Of a stretch of 64,000 nt of DNA, positions 1 through 64,000 are shown one piece after another (position 1 is the stretch's first letter; every line of letters begins with the position of its first letter). The notes beneath the pieces were generated by a model. The model was not told where the DNA came from. It did no database searches and saw only the letters and a list, made by a program, of their open reading frames with translations. This DNA is from Verrucomicrobiia bacterium DG1235 (GTDB lineage: Bacteria > Verrucomicrobiota > Verrucomicrobiia > Opitutales > Opitutaceae), in the NCBI GenBank assembly GCA_000155695.1, contig DS990592.1, positions 3,410,335 through 3,474,334 on the forward strand, read 5' to 3'. The position numbers and the translations under genes were made by a program.

Positions 1-306
1 TCGCTCGAAGGTGAATGTGTCTGGCAGCACGCCGACGATGCGATGGGGCAGGCCGTTGATGTGGACGATGCTGTCGAGGGCGTCGTCGGAGCTCGACCAG
101 CCGTCCTGCCAAGTTTGGCGGGTGAGCATGGCTCCGGGGATGGCTCCAGGCTGAAAGTCTCGGGGCTCGAAGGGGCGTCCTGCGATGGCGGATACGCCGA
201 TGGAGTTGAGAAAACCGTCTCCGACGCGAAGGCCTTGGATGCGGAGAGGCTGCTCGATCTGGGAGATGGTCCCCTTCGCTCCAAAACCCTCGACATCAAC
301 AACCCC
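1..306 (-). pseudogene. Truncated MacB/ADOP-type ABC permease fragment
   Basis: The minus frame is open from a stop at 307-309 to the window edge and reads as the periplasmic core of a MacB-like (ADOP family) permease. Visible pieces are GRPFEPRDF, a RQTW segment, and VHINGLPHRIVGVLPDTF, which match the usual order 'GRxF..D', 'ls...W', 'v.v.g..~tVVGVmP..F'. No ATG lies between the stop and the first conserved residues, so the N-terminus with its first membrane segment is missing. The plus-strand ORF at 43-327 is the shadow of this gene. I infer an insertion or deletion near 306-330, where IS-end-like repeats begin. Function lost or, if the rest lies beyond the edge, a remnant. Confidence 0.7.
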
Positions 307-332
307 TTAAAACATAAAACCAAATGATATAA

Positions 333-371
333 GTGTAACCGATGTCCCCGGTTTTTGTGTTACCGATGTCC
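333..371 (+). repeat. Paired 15-bp direct repeat, IS-end-like
   Basis: Two near-identical copies of GTGTAACCGATGTCC / GTGTTACCGATGTCC lie 24 bp apart, right where the permease fragment loses its reading frame. Repeated GATGTCC motifs near a terminus resemble the ends of IS481-type insertion sequences (family knowledge, from memory). No transposase is next to them, so this would be a stranded end. Confidence 0.4.
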
Positions 372-471
372 ATCTCGTACCATGCAGGACTGGAAGAAGA
401 GAAAATGGGGTCAATCCAATACTTGATACTCTAGAGCATGAACTACGGCTGAAAGCTAAGCAAGCAACAGC

Positions 472-594
472 GCCGAGACCGATGCCCAAATGCTCGAAAC
501 CCTCTGCGTCAAAGACTACTTCCGCTACATCCTCTTGACCGTGACCGGCAAAGGAGCGGGAGATCGGGTTAAGCAGCCTGCTGCGGATCGGTGA
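472..594 (+). pseudogene. Degenerate coding fragment, copy A
   Basis: About 100 bp here is repeated at 1606-1705 with roughly 80% identity. In the plus frame most differences are synonymous or third-position, and the shared peptide contains ETDA.MLE.LCVK and LTVTGKG. That pattern suggests a former plus-strand protein-coding sequence. No start codon in frame precedes it and it ends at 594. I do not recognise the parent family; a mobile-element protein is possible. Confidence 0.4.
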
Positions 595-678
595 TCTGAA
601 TCGGGGATCCCTGAGCAAAATACGGTGTCGTAACCGCCCAGCCGCAGTGCGGCTTCAAGGACGCGAAGACCGCAGAGG

Positions 679-918
679 CTAATCAAGCTGATCGCGATCA
701 AGCGGTGGGCGATCAGGGACTTTACCAAGAATCTCTCTAAATGCCTTCTCGCTGCCACGGTCCGCACGCTCCTTCAGGTATTCAAGCGTTAGGACCGCAG
801 ATAGCTTTTCGGATGCTGCTGAGCTAATGAACTGGTTTAACGAAATCCCGTCTCGCTTAGCGACCTCCTTTAGCTTTCGGTGCAATGACTCTGGTATCCT
901 GATTGTTATCGCGCTCAT
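679..918 (-). CDS. Ribbon-helix-helix antitoxin-like protein (79 aa)
   Basis: A short protein starting MSAITIRIPESLHRKL followed by KRDGISLNQFISSAASEKL. This is the beta-strand plus two-helix pattern of HicB/Arc-type ribbon-helix-helix DNA-binding proteins. The C-terminal 35 residues are charged and would be the toxin-binding part. It starts inside the stop of the upstream PIN gene (ATGA overlap, 915-918), so the two are probably translated together. It likely neutralises the PIN protein and represses their common promoter. Gene order is toxin first, antitoxin second, the reverse of the common arrangement. The start ATG at 916-918 is fixed by the overlap. Confidence 0.8.
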   Translation of the reverse strand: MSAITIRIPESLHRKLKEVAKRDGISLNQFISSAASEKLSAVLTLEYLKERADRGSEKAFREILGKVPDRPPLDRDQLD

Positions 919-1331
919 CGTTTTTCTTTCTCCTTAAGATATTCGCCAGGTGTAAGAACCTTGATCCCGAATTTCTCGCATCCGGAAAAGTCCTTGGTGT
1001 TGTGGGTTAAAATAGCATCGGCTCCGAAGGCGACAGCTGCCTCAAGAACCAGGTCGTCCTTGGGATCCTTGAGAACAGGTCGCCAGAGGAAAAAGACATC
1101 CAAGAGCGTCGCCCTACTGCAAATAAAGCCCAGAACCGCTTCTGCCTCCTCGTCCGTGAAATCATCCGCCAGGGGCGGACGCCGCAAAACATCCGAATAC
1201 TCTTCGTAAAGCCCTACTGACAAGCCCACGTCCAGAACCGAATCCGCCAAATCTTGCAGCACGAGGTACGATGCACACCTTGTCGAGTACAAGCCCGCGA
1301 ATAGCACATTCGAGTCCAAAACAACCCGCAT
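915..1331 (-). CDS. PIN-domain toxin, COG1569-type (138 aa)
   Basis: A PIN-fold ribonuclease-like protein. It begins MRVVLDSNVLFAGLYS, the first acidic residue of the PIN active site being in VLDSN. A middle acidic residue is in LYEEYSDVL, and the final acidic cluster is in DPKDDLVLEAAVAFGADAI with the typical LTHNTKDF ending. An upstream in-frame start at 1382 exists, but the PIN fold starts at MRVV, so 1331 is chosen. Length is typical for the family. It forms a 4-bp-overlapping pair with the RHH gene, and is expected to cleave RNA unless bound by it. Surrounded by decayed DNA, suggesting horizontal acquisition. Confidence 0.82.
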   Translation of the reverse strand: MRVVLDSNVLFAGLYSTRCASYLVLQDLADSVLDVGLSVGLYEEYSDVLRRPPLADDFTDEEAEAVLGFICSRATLLDVFFLWRPVLKDPKDDLVLEAAVAFGADAILTHNTKDFSGCEKFGIKVLTPGEYLKEKEKR

Positions 1332-1584
1332 GGTTGCATATGTGTAACCAAACATTTCCAAAGTCAACGGGAAATATGGCATGGTGACACCTGACCGAGG
1401 AGCGGGAACCTATAGGGTCGAAACATCTTCGACATGCGCCCCGGCACCACCGGCCTGGCGCAAGTTCAAGTTCCGAGCGTTAAGCGACTACCGAAGGAAC
1501 TGACACCTCAACGAGCCCAGCGAGTTCCGACCGAAGGGACACATACATAACAGATCGGGCACCCAGTGAACCGGAACAATCGAC

Positions 1585-1705
1585 ATGCCCACCCCGAAAC
1601 GACTGGCCGAGACCGATGCCCGAATGCTGGAGAGCCTCTGCGTCAAAAATTACTTCCGCTAAATCCACCTGACCGTGACCGGCAAGGGAACCGGAGACAG
1701 GGTTA
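1585..1705 (+). pseudogene. Degenerate coding fragment, copy B
   Basis: Begins with an ATG (1585) and reads MPTPKRLAETDARMLESLC before an in-frame TAA at the position where copy A (472-594) has TAC. Downstream of the stop the similarity to copy A continues (LTVTGKG). The nonsense change shows this copy is dead. Family unknown. Confidence 0.4.
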
Positions 1706-1810
1706 GGCCGCTACCTGAACTCTGCGATAAAAAACAGAGACCTGCTGTCCACCGCGACACCTACTCGCCCAGAGGGCGAACAGACAGGACACATACCTAA
1801 AAAATCATCA

Positions 1811-1999
1811 TCTGCGCGAATCTGTGATATCTGTGGTCAAAACAAAACAGTCCTGCCCGCTTAGAGGAATTGTCTCGTCGCTCTGCTTCTCAAGTGTCGC
1901 ACAAAGTGCTCGTTACGCGCCTTTGCTACGCCATCTCCACGGTGCTTCGTCGCGGTTAAAAAAAACCTTTGCGTCCTTCGAGATCTTCGCGGTTAAGAA
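1811..1999 (+). repeat. Two 9-bp-period TGCG elements before wzi-like gene
   Basis: At 1811-1845 the units TCTGCGCGA, ATCTGTGAT, ATCTGTGGT are followed by CAAAAC. At 1967-1999 the units TTTGCGTCC, TTCGAGATC, TTCGCGGTTA are followed by AGAA, ending 12 bp before the ATG at 2011. Same orientation and same 'GCGGT then A-rich' ending as the copies at 3901, 7081, 41291, 46324 and 47386. Confidence 0.6.
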
Positions 2000-2010
2000 A
2001 TGCCCTTCAA

Positions 2011-3528
2011 ATGCAAAAGCTAATCCCTCTTTTCTCCGTCGCCCTCGCCACAAACGCACTCGCCTCGCCCCGCATCGAATCAAATTCGATCGCGGATCGG
2101 CACGACATGCAGCTGCTCCGCGACAACGGAGCCATCGAAAGCGCCATCCTCACTTGGCCGTGGCCGCTAGGGCGCTCTGCGCCCGATTCAAAATTGAATA
2201 TTGAAGATTCGATAACAGGAAAGGCGTTGGACAAATTTGAAGACCTGTACGCTGATGCGAGCGCAGTGGGTCTACGGCCGATCGAAACGACCCTGTCGAT
2301 CGCTTCTGATTCTCTCCCTTTCCGCTCCTTTGGGTCGCAGCCGCGCGAGCAGTTCGAAGCCTCCATATCACAGTCCTGGCTCAGCGAATGGTTCGCCGGC
2401 AACATTAGCCTTACTTACGCAGACGATCCCTTGGACGGAGATGAATTTCGACTAGACGGAACTTACCTCGCTATGGCGCTCGGGAACTGGTCATTCGGCA
2501 TCGACCAAGTCGAACGCTGGTGGGGTCCGGGATGGGACGGGTCTCTCATTCTATCCAACAACGCCCGCCCCGCTCCCGCCCTATCTCTAACTCGCATCTC
2601 CCCCGACGCCTTCGAAAGCAAGTGGCTCAAGTGGATCGGTCCCTGGACCTTCACCACCTTCATGGGACAGCTCGACAACGACGAAGGAGAACGCCCCGGC
2701 TCCGATGCCCGCCTCTTCGGCATGCGCATCGACTTCTCTCCCTTCGGCTGGAAAAATCTCGATATCGGCCTCAGCCGCACCGCCCAATGGGCAGGAGAAG
2801 GACGTCCTGGCGGATTGGATACATTTAAAATGCTCCTCCTCGGAGAAGACAATGCCGTCAATGGAGTTACCAATGAGAACGAGCCCGGCAACCAACTGGC
2901 CGGAATCGACTACCGACTTCGGATTCCCGGCTACAATATTGCCCACTACTTTCAGATCATAGGTGAGGACGAGGAAACCTTCCTACCTGATGCCAACATG
3001 ATCATGGGCGGGCTAGAAGCCTGGGGAGAGCTCGACTCTACGAGTGCCACTTGGAGAGCCTATTTCGAGTGGGCCGATACTCGAGCAGGCTATGTTCGCC
3101 GAGATCCTCGGCCCGACCGCGATTTCAATACCGCCTACAACCACGGCATCTACCGCACCGGCTACCGACGTAAAGGCCAAGCCATCGGCCATGCCATGGA
3201 CGGCGATGGCCTCATGCGCTCGATCGGAGCCTTCATCGTCCAGGAAAACGGAAACCTCTGGGGGGCTAAATACCGCAACTACTCCCTCAACCGTGACGGA
3301 CGCGGTCCCAACTCCGTTACTATCGATCCAGTCGAAGGCCAATCCCTCGAACTCTTCGCCGAACTTAGCGACCTCTCATTTGCCTTCCCGTCCAGCACCC
3401 AGAACCTAGAACCCAGAACCCTACCCAAGCTCAACTTAGGCATCCATTGGAGCGACGAGGAAAACCAGATCACAGGCGAGACCGATTCCGAATTCGGAGG
3501 CCACCTCTCGATCACCACTTCATTTTGA
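2011..3528 (+). CDS. Wzi-like capsule assembly outer-membrane protein
   Basis: A 505-residue protein of the capsule assembly Wzi family, an outer-membrane beta-barrel that anchors or helps assemble surface polysaccharide. It starts MQKLIPLFSVALATNALA, a signal peptide; the upstream TTG-type start at 1969 adds no signal-like sequence, so ATG 2011 is chosen. The family hallmark is clear: ERWWGPGWDGSLILSNNARP near residue 170, then amphipathic strands to a C-terminal SITTSF ending in phenylalanine, as barrels do. It heads the exopolysaccharide export genes. Oddly, two heptamer repeats of the kind otherwise seen in leaders lie inside the reading frame (2193-2214 and 3397-3424). Confidence 0.85.
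   Translation: MQKLIPLFSVALATNALASPRIESNSIADRHDMQLLRDNGAIESAILTWPWPLGRSAPDSKLNIEDSITGKALDKFEDLYADASAVGLRPIETTLSIASDSLPFRSFGSQPREQFEASISQSWLSEWFAGNISLTYADDPLDGDEFRLDGTYLAMALGNWSFGIDQVERWWGPGWDGSLILSNNARPAPALSLTRISPDAFESKWLKWIGPWTFTTFMGQLDNDEGERPGSDARLFGMRIDFSPFGWKNLDIGLSRTAQWAGEGRPGGLDTFKMLLLGEDNAVNGVTNENEPGNQLAGIDYRLRIPGYNIAHYFQIIGEDEETFLPDANMIMGGLEAWGELDSTSATWRAYFEWADTRAGYVRRDPRPDRDFNTAYNHGIYRTGYRRKGQAIGHAMDGDGLMRSIGAFIVQENGNLWGAKYRNYSLNRDGRGPNSVTIDPVEGQSLELFAELSDLSFAFPSSTQNLEPRTLPKLNLGIHWSDEENQITGETDSEFGGHLSITTSF
2193..2214 (-). repeat. Heptamer repeat inside the wzi-like gene
   Basis: ATTGAATATTGAAGATTCGATA contains period-7 units (ATTGAAT, ATTGAAG, ATTCGAT). It is the reverse complement of the CAATCTT/CAATATT heptamers found before the genes at 3997 and 7158. 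It encodes part of KLNIEDSI in the N-terminal region. Confidence 0.55.
3397..3424 (+). repeat. Four-unit heptamer repeat inside the wzi-like gene
   Basis: Four consecutive 7-bp units, ACCCAGA, ACCTAGA, ACCCAGA, ACCCTAC, lie in the 3' part of the gene and encode a TQNLEPRTLP stretch. It is the same family as the CCTAGAA units at 42998-43025. Confidence 0.65.
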
Positions 3529-3996
3529 CCGAACCGCCGGTCATGCAACACCGAGCACTTTGCGCGACAATCGAGAAGCGAAACGAAGACATCAGCCAGA
3601 ATCCACAAATCCCAAAATCATTGCTTCGCCATCTCTGTTTCACTCCGTCGCGTAAACTGGAGGCCAATAGCATTCGAAACCTCCCATTCAATCCAAACCT
3701 AACGCCGCTCTGCGGCACCTGCTTGACTGATAGCCAACCTGACTACCGAGGCAAAGCCGGCAGCGAAGCGAAGGACAAAATAGCAGAACACAACGCCTTC
3801 GCTATAGCGAAAGTCCTCCACTAGCCTGACTTTTCGTGCGTCTCCGTGGCCAAAAAAACAGATCACCTAATCTCCTAACTTGAAATCATCAATTTCTAAA
3901 AGCTCAGCGATCTCAGCGGTTAAAACAATTTACAATCCATAATTTTCAATCTGCAATCCGCTCATCACCTTCTTTGCGGCTAAAGAATTCCTTCCC
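3529..3996 (+). other. 468-bp leader with stacked repeat families
   Basis: No gene seen. In order it carries a double-hairpin element (3698-3743), a TGCG element (3831-3859), a second TGCG element ending GCGGTTAAAAC (3901-3926), five heptamers (3926-3960: CAATTTA, CAATCCA, TAATTTT, CAATCTG, CAATCCG) and a third partial TGCG motif (3966-3988), then the ATG at 3997. The TGCG/heptamer stack is repeated in the same order at 7081-7157. Confidence 0.65.
3698..3743 (+). repeat. Double-hairpin repeat, copy 1
   Basis: CCTAAC, then stem GCCGC-TCT-GCGGC, then ACCT and an imperfect second stem between TTGACT and AGCCAA, then CCTGAC. Same plan as copies at 44762-44807 and 46184-46230; stem 1 differs from copy 2 (GTCGC/GCGAC) by compensatory changes. 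Confidence 0.6.
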
Positions 3997-6462
3997 ATGA
4001 AGCTAACCAAGATCCTAACTCTTATTATCCTTACATTCCTTGCTGGAGCTAGCGGCCACGCGCAAACGCTCTCCGCGGACCAACAGAACAAGCTCAATTC
4101 TCTTCCTCCAGCTATTCGAGCTCAAGCCATTGACGAACTACGAAAGCTTGGAGCGCAGTCCTCTACTTCTCAGGCAAGCAAGCCCATCGAACAACCCGAA
4201 GTTGTTACAGTTAAAGAGCAAGAAACAGACGAACGCATCGAAGAAGAATTCGATCAGGCAACGGATCTCACAAACACAGAGGAAGTCTCCGCCGAGAAAG
4301 TAGTCAAACAAGAGCTCAAACAGTTTGGCTACGAGCTTTTTTCCGGGTCGCCCACCACCTTCGCGCCTGCAACCGAGATCCCCATTCCTACCGACTATAT
4401 AATCGGCCCCGGCGACCAGGTTCGCATACAACTTTTTGGCAAGGAGTCTGCCAGCTACGATCTCTACGTCTCACGCGAGGGAATCCTTCAAGTGCCTGAA
4501 TTGGGGCCGCTCACCGTTGCAGGTCAGTCGTTTCTCGAACTCAAAGAAGAAATCTCACGACGCGTCAGCGATCAAATGATCGGCATGCAAGCATTCGTCA
4601 CCCTCGGCGAGCTCCGCTCTATTCGCGTATTCCTCTTGGGCGATGTTTCTCGTCCAGGATCCTACACTGTTAGCTCTCTATCCACCCTGACCAACGCCCT
4701 TTTCGTAAGCGGCGGCATTCGCCCTATTGGCTCGCTTCGCAACATACAACTAAAGCGATCAGGCCAAACAGTCGCAACTCTCGACCTTTACGATCTACTC
4801 CTCAAGGGCGATACCTCTAAGGATGCGAGCCTCAAACCTGGCGACGTTATCTTCGTTCCACCCGTCGGAAAACTTGTCGGAGTCGCAGGAGAAATTCGCC
4901 GCCCCGCTATCTACGAACTCAAAGGAGGAGAGACGATAGATAACATTATCAACATGGCAGGGGGCTTCACTCCGCAAGCCTACCCGTCGATATCGCAGAT
5001 CGAGCGCATCTCGGACTCCGGTCTAAAAATGCTTGTAGATACCGATCTAACGAAAGAAAACGTAAAGGAAGCTCTCGTCCAAAATGGCGATACACTTCGA
5101 ATCTATTCCACGCTCGATCGCCTGCAGAATTACGTCCGTCTAGCAGGCGCTGTCGAGAGACCGGGCGACTACGAATGGCAGAATGGCATGCGTATTTCCA
5201 ATGTGATTAGAACAATAAATCAAGTTCACCCAGACGCTGATCTTAACTACGCTTTGGTTGTATCCAAAAACCCAATCAACGGACGATGGAGCACCCGTTC
5301 CTTCAGCTTAGAAAAGCTCTTCTTGGGCAACGACAACACCCATAACTTGTTCCTTAACTCAGAAGATCGTATCTACATATTCGATGATACAGAAATGGAG
5401 CGTTCTGGACTCCAGGACATCATCGAGCGCCTGCAGGCTCAAGGCACCAGCGAAAATCCCCAAAAAATAGTCACAATCACTGGTCGAGTTAGGCATCCAA
5501 GCTCATATCCGCTCGACGATAAAATGCAGATTTCTGACCTTATTCGCGCCGCAGGTGGTTTCACAGAAGACGCCTATACTCTGGAAGCCGAATTACTCCG
5601 CTACCAAGACAACGGCAAGCAGCTTAGAGACTCCATTCTCATACCAGTGAATCTTGCTGGACTAGAATCGAATCCGACCCTGGACGTCACTCTACTTCCT
5701 TTCGACCAACTCACAATTAAGCGTGTACCGGAATGGACAGATCGAGAAGAAATCGTCATCTCCGGCGAAGTGCGGTTCCCCGGAACCTACACCATCGAGC
5801 GCGGCGAGACACTTTCACAAATCATAGAGAGAGCGGGAGGCATAACAGACCTTGCCCACCCCGAATCCGCTGTTTTTCTCAGAGAAAGCCTTCGCAGAAG
5901 CGAGTTGGCCAATCTTGAGAAACTGCGCGAAAGGCTTCAGGGGGAAATCGCAACCGCTTCTCTTCAACGTGATGAATTTTCTGCAGATAGCATCGATACG
6001 GCTGAATCGCTCCTCAAACAGCTTGAGAGCACCCAAGCCGTAGGTAGACTTGTCATCAACCTTCCAGAAATACTAAACTATCAGACCGACATCAGTCTTA
6101 AAGGAGGCGATCGATTAGTAGTACCTCAAAGACCTCAAGCCGTGACGATCCTCGGCAGCGTCAACTACCCAACCTCTCATCTCTACCAAACAGGTCTTAC
6201 TCAAAGCGATTATATATCACTCTCAGGCGGCCTCATGCGGAATGCCGACAAGAAGCAAATCTATGTCGTGCGCTCCAACGGACGAGTCGAAATCGAACAA
6301 CGCTCCCGCTTCTTCCCTAAAGGCAGTTTGGCCATTCATCCAGGTGATACCATTGTCGTGCCAATTGACGTAGACCGCATGCATCCTCTGAAATTCTGGG
6401 CCGCAACAACACAGATCTTCTACCAAATCGCCCTCGGAGCCGCCGCAATCGGATCATTCTAG
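3997..6462 (+). CDS. Wza-like polysaccharide export protein with SLBB repeats
   Basis: An 821-residue secreted or outer-membrane polysaccharide export protein. A signal peptide (KILTLIILTFLAGASGHA) precedes a low-complexity acidic spacer rich in Glu and Gln. The Poly_export domain follows at about 125-215 (PTDYIIGPGDQVRIQLFGKE, then the LGDVSRPGSYTV strand). After it come several SLBB beta-grasp repeats, seen as recurring 'V.I.G.V..PG.Y....G..ls..I..AGG.' units such as AGEIRRPAIYELKGGETI, ITGRVRHPSSYPLDDKM, ISGEVRFPGTYTIERGETL and LGSVNYPTSHLYQTG. It is about twice the size of Wza, typical of long SLBB proteins in Verrucomicrobiota. It likely forms the outer-membrane or periplasmic conduit for the polymer whose length is set by the Wzz-like protein downstream. 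Confidence 0.88.
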   Translation: MKLTKILTLIILTFLAGASGHAQTLSADQQNKLNSLPPAIRAQAIDELRKLGAQSSTSQASKPIEQPEVVTVKEQETDERIEEEFDQATDLTNTEEVSAEKVVKQELKQFGYELFSGSPTTFAPATEIPIPTDYIIGPGDQVRIQLFGKESASYDLYVSREGILQVPELGPLTVAGQSFLELKEEISRRVSDQMIGMQAFVTLGELRSIRVFLLGDVSRPGSYTVSSLSTLTNALFVSGGIRPIGSLRNIQLKRSGQTVATLDLYDLLLKGDTSKDASLKPGDVIFVPPVGKLVGVAGEIRRPAIYELKGGETIDNIINMAGGFTPQAYPSISQIERISDSGLKMLVDTDLTKENVKEALVQNGDTLRIYSTLDRLQNYVRLAGAVERPGDYEWQNGMRISNVIRTINQVHPDADLNYALVVSKNPINGRWSTRSFSLEKLFLGNDNTHNLFLNSEDRIYIFDDTEMERSGLQDIIERLQAQGTSENPQKIVTITGRVRHPSSYPLDDKMQISDLIRAAGGFTEDAYTLEAELLRYQDNGKQLRDSILIPVNLAGLESNPTLDVTLLPFDQLTIKRVPEWTDREEIVISGEVRFPGTYTIERGETLSQIIERAGGITDLAHPESAVFLRESLRRSELANLEKLRERLQGEIATASLQRDEFSADSIDTAESLLKQLESTQAVGRLVINLPEILNYQTDISLKGGDRLVVPQRPQAVTILGSVNYPTSHLYQTGLTQSDYISLSGGLMRNADKKQIYVVRSNGRVEIEQRSRFFPKGSLAIHPGDTIVVPIDVDRMHPLKFWAATTQIFYQIALGAAAIGSF

Positions 6463-6542
6463 TAAACTCAAACCACAATACTAAGCGCAGAGTGCGACAC
6501 TAGAAGAGCGGCCCGACAAAACAAACGCTGAGTTTGCATAGA

Positions 6543-6929
6543 ATGAACATTGAGACACTAAGCTCAGAAATTCTTGGTTCTGCTATAGAAGTCCATAAAG
6601 AACTTGGCCCTGGTTTACTAGAGTCGACTTATGAAAGATGCCTCGTCCACGAATTATCGATGCGAGGTATAAAAACCGAAAGACAAAAGATTCAGCCAAT
6701 AAACTTCAAAGGCCTTACCTTAGATGAAGGATACCGATTAGATGTACTCGTTGAGTCCAAAATTATATTAGAACTCAAGGTGGTAGAGTCGTTGGCGGAT
6801 ATCCACACAGCACAACTCTTAACTTACCTAAAACTGTCCCAACTAAATCTAGGTTATCTTCTTAACTTTAACGTCACCCAAATGAAGCAGGGAATTAAAC
6901 GCCTTGTTAACAATCTAAAGAAAACCTGA
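6543..6929 (+). CDS. GxxExxY family protein (PDDEXK-like fold, 128 aa)
   Basis: Begins MNIETLSSEILGSAIEVHKE and carries the name-giving motif in GPGLLESTYE, followed by the nuclease-like core DEGYRLDVLVESKIILELKV (D...E.K pattern), then TAQLLTYLKLS and GYLLNFN. These match GxxExxY proteins (PDDEXK_3 superfamily), whose biological role is not established. The start at ATG 6543 is preferred over a TTG 9 bp earlier. It sits between two exopolysaccharide genes with no functional link, and TGCG-type motifs lie on both sides (6481-6503 and 6925-6945). I infer it arrived as a small mobile cassette. Base composition is more AT-rich than the neighbours. Confidence 0.85.
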   Translation: MNIETLSSEILGSAIEVHKELGPGLLESTYERCLVHELSMRGIKTERQKIQPINFKGLTLDEGYRLDVLVESKIILELKVVESLADIHTAQLLTYLKLSQLNLGYLLNFNVTQMKQGIKRLVNNLKKT

Positions 6930-7080
6930 GCGATCTCTGCGACATAGACAACTCCAAGTTGAGGACTAAACCACGCAATTATTGGCTAACTACAAACCCA
7001 ATATATTAACGTAACAAAAACTCACACGAGTGAAGTGAAACACCCTCAAAAGAGCACGATTTAGATTATTTTACTTTTAA

Positions 7081-7157
7081 AAACTCGGCGTCTTCAGCGA
7101 TCTCTGCGGTAAAAACACAACCCAATTTTCAATATACAATTTCCAATCTTCAATTAA
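7081..7157 (+). repeat. Composite TGCG plus heptamer leader abutting an ATG
   Basis: A 9-bp-period TGCG element (7081-7116, ending CTGCGGTAAAAAC) is followed by five exact-phase heptamers (CAATTTT, CAATATA, CAATTTC, CAATCTT, CAATTAA; 7123-7157) that touch the ATG at 7158. The run contains no G. It takes the place where a ribosome-binding site would be; no purine-rich SD is present. Confidence 0.75.
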
Positions 7158-8159
7158 ATGAACGAAGTGAATCCATCCCCTCAACCATATCCTCCCTATC
7201 CCTACTATCCACAGGAAGAAGACGAACTATCCCTAATCGATCTTTGGAATATCGTCTGGAAGCGAAAATGGCCATGGCTTGTGTTTGGACCTCTCTTCGG
7301 AATTTTCGGAGTTTTCTACGCCCTAAACCAAACTGAAATCTATCGAGCTGAAGCCACGCTGGCTCCCAACTCCGAAGAAAAAAGCGGTGGCGGACTCTCC
7401 GCTCTCGCCGGGCAGTTCGGCGGTCTAGCCTCCATGGCAGGACTCAATCTAGGCGGTGGAGGTTCAACTGAAACAGCCATCGCAACTCTAAAATCCCGCC
7501 AATTCCTCACTCCATTTATAACCACAGAAACCAGTCTCAAAGCCCTGTTCCCAAAAGAATGGGATGAAGAAACCAAAGCATGGACTGTGGCCAAAGAACG
7601 GAGAAACGATAGCAATACTCCTACCGACTTAGAAGCATACGAGTTTTTCACTAAGAACAGCCTTAAAGTATCTGAAGATAAGAAATCAGGTTTAGTAACG
7701 CTAGCAGTCGAACTTCCGGATCCTAAACTCGCCGCTGAATGGACGAATCAACTAGTAGGCAAGCTTAACTCCCATCTCCGGCAGCAAGCGAAAATCGAAT
7801 CCGAGCGAAATCTAGCCTACCTGAACGATCAACTCTCTGACACCAGAGTGCTCGAGATTCGCGAAGCCCTATACGGCTTGATCGAAAACCAAACCAAGAA
7901 TGCGATGCTCGCCAACGCAAAGGAGGAATACGCGTTCAAAGTGATAGATCCCGCAGTTGTCCCCGAGCTTCGAGTACGCCCGAAACGATCACTAATCGTA
8001 ATCGCGTCAGGAATGCTTGGCGGCTTTTTCGGCCTATTCCTCTGCTTTGTCTTCCATTTTGTGGATACAGCGAAAAAGACCAAACCGTCTCTACAACCAG
8101 CCAGTAAGCATTCCGCTAATCACATTGAGCCCGCCAAAGACACTACCAAGCACGACTAG
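7158..8159 (+). CDS. Wzz/GumC-like polysaccharide chain-length protein
   Basis: A 333-residue inner-membrane protein with the Wzz plan: a short Pro/Tyr-rich cytoplasmic start, DELSLIDLWNIVWKRKWPW, a first membrane span (LVFGPLFGIFGVFYAL), the conserved IYRAEATLAP strand, a periplasmic helical region with a Gly-rich insert (GLSALAGQFGGLASMAG), and the closing PELRVRPKRSLIVIASGMLGG motif that leads into the second span. There is no Walker-type tyrosine kinase domain after the second span, so it is the short form. It should control chain length of the polymer exported by the SLBB protein. It ends 16 bp from the convergent nucleotidyltransferase gene. Confidence 0.87.
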   Translation: MNEVNPSPQPYPPYPYYPQEEDELSLIDLWNIVWKRKWPWLVFGPLFGIFGVFYALNQTEIYRAEATLAPNSEEKSGGGLSALAGQFGGLASMAGLNLGGGGSTETAIATLKSRQFLTPFITTETSLKALFPKEWDEETKAWTVAKERRNDSNTPTDLEAYEFFTKNSLKVSEDKKSGLVTLAVELPDPKLAAEWTNQLVGKLNSHLRQQAKIESERNLAYLNDQLSDTRVLEIREALYGLIENQTKNAMLANAKEEYAFKVIDPAVVPELRVRPKRSLIVIASGMLGGFFGLFLCFVFHFVDTAKKTKPSLQPASKHSANHIEPAKDTTKHD

Positions 8160-8175
8160 ACCCTACCCTTAGGCT

Positions 8176-9327
8176 TCAATTGCCTCTCAACTTATTCGTA
8201 AGCCAAGAAAGAGGGCCTAAAAAATAATATAGAAACGATGCCCACCTAGGGAGATTAAACCGAAAATACACGGGCGGCCAAATCAACAAGGTAGAGAGAT
8301 AACGGAGTTTATTCCTTAGGCCTTTGTTTAATATAAGCAGAGCAACACTTCTTCTGAGCATATTTCCCATATCACTCGAAATCTCTTTTCCCGTCGTCAT
8401 TTGCCGAAGACATAGTTTTCCTATAAACGATACCTCCCGTGCTTTCGAGGTCCCTAAAGAAACAGGCCAAAGCCTTTGAATAAGTTCATCTCTTAGCTCT
8501 CCAAGCTGGGAATTTTGAGACTCGGATCGTGGCAAAGAATGCTCAACTGGATGACAAGAATTTATCATCCTTATATCATGAAGCCACTTAATCCGATTCC
8601 AGCAATGAGATGAACCATGCATTGTTAAATATAGCTGCAGGTGCTCACGACCTAGAGTGTACAACGTCTCTCCCGCTATAGTCACCTCTTGCTTACCAAT
8701 AAAAACACGGCTAGCCTGCACATTCCACAATGTCTCATTTCGAGAAAGTCTCCAATGTAACTCTATTTGCTGCTCTCCCTTTTGAAAATGAATATGATAT
8801 AGCGAATCCCAAATAGGATCGTCGCTTTCACGCTGAGAGACGATACCGCCATCATTAGATTGATAACCTAACTCCAAAAGAACGAAATAAGCTTTCGACA
8901 AAGCCCCCCTCTCGACGAGCAAATCCAAATCCCCAAATTGCCGCCGTATTGGATCGCGATATATTAACTGCGACAAAACCGGCCCTTTCAGGCAAAGATG
9001 CTCTATCCCTTTCGAACGAAAGACTTGTGTGATCTCAATCAAAGCTCTAAAGCCTTTCATTTGACGCAACTGCAGAGACCTAACTCTACCTACAAGGTCA
9101 GTACGTATGTGATCACTTAAAAGCGACCAAAGGATCTTCTCCCTTAGTACATAATAAACGGGAACAAGAACGCGGTGACGTACAAGGAGTGAGACAAAAT
9201 CATGAAAATCTCCGCATTTTATCAACGCCTGTTTCAGCGTTTCGCTTTCAACGAATTCTCCAGCGTCCACTCTAAGACACAGAAGCATCAGCCTAAACTC
9301 TTGTGATAAAGTCTCGTTTTCAGCCAT
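8176..9327 (-). CDS. Nucleotidyltransferase family protein (NTP_transf_5-type)
   Basis: A 383-residue protein with the Pol-beta-like nucleotidyltransferase centre of the NTP_transf_5 family: LCLKGPVLSQLIY, then RQFGDLDLLV, in which the DLDLLV carries the metal-binding aspartates, and HFQKGEQQIELHWRLS downstream. Members of this family occur in lasso-peptide loci of the paeninodin type and in polysaccharide clusters; the substrate is usually unknown. It lies downstream of the NDP-sugar epimerase/dehydratase on the same strand, 218 bp apart, and about 2.6 kb from the HPr-kinase-like gene. I infer it belongs to the RiPP-like locus, but a surface-polysaccharide role is possible. Confidence 0.78.
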   Translation of the reverse strand: MAENETLSQEFRLMLLCLRVDAGEFVESETLKQALIKCGDFHDFVSLLVRHRVLVPVYYVLREKILWSLLSDHIRTDLVGRVRSLQLRQMKGFRALIEITQVFRSKGIEHLCLKGPVLSQLIYRDPIRRQFGDLDLLVERGALSKAYFVLLELGYQSNDGGIVSQRESDDPIWDSLYHIHFQKGEQQIELHWRLSRNETLWNVQASRVFIGKQEVTIAGETLYTLGREHLQLYLTMHGSSHCWNRIKWLHDIRMINSCHPVEHSLPRSESQNSQLGELRDELIQRLWPVSLGTSKAREVSFIGKLCLRQMTTGKEISSDMGNMLRRSVALLILNKGLRNKLRYLSTLLIWPPVYFRFNLPRWASFLYYFLGPLSWLTNKLRGN

Positions 9328-9545
9328 AGCCTGATCCAGAGCCCAACCTTGCCTCTAGGTGAGGCTCGGACAAACCAAATCCTCTTCAATCTAGTCTGTT
9401 AGGGATTCAAATATCAAAACTCGTATCGAAAAGTCATGCCCTTCTCCAAGATCTCAGCGCAATTCTGCGGGGAAATGATACGATCTAGATTTTTCGTATT
9501 GGAATTTTCGAATCTGAAACCTCCAACCCAACTCCAACCGACCGG

Positions 9546-11555
9546 CTACGCCGTCCGATTATCGAAGGAGATCAACTTGTCACCCACCACCTTCACTCCA
9601 TCTTTGCGATAGGCCGTACCCACCTCAGGGTGGGCTGGAGCCCATTGCGGAGCCGAATAATCGGGAACATACTCCGGCACGAAACTATTAAGCTTCCGTT
9701 TCAAAGCATTGTAATCCGAAGAGCGAAGAAGTGGGGAAAGCTCTTTGAGGAAATTCCGAACTTCCTGCTCATTCGACTTTCGACCGGTAAAGCGAAAGAC
9801 CTTTTCGTTCTCAGTTATCTCAAGCGTTTCCTGCTCATGCTGCAGCTCCTCATAGAGCTTCTCGCCAGGTCGTAATCCCGTAAACTTAATTTCGATATCT
9901 TCATCGATACGCAGGCCACTGAGCTTGATCATCTGCTTAGCCAAATCGTAAATCTTGATTGGCTCTCCCATGTCGAGAACGAAGATTTCACCGCCAGTCG
10001 CATCCACTGAACACTCGAGAACAAGCCCAACAGCTTCCGGCACGGTCATGAAGTAGCGAGTGATTTCCGCGTGGGTAACCGTTACTGGTCCCCCTTCTTC
10101 GATTTGACGTTTGAAGGTTGGTATAACACTTCCCGACGAACCGAGAACGTTGCCAAAACGGACCGCTACAAACTGAGGAATCTTAGTCGAATCCTGCAAC
10201 GACTGGAGAAAAATCTCTGCGAGTCGTTTGGAGACCCCCATGACATTTGTCGGGTTCACCGCTTTATCAGTCGAGATGAACACGAAACGTTCGACTTCGT
10301 ACTTGATCGCCAAATCTGCCAAAAGGGCCGTACCCAGAGTGTTGTTACGAATCGCCTCGCCGGGCTGATGCTCCATCATAGGAACATGCTTATGGGCTGC
10401 AGCGTGAAAAATAACGTCCGGCAAAAACCCGCCCATTAAAAAATCCATGCGAGCTTCGTCAGTGATATCTCCGATAAAGGCGTGTGACGGAATATCTGGA
10501 AACTCAGACTTAATCTTCTGCTCGGTTTGAAACAGTAAATATTCCGCCCTCTCGACCATGATCACCATGCTCGGATTACACTGGGCGATCTGCCGGCAAA
10601 GCTCGCCGCCAATCGTTCCTCCAGCACCGGTCACGAGAGCTACTTTCCCCTCCAGGCCGTTTAACACCTTTGACGAGTGGAGCTTAATCGAATTCCGTCC
10701 CAGCAGATCGTCAATTTTGACCGGCCTGATGCGATCCACCTTTTTCCGGCCCGAGGCCAAATCCATCCAGGAGGGGACGATTTCAACGCTGAGCTTAAAC
10801 TGTTCGGCAACATCTGTGATCTCGCGTATTTTCGACGGACTCGCAGCCGGCATCGCCACGATGAGTTTATTTGCCCCAGAACCTGAATTCACATCAAAGG
10901 CTTCACTCACGGACGGATACACGCGGAGACCATGAACATGTTTCCCCCACTTGAACGGATCATCGTCAATGAATGCGACCGGGACCATCGACTTACTCCG
11001 CTTTCCCATCAAATCCGCAGCGAGAGCCGCGCCTGTATGCCCTGCACCGTAAATGACGACACGATGACGATCAGCTCCCTCAGACAAAGCTCCCACCCCC
11101 GACTTCTTTTCTCGGTAGATACGCAAAGTAGTCCGGAAAACGCAGACAAGGCTCACAGAAATGAAGAAATCCAGGACAATAGCCGACTTCGAAATCAGCA
11201 GGCCAAGGTCGAAATAGAACGAGAGAAAAAAGAAACCGAGAGAAGGAATACCCAAAGCCGCCGCTAGCCGATATACGTCCGGGAGACGGAAAAAAGTAAG
11301 CAAGCCCTTGAACTGTCCAAAGAAAAACAGCGATGCCAATTTCGCCGGCAATAGCCAAAATAGACTATCGAGTATCAGACCTATTGTTGCAGAGCTGATC
11401 GTGAAGTCGTCTCGAAACTCGAAAGACAAAACGAGACTGATCACGAAAATTGTCGAGTACGCAGCTACCAGCATCGTAAACCGGCCTGCCCGATGGATCC
11501 ACATACTTGAGTCTGTTTTCATCTGCTTACACACACTGTGGCGATAACCTGCCAT
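9546..11555 (-). CDS. NDP-sugar epimerase/dehydratase, WbpM/CapD-like
   Basis: A membrane-anchored NAD-dependent nucleotide-sugar epimerase/4,6-dehydratase of about 669 residues. Four membrane spans occupy the first 140 residues. A CoA-binding-like Rossmann domain follows (VVIYGAGHTGAALAADLMG, near 167). The catalytic SDR domain carries VALVTGAGGTIGGELCRQI (near 307), FHAAAHKHVPMME, FVFISTDKAVNPTNVMGVSKR (catalytic STDKA...K with Met in place of Tyr, as in the long WbpM/CapD form) and the RFGNVLGSSGSVIP motif. The family makes 4-keto-6-deoxy sugars for surface polysaccharides. A start at ATG 11522 (MKTDSSMW) is equally plausible. It is divergent from the kinase gene at 11934. Confidence 0.9.
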   Translation of the reverse strand: MAGYRHSVCKQMKTDSSMWIHRAGRFTMLVAAYSTIFVISLVLSFEFRDDFTISSATIGLILDSLFWLLPAKLASLFFFGQFKGLLTFFRLPDVYRLAAALGIPSLGFFFLSFYFDLGLLISKSAIVLDFFISVSLVCVFRTTLRIYREKKSGVGALSEGADRHRVVIYGAGHTGAALAADLMGKRSKSMVPVAFIDDDPFKWGKHVHGLRVYPSVSEAFDVNSGSGANKLIVAMPAASPSKIREITDVAEQFKLSVEIVPSWMDLASGRKKVDRIRPVKIDDLLGRNSIKLHSSKVLNGLEGKVALVTGAGGTIGGELCRQIAQCNPSMVIMVERAEYLLFQTEQKIKSEFPDIPSHAFIGDITDEARMDFLMGGFLPDVIFHAAAHKHVPMMEHQPGEAIRNNTLGTALLADLAIKYEVERFVFISTDKAVNPTNVMGVSKRLAEIFLQSLQDSTKIPQFVAVRFGNVLGSSGSVIPTFKRQIEEGGPVTVTHAEITRYFMTVPEAVGLVLECSVDATGGEIFVLDMGEPIKIYDLAKQMIKLSGLRIDEDIEIKFTGLRPGEKLYEELQHEQETLEITENEKVFRFTGRKSNEQEVRNFLKELSPLLRSSDYNALKRKLNSFVPEYVPDYSAPQWAPAHPEVGTAYRKDGVKVVGDKLISFDNRTA

Positions 11556-11933
11556 ACTTCATTCGCGAGTAGAAACAACGCAACAAATCAAAAAATCACA
11601 ATTCTGCGGGGTTATTACGTAGCATCAAATAGCAGTCACACTGGCAATTTTGAAAAAGGCAAGCCATTAACCATGAGTCGAATATCCATAATTCCGAAGA
11701 CTCGCCCCTTGCTCCTTCACAGCACTCAGAAAACGCAAATTCATATCCCAAACAAACGACAAATTCGAAAAACACCTTACCCTATTCGCGAATTTACGAA
11801 ACATGGTTTCACCCATTTTTCCTCCTACATCTGCCAAAATTCACTTTTCTAAACTCCGCCATTCCATCCGTAGGTTTCCTGTTCTACATCCCTATTGACG
11901 GACCTACCCACTTTCAGCTCACTTCGAAGCAGA
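11556..11933. other. Divergent AT-rich intergenic region
   Basis: About 380 bp between the divergent epimerase and kinase genes, more AT-rich than either gene. It probably contains both promoters, but I cannot assign -35/-10 boxes with confidence. The plus ORF at 11538-11852 has no domain and reads like non-coding sequence. Confidence 0.5.
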
Positions 11934-12830
11934 ATGCCCCGCCAATACAACGCCTTCGGCCTAAAGATCGCCTCTGAAATCGAGCTGCCACTCCCAGAAA
12001 TCGAGCACACGAGCCCAGACACGACTATCAAGCTGGGCGACGTGCCCGACAACTTGGAAAACGCCTTTCAAACAGGTCTCTGCTTTCAGCTCACCGACTC
12101 ACAGCTCCTCCTGCGCATTGACGGAATCGCCACGTTTTGGATTAAGAACGGAAGCAGCATCATCGTCCAACCACTCCATCCTAAAACCACCGCAGCCGAC
12201 CTCAGCGTCTACCTGCTCGGATCTAGCCTCGGAGCAATCCTCGACCAAAGAGGCGTCAGCTGCCTCCACTCCTCCGCCGTCTCGAAAAACGACGAATGCG
12301 TCCTCTTCCTCGGAAAATCCGGGGCAGGAAAGTCGACCATGGCCACCGCGCTTGCCCGTAGAGGATTCGACTTTCTCACCGACGACATCTGTCCGCTCAA
12401 AATTGACTCAGGCAAAATTCACGCCTGCCCGGGGTATCCCATGTCGAAATTATGGCCGGACAGTCTTCACCACCTGGACCTCGATCCCGACCACCTGCCC
12501 CACTTGCGGCAAGGCATTTCAAAGCGGCGCTTCCCGATCGAAACGGCATTCTCCTCCACGCCCCGACCTGTTTCGAAAATCTTTCTCCTTTCAAATTCGA
12601 CCAAACCGAAAGCGGAGATTCTTCCCCTTCAGCCGATTGAAGCCCTCGCCACCTGCAAACGCCATAGCTACCGACCCATTTTCAAGAAACCTCCAGAACG
12701 ACAGAAACACCATTTCGAGACCTTAGCCCGCCTCGCTCAAACCGTTCCCGCATACCACATCCTGAGACCGAAAAACACTTTCGACCTCGACGCTCTCATC
12801 GATGAGGTGAACTTCACTATTCAAGCCTGA
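11934..12830 (+). CDS. HPr-kinase-like protein (candidate RiPP kinase)
   Basis: A 298-residue protein related to the C-terminal domain of HPr kinase (HprK-related kinase, PadeK-like). Visible: LHSSAVS (111-117), a P-loop GKSGAGKST (127-135), FDFLTDDICPL with the paired aspartates at 150-151, and CPGYPMSKLWP after it. It lacks an HPr partner gene nearby. In paeninodin-type lasso loci such kinases phosphorylate the C-terminal serine of the precursor peptide, and the small peptide encoded 1.2 kb downstream ends in serine. The start at ATG 11934 is preferred over TTG 11895. The stop is 2 bp before the sulfotransferase start, so it leads a four-gene operon. Alternative: the uncharacterised 'HPr-rel-A' system linked to exosortase species. 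Confidence 0.82.
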   Translation: MPRQYNAFGLKIASEIELPLPEIEHTSPDTTIKLGDVPDNLENAFQTGLCFQLTDSQLLLRIDGIATFWIKNGSSIIVQPLHPKTTAADLSVYLLGSSLGAILDQRGVSCLHSSAVSKNDECVLFLGKSGAGKSTMATALARRGFDFLTDDICPLKIDSGKIHACPGYPMSKLWPDSLHHLDLDPDHLPHLRQGISKRRFPIETAFSSTPRPVSKIFLLSNSTKPKAEILPLQPIEALATCKRHSYRPIFKKPPERQKHHFETLARLAQTVPAYHILRPKNTFDLDALIDEVNFTIQA

Positions 12831-12832
12831 CC

Positions 12833-13681
12833 GTGAAACCCCTAATCTGGCTCGCTTCCTATCCACGCTCAGGAAACACATGGCTTCGCGTTGTCCTGAC
12901 AAACCTTCTTCAGTCCAAGGACCAGCCTGCATCGATAAACGATATCGAGTACACCCCCATTCCAAGCAGCAGTCACTTCCTCGAAGACATCCTAGGCTAC
13001 GATGTCGACACTCACAGTCCCGAGGAAATCGAAACCCTCCTCCCGAACGCCCTGCGCTGGCACGCTAAGCACCTCAAAAATCCATTTTACTACAAGCTAC
13101 ACGATCTTCGCTACGAAGCTCTCGTCCCCCCGGAACTGACGCGGCAAATCATCTACCTCGTCCGCAATCCGCTCGACGTCTGCGTATCATTCGCCGCATT
13201 CCTGGGCATCCGAGACATGGACGCAGCAGTAGATATCATCTGCAATCCCGAGCAAGCAATCGCCACCTCCAGCTCCCGCTTTCCAGACCAATTCCCCCAG
13301 CGAATATCCTCATGGTCCCACCACGCGCAAAGTTGGACGGAAGGCCACACCATGCCATGCCTAGTCACGCGCTACGAGGACATGCTCCGAGATCCACTCG
13401 CGTCGTTTTCTCGAATCGCACGCGCCCTTTCGCTCAACCCCGACTCCCACACCCTGACGAAAGCCATCGAGAACGCCTCCTTCGAAAACTTGCAGAAACA
13501 AGAAAAAGCCCAGCCTTTCAAGGAGAGCCACCCAACGACTGAACGCTTCTTCCGCAAAGGAAAGACCGGTAACTGGCGCGAAGCCCTCACCAGCGCTCAA
13601 GCCCAAAGAATAATCGAAATCCACGGCGACTACATGCGACGCTTCGCTTATCTTGACCAAGACTCCCAGCCAATATTCTAA
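12833..13681 (+). CDS. Sulfotransferase family protein
   Basis: A 282-residue PAPS-dependent sulfotransferase. The 5'-phosphosulfate loop is LASYPRSGNTWLR (residues 7-19) and the 3'-phosphate motif is IIYLVRNPLDVCVSF. A late RKGKTGNWREAL segment matches the conserved C-terminal RKG.. loop. The start is GTG at 12833, two bases after the kinase stop, with no room for another start. It is cytoplasmic, with no signal or membrane span. In this operon it may sulfate the RiPP-like product or a glycan; the sequence does not say which. Conserved catalytic His/Lys residues beyond the two PAPS motifs were not traced. Confidence 0.85.
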   Translation: MKPLIWLASYPRSGNTWLRVVLTNLLQSKDQPASINDIEYTPIPSSSHFLEDILGYDVDTHSPEEIETLLPNALRWHAKHLKNPFYYKLHDLRYEALVPPELTRQIIYLVRNPLDVCVSFAAFLGIRDMDAAVDIICNPEQAIATSSSRFPDQFPQRISSWSHHAQSWTEGHTMPCLVTRYEDMLRDPLASFSRIARALSLNPDSHTLTKAIENASFENLQKQEKAQPFKESHPTTERFFRKGKTGNWREALTSAQAQRIIEIHGDYMRRFAYLDQDSQPIF

Positions 13682-13690
13682 TCCTTACCT

Positions 13691-13966
13691 ATGCCCTCAC
13701 TCGATCTTCAATCAGCCTTGAGCCAATCGCCGAACCAAGTATCCTGCGTGCTCGAAAACGAAAGAGTGATCCTGGACACAAATTCAGGTAGCTATTTCCA
13801 ACTCAGTTCCGTGGGCAGCGATATTTGGGATAAGATAGGCCAAAACAAAACCATAGCCACCATTCTGAGGGAGCTCGCCAACGAGTACGACCAAAGCTCC
13901 GAAATCATCGAAAAGGAAGCGCTCGACTTCATCGAAACCCTCCTTCAAAAGAAACTCGTCATTTGA
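13691..13966 (+). CDS. PqqD-like RiPP recognition element (B1-like)
   Basis: A 91-residue stand-alone PqqD-family protein, the fold that binds RiPP leader peptides. The pattern is QVSCVLENERVILDTNSGSYF (beta strands), LSSVGSDIWDKIG (first helix), TIATILRELANEYD and the last helix ALDFIETLLQKKLV. In lasso loci this is the B1 protein that delivers the precursor to the protease and cyclase. It lies 9 bp after the sulfotransferase gene and 15 bp before the candidate precursor gene, which fits that role well. HprK-related systems also carry PqqD-like proteins. Confidence 0.85.
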   Translation: MPSLDLQSALSQSPNQVSCVLENERVILDTNSGSYFQLSSVGSDIWDKIGQNKTIATILRELANEYDQSSEIIEKEALDFIETLLQKKLVI

Positions 13967-13981
13967 ATTAACCACACCGCC

Positions 13982-14146
13982 ATGAAAGACCCAAAATCCA
14001 GCCCTTCGAACCAGCCGCAATCGACTTCTGACACCTCCCCCAAGAAAGCCTGGGAAACGCCCACCTGCTCAGACATCGACGACCTCAAAATCGAAGGGGG
14101 ACCAGCAGTCTTTATCACAGAGTCACCCACCGCACACGTATCCTGA
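13982..14146 (+). CDS. Candidate lasso-peptide precursor (54 aa)
   Basis: A small gene, 15 bp after the PqqD-like gene. A Ser/Pro/Gln-rich start is followed by KKAWETPTCSDIDDLKIEGG, close to the K-[YW]-x-x-P...D leader pattern that PqqD-like B1 proteins recognise in lasso precursors. The tail after the leader is GGPAVFITESPTAHVS. If cleavage leaves Gly39 or Gly40 as residue 1, Glu47 is residue 9 or 8, the right place for a macrolactam acceptor. The last residue is Ser, the residue phosphorylated in paeninodin-type peptides. The usual Thr at leader position -2 is missing (Ile or Glu here). No SD seen. It is convergent with the cyclase-like gene (26 bp between stops). Confidence 0.68.
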   Translation: MKDPKSSPSNQPQSTSDTSPKKAWETPTCSDIDDLKIEGGPAVFITESPTAHVS

Positions 14147-14172
14147 AGCTGCAGGACGAAGATAGAATTCCG

Positions 14173-16074
14173 TTACGCAAAACAAGCTGACAAACAAGCC
14201 GCTAAACCCAAAGTCATCGGCATTCTTCTTTGAGGAGGCAACAAAGGACGCTCCTCGCTAAGTTGTCTCAACTCCCTTTCGATCGCCGCAACATCAACGA
14301 GCCGTTCAACAAGTTCGTTCCCTTTTCTCTGCGCTAAAGCTGACATAAGCCTATCTCTTTCGTGAAAGACACAAGCCTGTGGCCACGGAATCCCCGCAGC
14401 TTGATTATCGTCTCTCCATCGAATGAAATCTGGGAGTTCGTCAATGCATCCACGCAACAGATAACGTCCCCAACCAAAACGCCGCTTATACTCCGAGGGA
14501 GCCGCCAGACAATACTCCAACAAAGGAACATCCATCATCGGATACCTTAGCTCCATTCGGCGCGACTGAGACAAAGAGCTCCCCTCAGGAAACCGGCCAC
14601 GGTCCAAGTAGAAGCCCGTAGTCTGAAAAACCAGCTTCTCTTTCAAACTTCGAAAGTTAACCCTTCTCGCCAAAGTCCTTCGACGCTCATTCACGCTGTA
14701 AAAAGCTTCAACTTCGGTAAGGAGAACACTGAAATCTAAGTCCTCAACGACCTTTATCCGGGATGCTAGGCCGAGAGCGCGGCGTACGTGGGCAGCCAAA
14801 ACCCGAAGACGCTGCCCCACCCCCCAAGACTTCATTTTCGATTCCTGGCTCCATTCACTCCAAAACCGTCGCAATTGGCCCTTATTGAGAAAGTCTACAT
14901 AGGCGAGTGATGCAGGATCGCTCACCAAGTTGTTGCCACCCGCGCCAGACAACAAAACCCTCGCTCCAGACTCCCGTGACGCTGCGTCATACAAAGGTTG
15001 AGAAAACAAAGACCAAAGCTCAAGTTGGGGCGATTGTTTCTGAATGGCCGCACTTTCTATCAAAGCGCTCATTCCGCCTTCCGCACCCTCTATTTTCCGA
15101 GGCTTCCGAAAACCCATCTCAACCGCGAAGCGACAGGCAATATCGTACTCATGAGATATCTCATTTCCCACAATTTGCCTGCCTTCGCTCATTCCATGGG
15201 TAAACAAAGAAATCTTATCAGCCTCTGCCCCCACTCTCCTGGCAGTCGAAAGAATCGACGTACAATCGATTCCTCCACTGAGCTCCGAGGCTATCGGAAA
15301 ACTGCTGCGCAAACGACTCTTCACCGCCGCATCAAATCGTTCGCGAAACCCCTCTTTAAACTCTTCGAAACTACTATAGTTTCCTTCCTCCGAAACCTTG
15401 AGTCGCCAATACTCTCGCTTCTCAGTATCCCGTCTGGCCACTTTCAGAACGTGCCCTCTACTCAACAACCTAACCGCCTTAAAGTAAGTGGCCTCGCGAT
15501 TGTCCTCAAGATGCAGGCTGGATAAGTAGTCGACCACCCAGGAGTCGTTAACCGAACGAGGCACGGCAGGGTGGGACATCACACCGCGCAACTCGCTGGC
15601 GAAGACGAGTAAATCCCTCGATTCATAAAAAAACAGCGGCCGAACTCCCACGTGATCACGTATCAGGAGCATCGTTCGAGATCTTGAATCCCAGATAGCA
15701 ATCGCAAAGTCACCCAACAGTTTTTCGGCTACCCCTTCCCCCCACTTTTCGTAGGCCGCGAGAGCAAGATCCGCGTCTGTGAACGAACCCAACCCACAAG
15801 GCTCGATTCCAAGCTCCCTTGATAAATCAGCCCGATTATCCAGACGAATATCGGCAACAATCCAACAGGTTTCGCTCTGCGAACTGCTCGGCTGCATCTC
15901 ACCTGCCGATTCCGGAGTCACTCGCAAACCAACTATCCCTAAGGCGACCTCCCCGCTAACTCGCGAGTTTGAATAGTCAGCTTCCCAATAATTGAGATTG
16001 GCGACCATCAACTCAAAACCGCTACGATCAACGTCGCTTCCAGTTCGATCAAAAACGCCAAAAATAGTACTCAC
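14173..16074 (-). CDS. Asparagine-synthetase-like protein (candidate lasso cyclase)
   Basis: A 633-residue member of the asparagine synthetase B superfamily. The N-terminal glutaminase-like domain begins MSTIFGVF, with Ser at position 2 instead of the catalytic Cys, so it cannot use glutamine in the normal way. It retains ELLGDFAIAIWD-type and RDHVGVRPLFF motifs. The synthetase domain has the ATP pyrophosphatase loop SELSGGIDCTS (263-273) and LLSGAGGNN (374-382), where true AsnB has GGDE. Loss of Cys2 is normal in lasso cyclases (C proteins), which adenylate the Asp/Glu side chain and close the ring. Placement opposite the peptide gene supports that. Alternative: an amide-forming enzyme of a polysaccharide locus. 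Confidence 0.8.
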   Translation of the reverse strand: MSTIFGVFDRTGSDVDRSGFELMVANLNYWEADYSNSRVSGEVALGIVGLRVTPESAGEMQPSSSQSETCWIVADIRLDNRADLSRELGIEPCGLGSFTDADLALAAYEKWGEGVAEKLLGDFAIAIWDSRSRTMLLIRDHVGVRPLFFYESRDLLVFASELRGVMSHPAVPRSVNDSWVVDYLSSLHLEDNREATYFKAVRLLSRGHVLKVARRDTEKREYWRLKVSEEGNYSSFEEFKEGFRERFDAAVKSRLRSSFPIASELSGGIDCTSILSTARRVGAEADKISLFTHGMSEGRQIVGNEISHEYDIACRFAVEMGFRKPRKIEGAEGGMSALIESAAIQKQSPQLELWSLFSQPLYDAASRESGARVLLSGAGGNNLVSDPASLAYVDFLNKGQLRRFWSEWSQESKMKSWGVGQRLRVLAAHVRRALGLASRIKVVEDLDFSVLLTEVEAFYSVNERRRTLARRVNFRSLKEKLVFQTTGFYLDRGRFPEGSSLSQSRRMELRYPMMDVPLLEYCLAAPSEYKRRFGWGRYLLRGCIDELPDFIRWRDDNQAAGIPWPQACVFHERDRLMSALAQRKGNELVERLVDVAAIERELRQLSEERPLLPPQRRMPMTLGLAACLSACFA

Positions 16075-16153
16075 AAACGCCTATCAGTTACTTCTCCACC
16101 AGACGACGTCAACATCGCGCTCCAGACGACACGCGAAACCCACCAAAACAAAA

Positions 16154-16177
16154 GGCGCGTGCCCAACGACACGCGCC
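16154..16177 (-). terminator. Rho-independent terminator of the PEP-CTERM gene
   Basis: A perfect 8-bp stem GGCGCGTG/CACGCGCC with an 8-nt loop lies 26 bp past the PEP-CTERM stop. On the minus strand it is followed by TTTTGTTTT, so it should terminate that gene before the cyclase-like gene. Confidence 0.75.
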
Positions 16178-16202
16178 CAAAAAAGCAAACTATGTTCAGA
16201 AG

Positions 16203-16829
16203 CTACCCGAGCCTTCTACGAACAAAGAAAAAGCCAAACAACGCCAGGCCCAGCATCGCTGCGCTCGAGCCAACATCAGGGACAGGACGAGCGACCGCAT
16301 TCACTCCGAGATATGCGGAGTAGAGTTTCAAAGTCACTCCATCAATCTGATCTTGAGGAGCAAGCCCAACAGACCAGTCAACCCTGCCATCCTCTTGAAT
16401 GTCTACCAGTAGATCGCCCTTGATGGCTCCGTATACATTCGAGTTAAACTCCACTTCATAAGCGTTGTTTCCGTCAAAAAGAGAATCACTGCCAGTAACA
16501 CCAGACGTGCTGAAATAGTCGCTGATGTCGAAAACCAATCGGCTCGCTACAGGGGCGTGGCTATCTGAGAACTCCGCGAAGAGAAATCCAATTACAGCCT
16601 CGGTAACGAGATGCTTGTCTGGATCAAATCCAAGAAGATCTCTACCGTCGCTGTCGTCATTGACGATATCGAAAAACTGACCGGCGATTACCGGGTTATC
16701 TTTCGTCAGATCCGTGAGAAAGACGTCTATGTCCCTGAATTTCGCGTCAGCGATCGAGATGGCAGAAACACTGCTCGCCGAGCACAGAGCCGCAAGAGCT
16801 CCTATAAGTGTAAGAAGTTTAGTTTTCAT
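16203..16829 (-). CDS. PEP-CTERM (VPDSG-type) sorted surface protein
   Basis: A 208-residue secreted protein. ATG 16829 gives MKTKLLTLIGALAALCSASSVSA, a clean signal peptide, and is chosen over an upstream start that would add 25 hydrophilic residues. The body has no family I recognise. The tail VPDVGSSAAMLGLALFG followed by a hydrophobic helix and RRRLG is a PEP-CTERM-like sorting signal of the VPDSG type found in Verrucomicrobiota. Such tails are processed by an exosortase, which is not encoded in this window. Proteins of this class are linked to exopolysaccharide, consistent with the export genes to the left. A terminator at 16154-16177 separates it from the cyclase-like gene. Confidence 0.82.
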   Translation of the reverse strand: MKTKLLTLIGALAALCSASSVSAISIADAKFRDIDVFLTDLTKDNPVIAGQFFDIVNDDSDGRDLLGFDPDKHLVTEAVIGFLFAEFSDSHAPVASRLVFDISDYFSTSGVTGSDSLFDGNNAYEVEFNSNVYGAIKGDLLVDIQEDGRVDWSVGLAPQDQIDGVTLKLYSAYLGVNAVARPVPDVGSSAAMLGLALFGFFFVRRRLG

Positions 16830-17199
16830 GATGTTGTTTGGGTTCGCAGTGGGAGCTGCTGGATACCTAAAACCATCGCTCAAACTAGCTCTTCTCGCAA
16901 GCAACTCACTTTCAATAACTTACCGATCAGGCTCACCCCTACCCTCCAGATAGGACTTCGCGCAAAGACCCTCTAGGGGCGCTGAGGATCCCTACTCAGG
17001 CTCCTTGTAAAGACCTTGCTAATTTCTCGGAAAACCCGCCCTTGAACCGCCTTTTTCAACATATTTTAACACGTTCTCGCCCCCATTTTCACCGCTTTGA
17101 GGGTTTTCCGCATCAGGCTGGCCATCACAAGAAGACCTAACTGGCTCTTTACAAGCTATTTACAAACTTCGCTCAAGCCATCAGGGATTCCCTGACCCG
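16830..17199. other. Intergenic region before the PEP-CTERM gene
   Basis: About 370 bp with no credible ORF. A short inverted repeat TCAGGGA-T-TCCCTGA (17181-17195) lies just beyond the methyltransferase stop but lacks a T-tract. The promoter of the PEP-CTERM gene should lie here; no clear boxes seen. Confidence 0.45.
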
Positions 17200-18153
17200 C
17201 TACAGGACGTCGACGAATTTCCGCCCAACCGCCTCAATCACGTCCGCCACCACCGCGTTTCCGAACTGCTTGTACGCCTGGTTCAATCGAGGATCCACCC
17301 GGTACCCTTCTGGAAAGCCCATCAGCCTCCGACACTCCTCCGGATGCAGCTTGCGCACCTTGCCATCTACGAGATAGGCGCCTGTTTTCGCCGCCGCTCC
17401 GCCTCCATAAGCCGACAGCGTGATCGCGTGCCCCTCCACCGAATAAATCCGCTCGCCCTGCCCGCCCTTGTTGATCACCCCGATCTGCACCGGCTTGTTC
17501 GGGCGACGATCCAAGACCTCAGCGATATCGGTTTTTGTTATCCGAATATCGTCACGCTCGATTCGCATCGCGTCCGCCGCCCCATTCAGAAGCAGCAAAT
17601 CCTTCAAACGCACCCGCGCGCCCGAAGTCTCCGGGAATTTAAACTCCCCCGATCCCAAGTCCTTGCGAATCCCTACTATATAGAGACGCTTGCGAGCCTG
17701 GGGCACTCCGTAGTCAGACGCGTTCAGCACCGCCCACTTCGTCGCGTAGCCTGCCTCCTCCAGCATCCCCACCGTGCGCTTCAAAGTCTTTCCACCCTGA
17801 TGCCGCACGTAGTTCGCCACATTCTCCAGAAAAACCACCTTCGGCCGCTTCGCGCTAACCAGCCGCATCACCTCGAAAAACAAAGTCCCACGCGCGTCCT
17901 CGAAACCGAGCTGCTTCCCGCTCACCGAAAACGGCTGACACGGAAAGCCCCCGCAAATCACTTCGTGATCCGGCACTTCCGACGCATCGATTTTCGTGAT
18001 ATCGCCCGCAGGCTTATGCCCGAAATTCCGCTCATAAGTCGCCGCCGCATGCCTATCGATTTCGCTGCTGAAAACGCACTCGCCTCCCAGCCGCTCCAGA
18101 CCAATGCGAAACCCGCCAATACCCGCAAACAAATCGATAAACCGAAACGCCAT
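17200..18153 (-). CDS. DNA (cytosine-5) methyltransferase, M.HhaI-like
   Basis: A 317-residue C5-cytosine methyltransferase with all core motifs in order: FIDLFAGIGGFRIGLE (motif I, SAM), CGGFPCQPFSVSG (motif IV, catalytic Cys72), VVFLENV (motif VI, ENV), QARKRLYIVG (motif VIII) and the closing YKQFGNAVV (motif X). The target-recognition region INKGGQGERIYSVEGHAITLSAYGGG closely resembles that of M.HhaI as I remember it, so GCGC or a similar site is a reasonable guess. ATG 18153 is used; a TTG 12 bp earlier also fits. It follows ilvA by 20 bp on the same strand. No restriction endonuclease gene is adjacent, so it looks like an orphan. Confidence 0.9.
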   Translation of the reverse strand: MAFRFIDLFAGIGGFRIGLERLGGECVFSSEIDRHAAATYERNFGHKPAGDITKIDASEVPDHEVICGGFPCQPFSVSGKQLGFEDARGTLFFEVMRLVSAKRPKVVFLENVANYVRHQGGKTLKRTVGMLEEAGYATKWAVLNASDYGVPQARKRLYIVGIRKDLGSGEFKFPETSGARVRLKDLLLLNGAADAMRIERDDIRITKTDIAEVLDRRPNKPVQIGVINKGGQGERIYSVEGHAITLSAYGGGAAAKTGAYLVDGKVRKLHPEECRRLMGFPEGYRVDPRLNQAYKQFGNAVVADVIEAVGRKFVDVL

Positions 18154-18173
18154 ATCCTCAATCAATCCCTAGA

Positions 18174-19718
18174 TTACACGATTCTCGCCAGCACCTCCGG
18201 CGACAACTCCTTGGCAAACCGCAACACCGTGTCGCGCTCAAACACCGACTCCCGAAACGCGTTCCGCGTCTCCTCGCTCGCGAAATCAAAGCCGATTAGA
18301 GCCCGACCAACCCGTTCTCCCGTGTAATTGTAATTGAAATACACGATACTCGCGTCGCGGCAATTCGCTCCCAAAAATTCCTTCAACGCACCCGGCCGCT
18401 CCGGAAACTCGATACGGATAAACATCGGGCGCTCCAGTAAAGCCGCATCGTAATGGATGATGCGAAACTCCACGTCCTCCTGCCCCGTCGCATCCTCAAA
18501 CCGAATGCCCAGCGTCTGTAGATTCTTCTCGAAAAGCCCCATCGCTAGCGGCATCGCGTCGATCCCGATCACCGGCAATGCATCCGGGCCCTTCACCACC
18601 CCATGCTGAAACTCCACGATGCTCACCCCTTCCGGAAACTGCTCCAACAACTGAAGCAAACTCCCCGGCCGCTCTGGAATATGAAAACGATAGTACTTCC
18701 GCCGAGCCGAACCGATACCCGCGTGCCGCACGATCCACGGCAGCTGCCCGAAGTCCATATTTCCGCCGCACAAAATAGTGAGCACTCGCCTTCCCCTGCA
18801 AGCGTCCCGCTCCTTCATCCAAGCCGCCAGCCCCATCGCTCCCGCCGGCTCCGGGATCGCCCGCATCCGCTCCCAAAACATTTGGATCGCCGAACAAACT
18901 TCCGGGTTCGTCACCGTCACGAAACGATCAATCAACTTCGCGCAAAACTGACTCGTCAAATCACCCGCCCGCTTGACAGCAGTCCCATCACAAAAAACAT
19001 CCAGATACTCGAGCGTCTCCGGTTTCCCACTACGCACCGCCGCCGCCATCGAAGCCTGGTCCACGCCCTCCACGCCCACCACCTCTATATTCGGATAGTA
19101 GCGCTTCAGCCAGCACGCCACTCCCGCCGCCATGCCGCCACCGCCAATCTGCAGATAGACAATATCAAACTCGCCTACGCCCGCCATCACGATCTCGTCA
19201 GCCATCGTGCCCTGACCCGCAATCACCGCCAAGTCGTCGTAAGCATGGATAAAGGTCTGGCCGCTCTTCTCCGAGACGCTCCGCGCCGCCGCATAAGCAG
19301 CGTCATAGGCATCGCCTTCCAGGATCACCGACACCGCGTCACCGCCAATCGCCTTCACCGCCTCCTGCTTCATTTGCGGAGTCGAGCGCGGCATGTAGAC
19401 CGTCGCCGTGGTGCCAAGCTTCCTCGCGGCCAGCGCCACACCCTGAGCGTGATTCCCCGCCGAAGCGCAAACCACCCCACGAGCCAGCTCATCCGCCGAC
19501 AAAAGCTTCATCCGGTTATAAGAGCCACGCCACTTGTATGCGTGAATTGGAGACAAGTCCTCCCGCTTCACGTATACCTCCTCATCCGTACCCAGCGAAA
19601 GCCTCTCCAGCGGAGTCGGCGAAGCCGCCTCGTACACCCGCCGCCGAGCCGCCAAAGTCTCGTTGAACAAATCCTCCAAATTCGCCTCGGTCACCTGTTC
19701 GCCAGCATTTCCGCTCAT
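18174..19718 (-). CDS. ilvA: Threonine ammonia-lyase (biosynthetic)
   Basis: Converts threonine to 2-oxobutanoate, the first step of isoleucine synthesis. At 514 residues it equals the usual length of the two-domain biosynthetic enzyme. The PLP domain has the Schiff-base lysine in IHAYKWRGSYN (Lys62), SAGNHAQGVA, and the phosphate-binding GGGGMAAG loop. Two ACT-like regulatory repeats follow (RFHIPERPGSLLQLL and RIEFPERPGALKEFL), so feedback control by isoleucine and valine is expected. ATG 19718 is chosen because it overlaps the stop of the small upstream gene by 4 bp and removes a 31-residue extension lacking homology. The MTase gene follows after 20 bp. Confidence 0.95.
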   Translation of the reverse strand: MSGNAGEQVTEANLEDLFNETLAARRRVYEAASPTPLERLSLGTDEEVYVKREDLSPIHAYKWRGSYNRMKLLSADELARGVVCASAGNHAQGVALAARKLGTTATVYMPRSTPQMKQEAVKAIGGDAVSVILEGDAYDAAYAAARSVSEKSGQTFIHAYDDLAVIAGQGTMADEIVMAGVGEFDIVYLQIGGGGMAAGVACWLKRYYPNIEVVGVEGVDQASMAAAVRSGKPETLEYLDVFCDGTAVKRAGDLTSQFCAKLIDRFVTVTNPEVCSAIQMFWERMRAIPEPAGAMGLAAWMKERDACRGRRVLTILCGGNMDFGQLPWIVRHAGIGSARRKYYRFHIPERPGSLLQLLEQFPEGVSIVEFQHGVVKGPDALPVIGIDAMPLAMGLFEKNLQTLGIRFEDATGQEDVEFRIIHYDAALLERPMFIRIEFPERPGALKEFLGANCRDASIVYFNYNYTGERVGRALIGFDFASEETRNAFRESVFERDTVLRFAKELSPEVLARIV

Positions 19719-19894
19719 GAGTAAAACGAACCCCAAATGCTCATGAAAAGAACCGTGCCGACCCAAGCCGAGGCAACAGCCAGCGCACCCACTTCCGGAA
19801 TAAAAAGCCACAAGCCAATCGCGAAAACAGTCGCGACGCCCACCGGCAAATAAATCGTCCGAACCCGACTCGGTTCCTTAGGTTCTTCGTCCAT
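19715..19894 (-). CDS. Small two-span membrane protein (59 aa)
   Basis: Starts MDEEPKEPSRVRTIYLPVG and has two hydrophobic stretches (VATVFAIGLWLFIP and LAVASAWVGTVLFMSIW). A TTG at 19948 would add 18 residues. Its stop overlaps the ilvA start (ATGA), which implies translational coupling and supports it being real. I do not recognise a family, and no function can be given. Confidence 0.6.
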   Translation of the reverse strand: MDEEPKEPSRVRTIYLPVGVATVFAIGLWLFIPEVGALAVASAWVGTVLFMSIWGSFYS

Positions 19895-19986
19895 GCCCGC
19901 AAAGCTAGAAACAAACCCCAGAAATCCAAATACAAAAGCAAAGCTCAATTCACCAAACTCCCGCCCCCTTCAACCCATCATCCAAT

Positions 19987-20021
19987 TCACCACTCACCAC
20001 TCACTACTAACCTCTCACCTC
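19987..20021 (+). repeat. Five-unit heptamer array
   Basis: Units TCACCAC, TCACCAC, TCACTAC, TAACCTC, TCACCTC in exact 7-bp phase. It is the 3' neighbour of the minus-strand S4 gene and touches its stop codon. Confidence 0.7.
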
Positions 20022-20385
20022 AGTCCCCAAACAAGCGCTCGATATCCCGCCGCTCCCGCTTAGTCGGGCGCCCCGCCCCAGCCTCGCGCTTCAAGATCGT
20101 CTGCGCCAAGGTCTCTCTCCGAACCTCCAGCCGCTCCGGAGGCGTCAGATCCTGGACATACGCCGCCACCACCTTCGCCCCCACTCGCTTCATCAAAAGC
20201 CCGACCACACGAAACTCCCGCAGCACCCCATCCTTCATCACATCAACCTTTTCGCCAATCCGAACCATCCGTGACGGCTTAACGTTCTCGCCATCGATCT
20301 CCACCTTCCCGCCGCGACACGCCTCCACCGCGTCGCCACGCGTTTTAAAAATCCGCACCGCCCAAAGCCAGCGATCAATCCTCAC
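20020..20385 (-). CDS. S4-domain RNA-binding protein, Hsp15-like
   Basis: A 121-residue protein beginning VRIDRWLWAVRIFKTRGDA and continuing ACRGGKVEIDGENVKPS, the S4 RNA-binding domain of Hsp15-type heat-shock proteins that rescue stalled 50S subunits. A basic tail (KREAGAGRPTKRERRDIERLFGD) matches the family's Arg/Lys-rich C-terminus. The start is GTG 20385 because Hsp15 proteins begin exactly at this RIDKWLW segment; the ORF could extend to 20493, but that part holds a heptamer-type repeat-rich stretch and Gly-rich sequence without homology. Confidence 0.85.
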   Translation of the reverse strand: MRIDRWLWAVRIFKTRGDAVEACRGGKVEIDGENVKPSRMVRIGEKVDVMKDGVLREFRVVGLLMKRVGAKVVAAYVQDLTPPERLEVRRETLAQTILKREAGAGRPTKRERRDIERLFGD

Positions 20386-20512
20386 CTTATCTAGATCCTT
20401 CGATTCCAAGCCTCTAGAATTGTAAACAAATCCCCCAACTCGCCACTCTTTTTCCTTCCCATTCCCGCCACCCCCGCACCAATCTCGACCCACAGAGAAG
20501 AGTCCCTCGCAA

Positions 20513-20547
20513 ACTCACTCTTCAACACTCGCCACTCACTACTCACC
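20513..20547 (+). repeat. Five-unit heptamer array before rodA
   Basis: Units ACTCACT, CTTCAAC, ACTCGCC, ACTCACT, ACTCACC in exact phase, ending 18 bp before the proposed TTG start of the RodA gene. Confidence 0.7.
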
Positions 20548-20565
20548 AATCCCACCCGCGCCGCC

Positions 20566-21774
20566 TTGCTCTCGTCATCCAAGAAGTACCACCATCCAAG
20601 GGTCGATCTGATCAATCCCCTTTGCATGCTGCTGCTCTCCGCGATCGGCATACTCTTCATATACAGCGCCCAAGCCTTCATCGGCGGCGGACAATGGAAA
20701 AGCCAGATCGCCTGGTGCTTCATCGGATTCAGCGTCTACTGCGGCGTCTCCGTGACCAACTACTCGGTCTTCATGAAGTACAGCCACTGGATTTGGGTGA
20801 TCGCCTTCGTGATGCTTCTCGCCGTGGTCATCCCTCACAGCCCAGTCGCAGTCAGCCGCTACGGAGCCACCCGCTGGCTAAACCTCGGCTTCTACACCTT
20901 CCAGCCCGTCGAAATCGCCAAGCTCGCCTGCATCGTTATCGGAGCCAGCATCCTCACCCGATCCGAAGTCGGCGACATCAAAGATTCGCTCCAAGTACTT
21001 GCTAAAATGGCGCTTGCGATTTTCGTGCCGTTTCTATTGATCTTGGCGCAGCCTGATCTTGGATCAGCCATGGTAATACCCTTTTTCGTGTTCGCCCAAC
21101 TCTACGCATCAAACCTTTCCAAACGATTCTTCACCACCGCCATCCTCCTTTTCGCGGCGTTGGTGGGAGCCATTTTAATCGATAACCACAACTACGTTAA
21201 ATTTTTAGATGAAAACGGCCTGAACCCCAACGACGTTGACGGCCAATACCAGGCGACATCCTGGTTTCCACTCAAAGACTACCAAAGAAATCGCATTTTA
21301 ACTTTCGTAAACCCCGGCAAAGTCGACCCTCGCGGGACCGGCTGGAATCGGGAACAATCAATCATTTCAGTCGCCTCGGGCGGCCTGTTTGGCAAAGGCG
21401 TCAAACAGGGATCCCAGGCCCAACTCGGCTACCTGCCACGGTCGGTAGCCCATAACGACTTCATCTTCTCCGTACTCGCGGAAGAAGCCGGCTTTATAGG
21501 AAGCGCAGTCGTGATCAGCCTCTTCGGAATATTGTTAGGAAACAGCCTGCGCATCGCCGGCCAAGCCAAGGACCGCTTCGGCACCCTCCTCACGCTTGGC
21601 GTCGTCGCCCTGTTTTCAGTCCACATCTTCGTGAACATCGCAATGACCATAGGCCTGATGCCGATCACAGGACTGCCGCTCCCGTTCTTAAGTCATGGAG
21701 GCACCTTCATGGTGAGCTGCTGCATCCTCCTGGGACTGGTTCAAAGCGTCTATCGCTATCGAAAGGAATTCTAG
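20566..21774 (+). CDS. rodA: Rod-shape SEDS glycosyltransferase RodA
   Basis: A SEDS-family (FtsW/RodA/SpoVE) peptidoglycan polymerase of about 402 residues with roughly ten membrane spans. Diagnostic stretches are YGATRWLNLGFYTFQPVEIAKL, LAQPDLGSAMV, the large periplasmic loop with GTGWNREQSIISVASGGLFGKG, AHNDFIFSVLAEEAGFIG, and GLPLPFLSHGGT near the end. RodA is favoured over FtsW by the first-span pattern and compact tail. The start is unclear: TTG 20566 is used here, and the next ATG (about residue 21) lies inside the first span. No SD; a G-poor heptamer array precedes it. It is divergent from the S4 gene. Confidence 0.88.
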   Translation: MLSSSKKYHHPRVDLINPLCMLLLSAIGILFIYSAQAFIGGGQWKSQIAWCFIGFSVYCGVSVTNYSVFMKYSHWIWVIAFVMLLAVVIPHSPVAVSRYGATRWLNLGFYTFQPVEIAKLACIVIGASILTRSEVGDIKDSLQVLAKMALAIFVPFLLILAQPDLGSAMVIPFFVFAQLYASNLSKRFFTTAILLFAALVGAILIDNHNYVKFLDENGLNPNDVDGQYQATSWFPLKDYQRNRILTFVNPGKVDPRGTGWNREQSIISVASGGLFGKGVKQGSQAQLGYLPRSVAHNDFIFSVLAEEAGFIGSAVVISLFGILLGNSLRIAGQAKDRFGTLLTLGVVALFSVHIFVNIAMTIGLMPITGLPLPFLSHGGTFMVSCCILLGLVQSVYRYRKEF

Positions 21775-21895
21775 TCAGCCCTAAACAGCCGACACATCAC
21801 ACCACCTTCGAGAAATACCACCCCTTACAGGAAAAATCACCGCTCAGCTCCCCGTAGAGGACGCCTCCTGCAGAAACACAGGAAACGCGCCCAAC

Positions 21896-23644
21896 ATGAG
21901 CGAAAAAGACACAAAAACACACCAACAAACAGACCAAGCAAGCAAACTAGACGAAGAGCTTCGTCACCCTCCCAAGCCCCAGGCCGGCACACGCGTCGAC
22001 CAGGACAAGCTCAGGGCAGAGGCTGGACAGCGAGCGAAAAAACGCCCGCTCATGACGAAGATCATCGAAAAGTTCAAAGGGGAGAAAAAACCCTACCGCG
22101 AACTCATCATCAACTCCGAGCCGCTCGAAATACGAGTCGGCCAGCTGGTAGACGGCATCCTCGACAAGTTCGACATCGAGCGCCGCCACTCCGCCCAGCG
22201 CATCGTAGGCGGCATCTTCAAAGGCCGCATCAAAAACCTCGACCCCGGCCTCAAAGCCGCCTTCGTCGATATCGGCATGCCCAAAAATGCCTTCCTCCAC
22301 TACTGGGACATCCAGCCGCAGGAAGCCGACTCCTCAATCGAGGTCGTACGCGTCAACTCCTCCAGAAAAGGCAAAAAACAGGCCAAGATCCCCCTCAAGG
22401 AGATTCCCAACCACTACCCCATCGGCACCGAGATCGTCATCCAGATCACCAAAGGCCCCATCGGCACCAAAGGCCCCCGCAGCACGACCAACCTTTCCAT
22501 TCCCGGCCGCTTCATCGTCCTCGTTCCACACTCCGACCAATGCGGAATCTCCCGCAAGATCGAAGACAACAAGGAACGCCAGCGACTCAAAAAAATCATC
22601 CGCGACCTCACCATCCCCGAAGGCATGGGCATCATCGTCCGCACCGCAGGCGAAGGCAAAAAAGCCCGCTACTTCGTGCGAGACCTCCACATCCTCCTCC
22701 AGACCTGGGAGAAGATTCAGAAGAAGATGGACTCCGCCCGCGCCCCAGCCTGCCTCTACAAAGAGCCAGACCTCGCCGAGCGCACCGTGCGCGACTTCCT
22801 CACCGAAGACATCGACCGCGTCCTCATCGACAACGAAGAAGACCACGGCCGCATCTCCGAAACCGTCGCCCAGATCTCCAAACGCTCCACCTCCAAGATC
22901 CAGCTCTACCAAGACTCCATCCCCATCTTCGAGCGCTACAACATCGAGAAGCAGATCGAGCAAACCTTCCAGCGACAAGTCCCCCTCCCATCCGGAGGAG
23001 CCATCGTCATCGAAGAGACCGAGGCCCTCATCGCCATCGACGTCAATACCGGCTCGCACAAGAACCGCGGCAACGAAAACGACACCATCTTCCAGGTAAA
23101 CTGCGAAGCCGCCGAAGAAGTCGCCCGCCAAATTCGCCTGCGCAACATCGGCGGCCTCATCATCATCGACTTCATCGACATGAAGCAGCGCCGCCACCGC
23201 AACGCCATCCTCTCCCGCATGCGGGACGCCATGTCGTCCGACAAAGCCAAGACCCACATCCTGCCCATCTCCCCGCTCGGCATCATGCAAATGACCCGCC
23301 AGCGCATGCAGGAATCCGTCTCCTCCGGCCTCTACACCGACTGCCCCTACTGCCGCGGCAAAGGCATCGTCAAATCAGGCACTACCGTCTCCGTCGAGCT
23401 CCAGCGCAAGCTGTCCGGCATCATCCGCCGCGCCCGCAACCGCACGCCCGACCTCGCCAAGCCCATCAAGCTGCGAATCCTCGTCAACCCGGCCATCATC
23501 GACCGCCTCCGCGAGGAAGACGCAGACCTGCTCATCAGCCTGGAAAAAGACTACAACGCCCAGCTCACCTTCCGAGCCGATCCCAACTTCCACGTCGAAA
23601 ACTACCGAGTCATCGACGTCGAAACCGGAGCCGCCTACGGCTAG
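21896..23644 (+). CDS. rng: Ribonuclease G/E family endoribonuclease
   Basis: A 582-residue Rne/Rng family endoribonuclease for rRNA maturation and mRNA decay. After a 70-residue hydrophilic extension comes an S1-like domain ([23 protein letters not shown], then [10 protein letters not shown]). The catalytic DNase I-like domain carries [15 protein letters not shown] and [12 protein letters not shown], whose two aspartates bind magnesium. The zinc-link motif CPYCRGKG is present, so it should form the usual dimer of dimers. It is short like RNase G, with no long C-terminal degradosome scaffold. ATG 21896 is the first Met. A strong terminator follows at 23671-23703. Confidence 0.93.
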
Positions 23645-23669
23645 GCCCAACAACAGTACACTTACACCC

Positions 23670-23703
23670 AAGCCCGGCACGCCCCCCAGCGTCCGGGCTT
23701 TTT
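23670..23703 (+). terminator. Rho-independent terminator after RNase G/E gene
   Basis: Stem AAGCCCGG/CCGGGCTT with a 15-nt loop followed by a five-base T-run, 25 bp after the stop at 23644. Confidence 0.85.
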
Positions 23704-23822
23704 CGCCTTCGAATTCTAACACTCGCCAAAACCCGTCCTTATATCCCTCGCCCCTGCCCAAGCCGTCATTGCCTCACATTCGCTCCCACCCAAAACTGCC
23801 CAACTGTTCACGCAGGACGCAT

Positions 23823-24230
23823 ATGGCTATCGAATGGAGGAACAATTTCGCTACCAATGACCCGCATATCGACGAACAACACCAGCAGATCTTCCGCTTC
23901 GCCAACAAACTCGAAGCCCTAGCAGATCAGGAAAACGTCGATCCGCGGGAGGTGGACAGCGTACTCCGCTTCCTCGAAAACTACATCAAAAACCACTTCC
24001 GCTACGAAGAAGCCTGCATGCTCAAGCGACACTGCCCCGTCGCCCAGCGCAACCGCTCCGAGCACCTCGCCTTCAAAGCCTTCCTCACCCGCTCCATGGT
24101 CGCCTACCACAACGACGGCTACCAGCAGCCTTGGGCCAAAGAGCTTCACCAAAAGCTCGAAAACTGGCTTTCCAACCACATCTGCCGCATCGACGTACAG
24201 CTACGCGACTACCCCGACCCCAAAGCCTAA
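23823..24230 (+). CDS. Bacteriohemerythrin-like protein
   Basis: A 135-residue four-helix hemerythrin that binds oxygen through a di-iron centre. The iron ligands appear in order: NDPHIDEQHQQIF (HxxxH-type His pair), ENYIKNHFRYEEACM (His and Glu), SEHLAFKAF (His) and NHICRIDVQLRDY (His and Asp). MAIEWRNNF is the canonical family start, so ATG 23823 is preferred to the ORF start at 23769. It is a single-domain soluble protein, suggesting oxygen sensing or delivery, not chemotaxis signalling. It stands between a terminator and a heptamer array, so it is probably monocistronic. Confidence 0.92.
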   Translation: MAIEWRNNFATNDPHIDEQHQQIFRFANKLEALADQENVDPREVDSVLRFLENYIKNHFRYEEACMLKRHCPVAQRNRSEHLAFKAFLTRSMVAYHNDGYQQPWAKELHQKLENWLSNHICRIDVQLRDYPDPKA

Positions 24231-24284
24231 CCCAAAAATCCCACCTGAAACGCACCATCCCAACACGTTCATCCCAACCCCAAA

Positions 24285-24319
24285 TTCACCACTCACTCCT
24301 CACTATTCACCACTTCCTC
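24285..24319 (+). repeat. Five-unit heptamer array
   Basis: Units TTCACCA, CTCACTC, CTCACTA, TTCACCA, CTTCCTC in exact phase, about 105 bp before the sugar dehydrogenase start. Confidence 0.7.
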
Positions 24320-24425
24320 CCCCCTCCACTCATTTGAGATAAACAATCGAGGACTTGCATACCATCGCGCCTTACAATCGTCTCGCCTCCTAACGCCCAA
24401 GACGAACGGCCACCACCAAGTCCTC

Positions 24426-25853
24426 ATGAAAACAATACACGCCTACACCCTCCTCGCGCTCGCCACCATCGCCACCACCGCGACCGCCCAATTTCGCATC
24501 GGCTCCGGAGACGTCAGCGAACTCTACGCCAACAACTGCGCCGCCTGCCACGGAGCCAATCTCGAAGGCGGCCAAGCTAGCTCCCTCGTCGACGACACCT
24601 GGATTCACGGCCGCACCGATTCCGACCTCGCCCGCATCATCCGCGAGGGCATCCCCGACACCACCATGGTCCCCTGGGGCACCACTCTCTCCAAACAAAA
24701 AATCCGCTCCCTCGTCATCTTCATTCGCGAAAAAGGCCAAATCGTCGCCCGCGAAGGCCTTCCCCAAAACACCTTCCTCCCCGAAGACGGCATCTTCCGC
24801 ACCGCCGAGCACGCCTTCACGCTCGAAAAAGTCGGCCAAGGCGAAGGCATCCTCTGGGCCCTCGAATTCCTCCCAGACGACACCATCCTCGCCACCCAGC
24901 GAAACGGCACCCTCTGGCAATTCAAAGACGGCCAACGCTCCGCCATCGCCGGCACACCCGAAGTCTGGCAAAACGGCCAAGGCGGACTCCTCGAAATCCA
25001 AAAACACCCCGACTACGCCAACAACGGCTGGATCTACCTCGCCTACTCCGAAAACGTCGGAGGCACCGAAAACGACCGACCCGCCGGCATGACCGCCGTA
25101 GTTCGAGGACGGATACGCGACGGCCAATGGGTCGACCAGGAAAAAATCTACAACGCCCCGCCACACCTCCACACCTCCGCCGGCGCCCACTTCGGCACCC
25201 GCTTCGTCTTCCAGGACGGCTACCTCTACTTCGGCATCGGAGACCGCGGACGCCAAAACCAAGCCCAAGACCTATCCCGCCCCAACGGCAAAATCCACCG
25301 TATCCACGACGACGGACGCGTCCCCGCCGACAACCCATTCCTCGACACCAAAGACGCCCTCCCCACCATCTGGTCCTACGGCCACCGCAACCCCCAAGGC
25401 CTCGACCTGCATCCAGAAACTGGAGACATGTGGGAAGTCGAGCACGGCCCCCGCGGCGGAGACGAGACCAACCTCATCGAGCGAGGCCTCAACTACGGCT
25501 GGCCCGTCATCACCTACGGCATGAACTACAACGGCACGCCCATCACCGATCTCATCGAAAAGGAAGGCATGGAGCAACCCAAGCACTACTGGGTACCCTC
25601 CATCGCCATCTGCGGAATGGACTTCTACGAAGGCGAAAAATTCCCCAAATGGAAAAACAACCTCTTCGTCACCGGCATGGCCTCCCAAGAACTCCATCGC
25701 CTCGTCATCAAAGACGGCGAAGTCGTCTCAGACGAAATTGTACTCAAAAACCAAGGACGCCTCCGCGACGTCTACTCCGCCCCCGACGGCACCCTCTACA
25801 TCCTCTCCGAAAACGACAACGGCACCATCTACCGCCTCGTCCCCAGCACCTAA
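24426..25853 (+). CDS. Cytochrome c fused to GSDH-type sugar dehydrogenase
   Basis: A secreted 475-residue oxidoreductase. A signal peptide (LLALATIATTATA) precedes a cytochrome c domain with CAACH (residues 38-42) and a later Met ligand in TTMVPWG. From about residue 130 comes a glucose/sorbosone dehydrogenase six-bladed propeller: GILWALEFLPD, GQGGLLEIQKHPDY, HFGTRFVFQDGYLYFGIGDRG, YGHRNPQGLDLHP, EHGPRGGDETNLI. Such proteins oxidise sugars with PQQ and pass electrons to the fused heme. The true substrate is not evident. It is in the periplasm of a polysaccharide degrader, which fits aldose oxidation. Confidence 0.9.
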   Translation: MKTIHAYTLLALATIATTATAQFRIGSGDVSELYANNCAACHGANLEGGQASSLVDDTWIHGRTDSDLARIIREGIPDTTMVPWGTTLSKQKIRSLVIFIREKGQIVAREGLPQNTFLPEDGIFRTAEHAFTLEKVGQGEGILWALEFLPDDTILATQRNGTLWQFKDGQRSAIAGTPEVWQNGQGGLLEIQKHPDYANNGWIYLAYSENVGGTENDRPAGMTAVVRGRIRDGQWVDQEKIYNAPPHLHTSAGAHFGTRFVFQDGYLYFGIGDRGRQNQAQDLSRPNGKIHRIHDDGRVPADNPFLDTKDALPTIWSYGHRNPQGLDLHPETGDMWEVEHGPRGGDETNLIERGLNYGWPVITYGMNYNGTPITDLIEKEGMEQPKHYWVPSIAICGMDFYEGEKFPKWKNNLFVTGMASQELHRLVIKDGEVVSDEIVLKNQGRLRDVYSAPDGTLYILSENDNGTIYRLVPST

Positions 25854-25855
25854 AG

Positions 25856-25881
25856 GTAGGGCGTGGGCGCCGTCCCGCGCC
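25856..25881 (+). repeat. REP-like hairpin starting GTAG
   Basis: GTAG followed by an 8-bp stem GGCGTGGG/CCCGCGCC, three bases after the sugar dehydrogenase stop. The A-tract that follows does not make a terminator on the plus strand. Related GTAG-headed sequences follow the stops at 26480 and 46113. Confidence 0.45.
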
Positions 25882-25937
25882 TAAAAAAATAACCCAACCC
25901 TGTCACACACCGATTCCCCATCTCGTCATCATGATTG

Positions 25938-26480
25938 ATGACAAGCAAAACCACAGAATCAGACACCAACGCTAAACAGGAATCGCTCCGCCAAATCGAA
26001 GCCTTCGAAGTCGCCTATCGCTACGACTGCTCCTACATGAAGACCATGCTCGAGCACGCCCCCGAAGCTCTCGAAATCTTCAACGGCTTCACTCCGATGG
26101 CCGGTCACCGCCTCCACGCCCCGCTCGAGGTCTACTTCGCCGCCAAGCTCACCGCCTACCGCCACGCCGACTGCGGACCCTGCCTCCAGCTCGCCATCCG
26201 CTTCGCCCAAGAGGCAGGAGTCGAAAACGCCCTCATCGAAACCCTCGTCTTCGACCGCGGCGAACTCCCCGAACTCCTAGCCCGCACCCAAGCCTTCACC
26301 CGAGCCTGCCTAGCCAACACCCCCGACTACGAAACCCTCCGCACCGAACTCAGCTGGGAACTCGGAAAAGCCACCATGATCGAACTCGCACTCGTCATCG
26401 CCGCCGCCCAAGTTTTTCCCGTCGTCAAGCGCGCCACCGGCCACTACAAATCCTGCTCCCTCGTCACCCTAAACGTCTAG
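25938..26480 (+). CDS. Carboxymuconolactone decarboxylase/AhpD-like protein
   Basis: A 180-residue all-helical CMD/AhpD-fold protein. The redox-like motif is ADCGPCLQLAIRFA, with a CxxC pair followed by the expected helix; the family usually has ExxxCxxC with a distal His. Here the acidic residue is not obvious and the downstream helix AFTRACLAN fits. It directly precedes an ECF41-type sigma factor gene, a pairing well known for that sigma group, whose members often control CMD-type proteins. So it may be the main target of that sigma factor and act in handling peroxides or reactive aromatics. ATG 25938 is chosen over TTG 25935. Confidence 0.82.
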   Translation: MTSKTTESDTNAKQESLRQIEAFEVAYRYDCSYMKTMLEHAPEALEIFNGFTPMAGHRLHAPLEVYFAAKLTAYRHADCGPCLQLAIRFAQEAGVENALIETLVFDRGELPELLARTQAFTRACLANTPDYETLRTELSWELGKATMIELALVIAAAQVFPVVKRATGHYKSCSLVTLNV

Positions 26481-26606
26481 AACAGGTAGGAGCGTGCTTC
26501 GGCAGTCCGCCATAGCTCAACGAGCGACGGCTGGAGTCACGCGATAGCAGAGCCCAAAGCCACCCTGCTCGCTACAAGCTCAATCGCCCCCTCCACCCAA
26601 TCCCCC

Positions 26607-26627
26607 CTTCATCCTTCATCCTTCACT
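26607..26627 (+). repeat. Three-unit heptamer array before ECF gene
   Basis: CTTCATC, CTTCATC, CTTCACT in phase, followed by a C-rich run and the GTG start at 26636. Same unit family as 41340-41360. Confidence 0.65.
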
Positions 26628-26635
26628 CTCCCCCC

Positions 26636-27541
26636 GTGGCACCACCCACAAACACCACCGACATCGAAACCCACCGCCCCAACCTCGAAGGCCTCGCCTA
26701 CCGCATGCTCGGCACCTGGGCCGACGCCCAAGACATCGCCCAAGAAACCCTCCTCAAGTGGCACGCCCTCGACGACGCTACCCGCGACTCCATCCGCGAG
26801 CCCCTCGCCTGGCTCCACACCGTAGCAAGTCGCCTCTCCCTCGACCGCCTCAAATCCGCCCAACGTCGCCGCGAAACCTACGTCGGCCCCTGGCTGCCCG
26901 AACCCCTCCTCGTCACCGAAACCACCCCTGCCGACGACGCCAGTATCGACGATTCCATTACACTCGCCCTCCTCCACGCCATGGAGCGGCTCACCCCAGC
27001 CGAGCGCGCCGCCTTCATCCTCCACGACGTCTTCGACTACCCCTTCTCCACCATCGGCGACATCCTCCAAAAAGAGCCGCCCGCCTGCCGCCAGCTCGCC
27101 TCCCGAGCCCGACAAGCCCTCCGCGCCAACAAACCCAAATCACCCGTCGATCCCGCCGCTCACCAAAAACTCCTCGCCGCCTTCCTCCAAGCCGCAGCCG
27201 AAGGCGACGCCCAAACACTCGAAAACCTCCTCGCCGCGGACGCCGTCCTCTATTCCGACGGAGGAGCCGCAGCCAAAGCCGTCCGCAAGCCCCTCCACAG
27301 CCGAGAACTCATCACCCGCCTCTTCCTCGGCCTCTCCCGAAAGTTCAGCAAGAGCGCAGACCAGAGATCCCTACAATTCTCCACGCTCAACGGCCAGCCC
27401 ACCGCTCTCATTTTCACCAACAGCGTCTTGGATACCGTATTCAGCATCGTAATACACAACAGCAAGATCCAAACCCTCTACCAACAGAGGAACCCAGAGA
27501 AAATCAAACGCATCCAAGAATCCCGCGGCCTCTCTACATAG
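26636..27541 (+). CDS. ECF41-type RNA polymerase sigma factor (SigJ-like)
   Basis: A 301-residue extracytoplasmic-function sigma factor with a fused SnoaL-like C-terminal domain. Sigma region 2 is at LEGLAYRMLGTWADAQDIAQETLLKW, region 4 at LTPAERAAFILHDVFDYPFSTIGDIL. The ECF41 marks are YVGPWLPEPL in the linker and a DGGAAAKA loop plus NPEKI near the C-terminus. In this group the C-terminal domain, not a separate anti-sigma factor, controls activity, so no anti-sigma gene is expected. It starts with GTG at 26636. It lies directly after the CMD gene, its likely target. Confidence 0.9.
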   Translation: MAPPTNTTDIETHRPNLEGLAYRMLGTWADAQDIAQETLLKWHALDDATRDSIREPLAWLHTVASRLSLDRLKSAQRRRETYVGPWLPEPLLVTETTPADDASIDDSITLALLHAMERLTPAERAAFILHDVFDYPFSTIGDILQKEPPACRQLASRARQALRANKPKSPVDPAAHQKLLAAFLQAAAEGDAQTLENLLAADAVLYSDGGAAAKAVRKPLHSRELITRLFLGLSRKFSKSADQRSLQFSTLNGQPTALIFTNSVLDTVFSIVIHNSKIQTLYQQRNPEKIKRIQESRGLST

Positions 27542-27586
27542 ATTCGACAAATCCATCCTTCGCATTTGGACTGCCGCCCAATCCAA

Positions 27587-28201
27587 ATGCTGCACACGCT
27601 CGACATCTTCGGAACCATCGTCTTCGCCCTCACCGGTGTTCTAGCAGCTGGGCGAAACAACCTCGACCTCTTCGGAGCCCTCGTACTCGCCTGCGTAACC
27701 GCAGTCGGCGGTGGCACCCTGCGGGACCTCATTCTCGACGTCCCTGTCTTCTGGCTTGCCGACCCGACCTACCTCTACCTTATCCTCGGCACCTGGACCG
27801 TCGCCCTCATCGCAGCCCGCTTCGCTCAACACATTCCCGCAGGAGCCATCCAATGGTCCGACGCCCTCGGCCTCTCCGCCTTCACCGTCATGGGAACCGC
27901 CAAAGCCTTGCAAACGGTCGACTCCCCCATCGTCGCCATCCTCCTCGGAACCCTTACCAGCGTCGCCGGCGGCCTCATTCGCGACATCCTCGCCAGCCGC
28001 ACGCCCATGGTCCTCAACCGCCAACGCCTCTACGCCACCGCCTGCATCGCCGGTTGCTCCGTCTACATTCTCGTCCTTCCTTGGAATTCAGCATGGGCAA
28101 CCATCACCGCCATGCTCACCACTTTTACCCTCCGAGCTGGCGCCCTGCTCTGGGACTGGAAACTCCCCATCTTCCCCGCCAAAGGCTCGGACAACGAATA
28201 A
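27587..28201 (+). CDS. TRIC/YicG-family membrane channel protein
   Basis: A 204-residue inner-membrane protein of the trimeric intracellular cation channel family (UPF0126). Six to seven spans make two repeated halves, each with the glycine-rich signature: VTAVGGGTLRDLILDVPVFW and LTSVAGGLIRDILASRTPMV. These are the pore-lining helices in the known bacterial TRIC structures. ATG 27587 (MLHTLDIFGTIVFALTG) is preferred to TTG 27566. Ion selectivity cannot be told from sequence. It lies downstream of the ECF gene with 45 bp between and may be co-transcribed. Confidence 0.88.
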   Translation: MLHTLDIFGTIVFALTGVLAAGRNNLDLFGALVLACVTAVGGGTLRDLILDVPVFWLADPTYLYLILGTWTVALIAARFAQHIPAGAIQWSDALGLSAFTVMGTAKALQTVDSPIVAILLGTLTSVAGGLIRDILASRTPMVLNRQRLYATACIAGCSVYILVLPWNSAWATITAMLTTFTLRAGALLWDWKLPIFPAKGSDNE

Positions 28202-28253
28202 ACGTCGCCCCACGCCTCCCACGAAACTCCGCCTTTATTACGATTTTGTAATG

Positions 28254-28302
28254 AATGAACGTTCATTTGCACTTGACGCGCATAAATGAATGACCATTCA
28301 TT
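28254..28302 (+). promoter_or_regulatory. Twin palindromic operators over the RND promoter
   Basis: Box 1 (28254-28267) is the perfect palindrome AATGAACGTTCATT. Box 2 (28285-28302) is AATGAATG-AC-CATTCATT with 8-bp arms. Centres are 33 bp apart, about three helical turns. A TTGACG -35-like element (28273-28278) lies between them with a weak ATTCAT -10 candidate 17 bp later inside box 2. Likely bound by the TetR-family regulator encoded at the end of this operon (inference). Confidence 0.7.
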
Positions 28303-28314
28303 CCTTCAAAAATC

Positions 28315-29457
28315 ATGAAGCACACCATCCATTTCAGCGCTCTCGTCCTCCTCTCGTCGGCATTTCTCGCAGGCTGCGGCTCGCAAGAAACCGCCAATCC
28401 GGCCGCCATGCAACGGCCCGCTCCTTCCGTCACCGTGACTGAAATCAAGAGCGAAGAAATCGTCATCACCCGCGAGCTCCCGGGCCGGGCCACTCCCTTC
28501 ATCATCGCCGAAGTCCGCCCGCAAGTGGACGGCATCGTCGAACAACGCCTCTTCACCGAAGGCGCTCTCGTGACAGAGGGCCAAGCGCTCTACCAACTGG
28601 ACGACGCCCGCTACCAGGCCAACTACCAAGTCGCCAAAGCCTCCCTCGAAAACGCCCAGTCCGCCCTCAAGCTCGCCCGCTCGGAAGCGAAACGCAGCGA
28701 AGACCTCTTCCAGAGCAAGGCCATCAGCGCCCAGGAGTACGACAGCTCCCAAACCACCCTCCAGCAAGCCGAAGCCCAAGCGAAGCTCGCCAAGGCCTCC
28801 CTCGACAGCTCCCAGATCACCCTCGATTACAGCCGCATCGCCTCCCCTATCAGCGGACAGATCGGCAAGTCGACCGTTACCAAAGGCGCCCTCGTCACCG
28901 CCAACCAAGCAACCGCCTTAGCCACCGTCCAGCAGCTTGACCCCATCTACATCGACCTCACCCAATCGAGCAGCGAACTCCTCAGCTTCCGCCGGGCCAT
29001 CGCCAACGGCGAACTACTAGCAACCGATCTACCGGTTAAGCTTATTCTCGAGGATGGCACCGAATACCAGCACACCGGCAAATTCTCCTTTTCAGAGGTG
29101 AGCGTCGATCCCACCACCGGCACCTACACCCTGCGCGTCGAAACGCCCAATCCCGATCACGTCCTCCTCCCGGGCATGTACCTTCGCGGCATTGTTAGCG
29201 AAGGCATTCGCCCCGACGGTATCCTCGTCCCGCAAAAAGCGATCAGCCGCAAATTCGACGGTTCTACCCAAGTCATGGTGGTCGGAGCGGACAACAAAGT
29301 CGAATCGCGTCCCGTCCAGCTGGGACAAACCATCGGCCACAAATGGATCGTCGAAAGCGGCCTCCAGCTAGGCGACCGCGTCATTACAAATGGACTACAA
29401 AAAGCGCCCGCGGGTGCCACGGTTCAAATCAGCGGCACCGAGCCTAGCGAAGGTTAA
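28315..29457 (+). CDS. RND efflux periplasmic adaptor lipoprotein
   Basis: A 380-residue membrane fusion protein of the MexA/AcrA group. A lipoprotein signal ends in the lipobox FLAGC. The biotinyl-lipoyl halves are visible as FIIAEVRPQVDGIVEQRLF...EGALVTEGQALYQLD and LDYSRIASPISGQIGKSTVTKGALV. Between them is the alpha-helical hairpin (ASLENAQSALKLARSEAKR and AQEYDSSQTTLQQAEAQAK). The beta-barrel and membrane-proximal domains follow. It bridges the inner-membrane pump and the outer-membrane channel encoded next. Twin operators lie immediately upstream, so it is the first gene of the operon. Confidence 0.94.
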   Translation: MKHTIHFSALVLLSSAFLAGCGSQETANPAAMQRPAPSVTVTEIKSEEIVITRELPGRATPFIIAEVRPQVDGIVEQRLFTEGALVTEGQALYQLDDARYQANYQVAKASLENAQSALKLARSEAKRSEDLFQSKAISAQEYDSSQTTLQQAEAQAKLAKASLDSSQITLDYSRIASPISGQIGKSTVTKGALVTANQATALATVQQLDPIYIDLTQSSSELLSFRRAIANGELLATDLPVKLILEDGTEYQHTGKFSFSEVSVDPTTGTYTLRVETPNPDHVLLPGMYLRGIVSEGIRPDGILVPQKAISRKFDGSTQVMVVGADNKVESRPVQLGQTIGHKWIVESGLQLGDRVITNGLQKAPAGATVQISGTEPSEG

Positions 29458-29493
29458 TCCACCGCGTAACGAAATACTTAATACACTAAGACC

Positions 29494-32400
29494 ATGGCTA
29501 AATTTTTCATAGATAGACCCATCTTCTCATGGGTCATCGCCCTCACCATCATGATCGCGGGCGGGCTGAGCATGATGCAGCTGCCCATCTCCCGCTATCC
29601 TACCGTGGCTCCTCCTTCCGTAGCCATCACCGCCGTCTACCCGGGAGCTTCCGCTCAAGTCGTCGAAGACTCCGTCACCCAAATCATCGAGCAAAGCCTC
29701 ACCGGACTCGACGGACTCATCTACCTCTCCGCCACCTCCGAGGCGTCTGGCGTCTCGACCATTACCGCTACCTTCGAGACGGGCACCGACCCGGACATGG
29801 CTCAGGTCCAGGTGCAAAACAAGATCCAGTCCGCTACCGCTTTGCTTCCCAGCCAAGTGCAGCAACAGGGCGTCACCGTATCCAAATCGGGCCAAGGCTT
29901 CCTCATGGTCCTCGGCTTTGTCTCCGACGACGGAAGCATGGGACGCGTCGACATCGCCGACTACCTCGTCGCCAACGTCGCGGACCAGATCGCTCGCGTA
30001 GAAGGCGTCGGCAGCGCTCGTGTATTCGGCGGACAATACGCCATGCGCATCTGGCTCGATCCCAATACGCTCAAATCCTACCAACTCTCCGTCTCCGATA
30101 TCACCGCTGCCGTTCAAGCCCAGAATCAGCAAGTTTCCATCGGCCAGCTGGGCGGAGCGCCTTCCGTCCCCGGACAGGAAATCAACTTCACCATCAACAC
30201 TCGAGGACGCCTGCAAACCACTGACGAATTTGAAAACATCGTCGTGCGCAGCAACCCCGACGGCTCCGTGCTCCGCTTGAGCGACGTGGCTCGCGTCGAG
30301 CTGGGCTCCCAGGAGTACGGCCAAGAAGTTCACTACAACGGACAACAAGCGGGCGGCATGGCTGTCTCGCTAGCCTCAGGCGCGAACTCCCTCGAAACCG
30401 CCGCCGCCGTCAAGGAACTGGTGAAGGAAATCGAACCCTTCCTGCCCGAAGGCCTGCGCGTCGTCATCCCTTTCGACAACACGCCTTTCGTACAAGTCGC
30501 CATCAAGGGCGTCGTCTACACCTTGCTGGAAGCCGTGGCCCTCGTATTCATCGTCATGTTCCTCTTCCTGCAGAACTGGCGCGCTACCTTGATCCCGACC
30601 ATCGCCATTCCGGTCGTCTTGCTCGGCACCTTCGGCATTCTTTCGATTCTAGGGTTCTCCATCAACATGCTCACCATGTTCGCCATGATTCTCGCCATCG
30701 GCCTATTGGTGGACGACGCCATCGTAGTCGTGGAAAACGTGGAACGCCTCATGAGCGAGGAAGGCCTCAGTCCGAAGGAAGCCGCCCGCAAATCCATGGA
30801 CCAGATCACCGGAGCCCTCGTCGGCATCGGCGTCGTCCTCTCCGCCGTCTTCGTTCCCATGGCGTTCCTCGGTGGCGCCACCGGCGTAATCTACCAGCAG
30901 TTTTCCGTCACCATTGTCTCAGCCATGGGCCTCTCCGTTATCGTGGCAATCGTCTTCACTCCTGCCCTCTGCGCCACCATGCTGAAGCCGATCGAGAAAG
31001 GTCACCATATTAAGGATACAGGATTCTTCGGCTGGTTCAACCTCACCTTCGACCGCGCCAACAATCGCTACCAAGACATCGTTGGAAAGATCATCGGCCA
31101 CAGCAAAAGCTTCTTCGCCGCCTTCCTCGTCATCGTGGGCCTTATGGTCCTGCTCTTCCTCAAGTTGCCCACCGGCTTCCTGCCAAACGAAGACCAAGGC
31201 TCCATCTACTCTTTAATCATCGGCCCTGCAGGCGCCACCCAAGAGCACACTCTCGAAGTTCTCGAAGAAGTTGAGAACTACTTGCTCAACGACGAAAAAG
31301 GAGTCGTGGCAGACGCTTTCACCGTACAGGGCTTTAGCTTCGCAGGTACGGGCCAGAGCAACGGCATGGCCTTTGTCAGCCTGGAAAACTGGGACGACCG
31401 CCCCAACCCCGAGCAAAGCGCCCAAGCCCTCGCCGGCCGCGCCAACGCCGCCTTCAGCCGCATCGAAGGAGCCACCGTCTTCGCCTTCGCCCCGCCGCCC
31501 ATCACCGAATTGGGCAACTCCTCGGGCTTCACCTTCTTCCTCAAGGACAACGCTGGCCAGGGCCACGTCGCCCTCGTCGCCGCACGCAACCAGTTCTTCG
31601 GTATGGCCGCCCAAAACCCGAAGCTCGCGAACGTGCGGCCCAACGGTATGGAAGACGCGCCGCAGCTTCGCGTGGTCATCGACAACGCCAAGGCCGCCTC
31701 ACTCGGACTCTCCGTTCGCGAAATCAACAACACCCTTGGCGTCGCTTGGGGCGGACTCTACATCGACGACTTTATCGACCGCGGCCGCGTCAAACGGGTC
31801 TACATGCAGTCGGAAGCGGAATACCGCATGCAACCAGAAGACTTCGAAACCTGGTCCGTACGCAACGCCAACGGCGAGATGGTTCCCTTCTCCGCTTTCG
31901 GCAGCACGGAGTGGAGCTACGGTTCCCCTCGTCTGGAAAGATACAACGGCGTATCCGCAGTACAAATACAGGGTCAAGGCTCCGCTGGAGTGAGTTCAGG
32001 CGACGCCATGCTTGAAGTTGAAAAACTAGTACAACAACTTCCGGAAGGCTTCGGTATCGAGTGGACCGCCTCCTCTTACCAAGAACGTCAAGCGGGCGAC
32101 CAAACCACCCTCCTCTATGCGCTTTCGCTTCTCATGGTATTCCTGGCTCTCGCCGCCCTCTACGAGAGCTGGACCATTCCCACCGCCGTCCTCCTCGCCG
32201 CCCCGTTGGGCATCGTCGGCGCTGTATTGGCAAACATGGCACGCGGCTTCGAACGCGACGTCTACTTCCAGGTCGCCATGCTCACCACCGTCGGCCTCAC
32301 CAGCAAGAACGCCATCCTCATCGTCGAGTTCGCCAAAATCAATCTGGAGAGCGGTATGCATCTTTTGGATGCAACCCTGCACGCCGTACGCGACCGCCTC

Positions 32401-32616
32401 CGCCCCATTCTCATGACCTCGCTGGCCTTCGGACTCGGCGTCGTCCCGCTCGCCATTGCCAGCGGAGCCGGTTCCGGCGCTCAGATGGCCATCGGCACCG
32501 GAGTCCTCGGTGGCATGCTGGTCGGCACCTTCCTCGGGCTGTTCTTCGTACCGCTCTTCTTCTTCGTCATCGAACGCCTCTTCATCCGCAAAAAAGGACA
32601 CCAGAGCCATGTATAA
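29494..32616 (+). CDS. RND multidrug efflux pump (HAE1, AcrB-like)
   Basis: A 1040-residue proton-driven efflux transporter. It starts MAKFFIDRPIFSWVIALTIM as AcrB-type proteins do. The proton-relay residues are in place: Asp407 and Asp408 in GLLVDDAIVVVEN, and Lys938 in TSKNAILIVEFAK, matching AcrB D407/D408/K940. Two copies of the four-helix plus pore/docking module are evident, with RYPTVAPPSVAITAVYPGAS in the first pore domain. It is 36 bp after the adaptor and overlaps the channel gene by 8 bp. Substrates cannot be predicted, but the HAE1 group usually exports hydrophobic drugs or detergents. Confidence 0.96.
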   Translation: MAKFFIDRPIFSWVIALTIMIAGGLSMMQLPISRYPTVAPPSVAITAVYPGASAQVVEDSVTQIIEQSLTGLDGLIYLSATSEASGVSTITATFETGTDPDMAQVQVQNKIQSATALLPSQVQQQGVTVSKSGQGFLMVLGFVSDDGSMGRVDIADYLVANVADQIARVEGVGSARVFGGQYAMRIWLDPNTLKSYQLSVSDITAAVQAQNQQVSIGQLGGAPSVPGQEINFTINTRGRLQTTDEFENIVVRSNPDGSVLRLSDVARVELGSQEYGQEVHYNGQQAGGMAVSLASGANSLETAAAVKELVKEIEPFLPEGLRVVIPFDNTPFVQVAIKGVVYTLLEAVALVFIVMFLFLQNWRATLIPTIAIPVVLLGTFGILSILGFSINMLTMFAMILAIGLLVDDAIVVVENVERLMSEEGLSPKEAARKSMDQITGALVGIGVVLSAVFVPMAFLGGATGVIYQQFSVTIVSAMGLSVIVAIVFTPALCATMLKPIEKGHHIKDTGFFGWFNLTFDRANNRYQDIVGKIIGHSKSFFAAFLVIVGLMVLLFLKLPTGFLPNEDQGSIYSLIIGPAGATQEHTLEVLEEVENYLLNDEKGVVADAFTVQGFSFAGTGQSNGMAFVSLENWDDRPNPEQSAQALAGRANAAFSRIEGATVFAFAPPPITELGNSSGFTFFLKDNAGQGHVALVAARNQFFGMAAQNPKLANVRPNGMEDAPQLRVVIDNAKAASLGLSVREINNTLGVAWGGLYIDDFIDRGRVKRVYMQSEAEYRMQPEDFETWSVRNANGEMVPFSAFGSTEWSYGSPRLERYNGVSAVQIQGQGSAGVSSGDAMLEVEKLVQQLPEGFGIEWTASSYQERQAGDQTTLLYALSLLMVFLALAALYESWTIPTAVLLAAPLGIVGAVLANMARGFERDVYFQVAMLTTVGLTSKNAILIVEFAKINLESGMHLLDATLHAVRDRLRPILMTSLAFGLGVVPLAIASGAGSGAQMAIGTGVLGGMLVGTFLGLFFVPLFFFVIERLFIRKKGHQSHV

Positions 32617-34030
32617 TCGAATCATCACTTTTCCCGTCATCGCCGCCGCGCTCTCCCTATCCGGATGTGCCGCCCTACAGCCAACATTGCCTCAGCCCGA
32701 CGCCCAAATCGTCGACCAATGGCAAAACGGCGAAACTCAATCACCGCCAGTCGACAGCTCTTTAGACATCTTCGGAGCCTCAAACACCTCCGATGTCGGC
32801 TGGCGCAATTTCTTCACCGACCCGAAACTGGAGCAGCTCATCGAGCTCTCCCTCGAGAACAACCGGGACCTGCGCGTCGCCGCTCTCAATGTGCAGCGAG
32901 CCCGTGCCCAGTACCGTATCCAAAGATCGGATCGCCTGCCATCGCTCAACGGCACGGCTGCAATGACCCGCGCCGGCGGAGACGCCTCCGCTGACATCGA
33001 ACAATACGAGGCCAACCTCGGAATCGCTTCCTACGAAATCGATCTCTTCGGCCGCGTGAAAAACCTCAGCGACGCCGCCTTGCAAAGCTACCTCGCCACC
33101 GCAGAAGCCCAACGCAGCGTACAGCTAAGCTTGGTCGCCGAAGTCGCAAACGCCTACCTCACGTTCTCCTCGGACCTCGAGCTGCAACGCATCGCCCAGG
33201 CCACCCTCGAGACCTATCAAGAGCAGTACCAGATATCCAGCCGTGGATACGAACTGGGCAGCGTCTCCAGCCTCGAGCTCAGCCAAGTGAAAACCTTGCT
33301 AGCCAGCGCCCAAGCCGACCTCGCCCTCTACTCGGGCCAAATCGCTCAAGACACCTCCGCCCTCAGCTTGCTCATAGGCAGTCCCGTTAACAGCGACCTG
33401 CTGCCCGACCGCTTCGACCTCCAAGTCAGCGGACTTGCCCAGCTCCCCGCGGGCGTCCCTTCGGAAACACTCTTCCGCCGGCCCGACCTGCAACGCATGG
33501 AACACCAACTCCGCGCCGCCAACGCTAACCTCGCCGCCGCGCGAGCCGCCTTCTTCCCTTCCATTACCCTCACCGGTTCGGTCGGCAGCCTGAGCGGTGA
33601 ACTGTCCGATCTTTTTGGAGACAACACCGGCACCTGGAGCTTCGTTCCGCAAATCCGCGTGCCCATCTTCCAAGCGGGCAAACTGCGCTCCAACCGCGAC
33701 GTCGCCGCCCTGGACCGCGACATCGCCCTCGCCACCTATGAAAAGACTATCCAGACCGGCTTCAAGGAAGTCTCCGACGCCCTCACCTTCAGCGAAACTC
33801 TCGCCCAACGCCGCCAAGCCATCGAAGCCCTCGTCGACGCCGCCACCGAAACGCAGTCCCTCTCCGAGAAACGCTACCAAGCGGGACGCGACAGCTATCT
33901 TACCTTGCTCGATTCGCAACGAACCCTCTACAGTGCCCGCCAAGCCCTCGTACAGTCCCTCCTCCGCGAACAAAGCAATCGCATCGAACTCTACAAAGTC
34001 CTAGGAGGGGGCTGGAATGAAGAGTCATGA
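32609..34030 (+). CDS. Outer-membrane efflux channel lipoprotein, NodT/OprM-like
   Basis: A 473-residue TolC-like outer-membrane factor of the NodT/OprM family. The start is ATG 32609, overlapping the pump's stop by 8 bp; it gives a lipoprotein signal with the lipobox LSLSGC. Two OEP repeats follow, with WRNFFTDPKLEQLIELSLENN, IASYEIDLFGRV and FRRPDLQRMEHQLRAANANLAAARAAFFPSITL as hallmark stretches. It ends in NRIELYKVLGGGW, also typical. It completes the tripartite pump. The longer ORF from 32456 lies inside the pump gene and is not used. Confidence 0.95.
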   Translation: MYNRIITFPVIAAALSLSGCAALQPTLPQPDAQIVDQWQNGETQSPPVDSSLDIFGASNTSDVGWRNFFTDPKLEQLIELSLENNRDLRVAALNVQRARAQYRIQRSDRLPSLNGTAAMTRAGGDASADIEQYEANLGIASYEIDLFGRVKNLSDAALQSYLATAEAQRSVQLSLVAEVANAYLTFSSDLELQRIAQATLETYQEQYQISSRGYELGSVSSLELSQVKTLLASAQADLALYSGQIAQDTSALSLLIGSPVNSDLLPDRFDLQVSGLAQLPAGVPSETLFRRPDLQRMEHQLRAANANLAAARAAFFPSITLTGSVGSLSGELSDLFGDNTGTWSFVPQIRVPIFQAGKLRSNRDVAALDRDIALATYEKTIQTGFKEVSDALTFSETLAQRRQAIEALVDAATETQSLSEKRYQAGRDSYLTLLDSQRTLYSARQALVQSLLREQSNRIELYKVLGGGWNEES

Positions 34031-34635
34031 AACCTGCCGCCAAAGACAATCCCCGCTCGCCAGAACACCTCGAGGCCCAGCGTAACCGCATCCTCGACGC
34101 CTCCGAAGAGTGCTTCATCAAGTACGGTTTCCACGCGGCCAGCATGGCCCGCGTGGCCGAAACCGCCGGCATCAGCCAAGGCCTCGCCTACCGCTACTTC
34201 AAAAGCAAAAGCGCCATCATCCTCGCCATCATCGAGCGACAGCTTACCGAGCGACAGTCGATCACCGAAGAATGCTCCTCCGCCGAAGATTACGTCAGAA
34301 AAATCCTAGGTATTGTCGAGAGCTGGTCCAACGCTGACTTCTCCCGCATGAATCCCGTCCTCTTCCTCGAAATGTGCTCGGAAGCCTCACGCGACCCGGA
34401 CGTACAAGCAGCGATCACCCGAGCCGACAGCGAGTACAGAAGCGATTTCAAAAAGTGGATGCAAAACCTCGCCGACAAGTCCGGCGTCTCCCTCTCCGAA
34501 GAAGAAATCAGCAAACGATTCTACGCACTCCAATGCCTCATCGAAGGCACCGCACTCTTAGTCACACGCCAAGAGCAACGCACCACTTCCAACGAATGGG
34601 TGCTCTCGTTCATTCGCCAAATCGTCACACCCTGA
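34027..34635 (+). CDS. TetR/AcrR-family repressor of the RND operon
   Basis: A 202-residue TetR-family regulator. The N-terminal HTH is classical: RNRILDASEECFIKYGF, then MARVAETAGISQGLAYRYFKSKSAI. The C-terminal ligand-binding domain is of the TetR_C_6/BetI-like kind (ALQCLIEGTALLV near the end). Its ATGA overlap with the channel gene couples its expression to the pump. Its probable targets are the two AATGAA palindromes upstream of the adaptor, giving autoregulation of the whole operon. The position at the 3' end, not divergently upstream, is less usual for RND regulators. Confidence 0.92.
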   Translation: MKPAAKDNPRSPEHLEAQRNRILDASEECFIKYGFHAASMARVAETAGISQGLAYRYFKSKSAIILAIIERQLTERQSITEECSSAEDYVRKILGIVESWSNADFSRMNPVLFLEMCSEASRDPDVQAAITRADSEYRSDFKKWMQNLADKSGVSLSEEEISKRFYALQCLIEGTALLVTRQEQRTTSNEWVLSFIRQIVTP

Positions 34636-34961
34636 ACGAAAAACTCCTCCTCCCCGGCAACCGCCTCGCCACCGGAAACCCCTTCAAATCCCAGGTGGAA
34701 CGCGGCGCCCCGACGCATTCAACCCACCTCCATCTCTCCCCAACATACCACTATCATTCGCAATTAAACCCCAACTCCCCAAAGCCATCGTTATGACGAT
34801 GGTCCTTCATCACCCCAATTTTTTTGTGCCTTTTCGTGGCAAAAAAACGCAACTCCCATCCTCAGCAAATTTTCGATCCTTTCGGTGATGCGCGAAAAAA
34901 AAGGTCGCCCTGTCCCCAAGGCGGCCAAAATACGAATTTCATATTCGTCACCAAATCCCAA
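34636..34961. other. Intergenic region between convergent genes
   Basis: No gene. It carries a TGCG-class element (34819-34848, TTTTTTGTGCC then TTTTCGTGGCAAAAAAAC) and the GH5 terminator (34895-34926). The TGCG element is orientated as before other plus-strand genes although no plus-strand gene follows, suggesting a displaced or orphan copy. Confidence 0.55.
34895..34926 (-). terminator. Terminator of the GH5 gene
   Basis: Read on the minus strand, GGCCGCC...GGCGACC forms a stem with one mismatch and is followed by eight T. It lies 35 bp past the GH5 stop. Confidence 0.7.
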
Positions 34962-36005
34962 CTACGGATTCAGCTCCTCCATATAGGCTTTGAAGACTTT
35001 TCCCTGAGCCGTCGGCGTATAGTCCCAATCCGAGAAAAGCTGCGGCGACCACTGAGGATCAAACACCCAAGCCGTCCACGAAATCCCCTTCTTCTCATAG
35101 TAGTCGATGATCGCGTGACCATACTTCTCGTCCGCGATCACCGGCACATGTGCCCCAGGACCATCCGCGCTCATGAATCCAAACTCCGTGCAAATCATCG
35201 GATACTTGTCCGCCACGAAACCCCAGTCACGCTCCCAGTCCTCCACCCACGGCTCAGGCCGCTTCTGCGGATACGGATGCGCCACATAAGCCACCCCGGG
35301 AAACGAAATCGGATCGTTTTTCACGTCCGTTAGCGTGTATCCAAAATTAAAGCCCGCCACCATCGGGATCTTCTTATCGTCGATCGCCTTGATCATGAAA
35401 ATCAGCTCCTCCATATACGCCTTGTAGTCGCTCCAAGGCAGACGCCCCATACGCCCATTCCGATTCGTCGGCTCGTTCCAAAGCTCGAAAAACGGCACAG
35501 CCGGATTGTCTTTATATCGGGTCGCGATCGTATACCAGAAACGGAAAGTCTCCCCACGCGAAGTCTCGTACATCGGGCGATGATAAACATCCGTCAGCGG
35601 ATTCCCGATCGAGTGCCAGTCGATGATCACATGCATCCCCAGCTCTGCCGACCACTGCACCGACTGGTCCAACAACTTCAAATACTCCTCCTCGCCAAAG
35701 CGTCGCCAATCCCGCGGATGCACCGGCACCCGCACCACGTTCGCATTCCAGCCCGCCGCCTTCTCGAAGTACTCCCGATTCCAACGCCCGCGATCCACCA
35801 TCGCCGCCGGATCCACTAGAGCCAAACCGCGGAATACCACCGTCTCTCCCTCCTCGTTCACGAAACGGTTCCCCTCCACCGAAATCTGAGAGAGCTCCTT
35901 GCCCGCCTCCAAAGCGCTCCGCTCGTCACTAAACGTCTCTTGACCGGACGCCAAAACAAACGGCGACACTGCTAAAATTAAAACTAAGATTCTTCCTAAT
36001 ATCAT
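34962..36005 (-). CDS. Glycoside hydrolase family 5 (cellulase-like)
   Basis: A secreted 347-residue TIM-barrel beta-glycanase. ATG 36005 begins a signal peptide (MILGRILVLILAVSPFVLASG). The GH5 pattern is present: FRGLALVDP, NVVRVPVHPRDWRR, HVIIDWHSIGN, the acid/base Glu in FFELWNEPTN, HPYPQ, and the nucleophile Glu in MICTEFGFMS; WTAWVFDPQW contributes the usual Trp near the end. Substrate is probably a beta-1,4-glucan or mannan; the subfamily cannot be fixed here. It stands alone with its own terminator and faces the RND operon. Confidence 0.9.
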   Translation of the reverse strand: MILGRILVLILAVSPFVLASGQETFSDERSALEAGKELSQISVEGNRFVNEEGETVVFRGLALVDPAAMVDRGRWNREYFEKAAGWNANVVRVPVHPRDWRRFGEEEYLKLLDQSVQWSAELGMHVIIDWHSIGNPLTDVYHRPMYETSRGETFRFWYTIATRYKDNPAVPFFELWNEPTNRNGRMGRLPWSDYKAYMEELIFMIKAIDDKKIPMVAGFNFGYTLTDVKNDPISFPGVAYVAHPYPQKRPEPWVEDWERDWGFVADKYPMICTEFGFMSADGPGAHVPVIADEKYGHAIIDYYEKKGISWTAWVFDPQWSPQLFSDWDYTPTAQGKVFKAYMEELNP

Positions 36006-36321
36006 ATCTCTGGATTGTTCGTATTTAATCGGCCTCACAAAAAATACTCGCCGTGAAGCTCCCATAAAACAGCCAATTCCCTACAGAATCAAACCCAGCA
36101 AAGAAACAGCGCTTATACCTCACTCAAATGCGCTCCTCCTAACAATTAGCCTAATAAGCTCTCCACGACAAAGCGACACGAGGGTCAACCACCCGATAAT
36201 CCCTCGTATCCGGCCAGAGGCCATTTGTTAATTTTCAGTGATTTCCACCCGTTTCCGCCCTGCGAGATGGAGATGACAGAAATTGTTTTTATCTCTCAAT
36301 CGCTAGGTCGATAACACTAGT
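36006..36321. other. Divergent intergenic region
   Basis: About 316 bp between the divergent GH5 and sensor-kinase genes. A perfect 10-bp palindrome ACACTAGTGT (36314-36323) overlaps the kinase GTG start. Promoters of both genes should be here but I cannot assign boxes. Confidence 0.45.
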
Positions 36322-40287
<3,966 letters not shown>

Positions 40288-40445
40288 TTTTCACTGCCCC
40301 CCTCACCGCCAGCAAGCGTAATTGAAAATCACGCAGTTAAGGTGCAATTTAATGCATTTTTAATTGCGGCGGCAGCCGAATGCCCCATAGCTCGTTTCCA
40401 CTCTCATTCGAAACAGCCCTCGGCATTCCCCACCCAAACCGCCCC

Positions 40446-41150
40446 ATGCATATCGAAAACGCCGCCAAATCCTTTTGGAAGGATGGCTACCACGTCATCG
40501 AAAACGCCTTCGACCCAGAACTGATGGATCGTCTCCACGCACACATCAGTCACCATTTCTCCGAAAATCTCGTCTCCGTGCAAACAGACGAATTCACACG
40601 CGCATCCAAATGCGAAACGCTCCCGTGGTTTCCACAACGCGATAGCCAAATCTCCGATTTCGACGCGGTCGACTCAGACACCTTCCTATCCAAGCTTACA
40701 TCCGCCATTCTTGGAGCAGATTGGAATAATCTCTGCAGCATGGTCATGTTCTCTCCAAAGGGTACCCAAGGCCAAGCATGGCACCAAGACTGCCCACCTG
40801 AAACTCCCGACCGCTTCAATCTCAAACGACTTATCTATACGCGAGACATCGTACCCGAAGTCGGCGGGGAACTCTTGCTCGTGCCGGGTACACACCGAAA
40901 CCAAGAGCTGCCAGCCGGCGAGCCTGACGTCACCTTCCCAGGTCAAATCGAACTCCGCCCCAAGAAAGGAACCCTCGTCTTGCTGCACGGCCACACCTGG
41001 CACCGCGTCCTCCCCGTAGTCGGAGGTCACCGCGTATCTACCAACTACCGAGCCGCTCCAGCAACAATCGAAGCCGATGTCACCGACATCTGCGTGTATC
41101 GAAATATGCGATACCAATTCTCCACCCAATCCGTCGTCCAGCAAAGATAG
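40446..41150 (+). CDS. Phytanoyl-CoA dioxygenase (PhyH) family protein
   Basis: A 234-residue Fe(II)/2-oxoglutarate dioxygenase. ATG 40446 gives MHIENAAKSFWKDGYHVIENAF, the normal PhyH beginning; an ATG at 40380 would add 22 residues. Iron ligands are His and Asp in WHQDCPP and the distal His in HGHTWHRVLP; RVSTNYR supplies the 2-oxoglutarate-binding Arg. The substrate is unknown: bacterial PhyH proteins hydroxylate many small molecules, including osmolytes and secondary metabolites. It lies 159 bp after the sensor kinase and ahead of a sugar transporter but with no clear operon. Confidence 0.86.
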   Translation: MHIENAAKSFWKDGYHVIENAFDPELMDRLHAHISHHFSENLVSVQTDEFTRASKCETLPWFPQRDSQISDFDAVDSDTFLSKLTSAILGADWNNLCSMVMFSPKGTQGQAWHQDCPPETPDRFNLKRLIYTRDIVPEVGGELLLVPGTHRNQELPAGEPDVTFPGQIELRPKKGTLVLLHGHTWHRVLPVVGGHRVSTNYRAAPATIEADVTDICVYRNMRYQFSTQSVVQQR

Positions 41151-41290
41151 CCCAACCCACCCTTCATCCTTCCCCTGCTCATCAGTACCGAGGCTACCGA
41201 CAAAGCGTAAGCGCCCATGGCCTCCTAAAAAAGGCGATCACGCCGCCACCCACACAGTCCGCCGTAGCCTTGGCGAACGAGGATCACCTC

Positions 41291-41360
41291 TTAAAATCTG
41301 CGGCCATCTGCGGAAAAAGAAAACACAACCACAGCCCCTCTTCACCCTTCATACTTCATC
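41291..41360 (+). repeat. Composite TGCG plus heptamer leader
   Basis: A TGCG-class element (41291-41324: AATCTGCGGCC, ATCTGCGGAAAAA) is followed by three exact heptamers CTTCACC, CTTCATA, CTTCATC (41340-41360), two bases before the ATG at 41363. Same order as at 3901-3960 and 7081-7157 but with a different heptamer. Confidence 0.7.
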
Positions 41361-41362
41361 CC

Positions 41363-42922
41363 ATGTCTCCCCAAACCCGTCACACCGTAACCATCGCCGC
41401 CATCGTCTCCCTCGGCGGCTTCATCTTCGGCTTCGACGCCTCCGTCATCTCCGGAGTCGTCGGCTACGTCCGCGCCGCCTTCGGCCTCTCCGACTGGCAA
41501 GTCGGCTTCGTCGTCAGCGCCCCCACTCTCGGAGCCGTGCTCTCAGCCATGCTCTCAGGTCCAGTCAGCGACAAAATAGGACGCAAACGCGCCCTCGTCA
41601 TCATCGCCTTCCTCTACACCCTCTCCGCCATCGCCTCGGCCTTCGCTCACAGCTTCATCACCCTCAGCGCCGCCCGCTTCATCGGAGGCCTCGCCTTCGG
41701 GTCGCTCATGGTCGCTCCCATCTACATCGCCGAAATCTCTCCGGCTAAACTCCGTGGACGTCTCGTATCCATAAATCAACTCAACATTGTCTTCGGACTC
41801 TCCGCCGCATATTTCGCCAACTCCCTTATCCAGTCCATCAGCCAGAGCGACTCCGCCTTGGTCACTCAACTGGGCGTCAACACCTACCCATGGCGCTGGA
41901 TGCTCGGACTCGAAGCGCTGCCCGCCCTCATCTGGTTCATTCTCCTCCTCCCTCTCCCCGAAACGCCACGCTGGCTCCTGCTCAAAGGCAAAGAAGACAA
42001 AGCAAAAGCCATCCTCAACCGTCTCCACTCCTCGGATACAGTCGAAGCGGAAATCTCAGAGATCAAAAGCACCCTCCCCAGCCACGAAGAAAACCTCTGG
42101 AAACGCTTCGCCGAACTCTTCTCCCCGAAAATCCGCTTCGCCATTGGCCTCGGAATCATCGTCGGCATCGCCCAACAAATCACCGGAGTCAACGCCATCT
42201 ACTTCTACGCCCCTACCATCTTCGAACAAAGCGGAGTCGGCACAGACGCCGCCTTCGCCCAAGCCATCTGGGTCGGCATCATCAACGTCATCTTCACCCT
42301 CGTCTCCATGGCTTGCATCGACCGCCTCGGACGACGTCCCCTCCTGCTCGGCGGACTCGCCGGCGTATTCATAAGCATGCTCCTCACCGGCTACGGATTT
42401 TCCGAAGCCCGCTACGAGCTCAAGCTAGACCACATTCCTGCCCTCAGCGAAACCATACCCGAAGAGCAACTCACAACCCTTCTCGGGCAACGCTTCGAAA
42501 GCGACCTTGAGTACAAAGCCGCTCTCGCCGAAGCCATAGGTCCAGAACTCCTCTCAAATAACGAAAGCGCTCTCATCCAGTCCGGCATAGAGATAAACGC
42601 CACCCTTGTTCTCATCGGCATCCTCGGCTTCGTCGCCTCCTTCGCCATCTCCCTCGGACCCGTCATGTGGGTGCTATTTTCCGAAATCTTTCCCAACCGA
42701 TTACGCGGCATAGCCATCTCTTTCGTCGGACTAATCAATGCCGCGGTCAGTTACGTCGTGCAGCTCGTCTTCCCTTGGGAGCTCAATGCCCTCGGCACCG
42801 CCACCACTTTCCTCATCTACGGAGGATTCGCCATATTCTTCCTCCTGATCATAGCGAAGCTCCTCCCGGAAACCAAAGGCAAAACCCTCGAAAAACTCGA
42901 GCACGACCTCTCACACGCGTAA
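41363..42922 (+). CDS. Sugar:proton symporter, MFS sugar porter family
   Basis: A 519-residue XylE/GalP-like transporter with 12 predicted spans. Family signatures: GGFIFGFDASVISGVVGY in span 1, GPVSDKIGRKRAL between spans 2 and 3, ARFIGGLAFGSLMVAPIYIAEISPAKLRGRLVS, QQITGVNAIYFYAP in span 7, and PETKGKTLEKLE at the C-terminus. An unusually long loop of about 65 residues between spans 9 and 10 (ARYELKLDHIPALSETIPEE onward) is known from Verrucomicrobiota/Bacteroidota sugar porters. ATG 41363 is chosen over 41270 because the extra sequence there is composed of leader repeats. Likely imports a hexose or pentose. Confidence 0.92.
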   Translation: MSPQTRHTVTIAAIVSLGGFIFGFDASVISGVVGYVRAAFGLSDWQVGFVVSAPTLGAVLSAMLSGPVSDKIGRKRALVIIAFLYTLSAIASAFAHSFITLSAARFIGGLAFGSLMVAPIYIAEISPAKLRGRLVSINQLNIVFGLSAAYFANSLIQSISQSDSALVTQLGVNTYPWRWMLGLEALPALIWFILLLPLPETPRWLLLKGKEDKAKAILNRLHSSDTVEAEISEIKSTLPSHEENLWKRFAELFSPKIRFAIGLGIIVGIAQQITGVNAIYFYAPTIFEQSGVGTDAAFAQAIWVGIINVIFTLVSMACIDRLGRRPLLLGGLAGVFISMLLTGYGFSEARYELKLDHIPALSETIPEEQLTTLLGQRFESDLEYKAALAEAIGPELLSNNESALIQSGIEINATLVLIGILGFVASFAISLGPVMWVLFSEIFPNRLRGIAISFVGLINAAVSYVVQLVFPWELNALGTATTFLIYGGFAIFFLLIIAKLLPETKGKTLEKLEHDLSHA

Positions 42923-42952
42923 CCCTCCTTCCTCAACACCCCAAACGCAAGT

Positions 42953-43025
42953 CCGCCCCAGCCCAGAGGGCAGAGGCTGGAGCGGCGAAAAAGAAACCCT
43001 AGAACCTAGCGCCTAGAACCCAAAA
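42953..43025. repeat. Hairpin and heptamer block between convergent genes
   Basis: A hairpin (42953-42985; CCGC.CCAGCC pairs with GGCTGG.GCGG) with no T-run, then four heptamers CCTAGAA, CCTAGCG, CCTAGAA, CCCAAAA (42998-43025). The heptamers run into the 3' end of deoC, and the TAG they contain is the deoC stop codon. Confidence 0.6.
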
Positions 43026-43776
43026 TTCCCTTCGGCACCGGTCCAGCAAATCCCCGCTCCACCGCCTCCTTCAAAATCGCCACCGTCGCGGTCGCCCCAA
43101 TACGCGTCACACCCAGATCCCGCACCTTCAAAAGATCGTCCAGCGAACGCACCCCACCCGCCGCCTTGATCTGCACATCCGGCCCGCTCTTCTCACGCAT
43201 CAATCTCAGGTGCTCGTCAGTCGCGCCCCTGTAAGCATAATCCCCGCTCGCCTGCTTCACAAAACCATACCCCGTCGATGTCTTCACAAACGCAATCTCG
43301 AGCTCCGTGCAAATCCCGCACAAGCGTCCGATCTGCTCCACACCCAAAAAGTCGTTTTCGAAAATCACCTTCAAGATCGCCCCACCGGAACGACAAGCGT
43401 CATTCACCGCCTTCAGCTCATCCCTCACATAATCCCAGTCGCCACCCAAAACCTTCCCGTTGTTCACCACCACGTCGATTTCCGCCGCACCCTCTGAAAT
43501 AGCCAGTTCCGTCTCCAAAACCTTAATACGCGTGTGACTGTTCCCATGCGGAAAACCAGCCACCGCGCACACACCCACACCCGAGCCCGCTAATACCTCC
43601 GCCGCCAGCGGCACATGATACGGCTTCACACACGCAGTCGCGCACTGGCAATCACGCGAAAGTTCCAGCCCGGCCCTCACCTCCACATCCGTCATCGTCG
43701 GATGCAGCAGAGAGTGGTCAATCATGCGCGCCACTTCCAGCACGCTCGGGGAATTCATTTCAGAGGTAGTCGACAT
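43006..43776 (-). CDS. deoC: Deoxyribose-phosphate aldolase
   Basis: A 256-residue class I aldolase that splits deoxyribose 5-phosphate into glyceraldehyde 3-phosphate and acetaldehyde during deoxynucleoside catabolism. It has MIDHSLLHPTMTD at the start, CVKPYHV, VVGFPHG-like VAGFPHGNSHT, EIDVVVN, KVIFEND, the Schiff-base Lys in AFVKTSTGYG and the second active-site Lys in IKAAGGVR, and the phosphate-binding GATAT loop. Its last residues (GSRR) and stop codon are made from heptamer repeat DNA. It is isolated from other deo genes, but a nucleoside hydrolase lies 2.6 kb to the right. Confidence 0.95.
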   Translation of the reverse strand: MSTTSEMNSPSVLEVARMIDHSLLHPTMTDVEVRAGLELSRDCQCATACVKPYHVPLAAEVLAGSGVGVCAVAGFPHGNSHTRIKVLETELAISEGAAEIDVVVNNGKVLGGDWDYVRDELKAVNDACRSGGAILKVIFENDFLGVEQIGRLCGICTELEIAFVKTSTGYGFVKQASGDYAYRGATDEHLRLMREKSGPDVQIKAAGGVRSLDDLLKVRDLGVTRIGATATVAILKEAVERGFAGPVPKGILGSRR

Positions 43777-43875
43777 GCCTCACATTGAACCAGAATAATC
43801 ACAGAATCTAGTCATTAGCAGATTTTTTCACTATCCACTCTTTCCGCGAGAGCTAAAATCGATACACTTTCTCAC

Positions 43876-44712
43876 ATGCGTTTCCTCAATCCCCTCGCAG
43901 CGCTCTTCTTCCTAGTCGCTTCCGTTTCCGCGACTGAGCTCACCCTCTCCACCTACAACCTCCGCCTCGAAATCGCCTCCGACGGCCCCAACCAATGGGA
44001 AAACCGCCGCGAACAAGTCGCCAACCAAATCGCATTCCTCGCTCCCGATATCCTAGGTGTCCAAGAAGCCCTCCCTCAGCAAGTAGACTACCTCGAGCAA
44101 AACCTAGCCGGATACAGCTACATCGGAGTCGGACGCCACGACGGCATCCGCGCCGGCGAACACTCCGCCATCTACTACCGAGACTCCACCACCGAACTCC
44201 TCGACTCCTCAACATTCTGGCTTTCCCCAACACCCGACACCCCCTCCTACGGTTGGGGCGTCCACTACCGCCGCATCTGCACCTACGGCCACTTCCGAGA
44301 TCGCCAAACAAAAACAACGTATTGGGTTTTCAATACACACTTTGACCACGAAATGCCAGAAGCCCGGCTCAACGGAGCCAAACTCATCCTCGACCGAATC
44401 GCCACGCTCGTCTCACCAAACGAACCCCACTTTCTCATGGGCGACCTAAACGCCACCCCAGATTCCCCGCCCATCAAGCTAATCTCCGCTAAATTACAAG
44501 ACACCCGCCTCCACTCGACCGGCCCAGTGTTCGGATCCGAAGGCACCTTCAACGCCTTCGATCCCACGACCATCCCAACCCGCCGCATCGACTACATCTT
44601 CGCCAGCCCCGAAAACACCATCACCGCCTACGCCACCCTAAGCGACCTCATCGACGGCCGCTACCCATCCGACCATTTCCCAATAGTAATCAAAACCCAA
44701 CTACAAAACTAA
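43876..44712 (+). CDS. Secreted endonuclease/exonuclease/phosphatase family protein
   Basis: A 278-residue EEP-fold hydrolase with a signal peptide (NPLAALFFLVASVSA). Catalytic motifs: STYNLRLE, DILGVQEALPQQ (metal-binding Glu), YWVFNTHFDHEM (catalytic His and Asp pair), MGDLNATPDSP (Asp and Asn) and RIDYIFAS..SDHFPIV with the terminal His. The pattern is close to Mg-dependent phosphodiesterases and sphingomyelinase-like proteins of Bacteroidota and Verrucomicrobiota. It may release phosphate from nucleotides or phosphodiesters in the periplasm. Substrate not resolvable. Confidence 0.9.
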   Translation: MRFLNPLAALFFLVASVSATELTLSTYNLRLEIASDGPNQWENRREQVANQIAFLAPDILGVQEALPQQVDYLEQNLAGYSYIGVGRHDGIRAGEHSAIYYRDSTTELLDSSTFWLSPTPDTPSYGWGVHYRRICTYGHFRDRQTKTTYWVFNTHFDHEMPEARLNGAKLILDRIATLVSPNEPHFLMGDLNATPDSPPIKLISAKLQDTRLHSTGPVFGSEGTFNAFDPTTIPTRRIDYIFASPENTITAYATLSDLIDGRYPSDHFPIVIKTQLQN

Positions 44713-44761
44713 AACCCCAGGTAGCGTTCACTCTCCGAGCGAATTTCCACCCCCCCTAAAA

Positions 44762-44807
44762 CCTAACGTCGCGAAGCGACACCTATTTGGCCGAAGGCCA
44801 ACCTGAC
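44762..44807 (+). repeat. Double-hairpin repeat, copy 2
   Basis: CCTAAC, stem GTCGC-GAA-GCGAC, ACCTAT, stem TTGGCC-GAA-GGCCAA, CCTGAC. Both stems are perfect. It lies between the EEP gene and the alditol oxidase gene. Confidence 0.75.
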
Positions 44808-44820
44808 ATCATCCCCCCGG

Positions 44821-44848
44821 CACCAAGCACCTACTACCTAGCACCCCT
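44821..44848 (+). repeat. Four-unit heptamer array before alditol oxidase
   Basis: Units CACCAAG, CACCTAC, TACCTAG, CACCCCT in phase, five bases before the ATG at 44854. Confidence 0.65.
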
Positions 44849-44853
44849 ACAAC

Positions 44854-46113
44854 ATGACCACCAACACCAACTGGGCCGGCAACCTCGCCTACCACTCACA
44901 GCAATCCCTCATCCCCGACACCCTCGACCAAGCCCAAGAAATCGTCGCCCAAGCCACCGCCATAAAAACCATCGGCACCCGACATTGCTTCAACGATATC
45001 GCCGATACCGAAGGCACCCACATCTCCCTTGCCAAACTCAATCAAGTCATCTCCCTCGACGAGACAAACCACACCGTCACCGTCGAAGGAGGCATCCGCT
45101 ACGGCGAACTCGGTGCCTATCTCCACCAACGTGGCTACGCACTGCCAAACCTCGCCTCTCTCCCACATATCTCCGTAGCCGGAGCCATCGCCACCGCCAC
45201 CCACGGATCCGGCGTCAAAAACGGCAACCTCGCCACCAGCGTAAACGCCATCGAACTCCTCACTGCAAACGGCACCCTTCATCAATACAATCGTAACAAA
45301 AACATGGATACATTTACAGGCGCCATTGTAAACCTTGGAGCCCTTGGAGCAGTCACCAAAATCACTCTCGATATCCAGCCCACCTACCAAGTCCGCCAAG
45401 ACCTCTATTGCGATCTCCCCCTCTCCACCCTGAGCGACCACCTCGACGAAGTCCTCTCCTACGCCTACAGTGTCTCCCTCTTCACCGATTGGAAAAGCGA
45501 CTCCTTCCACCAAGTCTGGCTCAAAATTCGCCTCGACCAAACACCAGACTTCATACCACCCGCAACCCTCTTCGGAGCAATCCCAGCCCCGCAAAACCTC
45601 CATCCGCTTCCCGGACACGCCGCCGAAAACTGCACCGAACAACTCGGCCAGCCCGGTCCCTGGCACGAACGCCTGCCCCACTTCAAACTCGACTTCACCC
45701 CCAGTTCCGGAGCCGAGCTCCAAACCGAATACTTCATCCCCCGCACCCTCGCCTACCCCGCCCTCGAAGCTCTTTTCACCCTGCGCCAGAAAATCGAACC
45801 CCTCGTATTCGTCACAGAACTACGATCCGTCGCAGCCGACGACCTCTGGCTCAGTCCCTGCTACAAACGCGACAACCTTGCAATCCACTTCACCTGGAAG
45901 CCCGATCAACCCGCCATCGAAAAACTCCTCCCACAAATCGAGGCCGCCCTTGCCCCCTTCCAGCCACGCACCCACTGGGGCAAGCTTCACACCATGTCAC
46001 CGAACAAAATTGCCTCCAGCTACTACCGCTTCGCCGACTTCAAAATCCTCGCCCGCACCCTCGACCCCAACGGAAAATTCCGAAACCCATACCTAAAACG
46101 CCTCCTCGCCTAA
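44854..46113 (+). CDS. FAD-dependent alditol oxidase-like protein
   Basis: A 419-residue VAO-type flavoprotein of the alditol/xylitol oxidase (AldO) group. The FAD-binding domain reads IKTIGTRHCFNDIADT, whose His is at the site of covalent FAD attachment in AldO, then VTVEGGIRYGELGAYLHQRG and LPHISVAGAIATATHGSG. The C-terminal ALO-like domain ends HWGKLHTMSP and FRNPYLKRLLA. It would oxidise a sugar alcohol at C1 to the aldose with formation of peroxide. No signal peptide, so it is cytoplasmic. D-arabinono-lactone oxidase is the main alternative. Confidence 0.9.
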   Translation: MTTNTNWAGNLAYHSQQSLIPDTLDQAQEIVAQATAIKTIGTRHCFNDIADTEGTHISLAKLNQVISLDETNHTVTVEGGIRYGELGAYLHQRGYALPNLASLPHISVAGAIATATHGSGVKNGNLATSVNAIELLTANGTLHQYNRNKNMDTFTGAIVNLGALGAVTKITLDIQPTYQVRQDLYCDLPLSTLSDHLDEVLSYAYSVSLFTDWKSDSFHQVWLKIRLDQTPDFIPPATLFGAIPAPQNLHPLPGHAAENCTEQLGQPGPWHERLPHFKLDFTPSSGAELQTEYFIPRTLAYPALEALFTLRQKIEPLVFVTELRSVAADDLWLSPCYKRDNLAIHFTWKPDQPAIEKLLPQIEAALAPFQPRTHWGKLHTMSPNKIASSYYRFADFKILARTLDPNGKFRNPYLKRLLA

Positions 46114-46125
46114 TCACCACAACCC

Positions 46126-46350
46126 GTAGCGCGGTGCTTTAGCCCGCGACCCCGCGACCCCAGCCACAACCCAATCCAAAAAACCTAACGTCGCGAACGC
46201 GACACCTAATTGGCCGCAGGTCAACCCGACAAAATCCAGCCCACATTCCCGCAACCAAACAGCAGTCATCAGACTGCCCTCCACAAAAAGCTCACCAGAG
46301 CTTCCCTAGATTACTCTCAAAACATTCGCGTCCATCCGCGGTAAAAAAGA
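46126..46350 (+). repeat. REP-like, double-hairpin and TGCG repeats
   Basis: This 251-bp leader holds a GTAG-headed hairpin (46126-46145; GCGG.GCT against AGCCCGC), the third double-hairpin copy (46184-46230; GTCGCG-AA-CGCGAC and TTGGCC-GCA-GGTCAA) and a TGCG element (46324-46350; TTCGCGTCCATCCGCGGTAA then AAAA). The nucleoside hydrolase start follows at 46365. Confidence 0.65.
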
Positions 46351-46364
46351 GCAACCGATCACAG

Positions 46365-47336
46365 ATGAAAAAATTAATACTCCTTTCACTCTTCACCCTT
46401 CACTCTTTCGTGCTCCTGAGCGCGACTCCCACCATCCTCTCCACCGACATCGCCGGCGACATCGACGACACCTGGGCCCTCGCCCACCTCCTCCGCTCAC
46501 CCGAACTCGATCTGAAACTAGTCCTCACCGAAACCGGCGACTCCCACTACCGCGCCACCGTCGCCGCCAAACTCCTCGAGGTCGCCAACCGCACCGACGT
46601 ACAAGTCGCCCTCGGCATCGACTCCGGCCCCTTCAAGGACTCCGACAAACACCAAGGTCCCTGGGTCAAAAACTACGACCTCTCCACCTACCCCGGCACC
46701 GTCCACCAAGACGGCGTACAAGCCTTCATCGACTACGTCAAAAACTCCCCCGCCCAAGAAATCAACGTCATCGCCATCGGTCCAGCCCCCAGCCTCGCCG
46801 CCGCCGTCACCCAAGCCCCCGAAATCGCCAAGAAATGCAAGCTCTACGGCATGCACGGCTCCTTCGACGTCGGATACGGAGGCAACCCGTCACCAACTCC
46901 CGAATACAACGTCTACGCCGACGTCCCCGCCTTCCGCGCCCTCATGGCCGCCCCCTGGAAATCCATTACCCTCACCCCGCTCGACACCTGCGGCACCATG
47001 CTACTCGACGGACAAAACTACCACGCCATCTGGTCCGCCACCGACGACCCCCTCCTCCGCTCCGTCATCGAAAACTACTGCATCTGGGCCCCACGCGTCC
47101 CCTGGATGGACTGCGACTTCTTCACCCAAAAAACCTCCACCCTCTTCGACGACGTCGCCGTCCTCATGTCCTACTCAGACAACTACATCAACTACGAGGA
47201 CATCCAATTCTCCGTCTCCGACGAAGGCGCAACTCTCCGCGACCCCGACGGCCCCTACCGCGCCCGCGTCGCCATCACCTGGAAAGACCTCCCCGCCTTC
47301 CAAACCTTCCTCACAAACCGCCTCCTCCAAAACTAA
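46365..47336 (+). CDS. Secreted nucleoside hydrolase-like protein
   Basis: A 323-residue inosine/uridine-preferring nucleoside hydrolase family protein with a signal peptide (MKKLILLSLFTLHSFVLLSA). The calcium-binding aspartate cluster is in STDIAGDIDDTWALAHLL, where the family has DxDxGxDD; the mid-chain INVIAIGPAPSLAAA matches the 'a.GPLTNlA' motif. The distal Asp/His motif is less clear: SATDDPL may contribute. Export to the periplasm is common for the Bacteroidota/Verrucomicrobiota forms. The stretch coding for LSLFTLHSF is itself a heptamer repeat (46383-46410). Confidence 0.82.
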   Translation: MKKLILLSLFTLHSFVLLSATPTILSTDIAGDIDDTWALAHLLRSPELDLKLVLTETGDSHYRATVAAKLLEVANRTDVQVALGIDSGPFKDSDKHQGPWVKNYDLSTYPGTVHQDGVQAFIDYVKNSPAQEINVIAIGPAPSLAAAVTQAPEIAKKCKLYGMHGSFDVGYGGNPSPTPEYNVYADVPAFRALMAAPWKSITLTPLDTCGTMLLDGQNYHAIWSATDDPLLRSVIENYCIWAPRVPWMDCDFFTQKTSTLFDDVAVLMSYSDNYINYEDIQFSVSDEGATLRDPDGPYRARVAITWKDLPAFQTFLTNRLLQN

Positions 47337-47385
47337 CCCCCAAAAAACACTCCTCCTCACCCTCAACCCTATCACTCTACCACCA

Positions 47386-47489
47386 CTTGTGCCTTCTGTG
47401 CTTTTTGTGGTTAAAAACAACACAACCCAATCACCCTCTTCTCCATTTCTTTGTGAATCTTAGCGCCTCTTAGTGGCCCTCAAAAAAAC
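47386..47489 (+). repeat. Two TGCG-class elements before the YdjC gene
   Basis: First copy 47386-47420 (CTTGTGCCTTCTGTGC then TTTTTGTGGTTAAAAAC), second 47448-47489 (TTTGTGAATCTTAGCGCCT then CTTAGTGGCC and CAAAAAAAC), 20 bp before ATG 47510. Confidence 0.65.
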
Positions 47490-47509
47490 AACCTTCTACA
47501 CACCAACCC

Positions 47510-48457
47510 ATGCCCAACATCACCCCAACCCTCGCCCTACTCGCCCTAGTCCCATTCGCCAGCGCCCATAACCACGAACCCGAAGCACAGCCCACCACCG
47601 TGCAAGAGCAGCTCGGCTACCCCGCCGACGCCAAACTCCTCATCATCCACGCCGACGACCTCGGCCTCGCCCACTCCAAAAACCTCGCCACCTTCCACGC
47701 CATGGAAGAAGGCGTCGTCACCTCCGCGAGCGTCATGATGACCACCCCCTGGGTCCTCGAAGTCGCCCACTACGCCCAAGCCCACCCCGAAGCCGATCTC
47801 GGCGTCCACCTCACCCTCACCTCCGAATGGGAAACCTATAAGAACGGTCCCCTCGCAGGACGCGACCAAGTCCCCAGCCTCGTCACAGAGCACGGCTACT
47901 TCCACGCCACCGTCGCAGACTTCGCCGCCGCAGCAGACATCGACCAAATCGAGACCGAAGCCCGAGCCCAAATCAAAGCCGCCGCCGACTCCGGCATCGC
48001 CTACACCCACCTCGACGGACACATGGGCTCCATGCTCGCCACCGACGAAATCGCCCAACTCTACATCCGACTCGGCCAAGAATACCGCGTCCCCATCCGC
48101 CTCCACCAGCACCACGCCGACGCCGGCTCTCCCAAACTCCAAGCAGCCGCAGTCGCCATGCCCGGCAAGCTCGTGCAAGCCTACGGCGCCGTCCCCGCCG
48201 ACTACCCCGAAGGCATGGGCGCCCACTACGACCAAATCCTCCGCGACCTCCAGCCCGGCCTCAACATCCTCGTCCTCCACCTCGGCTACGACGACCTCGA
48301 GATGCAAGCCATCACCGTCAACCACCCCCTCTGGGGCTCCCACTGGCGCCAGATCGACTACGACTGGGCCACCGCCCCCGAAACCAAAGCCCTCATTCAA
48401 GAGCTCGGCATCACCCTCCTCGACTGGCGCGAAGTCCAAGAAAAGCTCTTCGACTAG
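47510..48457 (+). CDS. ChbG/HpnK (YdjC) family deacetylase
   Basis: A 315-residue YdjC-like carbohydrate deacetylase with an N-terminal signal peptide (LALLALVPFASA). Metal-site and catalytic motifs: LLIIHADDLGLAHS (Asp pair), LGVHLTLTSEW (His), TYLDGHMGS-like YTHLDGHMG (His). ChbG acts on chitooligosaccharides and HpnK on hopanoid sugars; secreted forms like this one probably act on oligosaccharides in the periplasm. Its leader holds two TGCG-class repeats. Confidence 0.9.
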   Translation: MPNITPTLALLALVPFASAHNHEPEAQPTTVQEQLGYPADAKLLIIHADDLGLAHSKNLATFHAMEEGVVTSASVMMTTPWVLEVAHYAQAHPEADLGVHLTLTSEWETYKNGPLAGRDQVPSLVTEHGYFHATVADFAAAADIDQIETEARAQIKAAADSGIAYTHLDGHMGSMLATDEIAQLYIRLGQEYRVPIRLHQHHADAGSPKLQAAAVAMPGKLVQAYGAVPADYPEGMGAHYDQILRDLQPGLNILVLHLGYDDLEMQAITVNHPLWGSHWRQIDYDWATAPETKALIQELGITLLDWREVQEKLFD

Positions 48458-48487
48458 AACCCACGCTCCAACAAACTAGCCAATCGT

Positions 48488-48514
48488 GGGAAGCGGCCAT
48501 GTGCCGCGATTCCC
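48488..48514. repeat. REP-like hairpin between convergent genes
   Basis: GGGAAGCGGC-CATGT-GCCGCGATTCCC folds with a perfect GCGGC/GCCGC core and a two-base bulge below it. It lies between the YdjC gene and thpR, 30 bp after one stop and 13 bp from the other. No T-run, so it may be a bidirectional transcript end or a REP-type element. Confidence 0.5.
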
Positions 48515-48526
48515 CTCAACCCACCC

Positions 48527-49078
48527 CTAGTCACCGAGCGCATACTCCGCGACCCGCTCATAGCGAGCCCCATTCGAATAAAGCCTGCTCGCATACAGAA
48601 CGAATCCCTCAACCCTAAACGGCGCTCCCACAAACTCCCGGCGCCGTTTCACCCACTCCGTCGCCGAGTTGACAGAGCTTCCATCCCGTATCCGCGCAAT
48701 GGTTACATGCGGATGAAAACTCCTCACGTCAGCCTCAATCCCCAGCTTCAATAGCAAATCGTCAATCCGCTGCCGCAGCTGAAACAAACGCGGATGCCCC
48801 GAACCTACCCCCACCCACAATACCCTCGGCCTGCCACGAGCCGGAAAAATCCCCGCACCCTCCAGCGGCAAGACAAACCGCTCCACCTCCACCACCGCCA
48901 AGCCTTCGACAAGTCGCTCCACCTGCTCCCCTTCCAGCTCCCCAATAAAACGCAAGGTCACGTGCATCCGCTCAAGCCGCGTCCACGCAAACCCCTTCCC
49001 GCTCGAACGCAGCCCTGTCAACTCGCGCCGATGCTCCTCCGGCAAGTCTACTGCAATAAAATAGCGAGCCCCCGCCAT
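48527..49078 (-). CDS. thpR: RNA 2',3'-cyclic phosphodiesterase (ThpR/LigT)
   Basis: A 183-residue 2H-phosphoesterase. The two HxTx motifs that define the fold are HVTLRFIGE (near residue 40) and HPHVTIARI (near residue 128), giving the pair of catalytic histidines. The start MAGARYFIAVDLPEE is typical (RxFIAi..P). It hydrolyses 2',3'-cyclic phosphate to 2'-phosphate and can ligate tRNA halves in vitro. It is followed on the same strand after the GDSL gene (17 bp between stop and start), so the two may be co-transcribed, GDSL gene first. Confidence 0.92.
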   Translation of the reverse strand: MAGARYFIAVDLPEEHRRELTGLRSSGKGFAWTRLERMHVTLRFIGELEGEQVERLVEGLAVVEVERFVLPLEGAGIFPARGRPRVLWVGVGSGHPRLFQLRQRIDDLLLKLGIEADVRSFHPHVTIARIRDGSSVNSATEWVKRRREFVGAPFRVEGFVLYASRLYSNGARYERVAEYALGD

Positions 49079-49095
49079 CCGCTTTGACTCCCCCT

Positions 49096-50445
49096 CTACA
49101 TCTCCATAATTCGGATACGACGATACTCCATCTGCCCCTTGTCGCCTTCTATTCCGATCGGTCCGACCTCTGGCAACTCAAACGCCGCCTCCAACACTTC
49201 GCCATTACAAGTGCAGACCGCTACATCGTCCTTCACCGTGATCACGATCTCGTTCCAGTCCTGCGGCTTGTAGCGCTTCAAATCCCGATAAGGCCCCGCC
49301 AGAGCATAGTCGCGACACTGCAACTGCGGACCACGGATATAGATGCCGCTATCCGTTTCCGGCGTCGCTCGGAATTCCATCTTCAATACGAAGTCGCTCG
49401 AAAATTCCCGAGTCGTATGCAGCTTTTGAACCTTCCGGCGCTCCGGAGGAGTCGTCGCCACGAGCCGACCATTGATCGCCGCAAATCGCCCATCCGGCGT
49501 CACTTCCAAACCGTCAAACGCAACTGGCTCTTCAACAAACGGCCACTCCGCCGCCCCCTTCGGATCGCTCTTCTTCCAGTTTCGAGCGCTCACCTTGTCT
49601 TCCTCTGGCGTGATTCGATATCCCCATCCCGTCAAGTCGTACCCATTAAATAAATACTCAAACCCTTCCTCCAAAACAAAGTCGTCCTCCGTCTCAGAAA
49701 AGCCAAGCGTCGCGAAAACCGGTCGCAAAGCCGCCGCCCATTTCGCGTAGCCCGCCTCGTTCGGGTGAAGCAAGTCAGGAAATTCGGCTGGGATTGCATC
49801 CCCATTCCCATCATCGAAAAGATTAAACGTATCCAAATAAATGATCTGCGGATCGCCCTTCACCAAATCCAAATAGAGCTCGTTGATCCTCTGAATCTTC
49901 TCCGAAGGACGCCTCATCGATTCCGAACTTGGAAAAACCTCGCACAACACAATCGGCATATCCGCGTCATACTCCTTCAACTCGGCAAGCAGCAGAGCCA
50001 TATCGCTCGCGATAATCTCCGGCGTCGCCCCTTCCTCCAAATCATTCGTGCCAATCAATAACACGATCGCCGACGGCTTAACCGCCAGCACGTCCTCCTC
50101 CAGGCGAATCAACAGACCGCGTGTAGTGTCTCCGCTGATACCGCGATTCGCCACCTTCAGCTCGGGAAACGCCGCGCCCAAAGCCCCTCCCCAACCTTGC
50201 GTGATCGAATCCCCCAGAAAAACCACCGCTCCCTGGTCCTGCTCCACCGTCTTAGCCCAAGCAGAACGGCGACGCTCCCACAAATCCTGAAACCAGTCGT
50301 AGCGCCGAATCGGCCCCATCCCCGGCAAGCCCTCATCCGTCTCCGGAATCGCAAAAGCGGACTTCTCATCCTGAGCGAGCGCCCCGCAGGACAAGCACGC
50401 TAAACAAACCAAAAGGACAACACGGGGGAAACGAGGGGCTTTCAT
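49096..50445 (-). CDS. Secreted GDSL hydrolase fused to DUF1080 domain
   Basis: A 449-residue two-domain protein. ATG 50445 gives the signal KAPRFPRVVLLVCLACLSCGALA. The SGNH/GDSL esterase (about 45-250) has block I VVFLGDSITQGWG, block II NRGISGDTTRG, block III LLIGTNDLEEG and block V DLLHPNEAGY. A DUF1080 (3-keto-disaccharide hydrolase/LamG-like) domain follows from about 262: LFNGYDLTGWGYR, EFSSDFVLKMEFR, SGIYIRGPQ, DWNEIVITVKDD, IGIEGDKGQMEYRRIRI. The esterase probably deacetylates glycans and the C-terminal domain binds or acts on sugar. The upstream start at 50484 is not favoured. Confidence 0.9.
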   Translation of the reverse strand: MKAPRFPRVVLLVCLACLSCGALAQDEKSAFAIPETDEGLPGMGPIRRYDWFQDLWERRRSAWAKTVEQDQGAVVFLGDSITQGWGGALGAAFPELKVANRGISGDTTRGLLIRLEEDVLAVKPSAIVLLIGTNDLEEGATPEIIASDMALLLAELKEYDADMPIVLCEVFPSSESMRRPSEKIQRINELYLDLVKGDPQIIYLDTFNLFDDGNGDAIPAEFPDLLHPNEAGYAKWAAALRPVFATLGFSETEDDFVLEEGFEYLFNGYDLTGWGYRITPEEDKVSARNWKKSDPKGAAEWPFVEEPVAFDGLEVTPDGRFAAINGRLVATTPPERRKVQKLHTTREFSSDFVLKMEFRATPETDSGIYIRGPQLQCRDYALAGPYRDLKRYKPQDWNEIVITVKDDVAVCTCNGEVLEAAFELPEVGPIGIEGDKGQMEYRRIRIMEM

Positions 50446-50608
50446 GCCCAAGATCCTCCACCCTCCAATCACACGACGCAACATCCCCTTTCCAGAAACA
50501 AATGAGCAACCCCTTCCACATCCCAGCCGACTACCATCAGCAAAACCGAAGCCCCCATTCGGAATACACGTCTACCCAAAACCAAACAATCCATGGCATA
50601 CTCCGTCC

Positions 50609-50827
50609 ATGGAACCAAACCGTTCAACCTTCCAATACATCCGAAGCTTCGTGATCGGACTCTTCCGCGAAATACACAACTCCCTACCCGACATCTCGCC
50701 CTACCCGGAAACCAAACCGCGCCCGGGACTCAGACTCTTCATCCACGGAGTAACCGTCTACATCGAGCCTCCGTCATCAAACAAACGCAACGCTCCCAAA
50801 CAAAAAGCACCCACCAATAGCAAATGA
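50609..50827 (+). CDS. Small protein of unknown function (72 aa)
   Basis: Begins MEPNRSTFQYIRSFVIGLFRE and contains GLRLFIHGVTVYIEPP before a basic tail. I do not recognise it. Its stop overlaps the start of another very small ORF (ATGA, 50824-50827). A longer in-frame start at 50444 would overlap the start of the divergent GDSL gene. Real status uncertain. Confidence 0.4.
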   Translation: MEPNRSTFQYIRSFVIGLFREIHNSLPDISPYPETKPRPGLRLFIHGVTVYIEPPSSNKRNAPKQKAPTNSK

Positions 50828-50919
50828 CCTCCCGCGCCCACCTTCTCCTCCTACTCGTCGCCATTTCCACAACCAGCTCCCTCAAAGCCCACCCACGCCC
50901 CATCACCACCCGAAAGTAG
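50824..50919 (+). CDS. Candidate 31-aa signal-peptide-like ORF
   Basis: MTSRAHLLLLLVAISTTSSL then KAHPRPITTRK. It looks like a short secretion signal with a small basic tail. The 4-bp overlap with the 72-residue ORF suggests coupling, if either is expressed. It ends 34 bp before the large heptamer array. Could be chance. Confidence 0.3.
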   Translation: MTSRAHLLLLLVAISTTSSLKAHPRPITTRK

Positions 50920-50953
50920 CCAGCCAACCACCCAATTTCCCCTCGCCAATCCC

Positions 50954-51093
50954 CTCTCCCAACTCACCATTCACCTCTCCCAACTCACCATTCACCTCTC
51001 CCAACTCACCACTCACCTCTCCCAACTCACTACTCACTACTCACTACTCACTACTCACTACTCACTACTCCCCACTCACCATTCACCACTCAC
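50954..51093 (+). repeat. Twenty-unit heptamer array abutting the LysR gene
   Basis: Twenty uninterrupted 7-bp units. The first half is a 21-bp higher-order repeat of CTCTCCC, AACTCAC, CATTCAC; the second has five TACTCAC in a row, then TACTCCC, CACTCAC, CATTCAC, CACTCAC. One C separates it from the ATG at 51095. The plus strand of the entire 140 bp contains no G. Confidence 0.9.
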
Positions 51094-51094
51094 C

Positions 51095-51985
51095 ATGGAG
51101 CTTTACCAACTCAAATCATTCGTCGCCGTCGCCGAAGAAGGAACCCTCGCCAAGGCAGCCATGCGCCTCTTCTCCAGCCAGCCCTCCGTCAGCGCCCATA
51201 TCAAAGCCCTCGAAGACGAGCTAGGCATCGCCCTCTTCGAACGCAGCTCCCGCGGCATGCAAATCACCGCCGACGGCGACGCCCTGCTCACCCGTGCCTA
51301 CGCCATCCTCAACGAAACCCAAGAGCTCAACAATCTCGCCCGCAACCTCCAGTCTAGCCCTTCCGGCAAGCTCACCATCGGTGTCAACACCGGCTCCTCC
51401 CAGCTTCCCCTCGACGCCATCGCCAAACGCCTCCACCAAGACTGCCCCAAGCTCCAGCTAGAGTTCCAGCACAGCTCCTCCGGCTACGTCCAAAAAGGAG
51501 TCATCGCCGGCGATATCGATATCGGCTTCTACGAAGGCGAAGTCGATTCGCCCAAACTGCTCAGCTCCCAATTCCAGGAAAACAAGATCCTCGTCGTCGC
51601 GTCCCCAGAATTCAAGGACGCTCTGCAAACCACCGATTGGAAAGACCTACAAACGCTTCCCTGGGTATTCAAGACCCCCGACTGTAGCTACTACCAGCTC
51701 ATGGAGCGCATCGTCAAAGCCCACGACCTCCAGATCGAAAAACGCTACACCATCGACGAAGAAGGAACCTGCCTGCAATTCGTCCGCAACAACGCCGCCC
51801 TCTCCCTCCTCGGAGAATCAATCGTCGCCGACGAACTAGCCACCGGCTCACTCATCGCCTGGAAAAGCTTCCAATGCACCCTCCCCCACCGCCTCATCTG
51901 CCTCGGCTCCCGCTTCCACGAACGCCCCATCCAAGCCTTTTACCAATCATGCGAGCACTCCCTTCGTTTAAGCAAAATGCAATAG
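51095..51985 (+). CDS. LysR-family transcriptional regulator
   Basis: A 296-residue LysR-type regulator. The N-terminal winged HTH reads MELYQLKSFVAVAEEGTLAKAAMRLFSSQPSVSAHIKALEDELGI-type sequence with FERSSRGMQITADG closing it. The periplasmic-binding-like effector domain starts near residue 88 (GKLTIGVNTGSS) and includes GDIDIGFYEGE. No target is adjacent in divergent orientation, which is unusual for the family; the gene to the right is a beta-propeller on the same strand. Translation must start directly behind the heptamer array, with no SD. Confidence 0.92.
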   Translation: MELYQLKSFVAVAEEGTLAKAAMRLFSSQPSVSAHIKALEDELGIALFERSSRGMQITADGDALLTRAYAILNETQELNNLARNLQSSPSGKLTIGVNTGSSQLPLDAIAKRLHQDCPKLQLEFQHSSSGYVQKGVIAGDIDIGFYEGEVDSPKLLSSQFQENKILVVASPEFKDALQTTDWKDLQTLPWVFKTPDCSYYQLMERIVKAHDLQIEKRYTIDEEGTCLQFVRNNAALSLLGESIVADELATGSLIAWKSFQCTLPHRLICLGSRFHERPIQAFYQSCEHSLRLSKMQ

Positions 51986-52103
51986 CCCCGATCGTTCGAC
52001 CTCAGTCCAGACCGCACCACCCCAATCAAATCCTGCTGGCGAAGCCATCCTGCCCGCGCAGCGGATCCCTGTTAATTACACCAAAACCTGAAAAAACAAT
52101 CAC

Positions 52104-52742
52104 ATGAAAACCATCACCGAACTCGCACGCCTCTCAGCCCCCGCCGATATGCCGCAATCCCTCGCTTGGGACGGCGAAACCCTCTGGATGGGCTCCCTAG
52201 CCACCAAACGTATCTACCAGCTCGATACAAAAAAATGGACCGTGCTCACCGAGACCGAAGCCCCCGGCCACCCCTTCGGCATGGTCTCCATCGGCGAAGA
52301 GCTCCGCGTCCTCTGCGGCGAGACCTCCGAAGACAACCGCTACATCCGCCGCCTCATCCCCGGCCACGGCTTCGACACCATCTTCAAGCTCCAGTGCCCC
52401 GACGACACCGGCTCCCAGCTCGGCTACGACGGCGCCACCCTAAACGTCAGCCAATGGTACAACCAGAAAGTCCTCGCCATCACCGAAGACGGCGAAGTCC
52501 TCAAATCCTACGACTGCCCGCGCGGCATCTGCGGACAAGTCATCGTCGACGGCCAAATCTACCTCGCCAACACCGCCGACGAAGACACCAACGACTACTA
52601 CCTCGGCCGCATCGACCCCACCACCGGCCAGTACGAGGACCTCGCCAAAATCCCCTTCCCCGCCCGAGCCCTCGCCCACGACGGCACCCACTTCTGGACA
52701 AACCACCGCGCCGCCGGCGAAACCATCCGCTTCTCCCTCTAA
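52104..52742 (+). CDS. Beta-propeller protein (cytoplasmic, unknown)
   Basis: A 212-residue protein of repeated 'L.WDG..LWmg.....IyqlD' units, such as SLAWDGETLWMGSLATKRIYQLD, QLGYDGATLNVSQWYNQKV and LAHDGTHFWTNHR, which predict a small beta-propeller like glutaminyl-cyclase or SMP-30 relatives. There is no signal peptide. Metal-binding or catalytic residues are not evident, so function is unknown. It follows the LysR gene by 118 bp on the same strand and could be its target. Confidence 0.65.
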   Translation: MKTITELARLSAPADMPQSLAWDGETLWMGSLATKRIYQLDTKKWTVLTETEAPGHPFGMVSIGEELRVLCGETSEDNRYIRRLIPGHGFDTIFKLQCPDDTGSQLGYDGATLNVSQWYNQKVLAITEDGEVLKSYDCPRGICGQVIVDGQIYLANTADEDTNDYYLGRIDPTTGQYEDLAKIPFPARALAHDGTHFWTNHRAAGETIRFSL

Positions 52743-52796
52743 CCCCGCCCCGCCGCCCACTCCAAAAACCACTCCACCCCTTACCCGCCTCAACCC

Positions 52797-52836
52797 GCGC
52801 AACTATTATTAGTAACTTTACGAATAATAGTTGCGC
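52797..52836. repeat. 40-bp palindrome upstream of GH27
   Basis: Arms of 19 bp (GCGCAACTATTATTAGTAA and its partner TTACGAATAATAGTTGCGC) with a 2-bp centre and a single mismatch. The same sequence occurs at 54351-54384 on the other side of the GH27 gene. Its GC-rich feet and AT-rich body could be a regulator site or a transcript-end hairpin of the beta-propeller gene. Confidence 0.85.
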
Positions 52837-52949
52837 CCGCCCCGCCTTCTCCCCGTCACGCTTCCTCTCATCCATGCGTGACCAACTAATACGCAATATG
52901 TGATCCCAAAGCCGCCTTCGTTTGACACACAGGCAACCCCGATTCCGCT

Positions 52950-52971
52950 GTAGTTTCTAACCCGAAACTAC
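52950..52971. promoter_or_regulatory. Inverted repeat before the GH27 start
   Basis: GTAGTTTC-TAACCC-GAAACTAC, perfect 8-bp arms, four bases before the ATG at 52976. A TTGACA sequence at 52922-52927 could be the -35, but no -10 at proper spacing is clear. Either an operator or a hairpin covering the translation start. Confidence 0.55.
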
Positions 52972-52975
52972 ATTT

Positions 52976-54226
52976 ATGAATCGATCACTCAAAACCCCGT
53001 CTGGCTCCCTAGCCTCCACCTTGAAGCAAGGCTTACTCGGACTCGCGACACTCGCCCTCGCCGCTTCAGCTAGCGCCCAGAAATTCGAAGGCCTCGCCCT
53101 CACTCCGCCCATGGGCTGGAACTCCTGGAATACCTTCGAGTCCGCCATCAACGAGCAGCTCGTGCTCGACACCGCCCAGTCCATGATCGACAGCGGCATG
53201 CGCGACGCCGGCTACACCTACATCGTCCTCGACGACTGCTGGGCCCTACGCGATCGCGATCCCGAAGGCAATCTCGTCCCCGACCCGGAAAAATTTCCCA
53301 ACGGCATCAAGGCCCTCGCCGACCAGCTCCATGAAATGGGCTTCAAGATAGGCATCTACGGCGACGCCGGACGCACCACCTGCGCCGGCTACCCCGGCAG
53401 CCAAGGCCACGAGTACCAAGACGCCCGCACCTGGGCCTCATGGGGCATCGACTACCTCAAGTACGACTGGTGCGCCACCGGCACCCGCGACGCCAAAGAA
53501 GCCTACACCACCATGCGCGACGCCCTTCGCACCGCCGGACGCCCCATCACTTTCTCCATCTGCGAATGGGGCGACAACGAGCCATGGCTCTGGGCCCAAG
53601 ACGTCGGACACCTCTGGCGCATCTCCGGCGACATCTACGACTGCTGGGATTGCGAGCAAGAATGGTCCCGCGGATTCAAAGTCATCCTCGACCGCTACCA
53701 CGCCCTCAAGCCCTCCGTCGTCGGACGCGACGGCCTCGGCCAATACTCCGGCCCCGGCGGCTGGAACGACGCCGACATGCTCGAAGTCGGAAACCCCGGC
53801 CTCACCCTCGCCGAGTCCCGCTCCCACTTCACCCTTTGGGCCATGATCACCTCGCCGCTCATGGCAGGAAACGACGTTCGCTCCATGTCCCCCGAAATCA
53901 TCGACGTTCTCACCAACAAGGACGTCATCGCCATCAACCAAGACCCAGATGGCGTCTCCGCATGGCGCTTCGGCATCGTCCCCGGCAAGTACGAGACCTG
54001 GATCAAGCCTCTCCAAGGCGGAGACTGGGCCGTCTGCATCCTCAACACATCCGAGGAAACCCAGACCGCCGAAATCCAATGGCACCGCATGGAACGCGCC
54101 CTCTCCGGCGAGTTCGAAATCCACGACCTCTGGGCAGACAAATCCCTCAGCACCACTCACAAGGATCTCAAGGCAAAGATAGCCTCCCACGACGTCCTCC
54201 TCATGCGACTCAGCCCTAAGAAGTAA
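52976..54226 (+). CDS. Alpha-galactosidase, glycoside hydrolase family 27
   Basis: A secreted 416-residue GH27 enzyme that removes alpha-1,6-galactose, for instance from galactomannan or raffinose. A signal (LLGLATLALAASASA) is followed by LTPPMGWNSWNTFES, YIVLDDCWALRDRD, GFKIGIYGDAGRTTCAGYPGSQ-type sequence, the nucleophile Asp164 in DYLKYDWC, SICEWGDNEPW, the acid/base Asp in RISGDIYDCW, and GGWNDADMLEVG. The small C-terminal beta-sandwich (WAVCILNTSEE to VLLMRLSPKK) is present. It is enclosed by two copies of a 34-40 bp palindrome and followed by a strong terminator. The AraC gene to the right and the GH26 suggest a galactomannan locus. Confidence 0.95.
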   Translation: MNRSLKTPSGSLASTLKQGLLGLATLALAASASAQKFEGLALTPPMGWNSWNTFESAINEQLVLDTAQSMIDSGMRDAGYTYIVLDDCWALRDRDPEGNLVPDPEKFPNGIKALADQLHEMGFKIGIYGDAGRTTCAGYPGSQGHEYQDARTWASWGIDYLKYDWCATGTRDAKEAYTTMRDALRTAGRPITFSICEWGDNEPWLWAQDVGHLWRISGDIYDCWDCEQEWSRGFKVILDRYHALKPSVVGRDGLGQYSGPGGWNDADMLEVGNPGLTLAESRSHFTLWAMITSPLMAGNDVRSMSPEIIDVLTNKDVIAINQDPDGVSAWRFGIVPGKYETWIKPLQGGDWAVCILNTSEETQTAEIQWHRMERALSGEFEIHDLWADKSLSTTHKDLKAKIASHDVLLMRLSPKK

Positions 54227-54256
54227 GCTCTTTTTCATAGTCACTATGTACGGCTA

Positions 54257-54292
54257 GGCCGCCACGAATCTCGTATTCGCGGCGGTTTTTTT
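54257..54292 (+). terminator. Terminator of the GH27 gene
   Basis: Stem CCGCC.CGAAT/ATTCG.GGCGG, one internal mismatch, 5-nt loop, then seven T; 33 bp after the stop. Confidence 0.85.
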
Positions 54293-54350
54293 CTACATCA
54301 ACCGCAGATTCATCCGAACTCACCCCGCGCCAAACCGCCCCTCAACTTCA

Positions 54351-54384
54351 CAATTATTATTCGTAACATTACGAATAATAGTTG
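54351..54384. repeat. 34-bp palindrome upstream of AraC gene
   Basis: CAATTATTATTCGTAA-CA-TTACGAATAATAGTTG, 16-bp arms with one mismatch. Second copy of the element at 52797-52836; core GCAACTATTATTCGTAA is shared. It ends 66 bp before the AraC-type start, a suitable place for an operator. Confidence 0.8.
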
Positions 54385-54450
54385 CAGACGATTTATCGAC
54401 CCTTGAAGGAGACCTTGCCCCAGTGTGCAAAACCTGATCACTTCCTCGGC

Positions 54451-55242
54451 ATGAAGGAAGACGTATTCGCTCGAGTAGACGGCGGAGGCGAAGAGCTCCG
54501 CGCCGATACAAGCTACTTCTGGGACAACTCCAAACGAAGCGAATCGAATCGGATCAACCTTCAACGCACCCAAAACGGAGAGGGTTTCTTCGAAGACTCG
54601 CAGCGACGCTATTCCGTTCCCGCTGGCAAGATCATGGCTTTCACGCAACGTGAGAACTCTCGCTACGGCTACCCCGCCACCGCCACCGAACCCTACCGCC
54701 TCCGCTACCTCTCCATCGACCCCACCGCCACTGCGACTCCCCTCTTCCATCGTATCCGCCATGACTTCGGTCCCGTACTCTCCATGCCGAATGGATCGGA
54801 ATCCGCATCCCTATTCGACGAAATTTTCCACCGCTTCCGCCAACGCACTTTCCGCGACCGCTACCACGAGTCGGACCTGATCACGCGCCTACTGACCTCA
54901 ATTTATCGCCAGCAAGTCGAAGACACCCAGCACACCGACCCCATCGAATACGGCTACCACATTCTGCACAACCAATTCACCAATCCAATCAAACTCAAAG
55001 ACGTCGCGAGCAGTTGTGGAATCTCTCGAGAACACTTCATCCGAGCCTTTTCGCAACGCTTCGGAAAATCGCCTGGGGCCGTTCTTCGCAAGCTTCGGCT
55101 CGACCACGCCCACTCCATGCTTCAAGCCACACGCCTACCACTCCAGCAGATCGCCGAAGCTAGCGGGTTTTCAACAGCCAACGTCTTCTGCCGGTCCTTC
55201 CGAAATGAGTTTGGGCTGACTCCTAGCGCTGTTCGGCAATGA
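54451..55242 (+). CDS. AraC/XylS-family transcriptional regulator
   Basis: A 263-residue regulator. The N-terminal half resembles an AraC cupin-like ligand domain without clear motif; the C-terminal two HTHs are clear: LKDVASSCGISREHFIRAFSQRFGKSPGAV and PLQQIAEASGFSTANVFCRSFRNEFGLTPS. ATG 54451 is chosen because the ORF start at 54382 lies in the palindrome. It stands between the alpha-galactosidase and the minus-strand mannanase/TonB/arabinanase genes and is the most likely regulator of this polysaccharide locus. Its 3' end overlaps the convergent GH26 gene by 20 bp. Confidence 0.9.
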   Translation: MKEDVFARVDGGGEELRADTSYFWDNSKRSESNRINLQRTQNGEGFFEDSQRRYSVPAGKIMAFTQRENSRYGYPATATEPYRLRYLSIDPTATATPLFHRIRHDFGPVLSMPNGSESASLFDEIFHRFRQRTFRDRYHESDLITRLLTSIYRQQVEDTQHTDPIEYGYHILHNQFTNPIKLKDVASSCGISREHFIRAFSQRFGKSPGAVLRKLRLDHAHSMLQATRLPLQQIAEASGFSTANVFCRSFRNEFGLTPSAVRQ

Positions 55243-57022
55243 AACGAACGAAGGCCCGCTCTCCATCAGTTAACTGAATGGATAAAGAAGAACTGCCTTC
55301 GCTTCCTTTAAACGCGCTCGGCAAAAAATCTATTTCTGACCAGTTTTCCAGATCCGAACTACCCAAAATCCTCAGTTTCAATAATTCAATATCACTGGCT
55401 ACGCTTTCCAATGCCAAAGATACCTGAGCCTTCAAATCGCCTGATCCGCTACGCAGTTCGATCCGCTTCTCGCTCGCCTCGAAAAAGGCTAACATAGCCG
55501 ACAAATCCTCGAAAGGAGTGTACCCAATTTTCACTGACAATCCGTCAAGAACCCCATCATCGTTCGAATCCGAATCCTCATCACTGCTTCCAAAACGATC
55601 CTCTAGCAGTGCGCTAAGTCCGTCCTCATCTAAGTCCGGAGAAACCAGCTCGTCAAAAGTCACGACACCACTCGAGGTATAGATTCTAATGAGCTCCGCC
55701 TGGTCAGGCATCCCAGCAGCTCCAAGATCTCCACTCCAACTCATGAAGTAGGAAAACCATACTCCAAGGCGGTGCATGGTCGGCACATCTGGCACACGAC
55801 CAAACTCCGATAGGGATATCATCTTCTCTCCATCGAACCGATCGATAAAACGCTTCCAGATGCTCGTCTGCGGATCTCGTGGATCCTCTGGATAGGCATC
55901 TACACCAAGGAGGTCCACGTATTCATCTCCTGCATACCATTCCAGATTTTCAATCGTCTGAACCCAGATAAGGTTATGAATCCCGTGATAATCCGTCAAA
56001 CGATCGTACAGCAGAACCCAGAGCCGACGCAGATTGTCCGCCCCCTGCGTACCCCACCAAAACCAGCCACCATCTGACTCGTGTAGCGGACGCCACAGCA
56101 CAGGCACCTTAGCCTCCTGCAACTTCTTCAGTTCCACCGCGATCACATCGATATCACGCAGGAGCAGTTGGTAGTTAGCTCCCTCCGGATCATCCAAAGC
56201 CGCTGCGAAATTGAATGTGGTCGCACGCGAATAAAAGCCGCTCCACCATGGATTTTCCTCAGTCAGCAGTAGGTCCGTCGGTGCGTTCCAATGCCAAGAT
56301 AAGGTCACAATCATGCCGGCATCATGCTGAGCGATAAGCGACTCTGTGTGATTGTTCGGATTCGAACCGTTAGCGATTCGCGTCGGCGAATATTCGATTA
56401 AGTCTCCTCCGATAATTGCAGGTCGCACTCCCGTTAGACTTTCTACGATATCTAATTCCGCGACATCCTGTTGTCCAGAAAAGGTAAGCTTTCCGTAGTG
56501 TTCAGACAAATACACGAGCAATGACTTCACTTCTTCGCTCGCCAATGAATCGACCGGCGTAGGATCAACTGGCAACGGTGGAGCGGGCGGCTCTACCTCT
56601 AATAATTCAATGTAGTCTATCTCGTAATAGCTCCAGCCTCCACCAATCCAAAGCGTATTCTCGCCCTCTTCCAGCAGCACTGAACCAACTTCAAATCTCC
56701 GCCAAACCGAACTCGCCTCAAACATCCCTGAAAAGCCAACTCCATTGAGCTCTCCATTAAATCCTTTTTCCCCTGAAGGAGTCCGGTAGCCAATCACAAG
56801 GCTGTATACTCCTTCCGTCGCCACAAAGCTAAAACTCGATCGATCGGCCTCGTCAGTAAAGCCAGCTACATACCCGCTGCCAGAATATCCACCAGCCGAG
56901 CTATTAATCGCAGTACCTGTCAGAGCAGCATCCTCCGCTTCGTACCGCAGAGGATCATTGGCATGAGAGAACGCCACTAAACTAACAGTCAACGAAAGAC
57001 AAAAACATCGAACTAAACGCAT
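55223..57022 (-). CDS. GH26 beta-mannanase with CBM and EF-hand-like segment
   Basis: A secreted 599-residue endo-beta-mannanase. The signal is MRLVRCFCLSLTVSLVAFSHA. A CBM35-like module comes first (LRYEAEDAALTGT, SGSGYVAGF, NTLWIGGGW). The GH26 barrel (about 165-450) has the acid/base Glu in LWRPLHESDGGWFWWG, LIWVQT, DLLGVDAYPEDP and the nucleophile Glu in ISLSEFGRVP. Near residue 480-510 an Asp-rich stretch (LDEDGLSALLEDRFG, DEDSDSNDDGVLDG) looks like calcium-binding thrombospondin-3/EF-hand repeats, ahead of a C-terminal strand domain. ATG 57022 begins the signal peptide. It is 144 bp after the TonB receptor gene, beyond a terminator. Confidence 0.93.
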   Translation of the reverse strand: MRLVRCFCLSLTVSLVAFSHANDPLRYEAEDAALTGTAINSSAGGYSGSGYVAGFTDEADRSSFSFVATEGVYSLVIGYRTPSGEKGFNGELNGVGFSGMFEASSVWRRFEVGSVLLEEGENTLWIGGGWSYYEIDYIELLEVEPPAPPLPVDPTPVDSLASEEVKSLLVYLSEHYGKLTFSGQQDVAELDIVESLTGVRPAIIGGDLIEYSPTRIANGSNPNNHTESLIAQHDAGMIVTLSWHWNAPTDLLLTEENPWWSGFYSRATTFNFAAALDDPEGANYQLLLRDIDVIAVELKKLQEAKVPVLWRPLHESDGGWFWWGTQGADNLRRLWVLLYDRLTDYHGIHNLIWVQTIENLEWYAGDEYVDLLGVDAYPEDPRDPQTSIWKRFIDRFDGEKMISLSEFGRVPDVPTMHRLGVWFSYFMSWSGDLGAAGMPDQAELIRIYTSSGVVTFDELVSPDLDEDGLSALLEDRFGSSDEDSDSNDDGVLDGLSVKIGYTPFEDLSAMLAFFEASEKRIELRSGSGDLKAQVSLALESVASDIELLKLRILGSSDLENWSEIDFLPSAFKGSEGSSSLSIQLTDGERAFVRFIAEQR

Positions 57023-57100
57023 AATCAGGAAATCGATTCCCGAAAATACTGCTGCCTCTTTTGTCACAGGCAAGAAAGTATCCCATCCGCTAAAGTTCTG

Positions 57101-57132
57101 AAAAAAAGGGCGACCCTTGCGGATCGCCCTTT
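57101..57132 (-). terminator. Terminator of the TonB receptor gene
   Basis: Stem AAAGGGCGA/TCGCCCTTT with a short GC-rich loop, followed by a seven-base T-run on the minus strand, 34 bp after the receptor stop. It should limit read-through into the GH26 gene. Confidence 0.85.
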
Positions 57133-57166
57133 CTAATAAATCAACTTAAACAAACAAATACACTAA

Positions 57167-60001
57167 CTAGAAGCTGTAACGTGCTCCGACAGCGATCGTA
57201 CGGCTAATCAACCAATTACCTAGATTGTGAGTTTCTGGATACACGTAGTAGTTCTCGTAGATTTCGTCCGTGATGTTCGTCGCGTCCAAAGTGAGCTTGA
57301 GACTATCAGAAACGTTGTAGGTGAACTGGAAGTCCAAACTCTGCTGCGGCGCGCGCCAGACACCAAGCGGATTGGCAAATTGAGCTGCTTCGCTATTATT
57401 CAACCAGTCTTCACGCGAGACATAGGAGAGTCGTGAGTTCCACTTCTCCTTTTCGTATGCGAGCACGACACTGTATGAAGAATCGGATACACCGTAAAAG
57501 TCGGTAGAACGCGTCCCGATAATCTCTCCCGCCAAGTCCGTTTCCGGAACGTCCTGACTGGAATTGAGCATCGTGTACGAAGCCTGAACGCCGAATCCAT
57601 CAAGGATACCTGGCAGATCATCCGGGAAATAGACCCAGCCGATTTCCACACCGTCTAGCTTGCCATTCGAGGCATTCTCCGGCTGCGAGAGCACATAGTC
57701 GTAGTTATCGTATATGATCTTGTTTCGGAAATCGATCACCAAGCCGTCGATCTCACGCTTGAAAAGCGTCACGTTCACCGTACCTGCATCTTCCATATAA
57801 TACTCGAAAGACAAATCGTAGTTCTTCGAAGTTGTCGCGCGGAGATTTGGATTACCGCCGCTCGCAGTACCATAGCCGATGTTCGTCACATCATCAAAGT
57901 AGTGTATGATCGGATTGAGACTAGCGAAGCCTGGACGACGCAAGGTTTCGCCGTAGCTAAAACGGGTACGAAAACTAGGGGTCCAATCGTATCGAACCAT
58001 GAAGCTCGGAAGAAGATCGGAAGTCGAAGTCGAACCAGGAGTCCAAGTCTTTGATTCCAAATCAAAGGCCATCATGTCTGTATCCACATCTACAAAACGG
58101 AAACCAATCTGACCATCGAGCCTGCGCTCGGCTACGTCCGTACGGAAATCAGCCACCACATAAGCACTGGTTGTTGTTTCGCTGACATTGAAATTCTCCG
58201 TCAGCTGATGAGTCGAGGTATCAGGCAAGCCATAGAGATCAAGAATTTCGTCGTGGTTGTCGTAAATGTATTGGCCATCCGCTACGAGCCAAGAGCTTGG
58301 CACGTCTGTGTTTCCATCGAAGAAACCATAGTTTTGGTAGGCCAGCTCAGGATGATCCCCGAGATTCTGACCAAGAAATGGCACATAGCCGACTTCTCCT
58401 GGCAATCCCATGCCACGGTCGAGAACACGATCCGATTCCGCCGCGCTACGGTCATCATAACGTATGCCAAAACTAAGCCCATTTATAATCCCCCAGTCCG
58501 CATCGTAGTCGCCATCAACTTTGAACTCAAGAGCGTCGCCTTCATTACGATTCGAGTTATCATAAAGCTGCGCAACCGTCCAAGAGGCTGGATCTGTCAA
58601 AATATCAGTCTCACCGAAGTTCCACGCCGGATACCCAGACTCGGACCTAAAATCCACGTCGATCTCACTGTGTACACGCTCAGTACGCATCGCGATGAAA
58701 TCAGTCTCGAACCTGCTGTCCTGATAAGACAGGTCTGCTTCCAGTTTCAGGTTCTCGCCTACATCCCATTTTCCGCCAAGAGCGAAGAGGTAGCTATCCG
58801 TGGTGCCTACCGTTAAGTCGCCGCTTTGGAAGCCATAAGGGAATCCGACGTTTTCGCGAGACTTCACGATATTGGTTCCTGGATACAACTCTACATCAGC
58901 AGCAGGGTTGTCGCTCAAGCCACCCCACCAGTCTGCGAAGGAGAAATGCAGGGAGTTAAAACCTTCGTTGCGATAACCGTTATAAAAGGCTTCGAACGTA
59001 TATTCCGAATTATCATCCGGAGCAAACTGAAGAACGAGATTCGCCGCAGAGCGTTCACGATGTCCCGTAAAGTCACTTGCGAATACCGCGTCACGAGACA
59101 GCACGTACTCGTACTCTTCGCCACCGAAGTTCAGTGTAGAACCTGCCGCAAACGGCAATCCCTGCTCCAAACCTGGAGTCCAGATAGCTGTATCAAAGAT
59201 ACGTTGATAAGGAGTGAAACCCGGAGGAGGATTATCCGTCGCGAACGGCACCATAGCTCCTGCAGTTACGCTTTGGTCACGGTAGTTGGTTTCCGCATAC
59301 GAAAGGTTGATAAGGGCGCCGAACTTGCCTGCATCCGTTTCCCAAATGTTTGAAGTCATGAAACTGACATTCGGATCAAACGAGCCTTCCTGCTCCTGAT
59401 TGATGAACCGAGTGGCAAGCACTGACTTGCGGCCGTCAAAGTAGAAAGGACGTTGTGTCTTAACGTCGATAACGCCCGCTATCCCTTGCTCAAGGTGCTC
59501 CGCCGAACGCGTCTTATAAACATCGACACGATTCAAAAGAGAGGAAGGAATATCCTGAAGCGCCACGCTGCGTCCGGAAGCGGTGAAGATGTTTCTTCCA
59601 TTTACCGTAGTCGCGATATCGTTTAGACCACGAATCGAAACAGTCGAAGCCTCGCCCGCGGCTCGGTCTGTCACCTGAACGCCGGTCATACGCTGAAGCG
59701 ATTCGACCACGTTGTTGTCAGGGAACTTTCCAATGTCTTCGGCTACGATGGCATCGACGATTTGGTACTCATTGCGCTTGATCGCAACGCCTTCGAGCAA
59801 ACTTTCGCGAATGCTGCCTTCGACGACGAAAGCTTCGAGCTCGAACACATCGTCTTCATCTTCGGTGTCGCTCTGGCCGTAAGCCAAACCGACTCCAGCA
59901 ACTAGCGACATAGCTAGGGCGATTGAAAAGCTCGCGGTTTTTCTGCTACGTGATGGTACGCAAAAAGCCGAGGCTTGGACTTGGGGGATCTTGGGGGTCA
60001 T
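57167..60001 (-). CDS. TonB-dependent outer-membrane receptor
   Basis: A 944-residue TonB-dependent receptor for oligosaccharide uptake. A long signal peptide is followed by DDVFELEAFVVEGSIRESL, which contains a TonB-box-like hydrophobic stretch. The plug domain runs about 75-190 (FPDNNVVESLQRMTGVQV, VSIRGLNDIATTVNGRNI, GVIDVKTQRPF). The 22-strand barrel ends IAVGARYSF with the terminal Phe required for barrel assembly. No SusD-like lipoprotein is adjacent, as is usual in Verrucomicrobiota, unlike Bacteroidota PULs. The neighbours suggest mannan or arabinan oligosaccharides as ligands. Confidence 0.94.
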   Translation of the reverse strand: MTPKIPQVQASAFCVPSRSRKTASFSIALAMSLVAGVGLAYGQSDTEDEDDVFELEAFVVEGSIRESLLEGVAIKRNEYQIVDAIVAEDIGKFPDNNVVESLQRMTGVQVTDRAAGEASTVSIRGLNDIATTVNGRNIFTASGRSVALQDIPSSLLNRVDVYKTRSAEHLEQGIAGVIDVKTQRPFYFDGRKSVLATRFINQEQEGSFDPNVSFMTSNIWETDAGKFGALINLSYAETNYRDQSVTAGAMVPFATDNPPPGFTPYQRIFDTAIWTPGLEQGLPFAAGSTLNFGGEEYEYVLSRDAVFASDFTGHRERSAANLVLQFAPDDNSEYTFEAFYNGYRNEGFNSLHFSFADWWGGLSDNPAADVELYPGTNIVKSRENVGFPYGFQSGDLTVGTTDSYLFALGGKWDVGENLKLEADLSYQDSRFETDFIAMRTERVHSEIDVDFRSESGYPAWNFGETDILTDPASWTVAQLYDNSNRNEGDALEFKVDGDYDADWGIINGLSFGIRYDDRSAAESDRVLDRGMGLPGEVGYVPFLGQNLGDHPELAYQNYGFFDGNTDVPSSWLVADGQYIYDNHDEILDLYGLPDTSTHQLTENFNVSETTTSAYVVADFRTDVAERRLDGQIGFRFVDVDTDMMAFDLESKTWTPGSTSTSDLLPSFMVRYDWTPSFRTRFSYGETLRRPGFASLNPIIHYFDDVTNIGYGTASGGNPNLRATTSKNYDLSFEYYMEDAGTVNVTLFKREIDGLVIDFRNKIIYDNYDYVLSQPENASNGKLDGVEIGWVYFPDDLPGILDGFGVQASYTMLNSSQDVPETDLAGEIIGTRSTDFYGVSDSSYSVVLAYEKEKWNSRLSYVSREDWLNNSEAAQFANPLGVWRAPQQSLDFQFTYNVSDSLKLTLDATNITDEIYENYYVYPETHNLGNWLISRTIAVGARYSF

Positions 60002-60158
60002 GGTAGTTATAGTTAGATTAAGATAGAGCTGAAATTGGTATAGTTACAGGAGATGGACTCAGCTCAGATTACTCCTATACTTCCAAATGCGCGGTTTCTT
60101 GAGAATTTCCGCCAAAGAAGATTAATTGTTCGAAAATTGATTTTTTTGAGGCTCGCGA

Positions 60159-61202
60159 TCACTCCGATTCGACGAGAAATGGCCACTCGTCCTCGGTCCA
60201 GCCGAGCTTCTCAATGTGCAGCTTGGGGAGTCCGCGCTCGGTCTCTCCGTCGTAGCCATGAAACACAGCGTACTCCACTCCATCGATTTCACAAACGGAG
60301 TTGTGACCTATTCCGTGCCAACGCTCGTCGCCGCCCTTGAGCAAGGTCCCACCTCCTTCAAGCAACGACACGCCTTTCTTGTCCAGATAGGGACCGAGAA
60401 TGTCTTCCGAACGGCCATAAATCATCTTATAAGTGCTGTCCTTCCCGCGGCAGCAGTAGTCGACCGAAGCGAACAAATATTAGTAGTCGCCCTTGCGATA
60501 TAAAAACGGCCCCTCAATCGCCCCGTTGCCTGCTTCCACAGAAACCTCGCCCCGTTTCGACTTTGTTTTTCTAGGGGCCACACGGCTTGCTATCGCATGA
60601 GGCTCCGCCTCGGGATCAGCCAACGCCGTCAGCTCACGGTTCATTTCCGCAATCTTCAATCCGCTCCAAAACGATCCAAACGCGAGGTAAGGCCTTCCCT
60701 CTTTATCGAAAATCAAGTTCGGATCGATCGCGTTCCAGTCATCCATCCCAGGATCGGAACGCAGTACGACGCCTCGATCTAGCCATTCAAAATCGGGACT
60801 GTTCGAATCAAGCGTCAAGTTCGTGGCCAAGCCGATACAGGAGTCATTTGTCCCAAAAGAGGAAACCGCATAATAAAGATAGTATTTCCCATCGCGATAG
60901 CTGATGTCCGGGGCCCACATATGACCGTTAAATCCAGACACCATCGCCGTCCATTCGGGACGTTTCTCAAACACCGGCTCCTGCATCGTCCACAACTCCA
61001 TATCAGAAGAGCTCCACACGGAAACCCCTGGCCCCGTGGTGAACAGATAATAGCTCCCGCCTTCCTCCACGATCACCGGATCATGGGCAACCACGTCAAA
61101 CTGTGGCACGTTTACCCTTCCTTGCACCACCGCCGGCTCATCCCCAAAGGCAGAAAAGACCAAGCAGACAGACGCTGCTATTCCTAGTATCGTTCGCTTC
61201 AT
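60159..61202 (-). pseudogene. GH43 endo-arabinanase interrupted by an in-frame stop
   Basis: Reads as one secreted GH43 enzyme of about 346 residues split by TAA at 60480-60482. Part 1 (240 residues) has a signal peptide, the base Asp in VAHDPVIVEEGG, WAPDISYRDGKYYLYY, the pKa-modulating Asp in NAIDPNLIFD and the acid Glu in GAIEGPFLYRKGDY. Part 2 (from 60479) resumes YLFASVDYCCRG, the expected next words of arabinanases (normally GDYYYLF), and ends with HGIGHNSV and HGYDG. The stop stands where Tyr (TAT/TAC) is expected, a one-base change. So this is a fresh pseudogene, a sequencing error, or readthrough. Most likely arabinan endo-1,5-alpha-L-arabinanase (GH43_5-like). Confidence 0.85.
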
Positions 61203-61224
61203 TTTATTTCAGTCGTCAAAGGCT

Positions 61225-62175
61225 CTAGTCTTTCGGGATGTCAAAAACAGGCATCCCGTCCTCGCTCCAAACCAATTTCTTAACAAAAGTGTGCCGATTC
61301 GGATCCCATAGCGGATCCCCTTCAATCTCCGTGTATTCGCGAGCGTGATACACTAGCAAATCATCCTTCCCATCCACCGAAACGGTAAAACTGTTGTGCC
61401 CTGGACCATAGTGCTTCCGCTCAAGATCGGAACAAAGCACTGGCTTTTCGCTCTTGGTCCAACTCGAGGGATTCAATAGATCGCTCTCGTCATCCGCATA
61501 AAGCAGTCCCATCGCATAATTCTCATCCGTCGCGCTCGCGGAGTAGGACAGGAAAATCTTTCCATACCTTTTTAACATCGACGGTCCTTCGTTCACCCAG
61601 AAGCCTCGTATTTCCCAATCGAACTCCGGAACGCTTAGCCGCACAGGCTCGCTCGCAAGCGTCAGCGGCGTATCCATCTTCGCGATATACAAATTCGAAT
61701 TTCCGCGAATGCCCTGCTCCTTCTGAGCCCACACGTAATAGAGAACCCCCTTATGCTCGAATGTCGTGGCATCCAGGCAAAACGTATCCATCCCCGTATC
61801 AATCTGCACCGGTCCCGACCATTCCGCCTCAAGCGGATTCTTCGCGTCGGTATGGATCGCGTACATACGATGCTGAAAGAGATCGTCCTTGATCTCACGC
61901 GACGGAGCCGCAGCGAAATAGATATACCAGCCGCCTCGATTAAAATGAATCTCCGGGGCCCAAATTAAGTCCGAAAAAGGACCTTCATCCGGCTTCGTCC
62001 AAACGGTCACTCTATCCGCCGAAACAAGCCCTTCGATACTCTTGGAGCGACGCAGTTCCAAGCGATCGTACTCGGGCACCGACGCGGAAAAATAGTAATA
62101 TCCATCCGGCGCCTTCAGTATATGCGGATCAGCCCGCTGCTCGATCAAAGGTTCTATAATTCTCTCGATTTCCAT
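61225..62175 (-). CDS. GH43 arabinofuranosidase-like, cytoplasmic
   Basis: A 316-residue five-bladed GH43 protein without signal peptide. Active-site residues are in QRADPHILKAPDGYYYFSAS (base Asp), FCLDATTFEHKGVLYYVWA (second Asp) and VNEGPSMLKRYGKIFLSYSAS (acid Glu); GPGHNSFTV carries the conserved His. The lack of a signal, and its place 13 bp after an oligosaccharide symporter gene, suggest it trims imported arabino-oligosaccharides. Alpha-L-arabinofuranosidase is the likely activity; xylosidase cannot be excluded. It is 22 bp before the interrupted GH43 gene, probably one operon. Confidence 0.9.
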   Translation of the reverse strand: MEIERIIEPLIEQRADPHILKAPDGYYYFSASVPEYDRLELRRSKSIEGLVSADRVTVWTKPDEGPFSDLIWAPEIHFNRGGWYIYFAAAPSREIKDDLFQHRMYAIHTDAKNPLEAEWSGPVQIDTGMDTFCLDATTFEHKGVLYYVWAQKEQGIRGNSNLYIAKMDTPLTLASEPVRLSVPEFDWEIRGFWVNEGPSMLKRYGKIFLSYSASATDENYAMGLLYADDESDLLNPSSWTKSEKPVLCSDLERKHYGPGHNSFTVSVDGKDDLLVYHAREYTEIEGDPLWDPNRHTFVKKLVWSEDGMPVFDIPKD

Positions 62176-62188
62176 CTTACAAAAATAA

Positions 62189-63544
62189 CTATGATTTGGC
62201 CGCAGTTTCCGCTTCCGCGAGTTGCACCTTAATAGTGTCGTACGCTTTATCCGTTATGAAGTACTTGAACATGAGCCCGCCCATCAGGGCGTGAAAGAAA
62301 CCTGGAATCACTGTCAGCATCAGAGCGATCCCCATCAGAGAAGTCTGCGTTTGCTCCACATCAGGAACGTATTCAAAAACTCCCAACAACCACGCCACCA
62401 CGAAACCGCCAATACCCATGCCCGCCTTTTGACAGAATGATATAAGCCCAAATGACATGCCGGCCACGCGCTTCCCAGTCTTGAGATGTCCATAGTCAAC
62501 CGCCTCAGCGATCGCGGACCAAAAAACAGGAGCGTGCAAATCCACCACAAACGATATCAGAAAATAAAGCACGAACGCGGACGCCACATCGCCGGGCTGT
62601 ACCAGAAAAAACATTACAACACTTAAGATACCAACCAACAGCTGCGTATATCTAAAAAGCTTAACCTTGCAGTAGCTCTTCGTTATCCAGGTCGAAGCCA
62701 CCATCGCCAGCACCGCTGCAGCGACCCCCGTTCCCATGAACGAAGACTGCATCACCTCGTCGCCGCCGAGGAAATACTTCGCGTAGTAGATCGCCACCGA
62801 TCCGCGAATGACATAACCAACCGTGCCGATGATACACACTCCGCACAGCACCAGCCATTGGTCATTGCGTAAAAGGAGCCGAATCATACCAACAATCGGC
62901 GTCCGATCCACCACGTGCTCGACTCGCTCCTTCGTAGTGAAAAAGCAAAACAGAAACAGCCCCGTGCCCAAAGCAGCCATCAAGCCCATCGCATTCTGAT
63001 AGCCACGAGCAATGTCTCCCGCTCCCCATTCCTTCGCCAAAATCGGCACCACGATCGCCACCAGAAAAGCCGCGATCTTCGCGAAAAAGAGTCGGTATCC
63101 ATTCGCCGACAACCGCTCCTGAGGCGAGCTCGTCAAAACGCTGATCAGAGAAATATAGGGAATGGTCACCGAAGTGAACATCACCGTCACGAAAATGTAA
63201 GTCGCGTAGGCGTAGACCAGCTTGCCGTTATAATCGAGGTCGGGCGTGCTAAACGTCAGGTAAACCGAAATCCCGAACGGAACCGACAAAAACAAGAAGT
63301 ACGGCCGAAAACGTCCCCAACGCGTTTTGATTCGATCCGTCAAAATCCCCATCATCGGATCCGTGAACGCGTCGATCATCCGAACCACGATCATCAGAAT
63401 CGCCACGTCCTTCGGATCCAAACCGAAGATATCCGTGTAGAAATAGGTGATGATCAGAAACATCGCGGAAATCACGACGTTTACCGCCGCATCTCCGGAG
63501 CCGAATCCGATCTTCTCGAAAACCGTAAGTTTTTTTGTATTCAT
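62189..63544 (-). CDS. GPH-family oligosaccharide:cation symporter
   Basis: A 451-residue transporter of the glycoside-pentoside-hexuronide family (XynP/MelB-like) with 12 spans. Signatures: KIGFGSGDAAVNVVISAMFLIITYFYTD, MVVRMIDAFTDPMMGILTDRIKTRWGRFRPYF-type sequence in spans 2-3, and FWSAIAEAVDYGHLKTGKRVAG in the second half. It starts MNTKKLTVFEKIGFG. It heads the minus-strand operon GPH, GH43, GH43 and likely imports arabino-oligosaccharides or related glycosides. An inverted repeat (63546-63563) sits directly before its start. Confidence 0.93.
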   Translation of the reverse strand: MNTKKLTVFEKIGFGSGDAAVNVVISAMFLIITYFYTDIFGLDPKDVAILMIVVRMIDAFTDPMMGILTDRIKTRWGRFRPYFLFLSVPFGISVYLTFSTPDLDYNGKLVYAYATYIFVTVMFTSVTIPYISLISVLTSSPQERLSANGYRLFFAKIAAFLVAIVVPILAKEWGAGDIARGYQNAMGLMAALGTGLFLFCFFTTKERVEHVVDRTPIVGMIRLLLRNDQWLVLCGVCIIGTVGYVIRGSVAIYYAKYFLGGDEVMQSSFMGTGVAAAVLAMVASTWITKSYCKVKLFRYTQLLVGILSVVMFFLVQPGDVASAFVLYFLISFVVDLHAPVFWSAIAEAVDYGHLKTGKRVAGMSFGLISFCQKAGMGIGGFVVAWLLGVFEYVPDVEQTQTSLMGIALMLTVIPGFFHALMGGLMFKYFITDKAYDTIKVQLAEAETAAKS

Positions 63545-63545
63545 A

Positions 63546-63563
63546 GAGTTCGTACCCGAACTC
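63546..63563. promoter_or_regulatory. Inverted repeat before the GPH symporter gene
   Basis: GAGTTCG-TACC-CGAACTC, perfect 7-bp arms, one base upstream of the start codon on the minus strand. It could be an operator for the arabinan operon or a leader hairpin. Confidence 0.5.
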
Positions 63564-63736
63564 CAGATAAGTTCGTCAGGGTTGGGTTGTGGTAAGGGGG
63601 CATGCAGGATGGAGTTTGATCAATCAGCCCTCGCCAAGCCGCTCCAACACGGGCGGAAACGACAAAGAGAGCACTACCAATACATGCGCTCTCGCCTCCC
63701 CATACCCGACACATGGGGAATTTTTATTTCGGAGAC

Positions 63737-64000
63737 TCAGTCAATCCCCAGCAAACGAGACGTCTCCCGTTCGAGCACCCGCGCAAAAACCCAGTCGAAC
63801 CAGAATCCCTGCACCGGATTGCCTAGGTCAATCTCTCGCTGAAACTTCTCGTTCACCACAGTCCGCGCCTTGAAGAACGCCGCTTGAGCCTCATCCGTAC
63901 GGCCCATCTGATACGACGCCATTGCCAATACCAGCCGCGCCGTCGCATCGCGCGGAGCGTTCGGATCCGGATAGCCGAGGCAACGCTTCGCATAGGAAAC
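63737..64000 (-). CDS. C-terminal part of a TPR protein (Ser/Thr-kinase-like)
   Basis: Open from the window edge to a stop at 63737, 87 residues. ARLVLAMASYQMGRTDEAQAAF and the ending WFDWVFARVLERETSRLL match the last TPR and tail seen on large serine/threonine protein kinases of Planctomycetota and Verrucomicrobiota ('W.DWl.A..L.rEA..L'). The kinase domain would be outside the window. It has nothing obvious to do with the arabinan operon. Confidence 0.7.
   Translation of the reverse strand, partial: VSYAKRCLGYPDPNAPRDATARLVLAMASYQMGRTDEAQAAFFKARTVVNEKFQREIDLGNPVQGFWFDWVFARVLERETSRLLGID

Follow-up and report, generated by a model that had tools for sequence, protein, structure and literature searches.

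A probable phosphorylated lasso peptide locus with an added sulfotransferase gene in a capsule region of Verrucomicrobiia bacterium DG1235

A compact group of genes in Verrucomicrobiia bacterium DG1235 places a kinase, a sulfotransferase and a very small peptide gene amid exopolysaccharide genes, raising the question of whether a modified lasso peptide is made there. We analyzed the window, the whole 64,000-nucleotide stretch of contig DS990592.1 that contains these genes (Table 1). A preliminary description had proposed a lasso peptide locus from four adjacent plus-strand genes (K, ST, B1 and the 54-amino acid peptide, with gaps of 2, 9 and 15 bp) facing an AsnB-like cyclase gene; the coordinates bear out these reading frames, strands and gaps. 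Its calls of HPr-kinase-like, sulfotransferase, PqqD-like and NTP_transf_5 proteins also held, with a weak Pfam match for the kinase. The product of these genes is very probably a small knotted (lasso) peptide, predicted to carry a phosphate and possibly a sulfate.

Table 1. Genes of the predicted lasso peptide locus and the capsule gene among them (window coordinates)
Feature	Coordinates	Strand	Evidence and remarks
NTP_transf_5 nucleotidyltransferase (N)	8176-9327	-	Pfam NTP_transf_5 1e-45; candidate tailoring enzyme on phosphorylated peptide
CapD-like polysaccharide dehydratase	9546-11555	-	Polysacc_synt_2 1e-112; host capsule gene, outside the lasso set
HPrK-related precursor kinase (K), putative	11895-12830, probable start ATG 11934	+	HprK_rel_A 6e-10, below cut-off
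PAPS-type sulfotransferase (ST)	12833-13681	+	Sulfotransfer_1 8.5e-28
PqqD-like leader-recognition protein (B1)	13691-13966	+	Pfam PqqD 1.4e-15; NF033536 lasso_PqqD 60.9 bits
54-aa precursor peptide (A)	13982-14146	+	Precursor-profile rank 1; same-genus homologue
AsnB-like lasso cyclase without N-terminal Cys (C)	14173-16074	-	Asn_synthase 1e-26; NF033535 330.9 bits

The genes were correctly described as lying among exopolysaccharide genes: Wzi, Wza-like and Wzz genes precede the locus, and the CapD-like capsule gene stands between N and the remaining lasso genes. The G+C content of K, ST, A and C falls within the range of the flanks and only N is low (42.8%); a foreign origin based on G+C was rejected. 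No ABC exporter gene was found among the 24 window proteins scanned.

As had been noted, the AsnB-like protein lacks the glutaminase Cys, and its residue 2 is Ser. A family search against lasso C proteins gave 330.9 bits for the lasso cyclase family NF033535 versus 185 for asparagine synthase (TIGR01536) and 143 for the XrtA/EPS amidotransferase (TIGR03108); NF033535 is the best family, yet the score lies below its cut-off of 525. An EPS-type paralogue encoded 26 kb away, used as an in-genome control, showed the reverse order (178.7, 453.8 and 474.6 bits, respectively). We looked for a grouping of the AsnB-like protein with polysaccharide enzymes, which would have spoken against a lasso cyclase, and did not find one; an EPS or capsule amidotransferase was rejected on these scores, Ser2 and the paralogue. 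Residues D140, S266, G268 and D270 are conserved, and Cys271 occupies a position that is Ser in 46 of 47 cyclases (2 of 48 were left out of the alignment by a length filter). No PF05402 match other than B1 was found in the genome. The best family match of B1 is lasso_PqqD, though below the cut-off of 80 bits, and a profile of 16 B1 sequences matched the solved lasso B1 structures 9x90 (1.5e-27) and TbiB1 (5v1u; 2.9e-24).

The candidate precursor consists of a leader of residues 1-38 that ends in IE and a core, GGPAVFITESPTAHVS, that ends in HVS, with a predicted G1-E9 lactam and Ser16 at the C-terminus. The core start was set by homology, the alternative being GPAVFITE with a ring of 8. For the lactam form of the core the calculated [M+H]+ is 1551.780, and it would become 1631.747 with HPO3, 1631.737 with SO3, 1711.703 with both and 1793.799 with HPO3 plus hexose; the phosphate and sulfate forms thus lie 9.5 mDa apart. 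Both an aromatic-xxP motif in the leader, W(-15)xxP(-12), and an Asp/Glu at core positions 7-9 are present. With a precursor profile built from other phyla, which contained no sequence of the window's order and was seeded with pattern matches that we chose, the peptide ranked first among 735 small window ORFs at a low score (9.6 bits, E 0.028). A second genome of the genus, G432, has the same K-ST-B1-A order facing C and a homologous peptide that keeps the leader end and core start (KIE|GG), the acid at position 9 and the C-terminal Ser, while the remaining core differs. This locus, the cyclase scores and the B1 match to solved proteins support the lasso peptide reading.

Loci that keep the enzymes and never the peptide had been named as an argument against that reading; the small peptide is present in G432, G433, G435, G436, G381, G351, G202 and G196, where it ends in Ser in each case, and in many loci of other phyla. 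We found no precursor in G419 and none by pattern in G167, G105 and G227, and in G042, a kinase locus without ST, the precursor ends in Gln. A strict regular expression matched 36 times, across 28 of the 66 kinase loci, against 8 times in shuffled ORFs, which alone is weak evidence for precursors. A C-terminal Ser occurred in 37 of 89 motif candidates, a count that retains evident chance ORFs, versus 835 of 9297 other small ORFs.

The kinase scored below the cut-offs of both family models (26.1 bits against 33.3 for the HPr-kinase Pfam family; 38.7 against 200 for NCBIfam HprK_rel_A); K, B1 and C are all under their NCBIfam cut-offs. In an alignment of 41 K sequences, H125, G140, G143, G145, K146, S147 and D163 are invariant and D164 is conserved in at least 90% (4 of 66 kinases were left out by a length filter); when the set is widened to 63 sequences, 61 have H125 and 59 have D164. 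K thus carries the HPrK-like signature of His, P-loop Lys/Ser and Asp-Asp, with spacing that matches the BsfK residues quoted in the available text of PMC10368454. The structure model was confident (pLDDT 94.8); its top PDB fold matches were PEPCK, with HPr kinase/phosphatase from rank 28. The invariant catalytic pattern and the fold model support the assignment of K as an HPrK-related kinase. Translation likely starts at ATG 11934 rather than TTG 11895, because the conserved Y18 and G22 fall downstream of the ATG. HPrK homologues phosphorylate a C-terminal Ser, according to the available text of PMC9266682.

Conserved positions in ST include the W6-W17 block, K88, H90, R111, S119, G243 and W248. 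The window protein has SYPRSGNTW, K88xH90, R111...S119 and RKGxxGxW, which we take to be the PAPS-binding and catalytic motifs of Sulfotransfer_1. It deviates at Ser47, where Arg is found in 66 of 68 aligned lasso-linked sulfotransferases, and at Glu51, where 60 of 68 have Asp (2 of 66 were left out by a length filter). The genome encodes an APS kinase and is therefore likely to produce PAPS. In a midpoint-rooted tree, the 14 sulfotransferases from loci without K form no clade and support at the window branch is 0.39; we therefore make no claim on ST ancestry.

Among the best 80 ST relatives, which were kept for comparison, K was nearby in 66, and these 66 loci contained B1 in 54, C in 48, B2 in 44 and N in 36. 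None of the 14 loci without K has B1, C, B2 or N. One locus (L088) encodes a natural K-ST fusion. Tail-collar genes lie near 12 of the 66 loci with K versus none of the 14 without; this link does not apply to the window, as the genome has no PF07484 match. When 132 of the 399 proteins encoded around K in 44 of the 66 kinase loci (those of at least 15 kb) were scanned, Collar was the commonest family (7), and glycan families turned up only here and there (Polysacc_deac_1, 4; Bac_transf, 3; Glycos_transf_1, 3). A general tie of K-ST loci to polysaccharide genes was rejected on this basis, and evidence for the capsule link accordingly comes from the window's genus only.

A gene for the leader peptidase B2, absent from the preliminary description, lies outside the window, approximately 95 kb beyond the cyclase gene. 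It is the only leader peptidase over the cut-off found in the genome (NF033537, 75.1 bits; cut-off 33) and retains C89 and H126, which are conserved in 43 of 43 aligned B2 proteins (2 of 44 were left out by a length filter). G435 encodes a B2 of 54% identity in the same neighbourhood; two species share this distant location of B2, and one of them has two cassettes. A GNAT gene adjoining the distant B2 (L007:9344-10219) was considered as a tailoring enzyme and not supported, since the genes adjoining B2 in G435 differ (one encodes a cyclophilin-like protein and the product of the other has no Pfam match).

Within the genus, the cassette occupies a slot in the capsule locus whose flanks are 59-96% identical, while the cassette proteins are only 24-42% identical. 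Two lasso-free species have this slot empty. N lies beside Wzz in all five cassette-bearing members compared and is absent from both empty stretches; the CapD-like dehydratase is 72-81% identical in five members, two of them cassette-free. B1 and B2 were both found in 5 of 8 genus genomes and neither in the other 3. Lasso peptides are mostly treated as antibiotics that are secreted; here, the exchange of divergent cassettes at one capsule position suggests a function at the surface or in relations among kin. A bolder model, which we regard as doubtful, is an exchangeable capsule module. Divergent cassettes would replace one another in a fixed Wzi-Wza-Wzz-CapD slot, much as serotype alleles do, and a chromosomally fixed distant peptidase would serve the resident cassette (possibly two together in one species). 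The lasso peptide, with its phosphate, sulfate and sugar, would be joined to or exported with exopolysaccharide via its phosphoserine instead of being released free.

The explanation we favor, at a probability of roughly 0.8, is a paeninodin-like phosphorylated lasso peptide locus that includes an additional sulfotransferase and is inserted in a capsule/exopolysaccharide locus. We infer from the sequences a pathway in which B1 would bind the leader (KKAWETPTCSDIDDLKIE) of the precursor, K would phosphorylate Ser16 at the C-terminus of the still linear peptide, and ST would place sulfate from PAPS on another precursor hydroxyl or on the modified tail. B2 would then cut after Ile(-2)-Glu(-1), C would join Gly1 to Glu9 in a nine-residue ring around the tail, and N may subsequently decorate the phosphate with a sugar. 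We counted against this explanation the non-local B2, the separated N, the lack of an exporter among the scanned proteins, Ser47/Glu51 of ST, Cys271 of the cyclase, the scores of K, B1 and C below their cut-offs, the low precursor score, the four genomes in which we identified no precursor and the Gln end in G042.

Some of these points would fit other readings. The same precursor and enzymes could yield a phosphorylated and sulfated RiPP that is branched-cyclic or linear, as threading is not readable from sequence, and Cys271 and the distant B2 would suit such a loosened pathway; we consider this unlikely given the B1-B2-C set, the lasso-cyclase scores and the acid at core 8 or 9 in same-family precursors, whose core starts were set by hand. 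Those two features, with Ser47/Glu51 and the failure to find B1 and B2 in 3 of 8 genus members, might instead mark a decaying cassette that has lost its local B2, changed family-specific positions and no longer makes a product. That the reading frames are open and tightly spaced, that G435 keeps B2 in the same neighbourhood and that the genome's own B2 retains its C89 and H126 make decay quite improbable; moreover, the G432 precursor keeps leader, E9 and Ser while the core varies, as a gene that is in use would. It is very hard to sustain that these are ordinary capsule-modifying genes (an AsnB-type amidotransferase, an NTP transferase and a sulfotransferase) beside a chance 54-amino acid ORF. 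The Wzi, Wza-like, Wzz and CapD neighbours are indeed capsule genes, but the cyclase scores and paralogue control, the rank of the peptide (1 of 735), its G432 homologue and the co-occurrence with B1 and B2 across phyla all speak against it.

The locus offers a full gene set and a predicted core, together with a pair from one genus in which the leader is conserved and the core variable, and presence/absence controls, which makes the role of the sulfotransferase testable; no sulfated lasso peptide came up in our literature search. An unlinked B2 also suggests that mining by gene cluster can misjudge lasso systems and that a cassette without B2 may be complete.

As far as the available text of PMC8498205 and PMC9266682 describes them, paeninodin-type clusters share with the window a precursor with C-terminal Ser, split B1/B2, an AsnB-like C, an HPrK-like kinase with His-Lys-Asp-Asp and sometimes a nucleotidyltransferase. 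The window differs from that description in the sulfotransferase right after the kinase, W in place of Y and Ile(-2)-Glu(-1) in the leader, the unlinked B2, the lack of an ABC exporter among the scanned window proteins and the capsule-locus setting. Leaders with Ile(-2) do exist: the Bradymonas bsf cluster, in the available text of PMC10368454, has one, together with a kinase and a nucleotidyltransferase. As described there, however, BsfK modifies core Ser3 and the cluster is compact (7.2 kb) and includes a B2 and a D of its own; that text does not contain the word sulfotransferase. The asparagine synthase-like amidotransferases of XrtA/PEP-CTERM or EPS loci have AsnB domains and the same kind of neighbourhood, but their order of scores is the reverse of that of the window cyclase. 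Lasso clusters that include both an HPr kinase and a sulfotransferase have been in print since 2014, in anaerobes and Firmicutes; the accessible portions of PMC4289311 and PMC8498205 call the role unclear and give gene content only, with no mention of cassette exchange, a distant B2 or a capsule slot. What is new here is, within the genus, a cassette in a capsule slot with divergent versions, empty slots and a shared distant B2 site.

The preliminary description had proposed a divergent phosphorylated lasso-peptide locus with a sulfotransferase as a possible second tailoring enzyme, and the gene coordinates bore out its layout: the kinase, sulfotransferase, PqqD-like and peptide genes form one tight plus-strand run with the described gaps, faced by an AsnB-like gene, with an NTP_transf_5 gene nearby. 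The exopolysaccharide setting was also confirmed, with genes for Wzi, a Wza-like SLBB/Poly_export protein and Wzz upstream and a CapD-like gene before the kinase. Downstream of the cassette lie genes for a VPDSG-CTERM protein, a C-5 cytosine methylase, a threonine dehydratase-like enzyme (ThrDH) and a RodA-like protein. The window spans 3,410,335-3,474,334 of a 5.5-Mb contig of a 5.78-Mb genome with an estimated completeness of 96.5%, so an absent gene could reflect an assembly gap.

Genes of the probable lasso-peptide locus in the window, with one flanking gene
Feature	Coordinates	Strand	Remark
Nucleotidyltransferase (N), NTP_transf_5	8176-9327		on far side of CapD-like gene
Kinase (K)	11895-12830	+	HPr-kinase-like
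Sulfotransferase (ST)	12833-13681	+	2 bp after K
B1, PqqD-like	13691-13966	+	9 bp after ST
Precursor (A), 54 aa	13982-14146	+	15 bp after B1
Cyclase (C), AsnB-like	14173-16074	faces plus-strand run	26 bp from A
VPDSG-CTERM protein	16203-16904		exosortase-type; adjoins cyclase

Among NCBIfam models, the window cyclase scored highest with lasso cyclase (330.9 bits, below the curated cut-off of 525), followed by asparagine synthase (185.0) and the XrtA/EPS amidotransferase (143.0). Two further PF00733 matches were present in the genome, one marginal and one strong; the latter, a 626-aa paralogue encoded 26 kb away, gave the reverse order (178.7, 453.8 and 474.6 bits, respectively). The lasso model also came first for all seven other cyclases scanned, hand-chosen from related and distant loci. 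A caution on the assignment is the loop SGGIDC, where Cys271 replaces the Ser of 46 of 47 aligned cyclases. B1 was the only PF05402 match found in the genome; its best NCBIfam model was lasso B1 (60.9 bits, below the cut-off of 80), and a 16-sequence B1 profile matched solved lasso B1 structures (9x90, 1.5e-27; TbiB1, 2.9e-24). The predicted kinase structure was confident, with best fold matches to PEPCK, then HPrK/P, and its residues H125, G140, G143, G145, K146, S147, D163 and D164 have the same spacing as H148, G163, G166, G168, K169, S170, D186 and D187, given for BsfK in a passage of PMC10368454.

For the precursor profile we used 21 small peptides encoded near kinase-sulfotransferase loci of other phyla, hand-picked from pattern matches; no sequence from the window's order was among them. 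Over 735 window ORFs of 20-150 aa the profile ranked the 54-aa peptide first, with a low score (9.6 bits, E 0.028; runner-up 6.8). In G432, a genome of the same genus, B2 (the leader peptidase, minus strand) is followed by kinase, sulfotransferase, B1 and precursor (plus) and then the cyclase (minus), so the gene order sought by synteny recurs with a homologous peptide. The window precursor (MKDPKSSPSNQPQSTSDTSPKKAWETPTCSDIDDLKIEGGPAVFITESPTAHVS) and that of G432 (MANSNHSDPVEESTAPSKKTWTSPVCEDLDDIKIEGGGIPGGPEDTTFTS) agree in the leader block W..P.C.D.DD.KIE, at G1, G2 and E9 and in the final Ser, and differ in the remaining core. Because the KIE block is shared, we placed the leader end at Ile(-2)-Glu(-1); part of PMC10368454 offers a precedent for Ile at -2. 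The prospect that homologous loci never keep the small peptide was contradicted by peptides in G432 and in G433, G435, G436, G381, G351, G202 and G196, all with a C-terminal Ser. No precursor was identified in G419, nor by pattern match in G167, G105 and G227; a 35-aa ORF (L032:5019-5126) scored 12.4 bits with the profile. The G042 peptide, from a kinase locus without a sulfotransferase, ends in Gln. Across kinase loci of other genomes, Ser ended 37 of 89 motif candidates, for which the last residue was no selection criterion, versus 835 of 9297 other small ORFs (Fisher p 4e-16). One locus (L093:12327-14030) encodes several tandem precursor-like peptides with WExPxVKxEYxIxELTK leaders, all with terminal Ser.

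At least 578 sulfotransferase relatives were found in named genomes. Among the best 80, which we kept, 66 had a kinase-family gene in the fetched stretch, 63 of them with a same-strand gap of -600 to 200 bp. These 66 loci contained B1 (54), cyclase (48), B2 (44) and nucleotidyltransferase (36); none of these was found in the 14 loci without a kinase, some fetched stretches ending at contig ends. The precursor profile reached at least 10 bits in 28 of the 66 (seeds included) versus 0 of the 14. By record title, the kinase-bearing loci include Pseudomonadota, Bacteroidales, Chloroflexota, Acidobacteria, Armatimonadetes, a cyanobacterium (Petrachloros), Actinomycetes, Verrucomicrobia and Wallbacteria. 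One Armatimonadetes locus (L088) has kinase and sulfotransferase in one frame and B2 and nucleotidyltransferase in another (8900-10852 and 11117-12742); several precursor-like peptides are encoded there too, which lack a terminal Ser and in which Asp8 may be the ring residue. Three sulfotransferase residues separate lasso-linked proteins from those without a kinase: R47 (66/68 versus 2/14), D51 (60/68 versus 1/14) and D91 (61/68 versus 1/14). The window protein keeps only D91, which counts against full equivalence. Tandem ~180-aa phage-tail-collar-like (PF07484) proteins occurred in 12 of the 66 lasso stretches with a kinase and in none of the 14 without (for example L051, L053, L068, L086, L091, L102 and L128; also L029, L030 and L032), and near cyclases in three same-order genomes; we found no open-licence paper joining them with lasso peptides.

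Within the genus (own genome and G431-G437), B1 and B2 both occur in five of eight genomes (own, G432, G433, G435, G436) and neither was found in G431, G434 or G437; the sulfotransferase matched at E 1e-20 in own, G432, G433 and G435. Own, G432, G435 and G436 share one arrangement: CapD and the VPDSG-CTERM gene flank the cassette, and the nucleotidyltransferase gene sits between Wzz and CapD. Both positions are empty in the cassette-free G437 (Wzz-CapD-VPDSG-ThrDH) and G434 (Wzz-CapD-ThrDH). No CapD match at E 1e-100 was found in G433 or G431; the G433 cassette occupies a different gap of this neighbourhood, and the nucleotidyltransferase is still beside Wzz. Flanking proteins are 59-96% identical to those of the window (Wza 59-71, Wzz 65-77, CapD 72-81, ThrDH 74-83, RodA 80-86, a 582-aa protein 90-96), and cassette proteins 24-42% (kinase 31-38, sulfotransferase 31-37, B1 26-39, cyclase 24-29, nucleotidyltransferase 31-42) in local, sometimes partial, alignments. 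Conserved flanks around divergent cassettes would be expected if cassettes were replaced repeatedly at one site. Very fast divergence in place is another possible source of the low cassette identity. The VPDSG-CTERM protein, also present in cassette-free G437, is a variable flank (30-39% in the genus).

The single B2 over cut-off in the genome, absent from the preliminary gene list, lies 94.8 kb from the cyclase gene (3,521,196-3,521,663; L007:10197-10664, minus strand) and keeps C89 and H126, both of which are conserved in all 43 aligned B2 proteins. Across 273 genomes of the order, the B1 model at E 0.001 matched 17 (one over cut-off) and the B2 model 10 (nine over cut-off). Seven have both (own, G196, G202, G042, G105, G167, G227), and B2 occurs without B1 in G096, G106 and, weakly, G032; the kinase-sulfotransferase-B1 order recurs in G196 and G227. 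The own genome is the outlier in B1-B2 distance, which is ~0.5 kb or less in G042, G105, G167 and G227, 1.5 kb in G202 and 12 kb in G196. The G435 locus with kinase, sulfotransferase, B1, precursor and cyclase likewise contains no B2. Its genome's only B2 over cut-off (L164:9313-9825) is on another contig and 54% identical to own B2. DUF2868 and DUF3482 GTPase genes stand 2.2 kb from it, and homologues of these two (60% and 74%) occur ~11.5 kb from own B2 in the same orientation; by gene neighbourhood, the two B2 genes are in the same chromosomal region with different immediate neighbours. A second G435 cassette on a third contig (L180: kinase, B1, cyclase and a peptide ending SRS) also had no B2 found there, so one distant B2 may serve both. 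This pattern covers two of five species, in draft assemblies; in G432, G433 and G436 the one B2 match of each genome sits at the cassette. The two B2 proteins of G381, encoded within a few kb of their cyclases, are 48% and 50% identical to own B2, which counts against a separate distant lineage.

B1 would bind the precursor leader, and the kinase would phosphorylate Ser16 ahead of cyclisation, as part of PMC9266682 describes for PadeK. The sulfotransferase would sulfate a hydroxyl, with T8, S10, T12 and S16 as candidates in a predicted core with no Tyr; the genome encodes an APS kinase. B2 would cut off the leader, the cyclase would close the G1-E9 lactam, and the nucleotidyltransferase might add a sugar to the phosphate, as passages of PMC8498205 and PMC9266682 report for PsmN. 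The G435 slot also holds a glycosyltransferase-8/Sulfotransfer_3 fusion (L153:12685-14379) directly after the lasso cyclase, a hint that sulfation may be aimed at a sugar on the peptide or capsule.

In the open-licence literature we found no sulfated lasso peptides, nothing combining lasso peptide, exopolysaccharide and HPr kinase, and, for lasso, Verrucomicrobi and sulfotransferase, nothing closer than PMC4289311; the word sulfotransferase is absent from a 2026 review. A passage of that 2014 paper (PMC4289311) places a kinase and a sulfotransferase in some anaerobe lasso clusters, calling their role unclear, and a section of a 2021 review (PMC8498205) mentions a Firmicutes lasso cluster that begins with a sulfotransferase.
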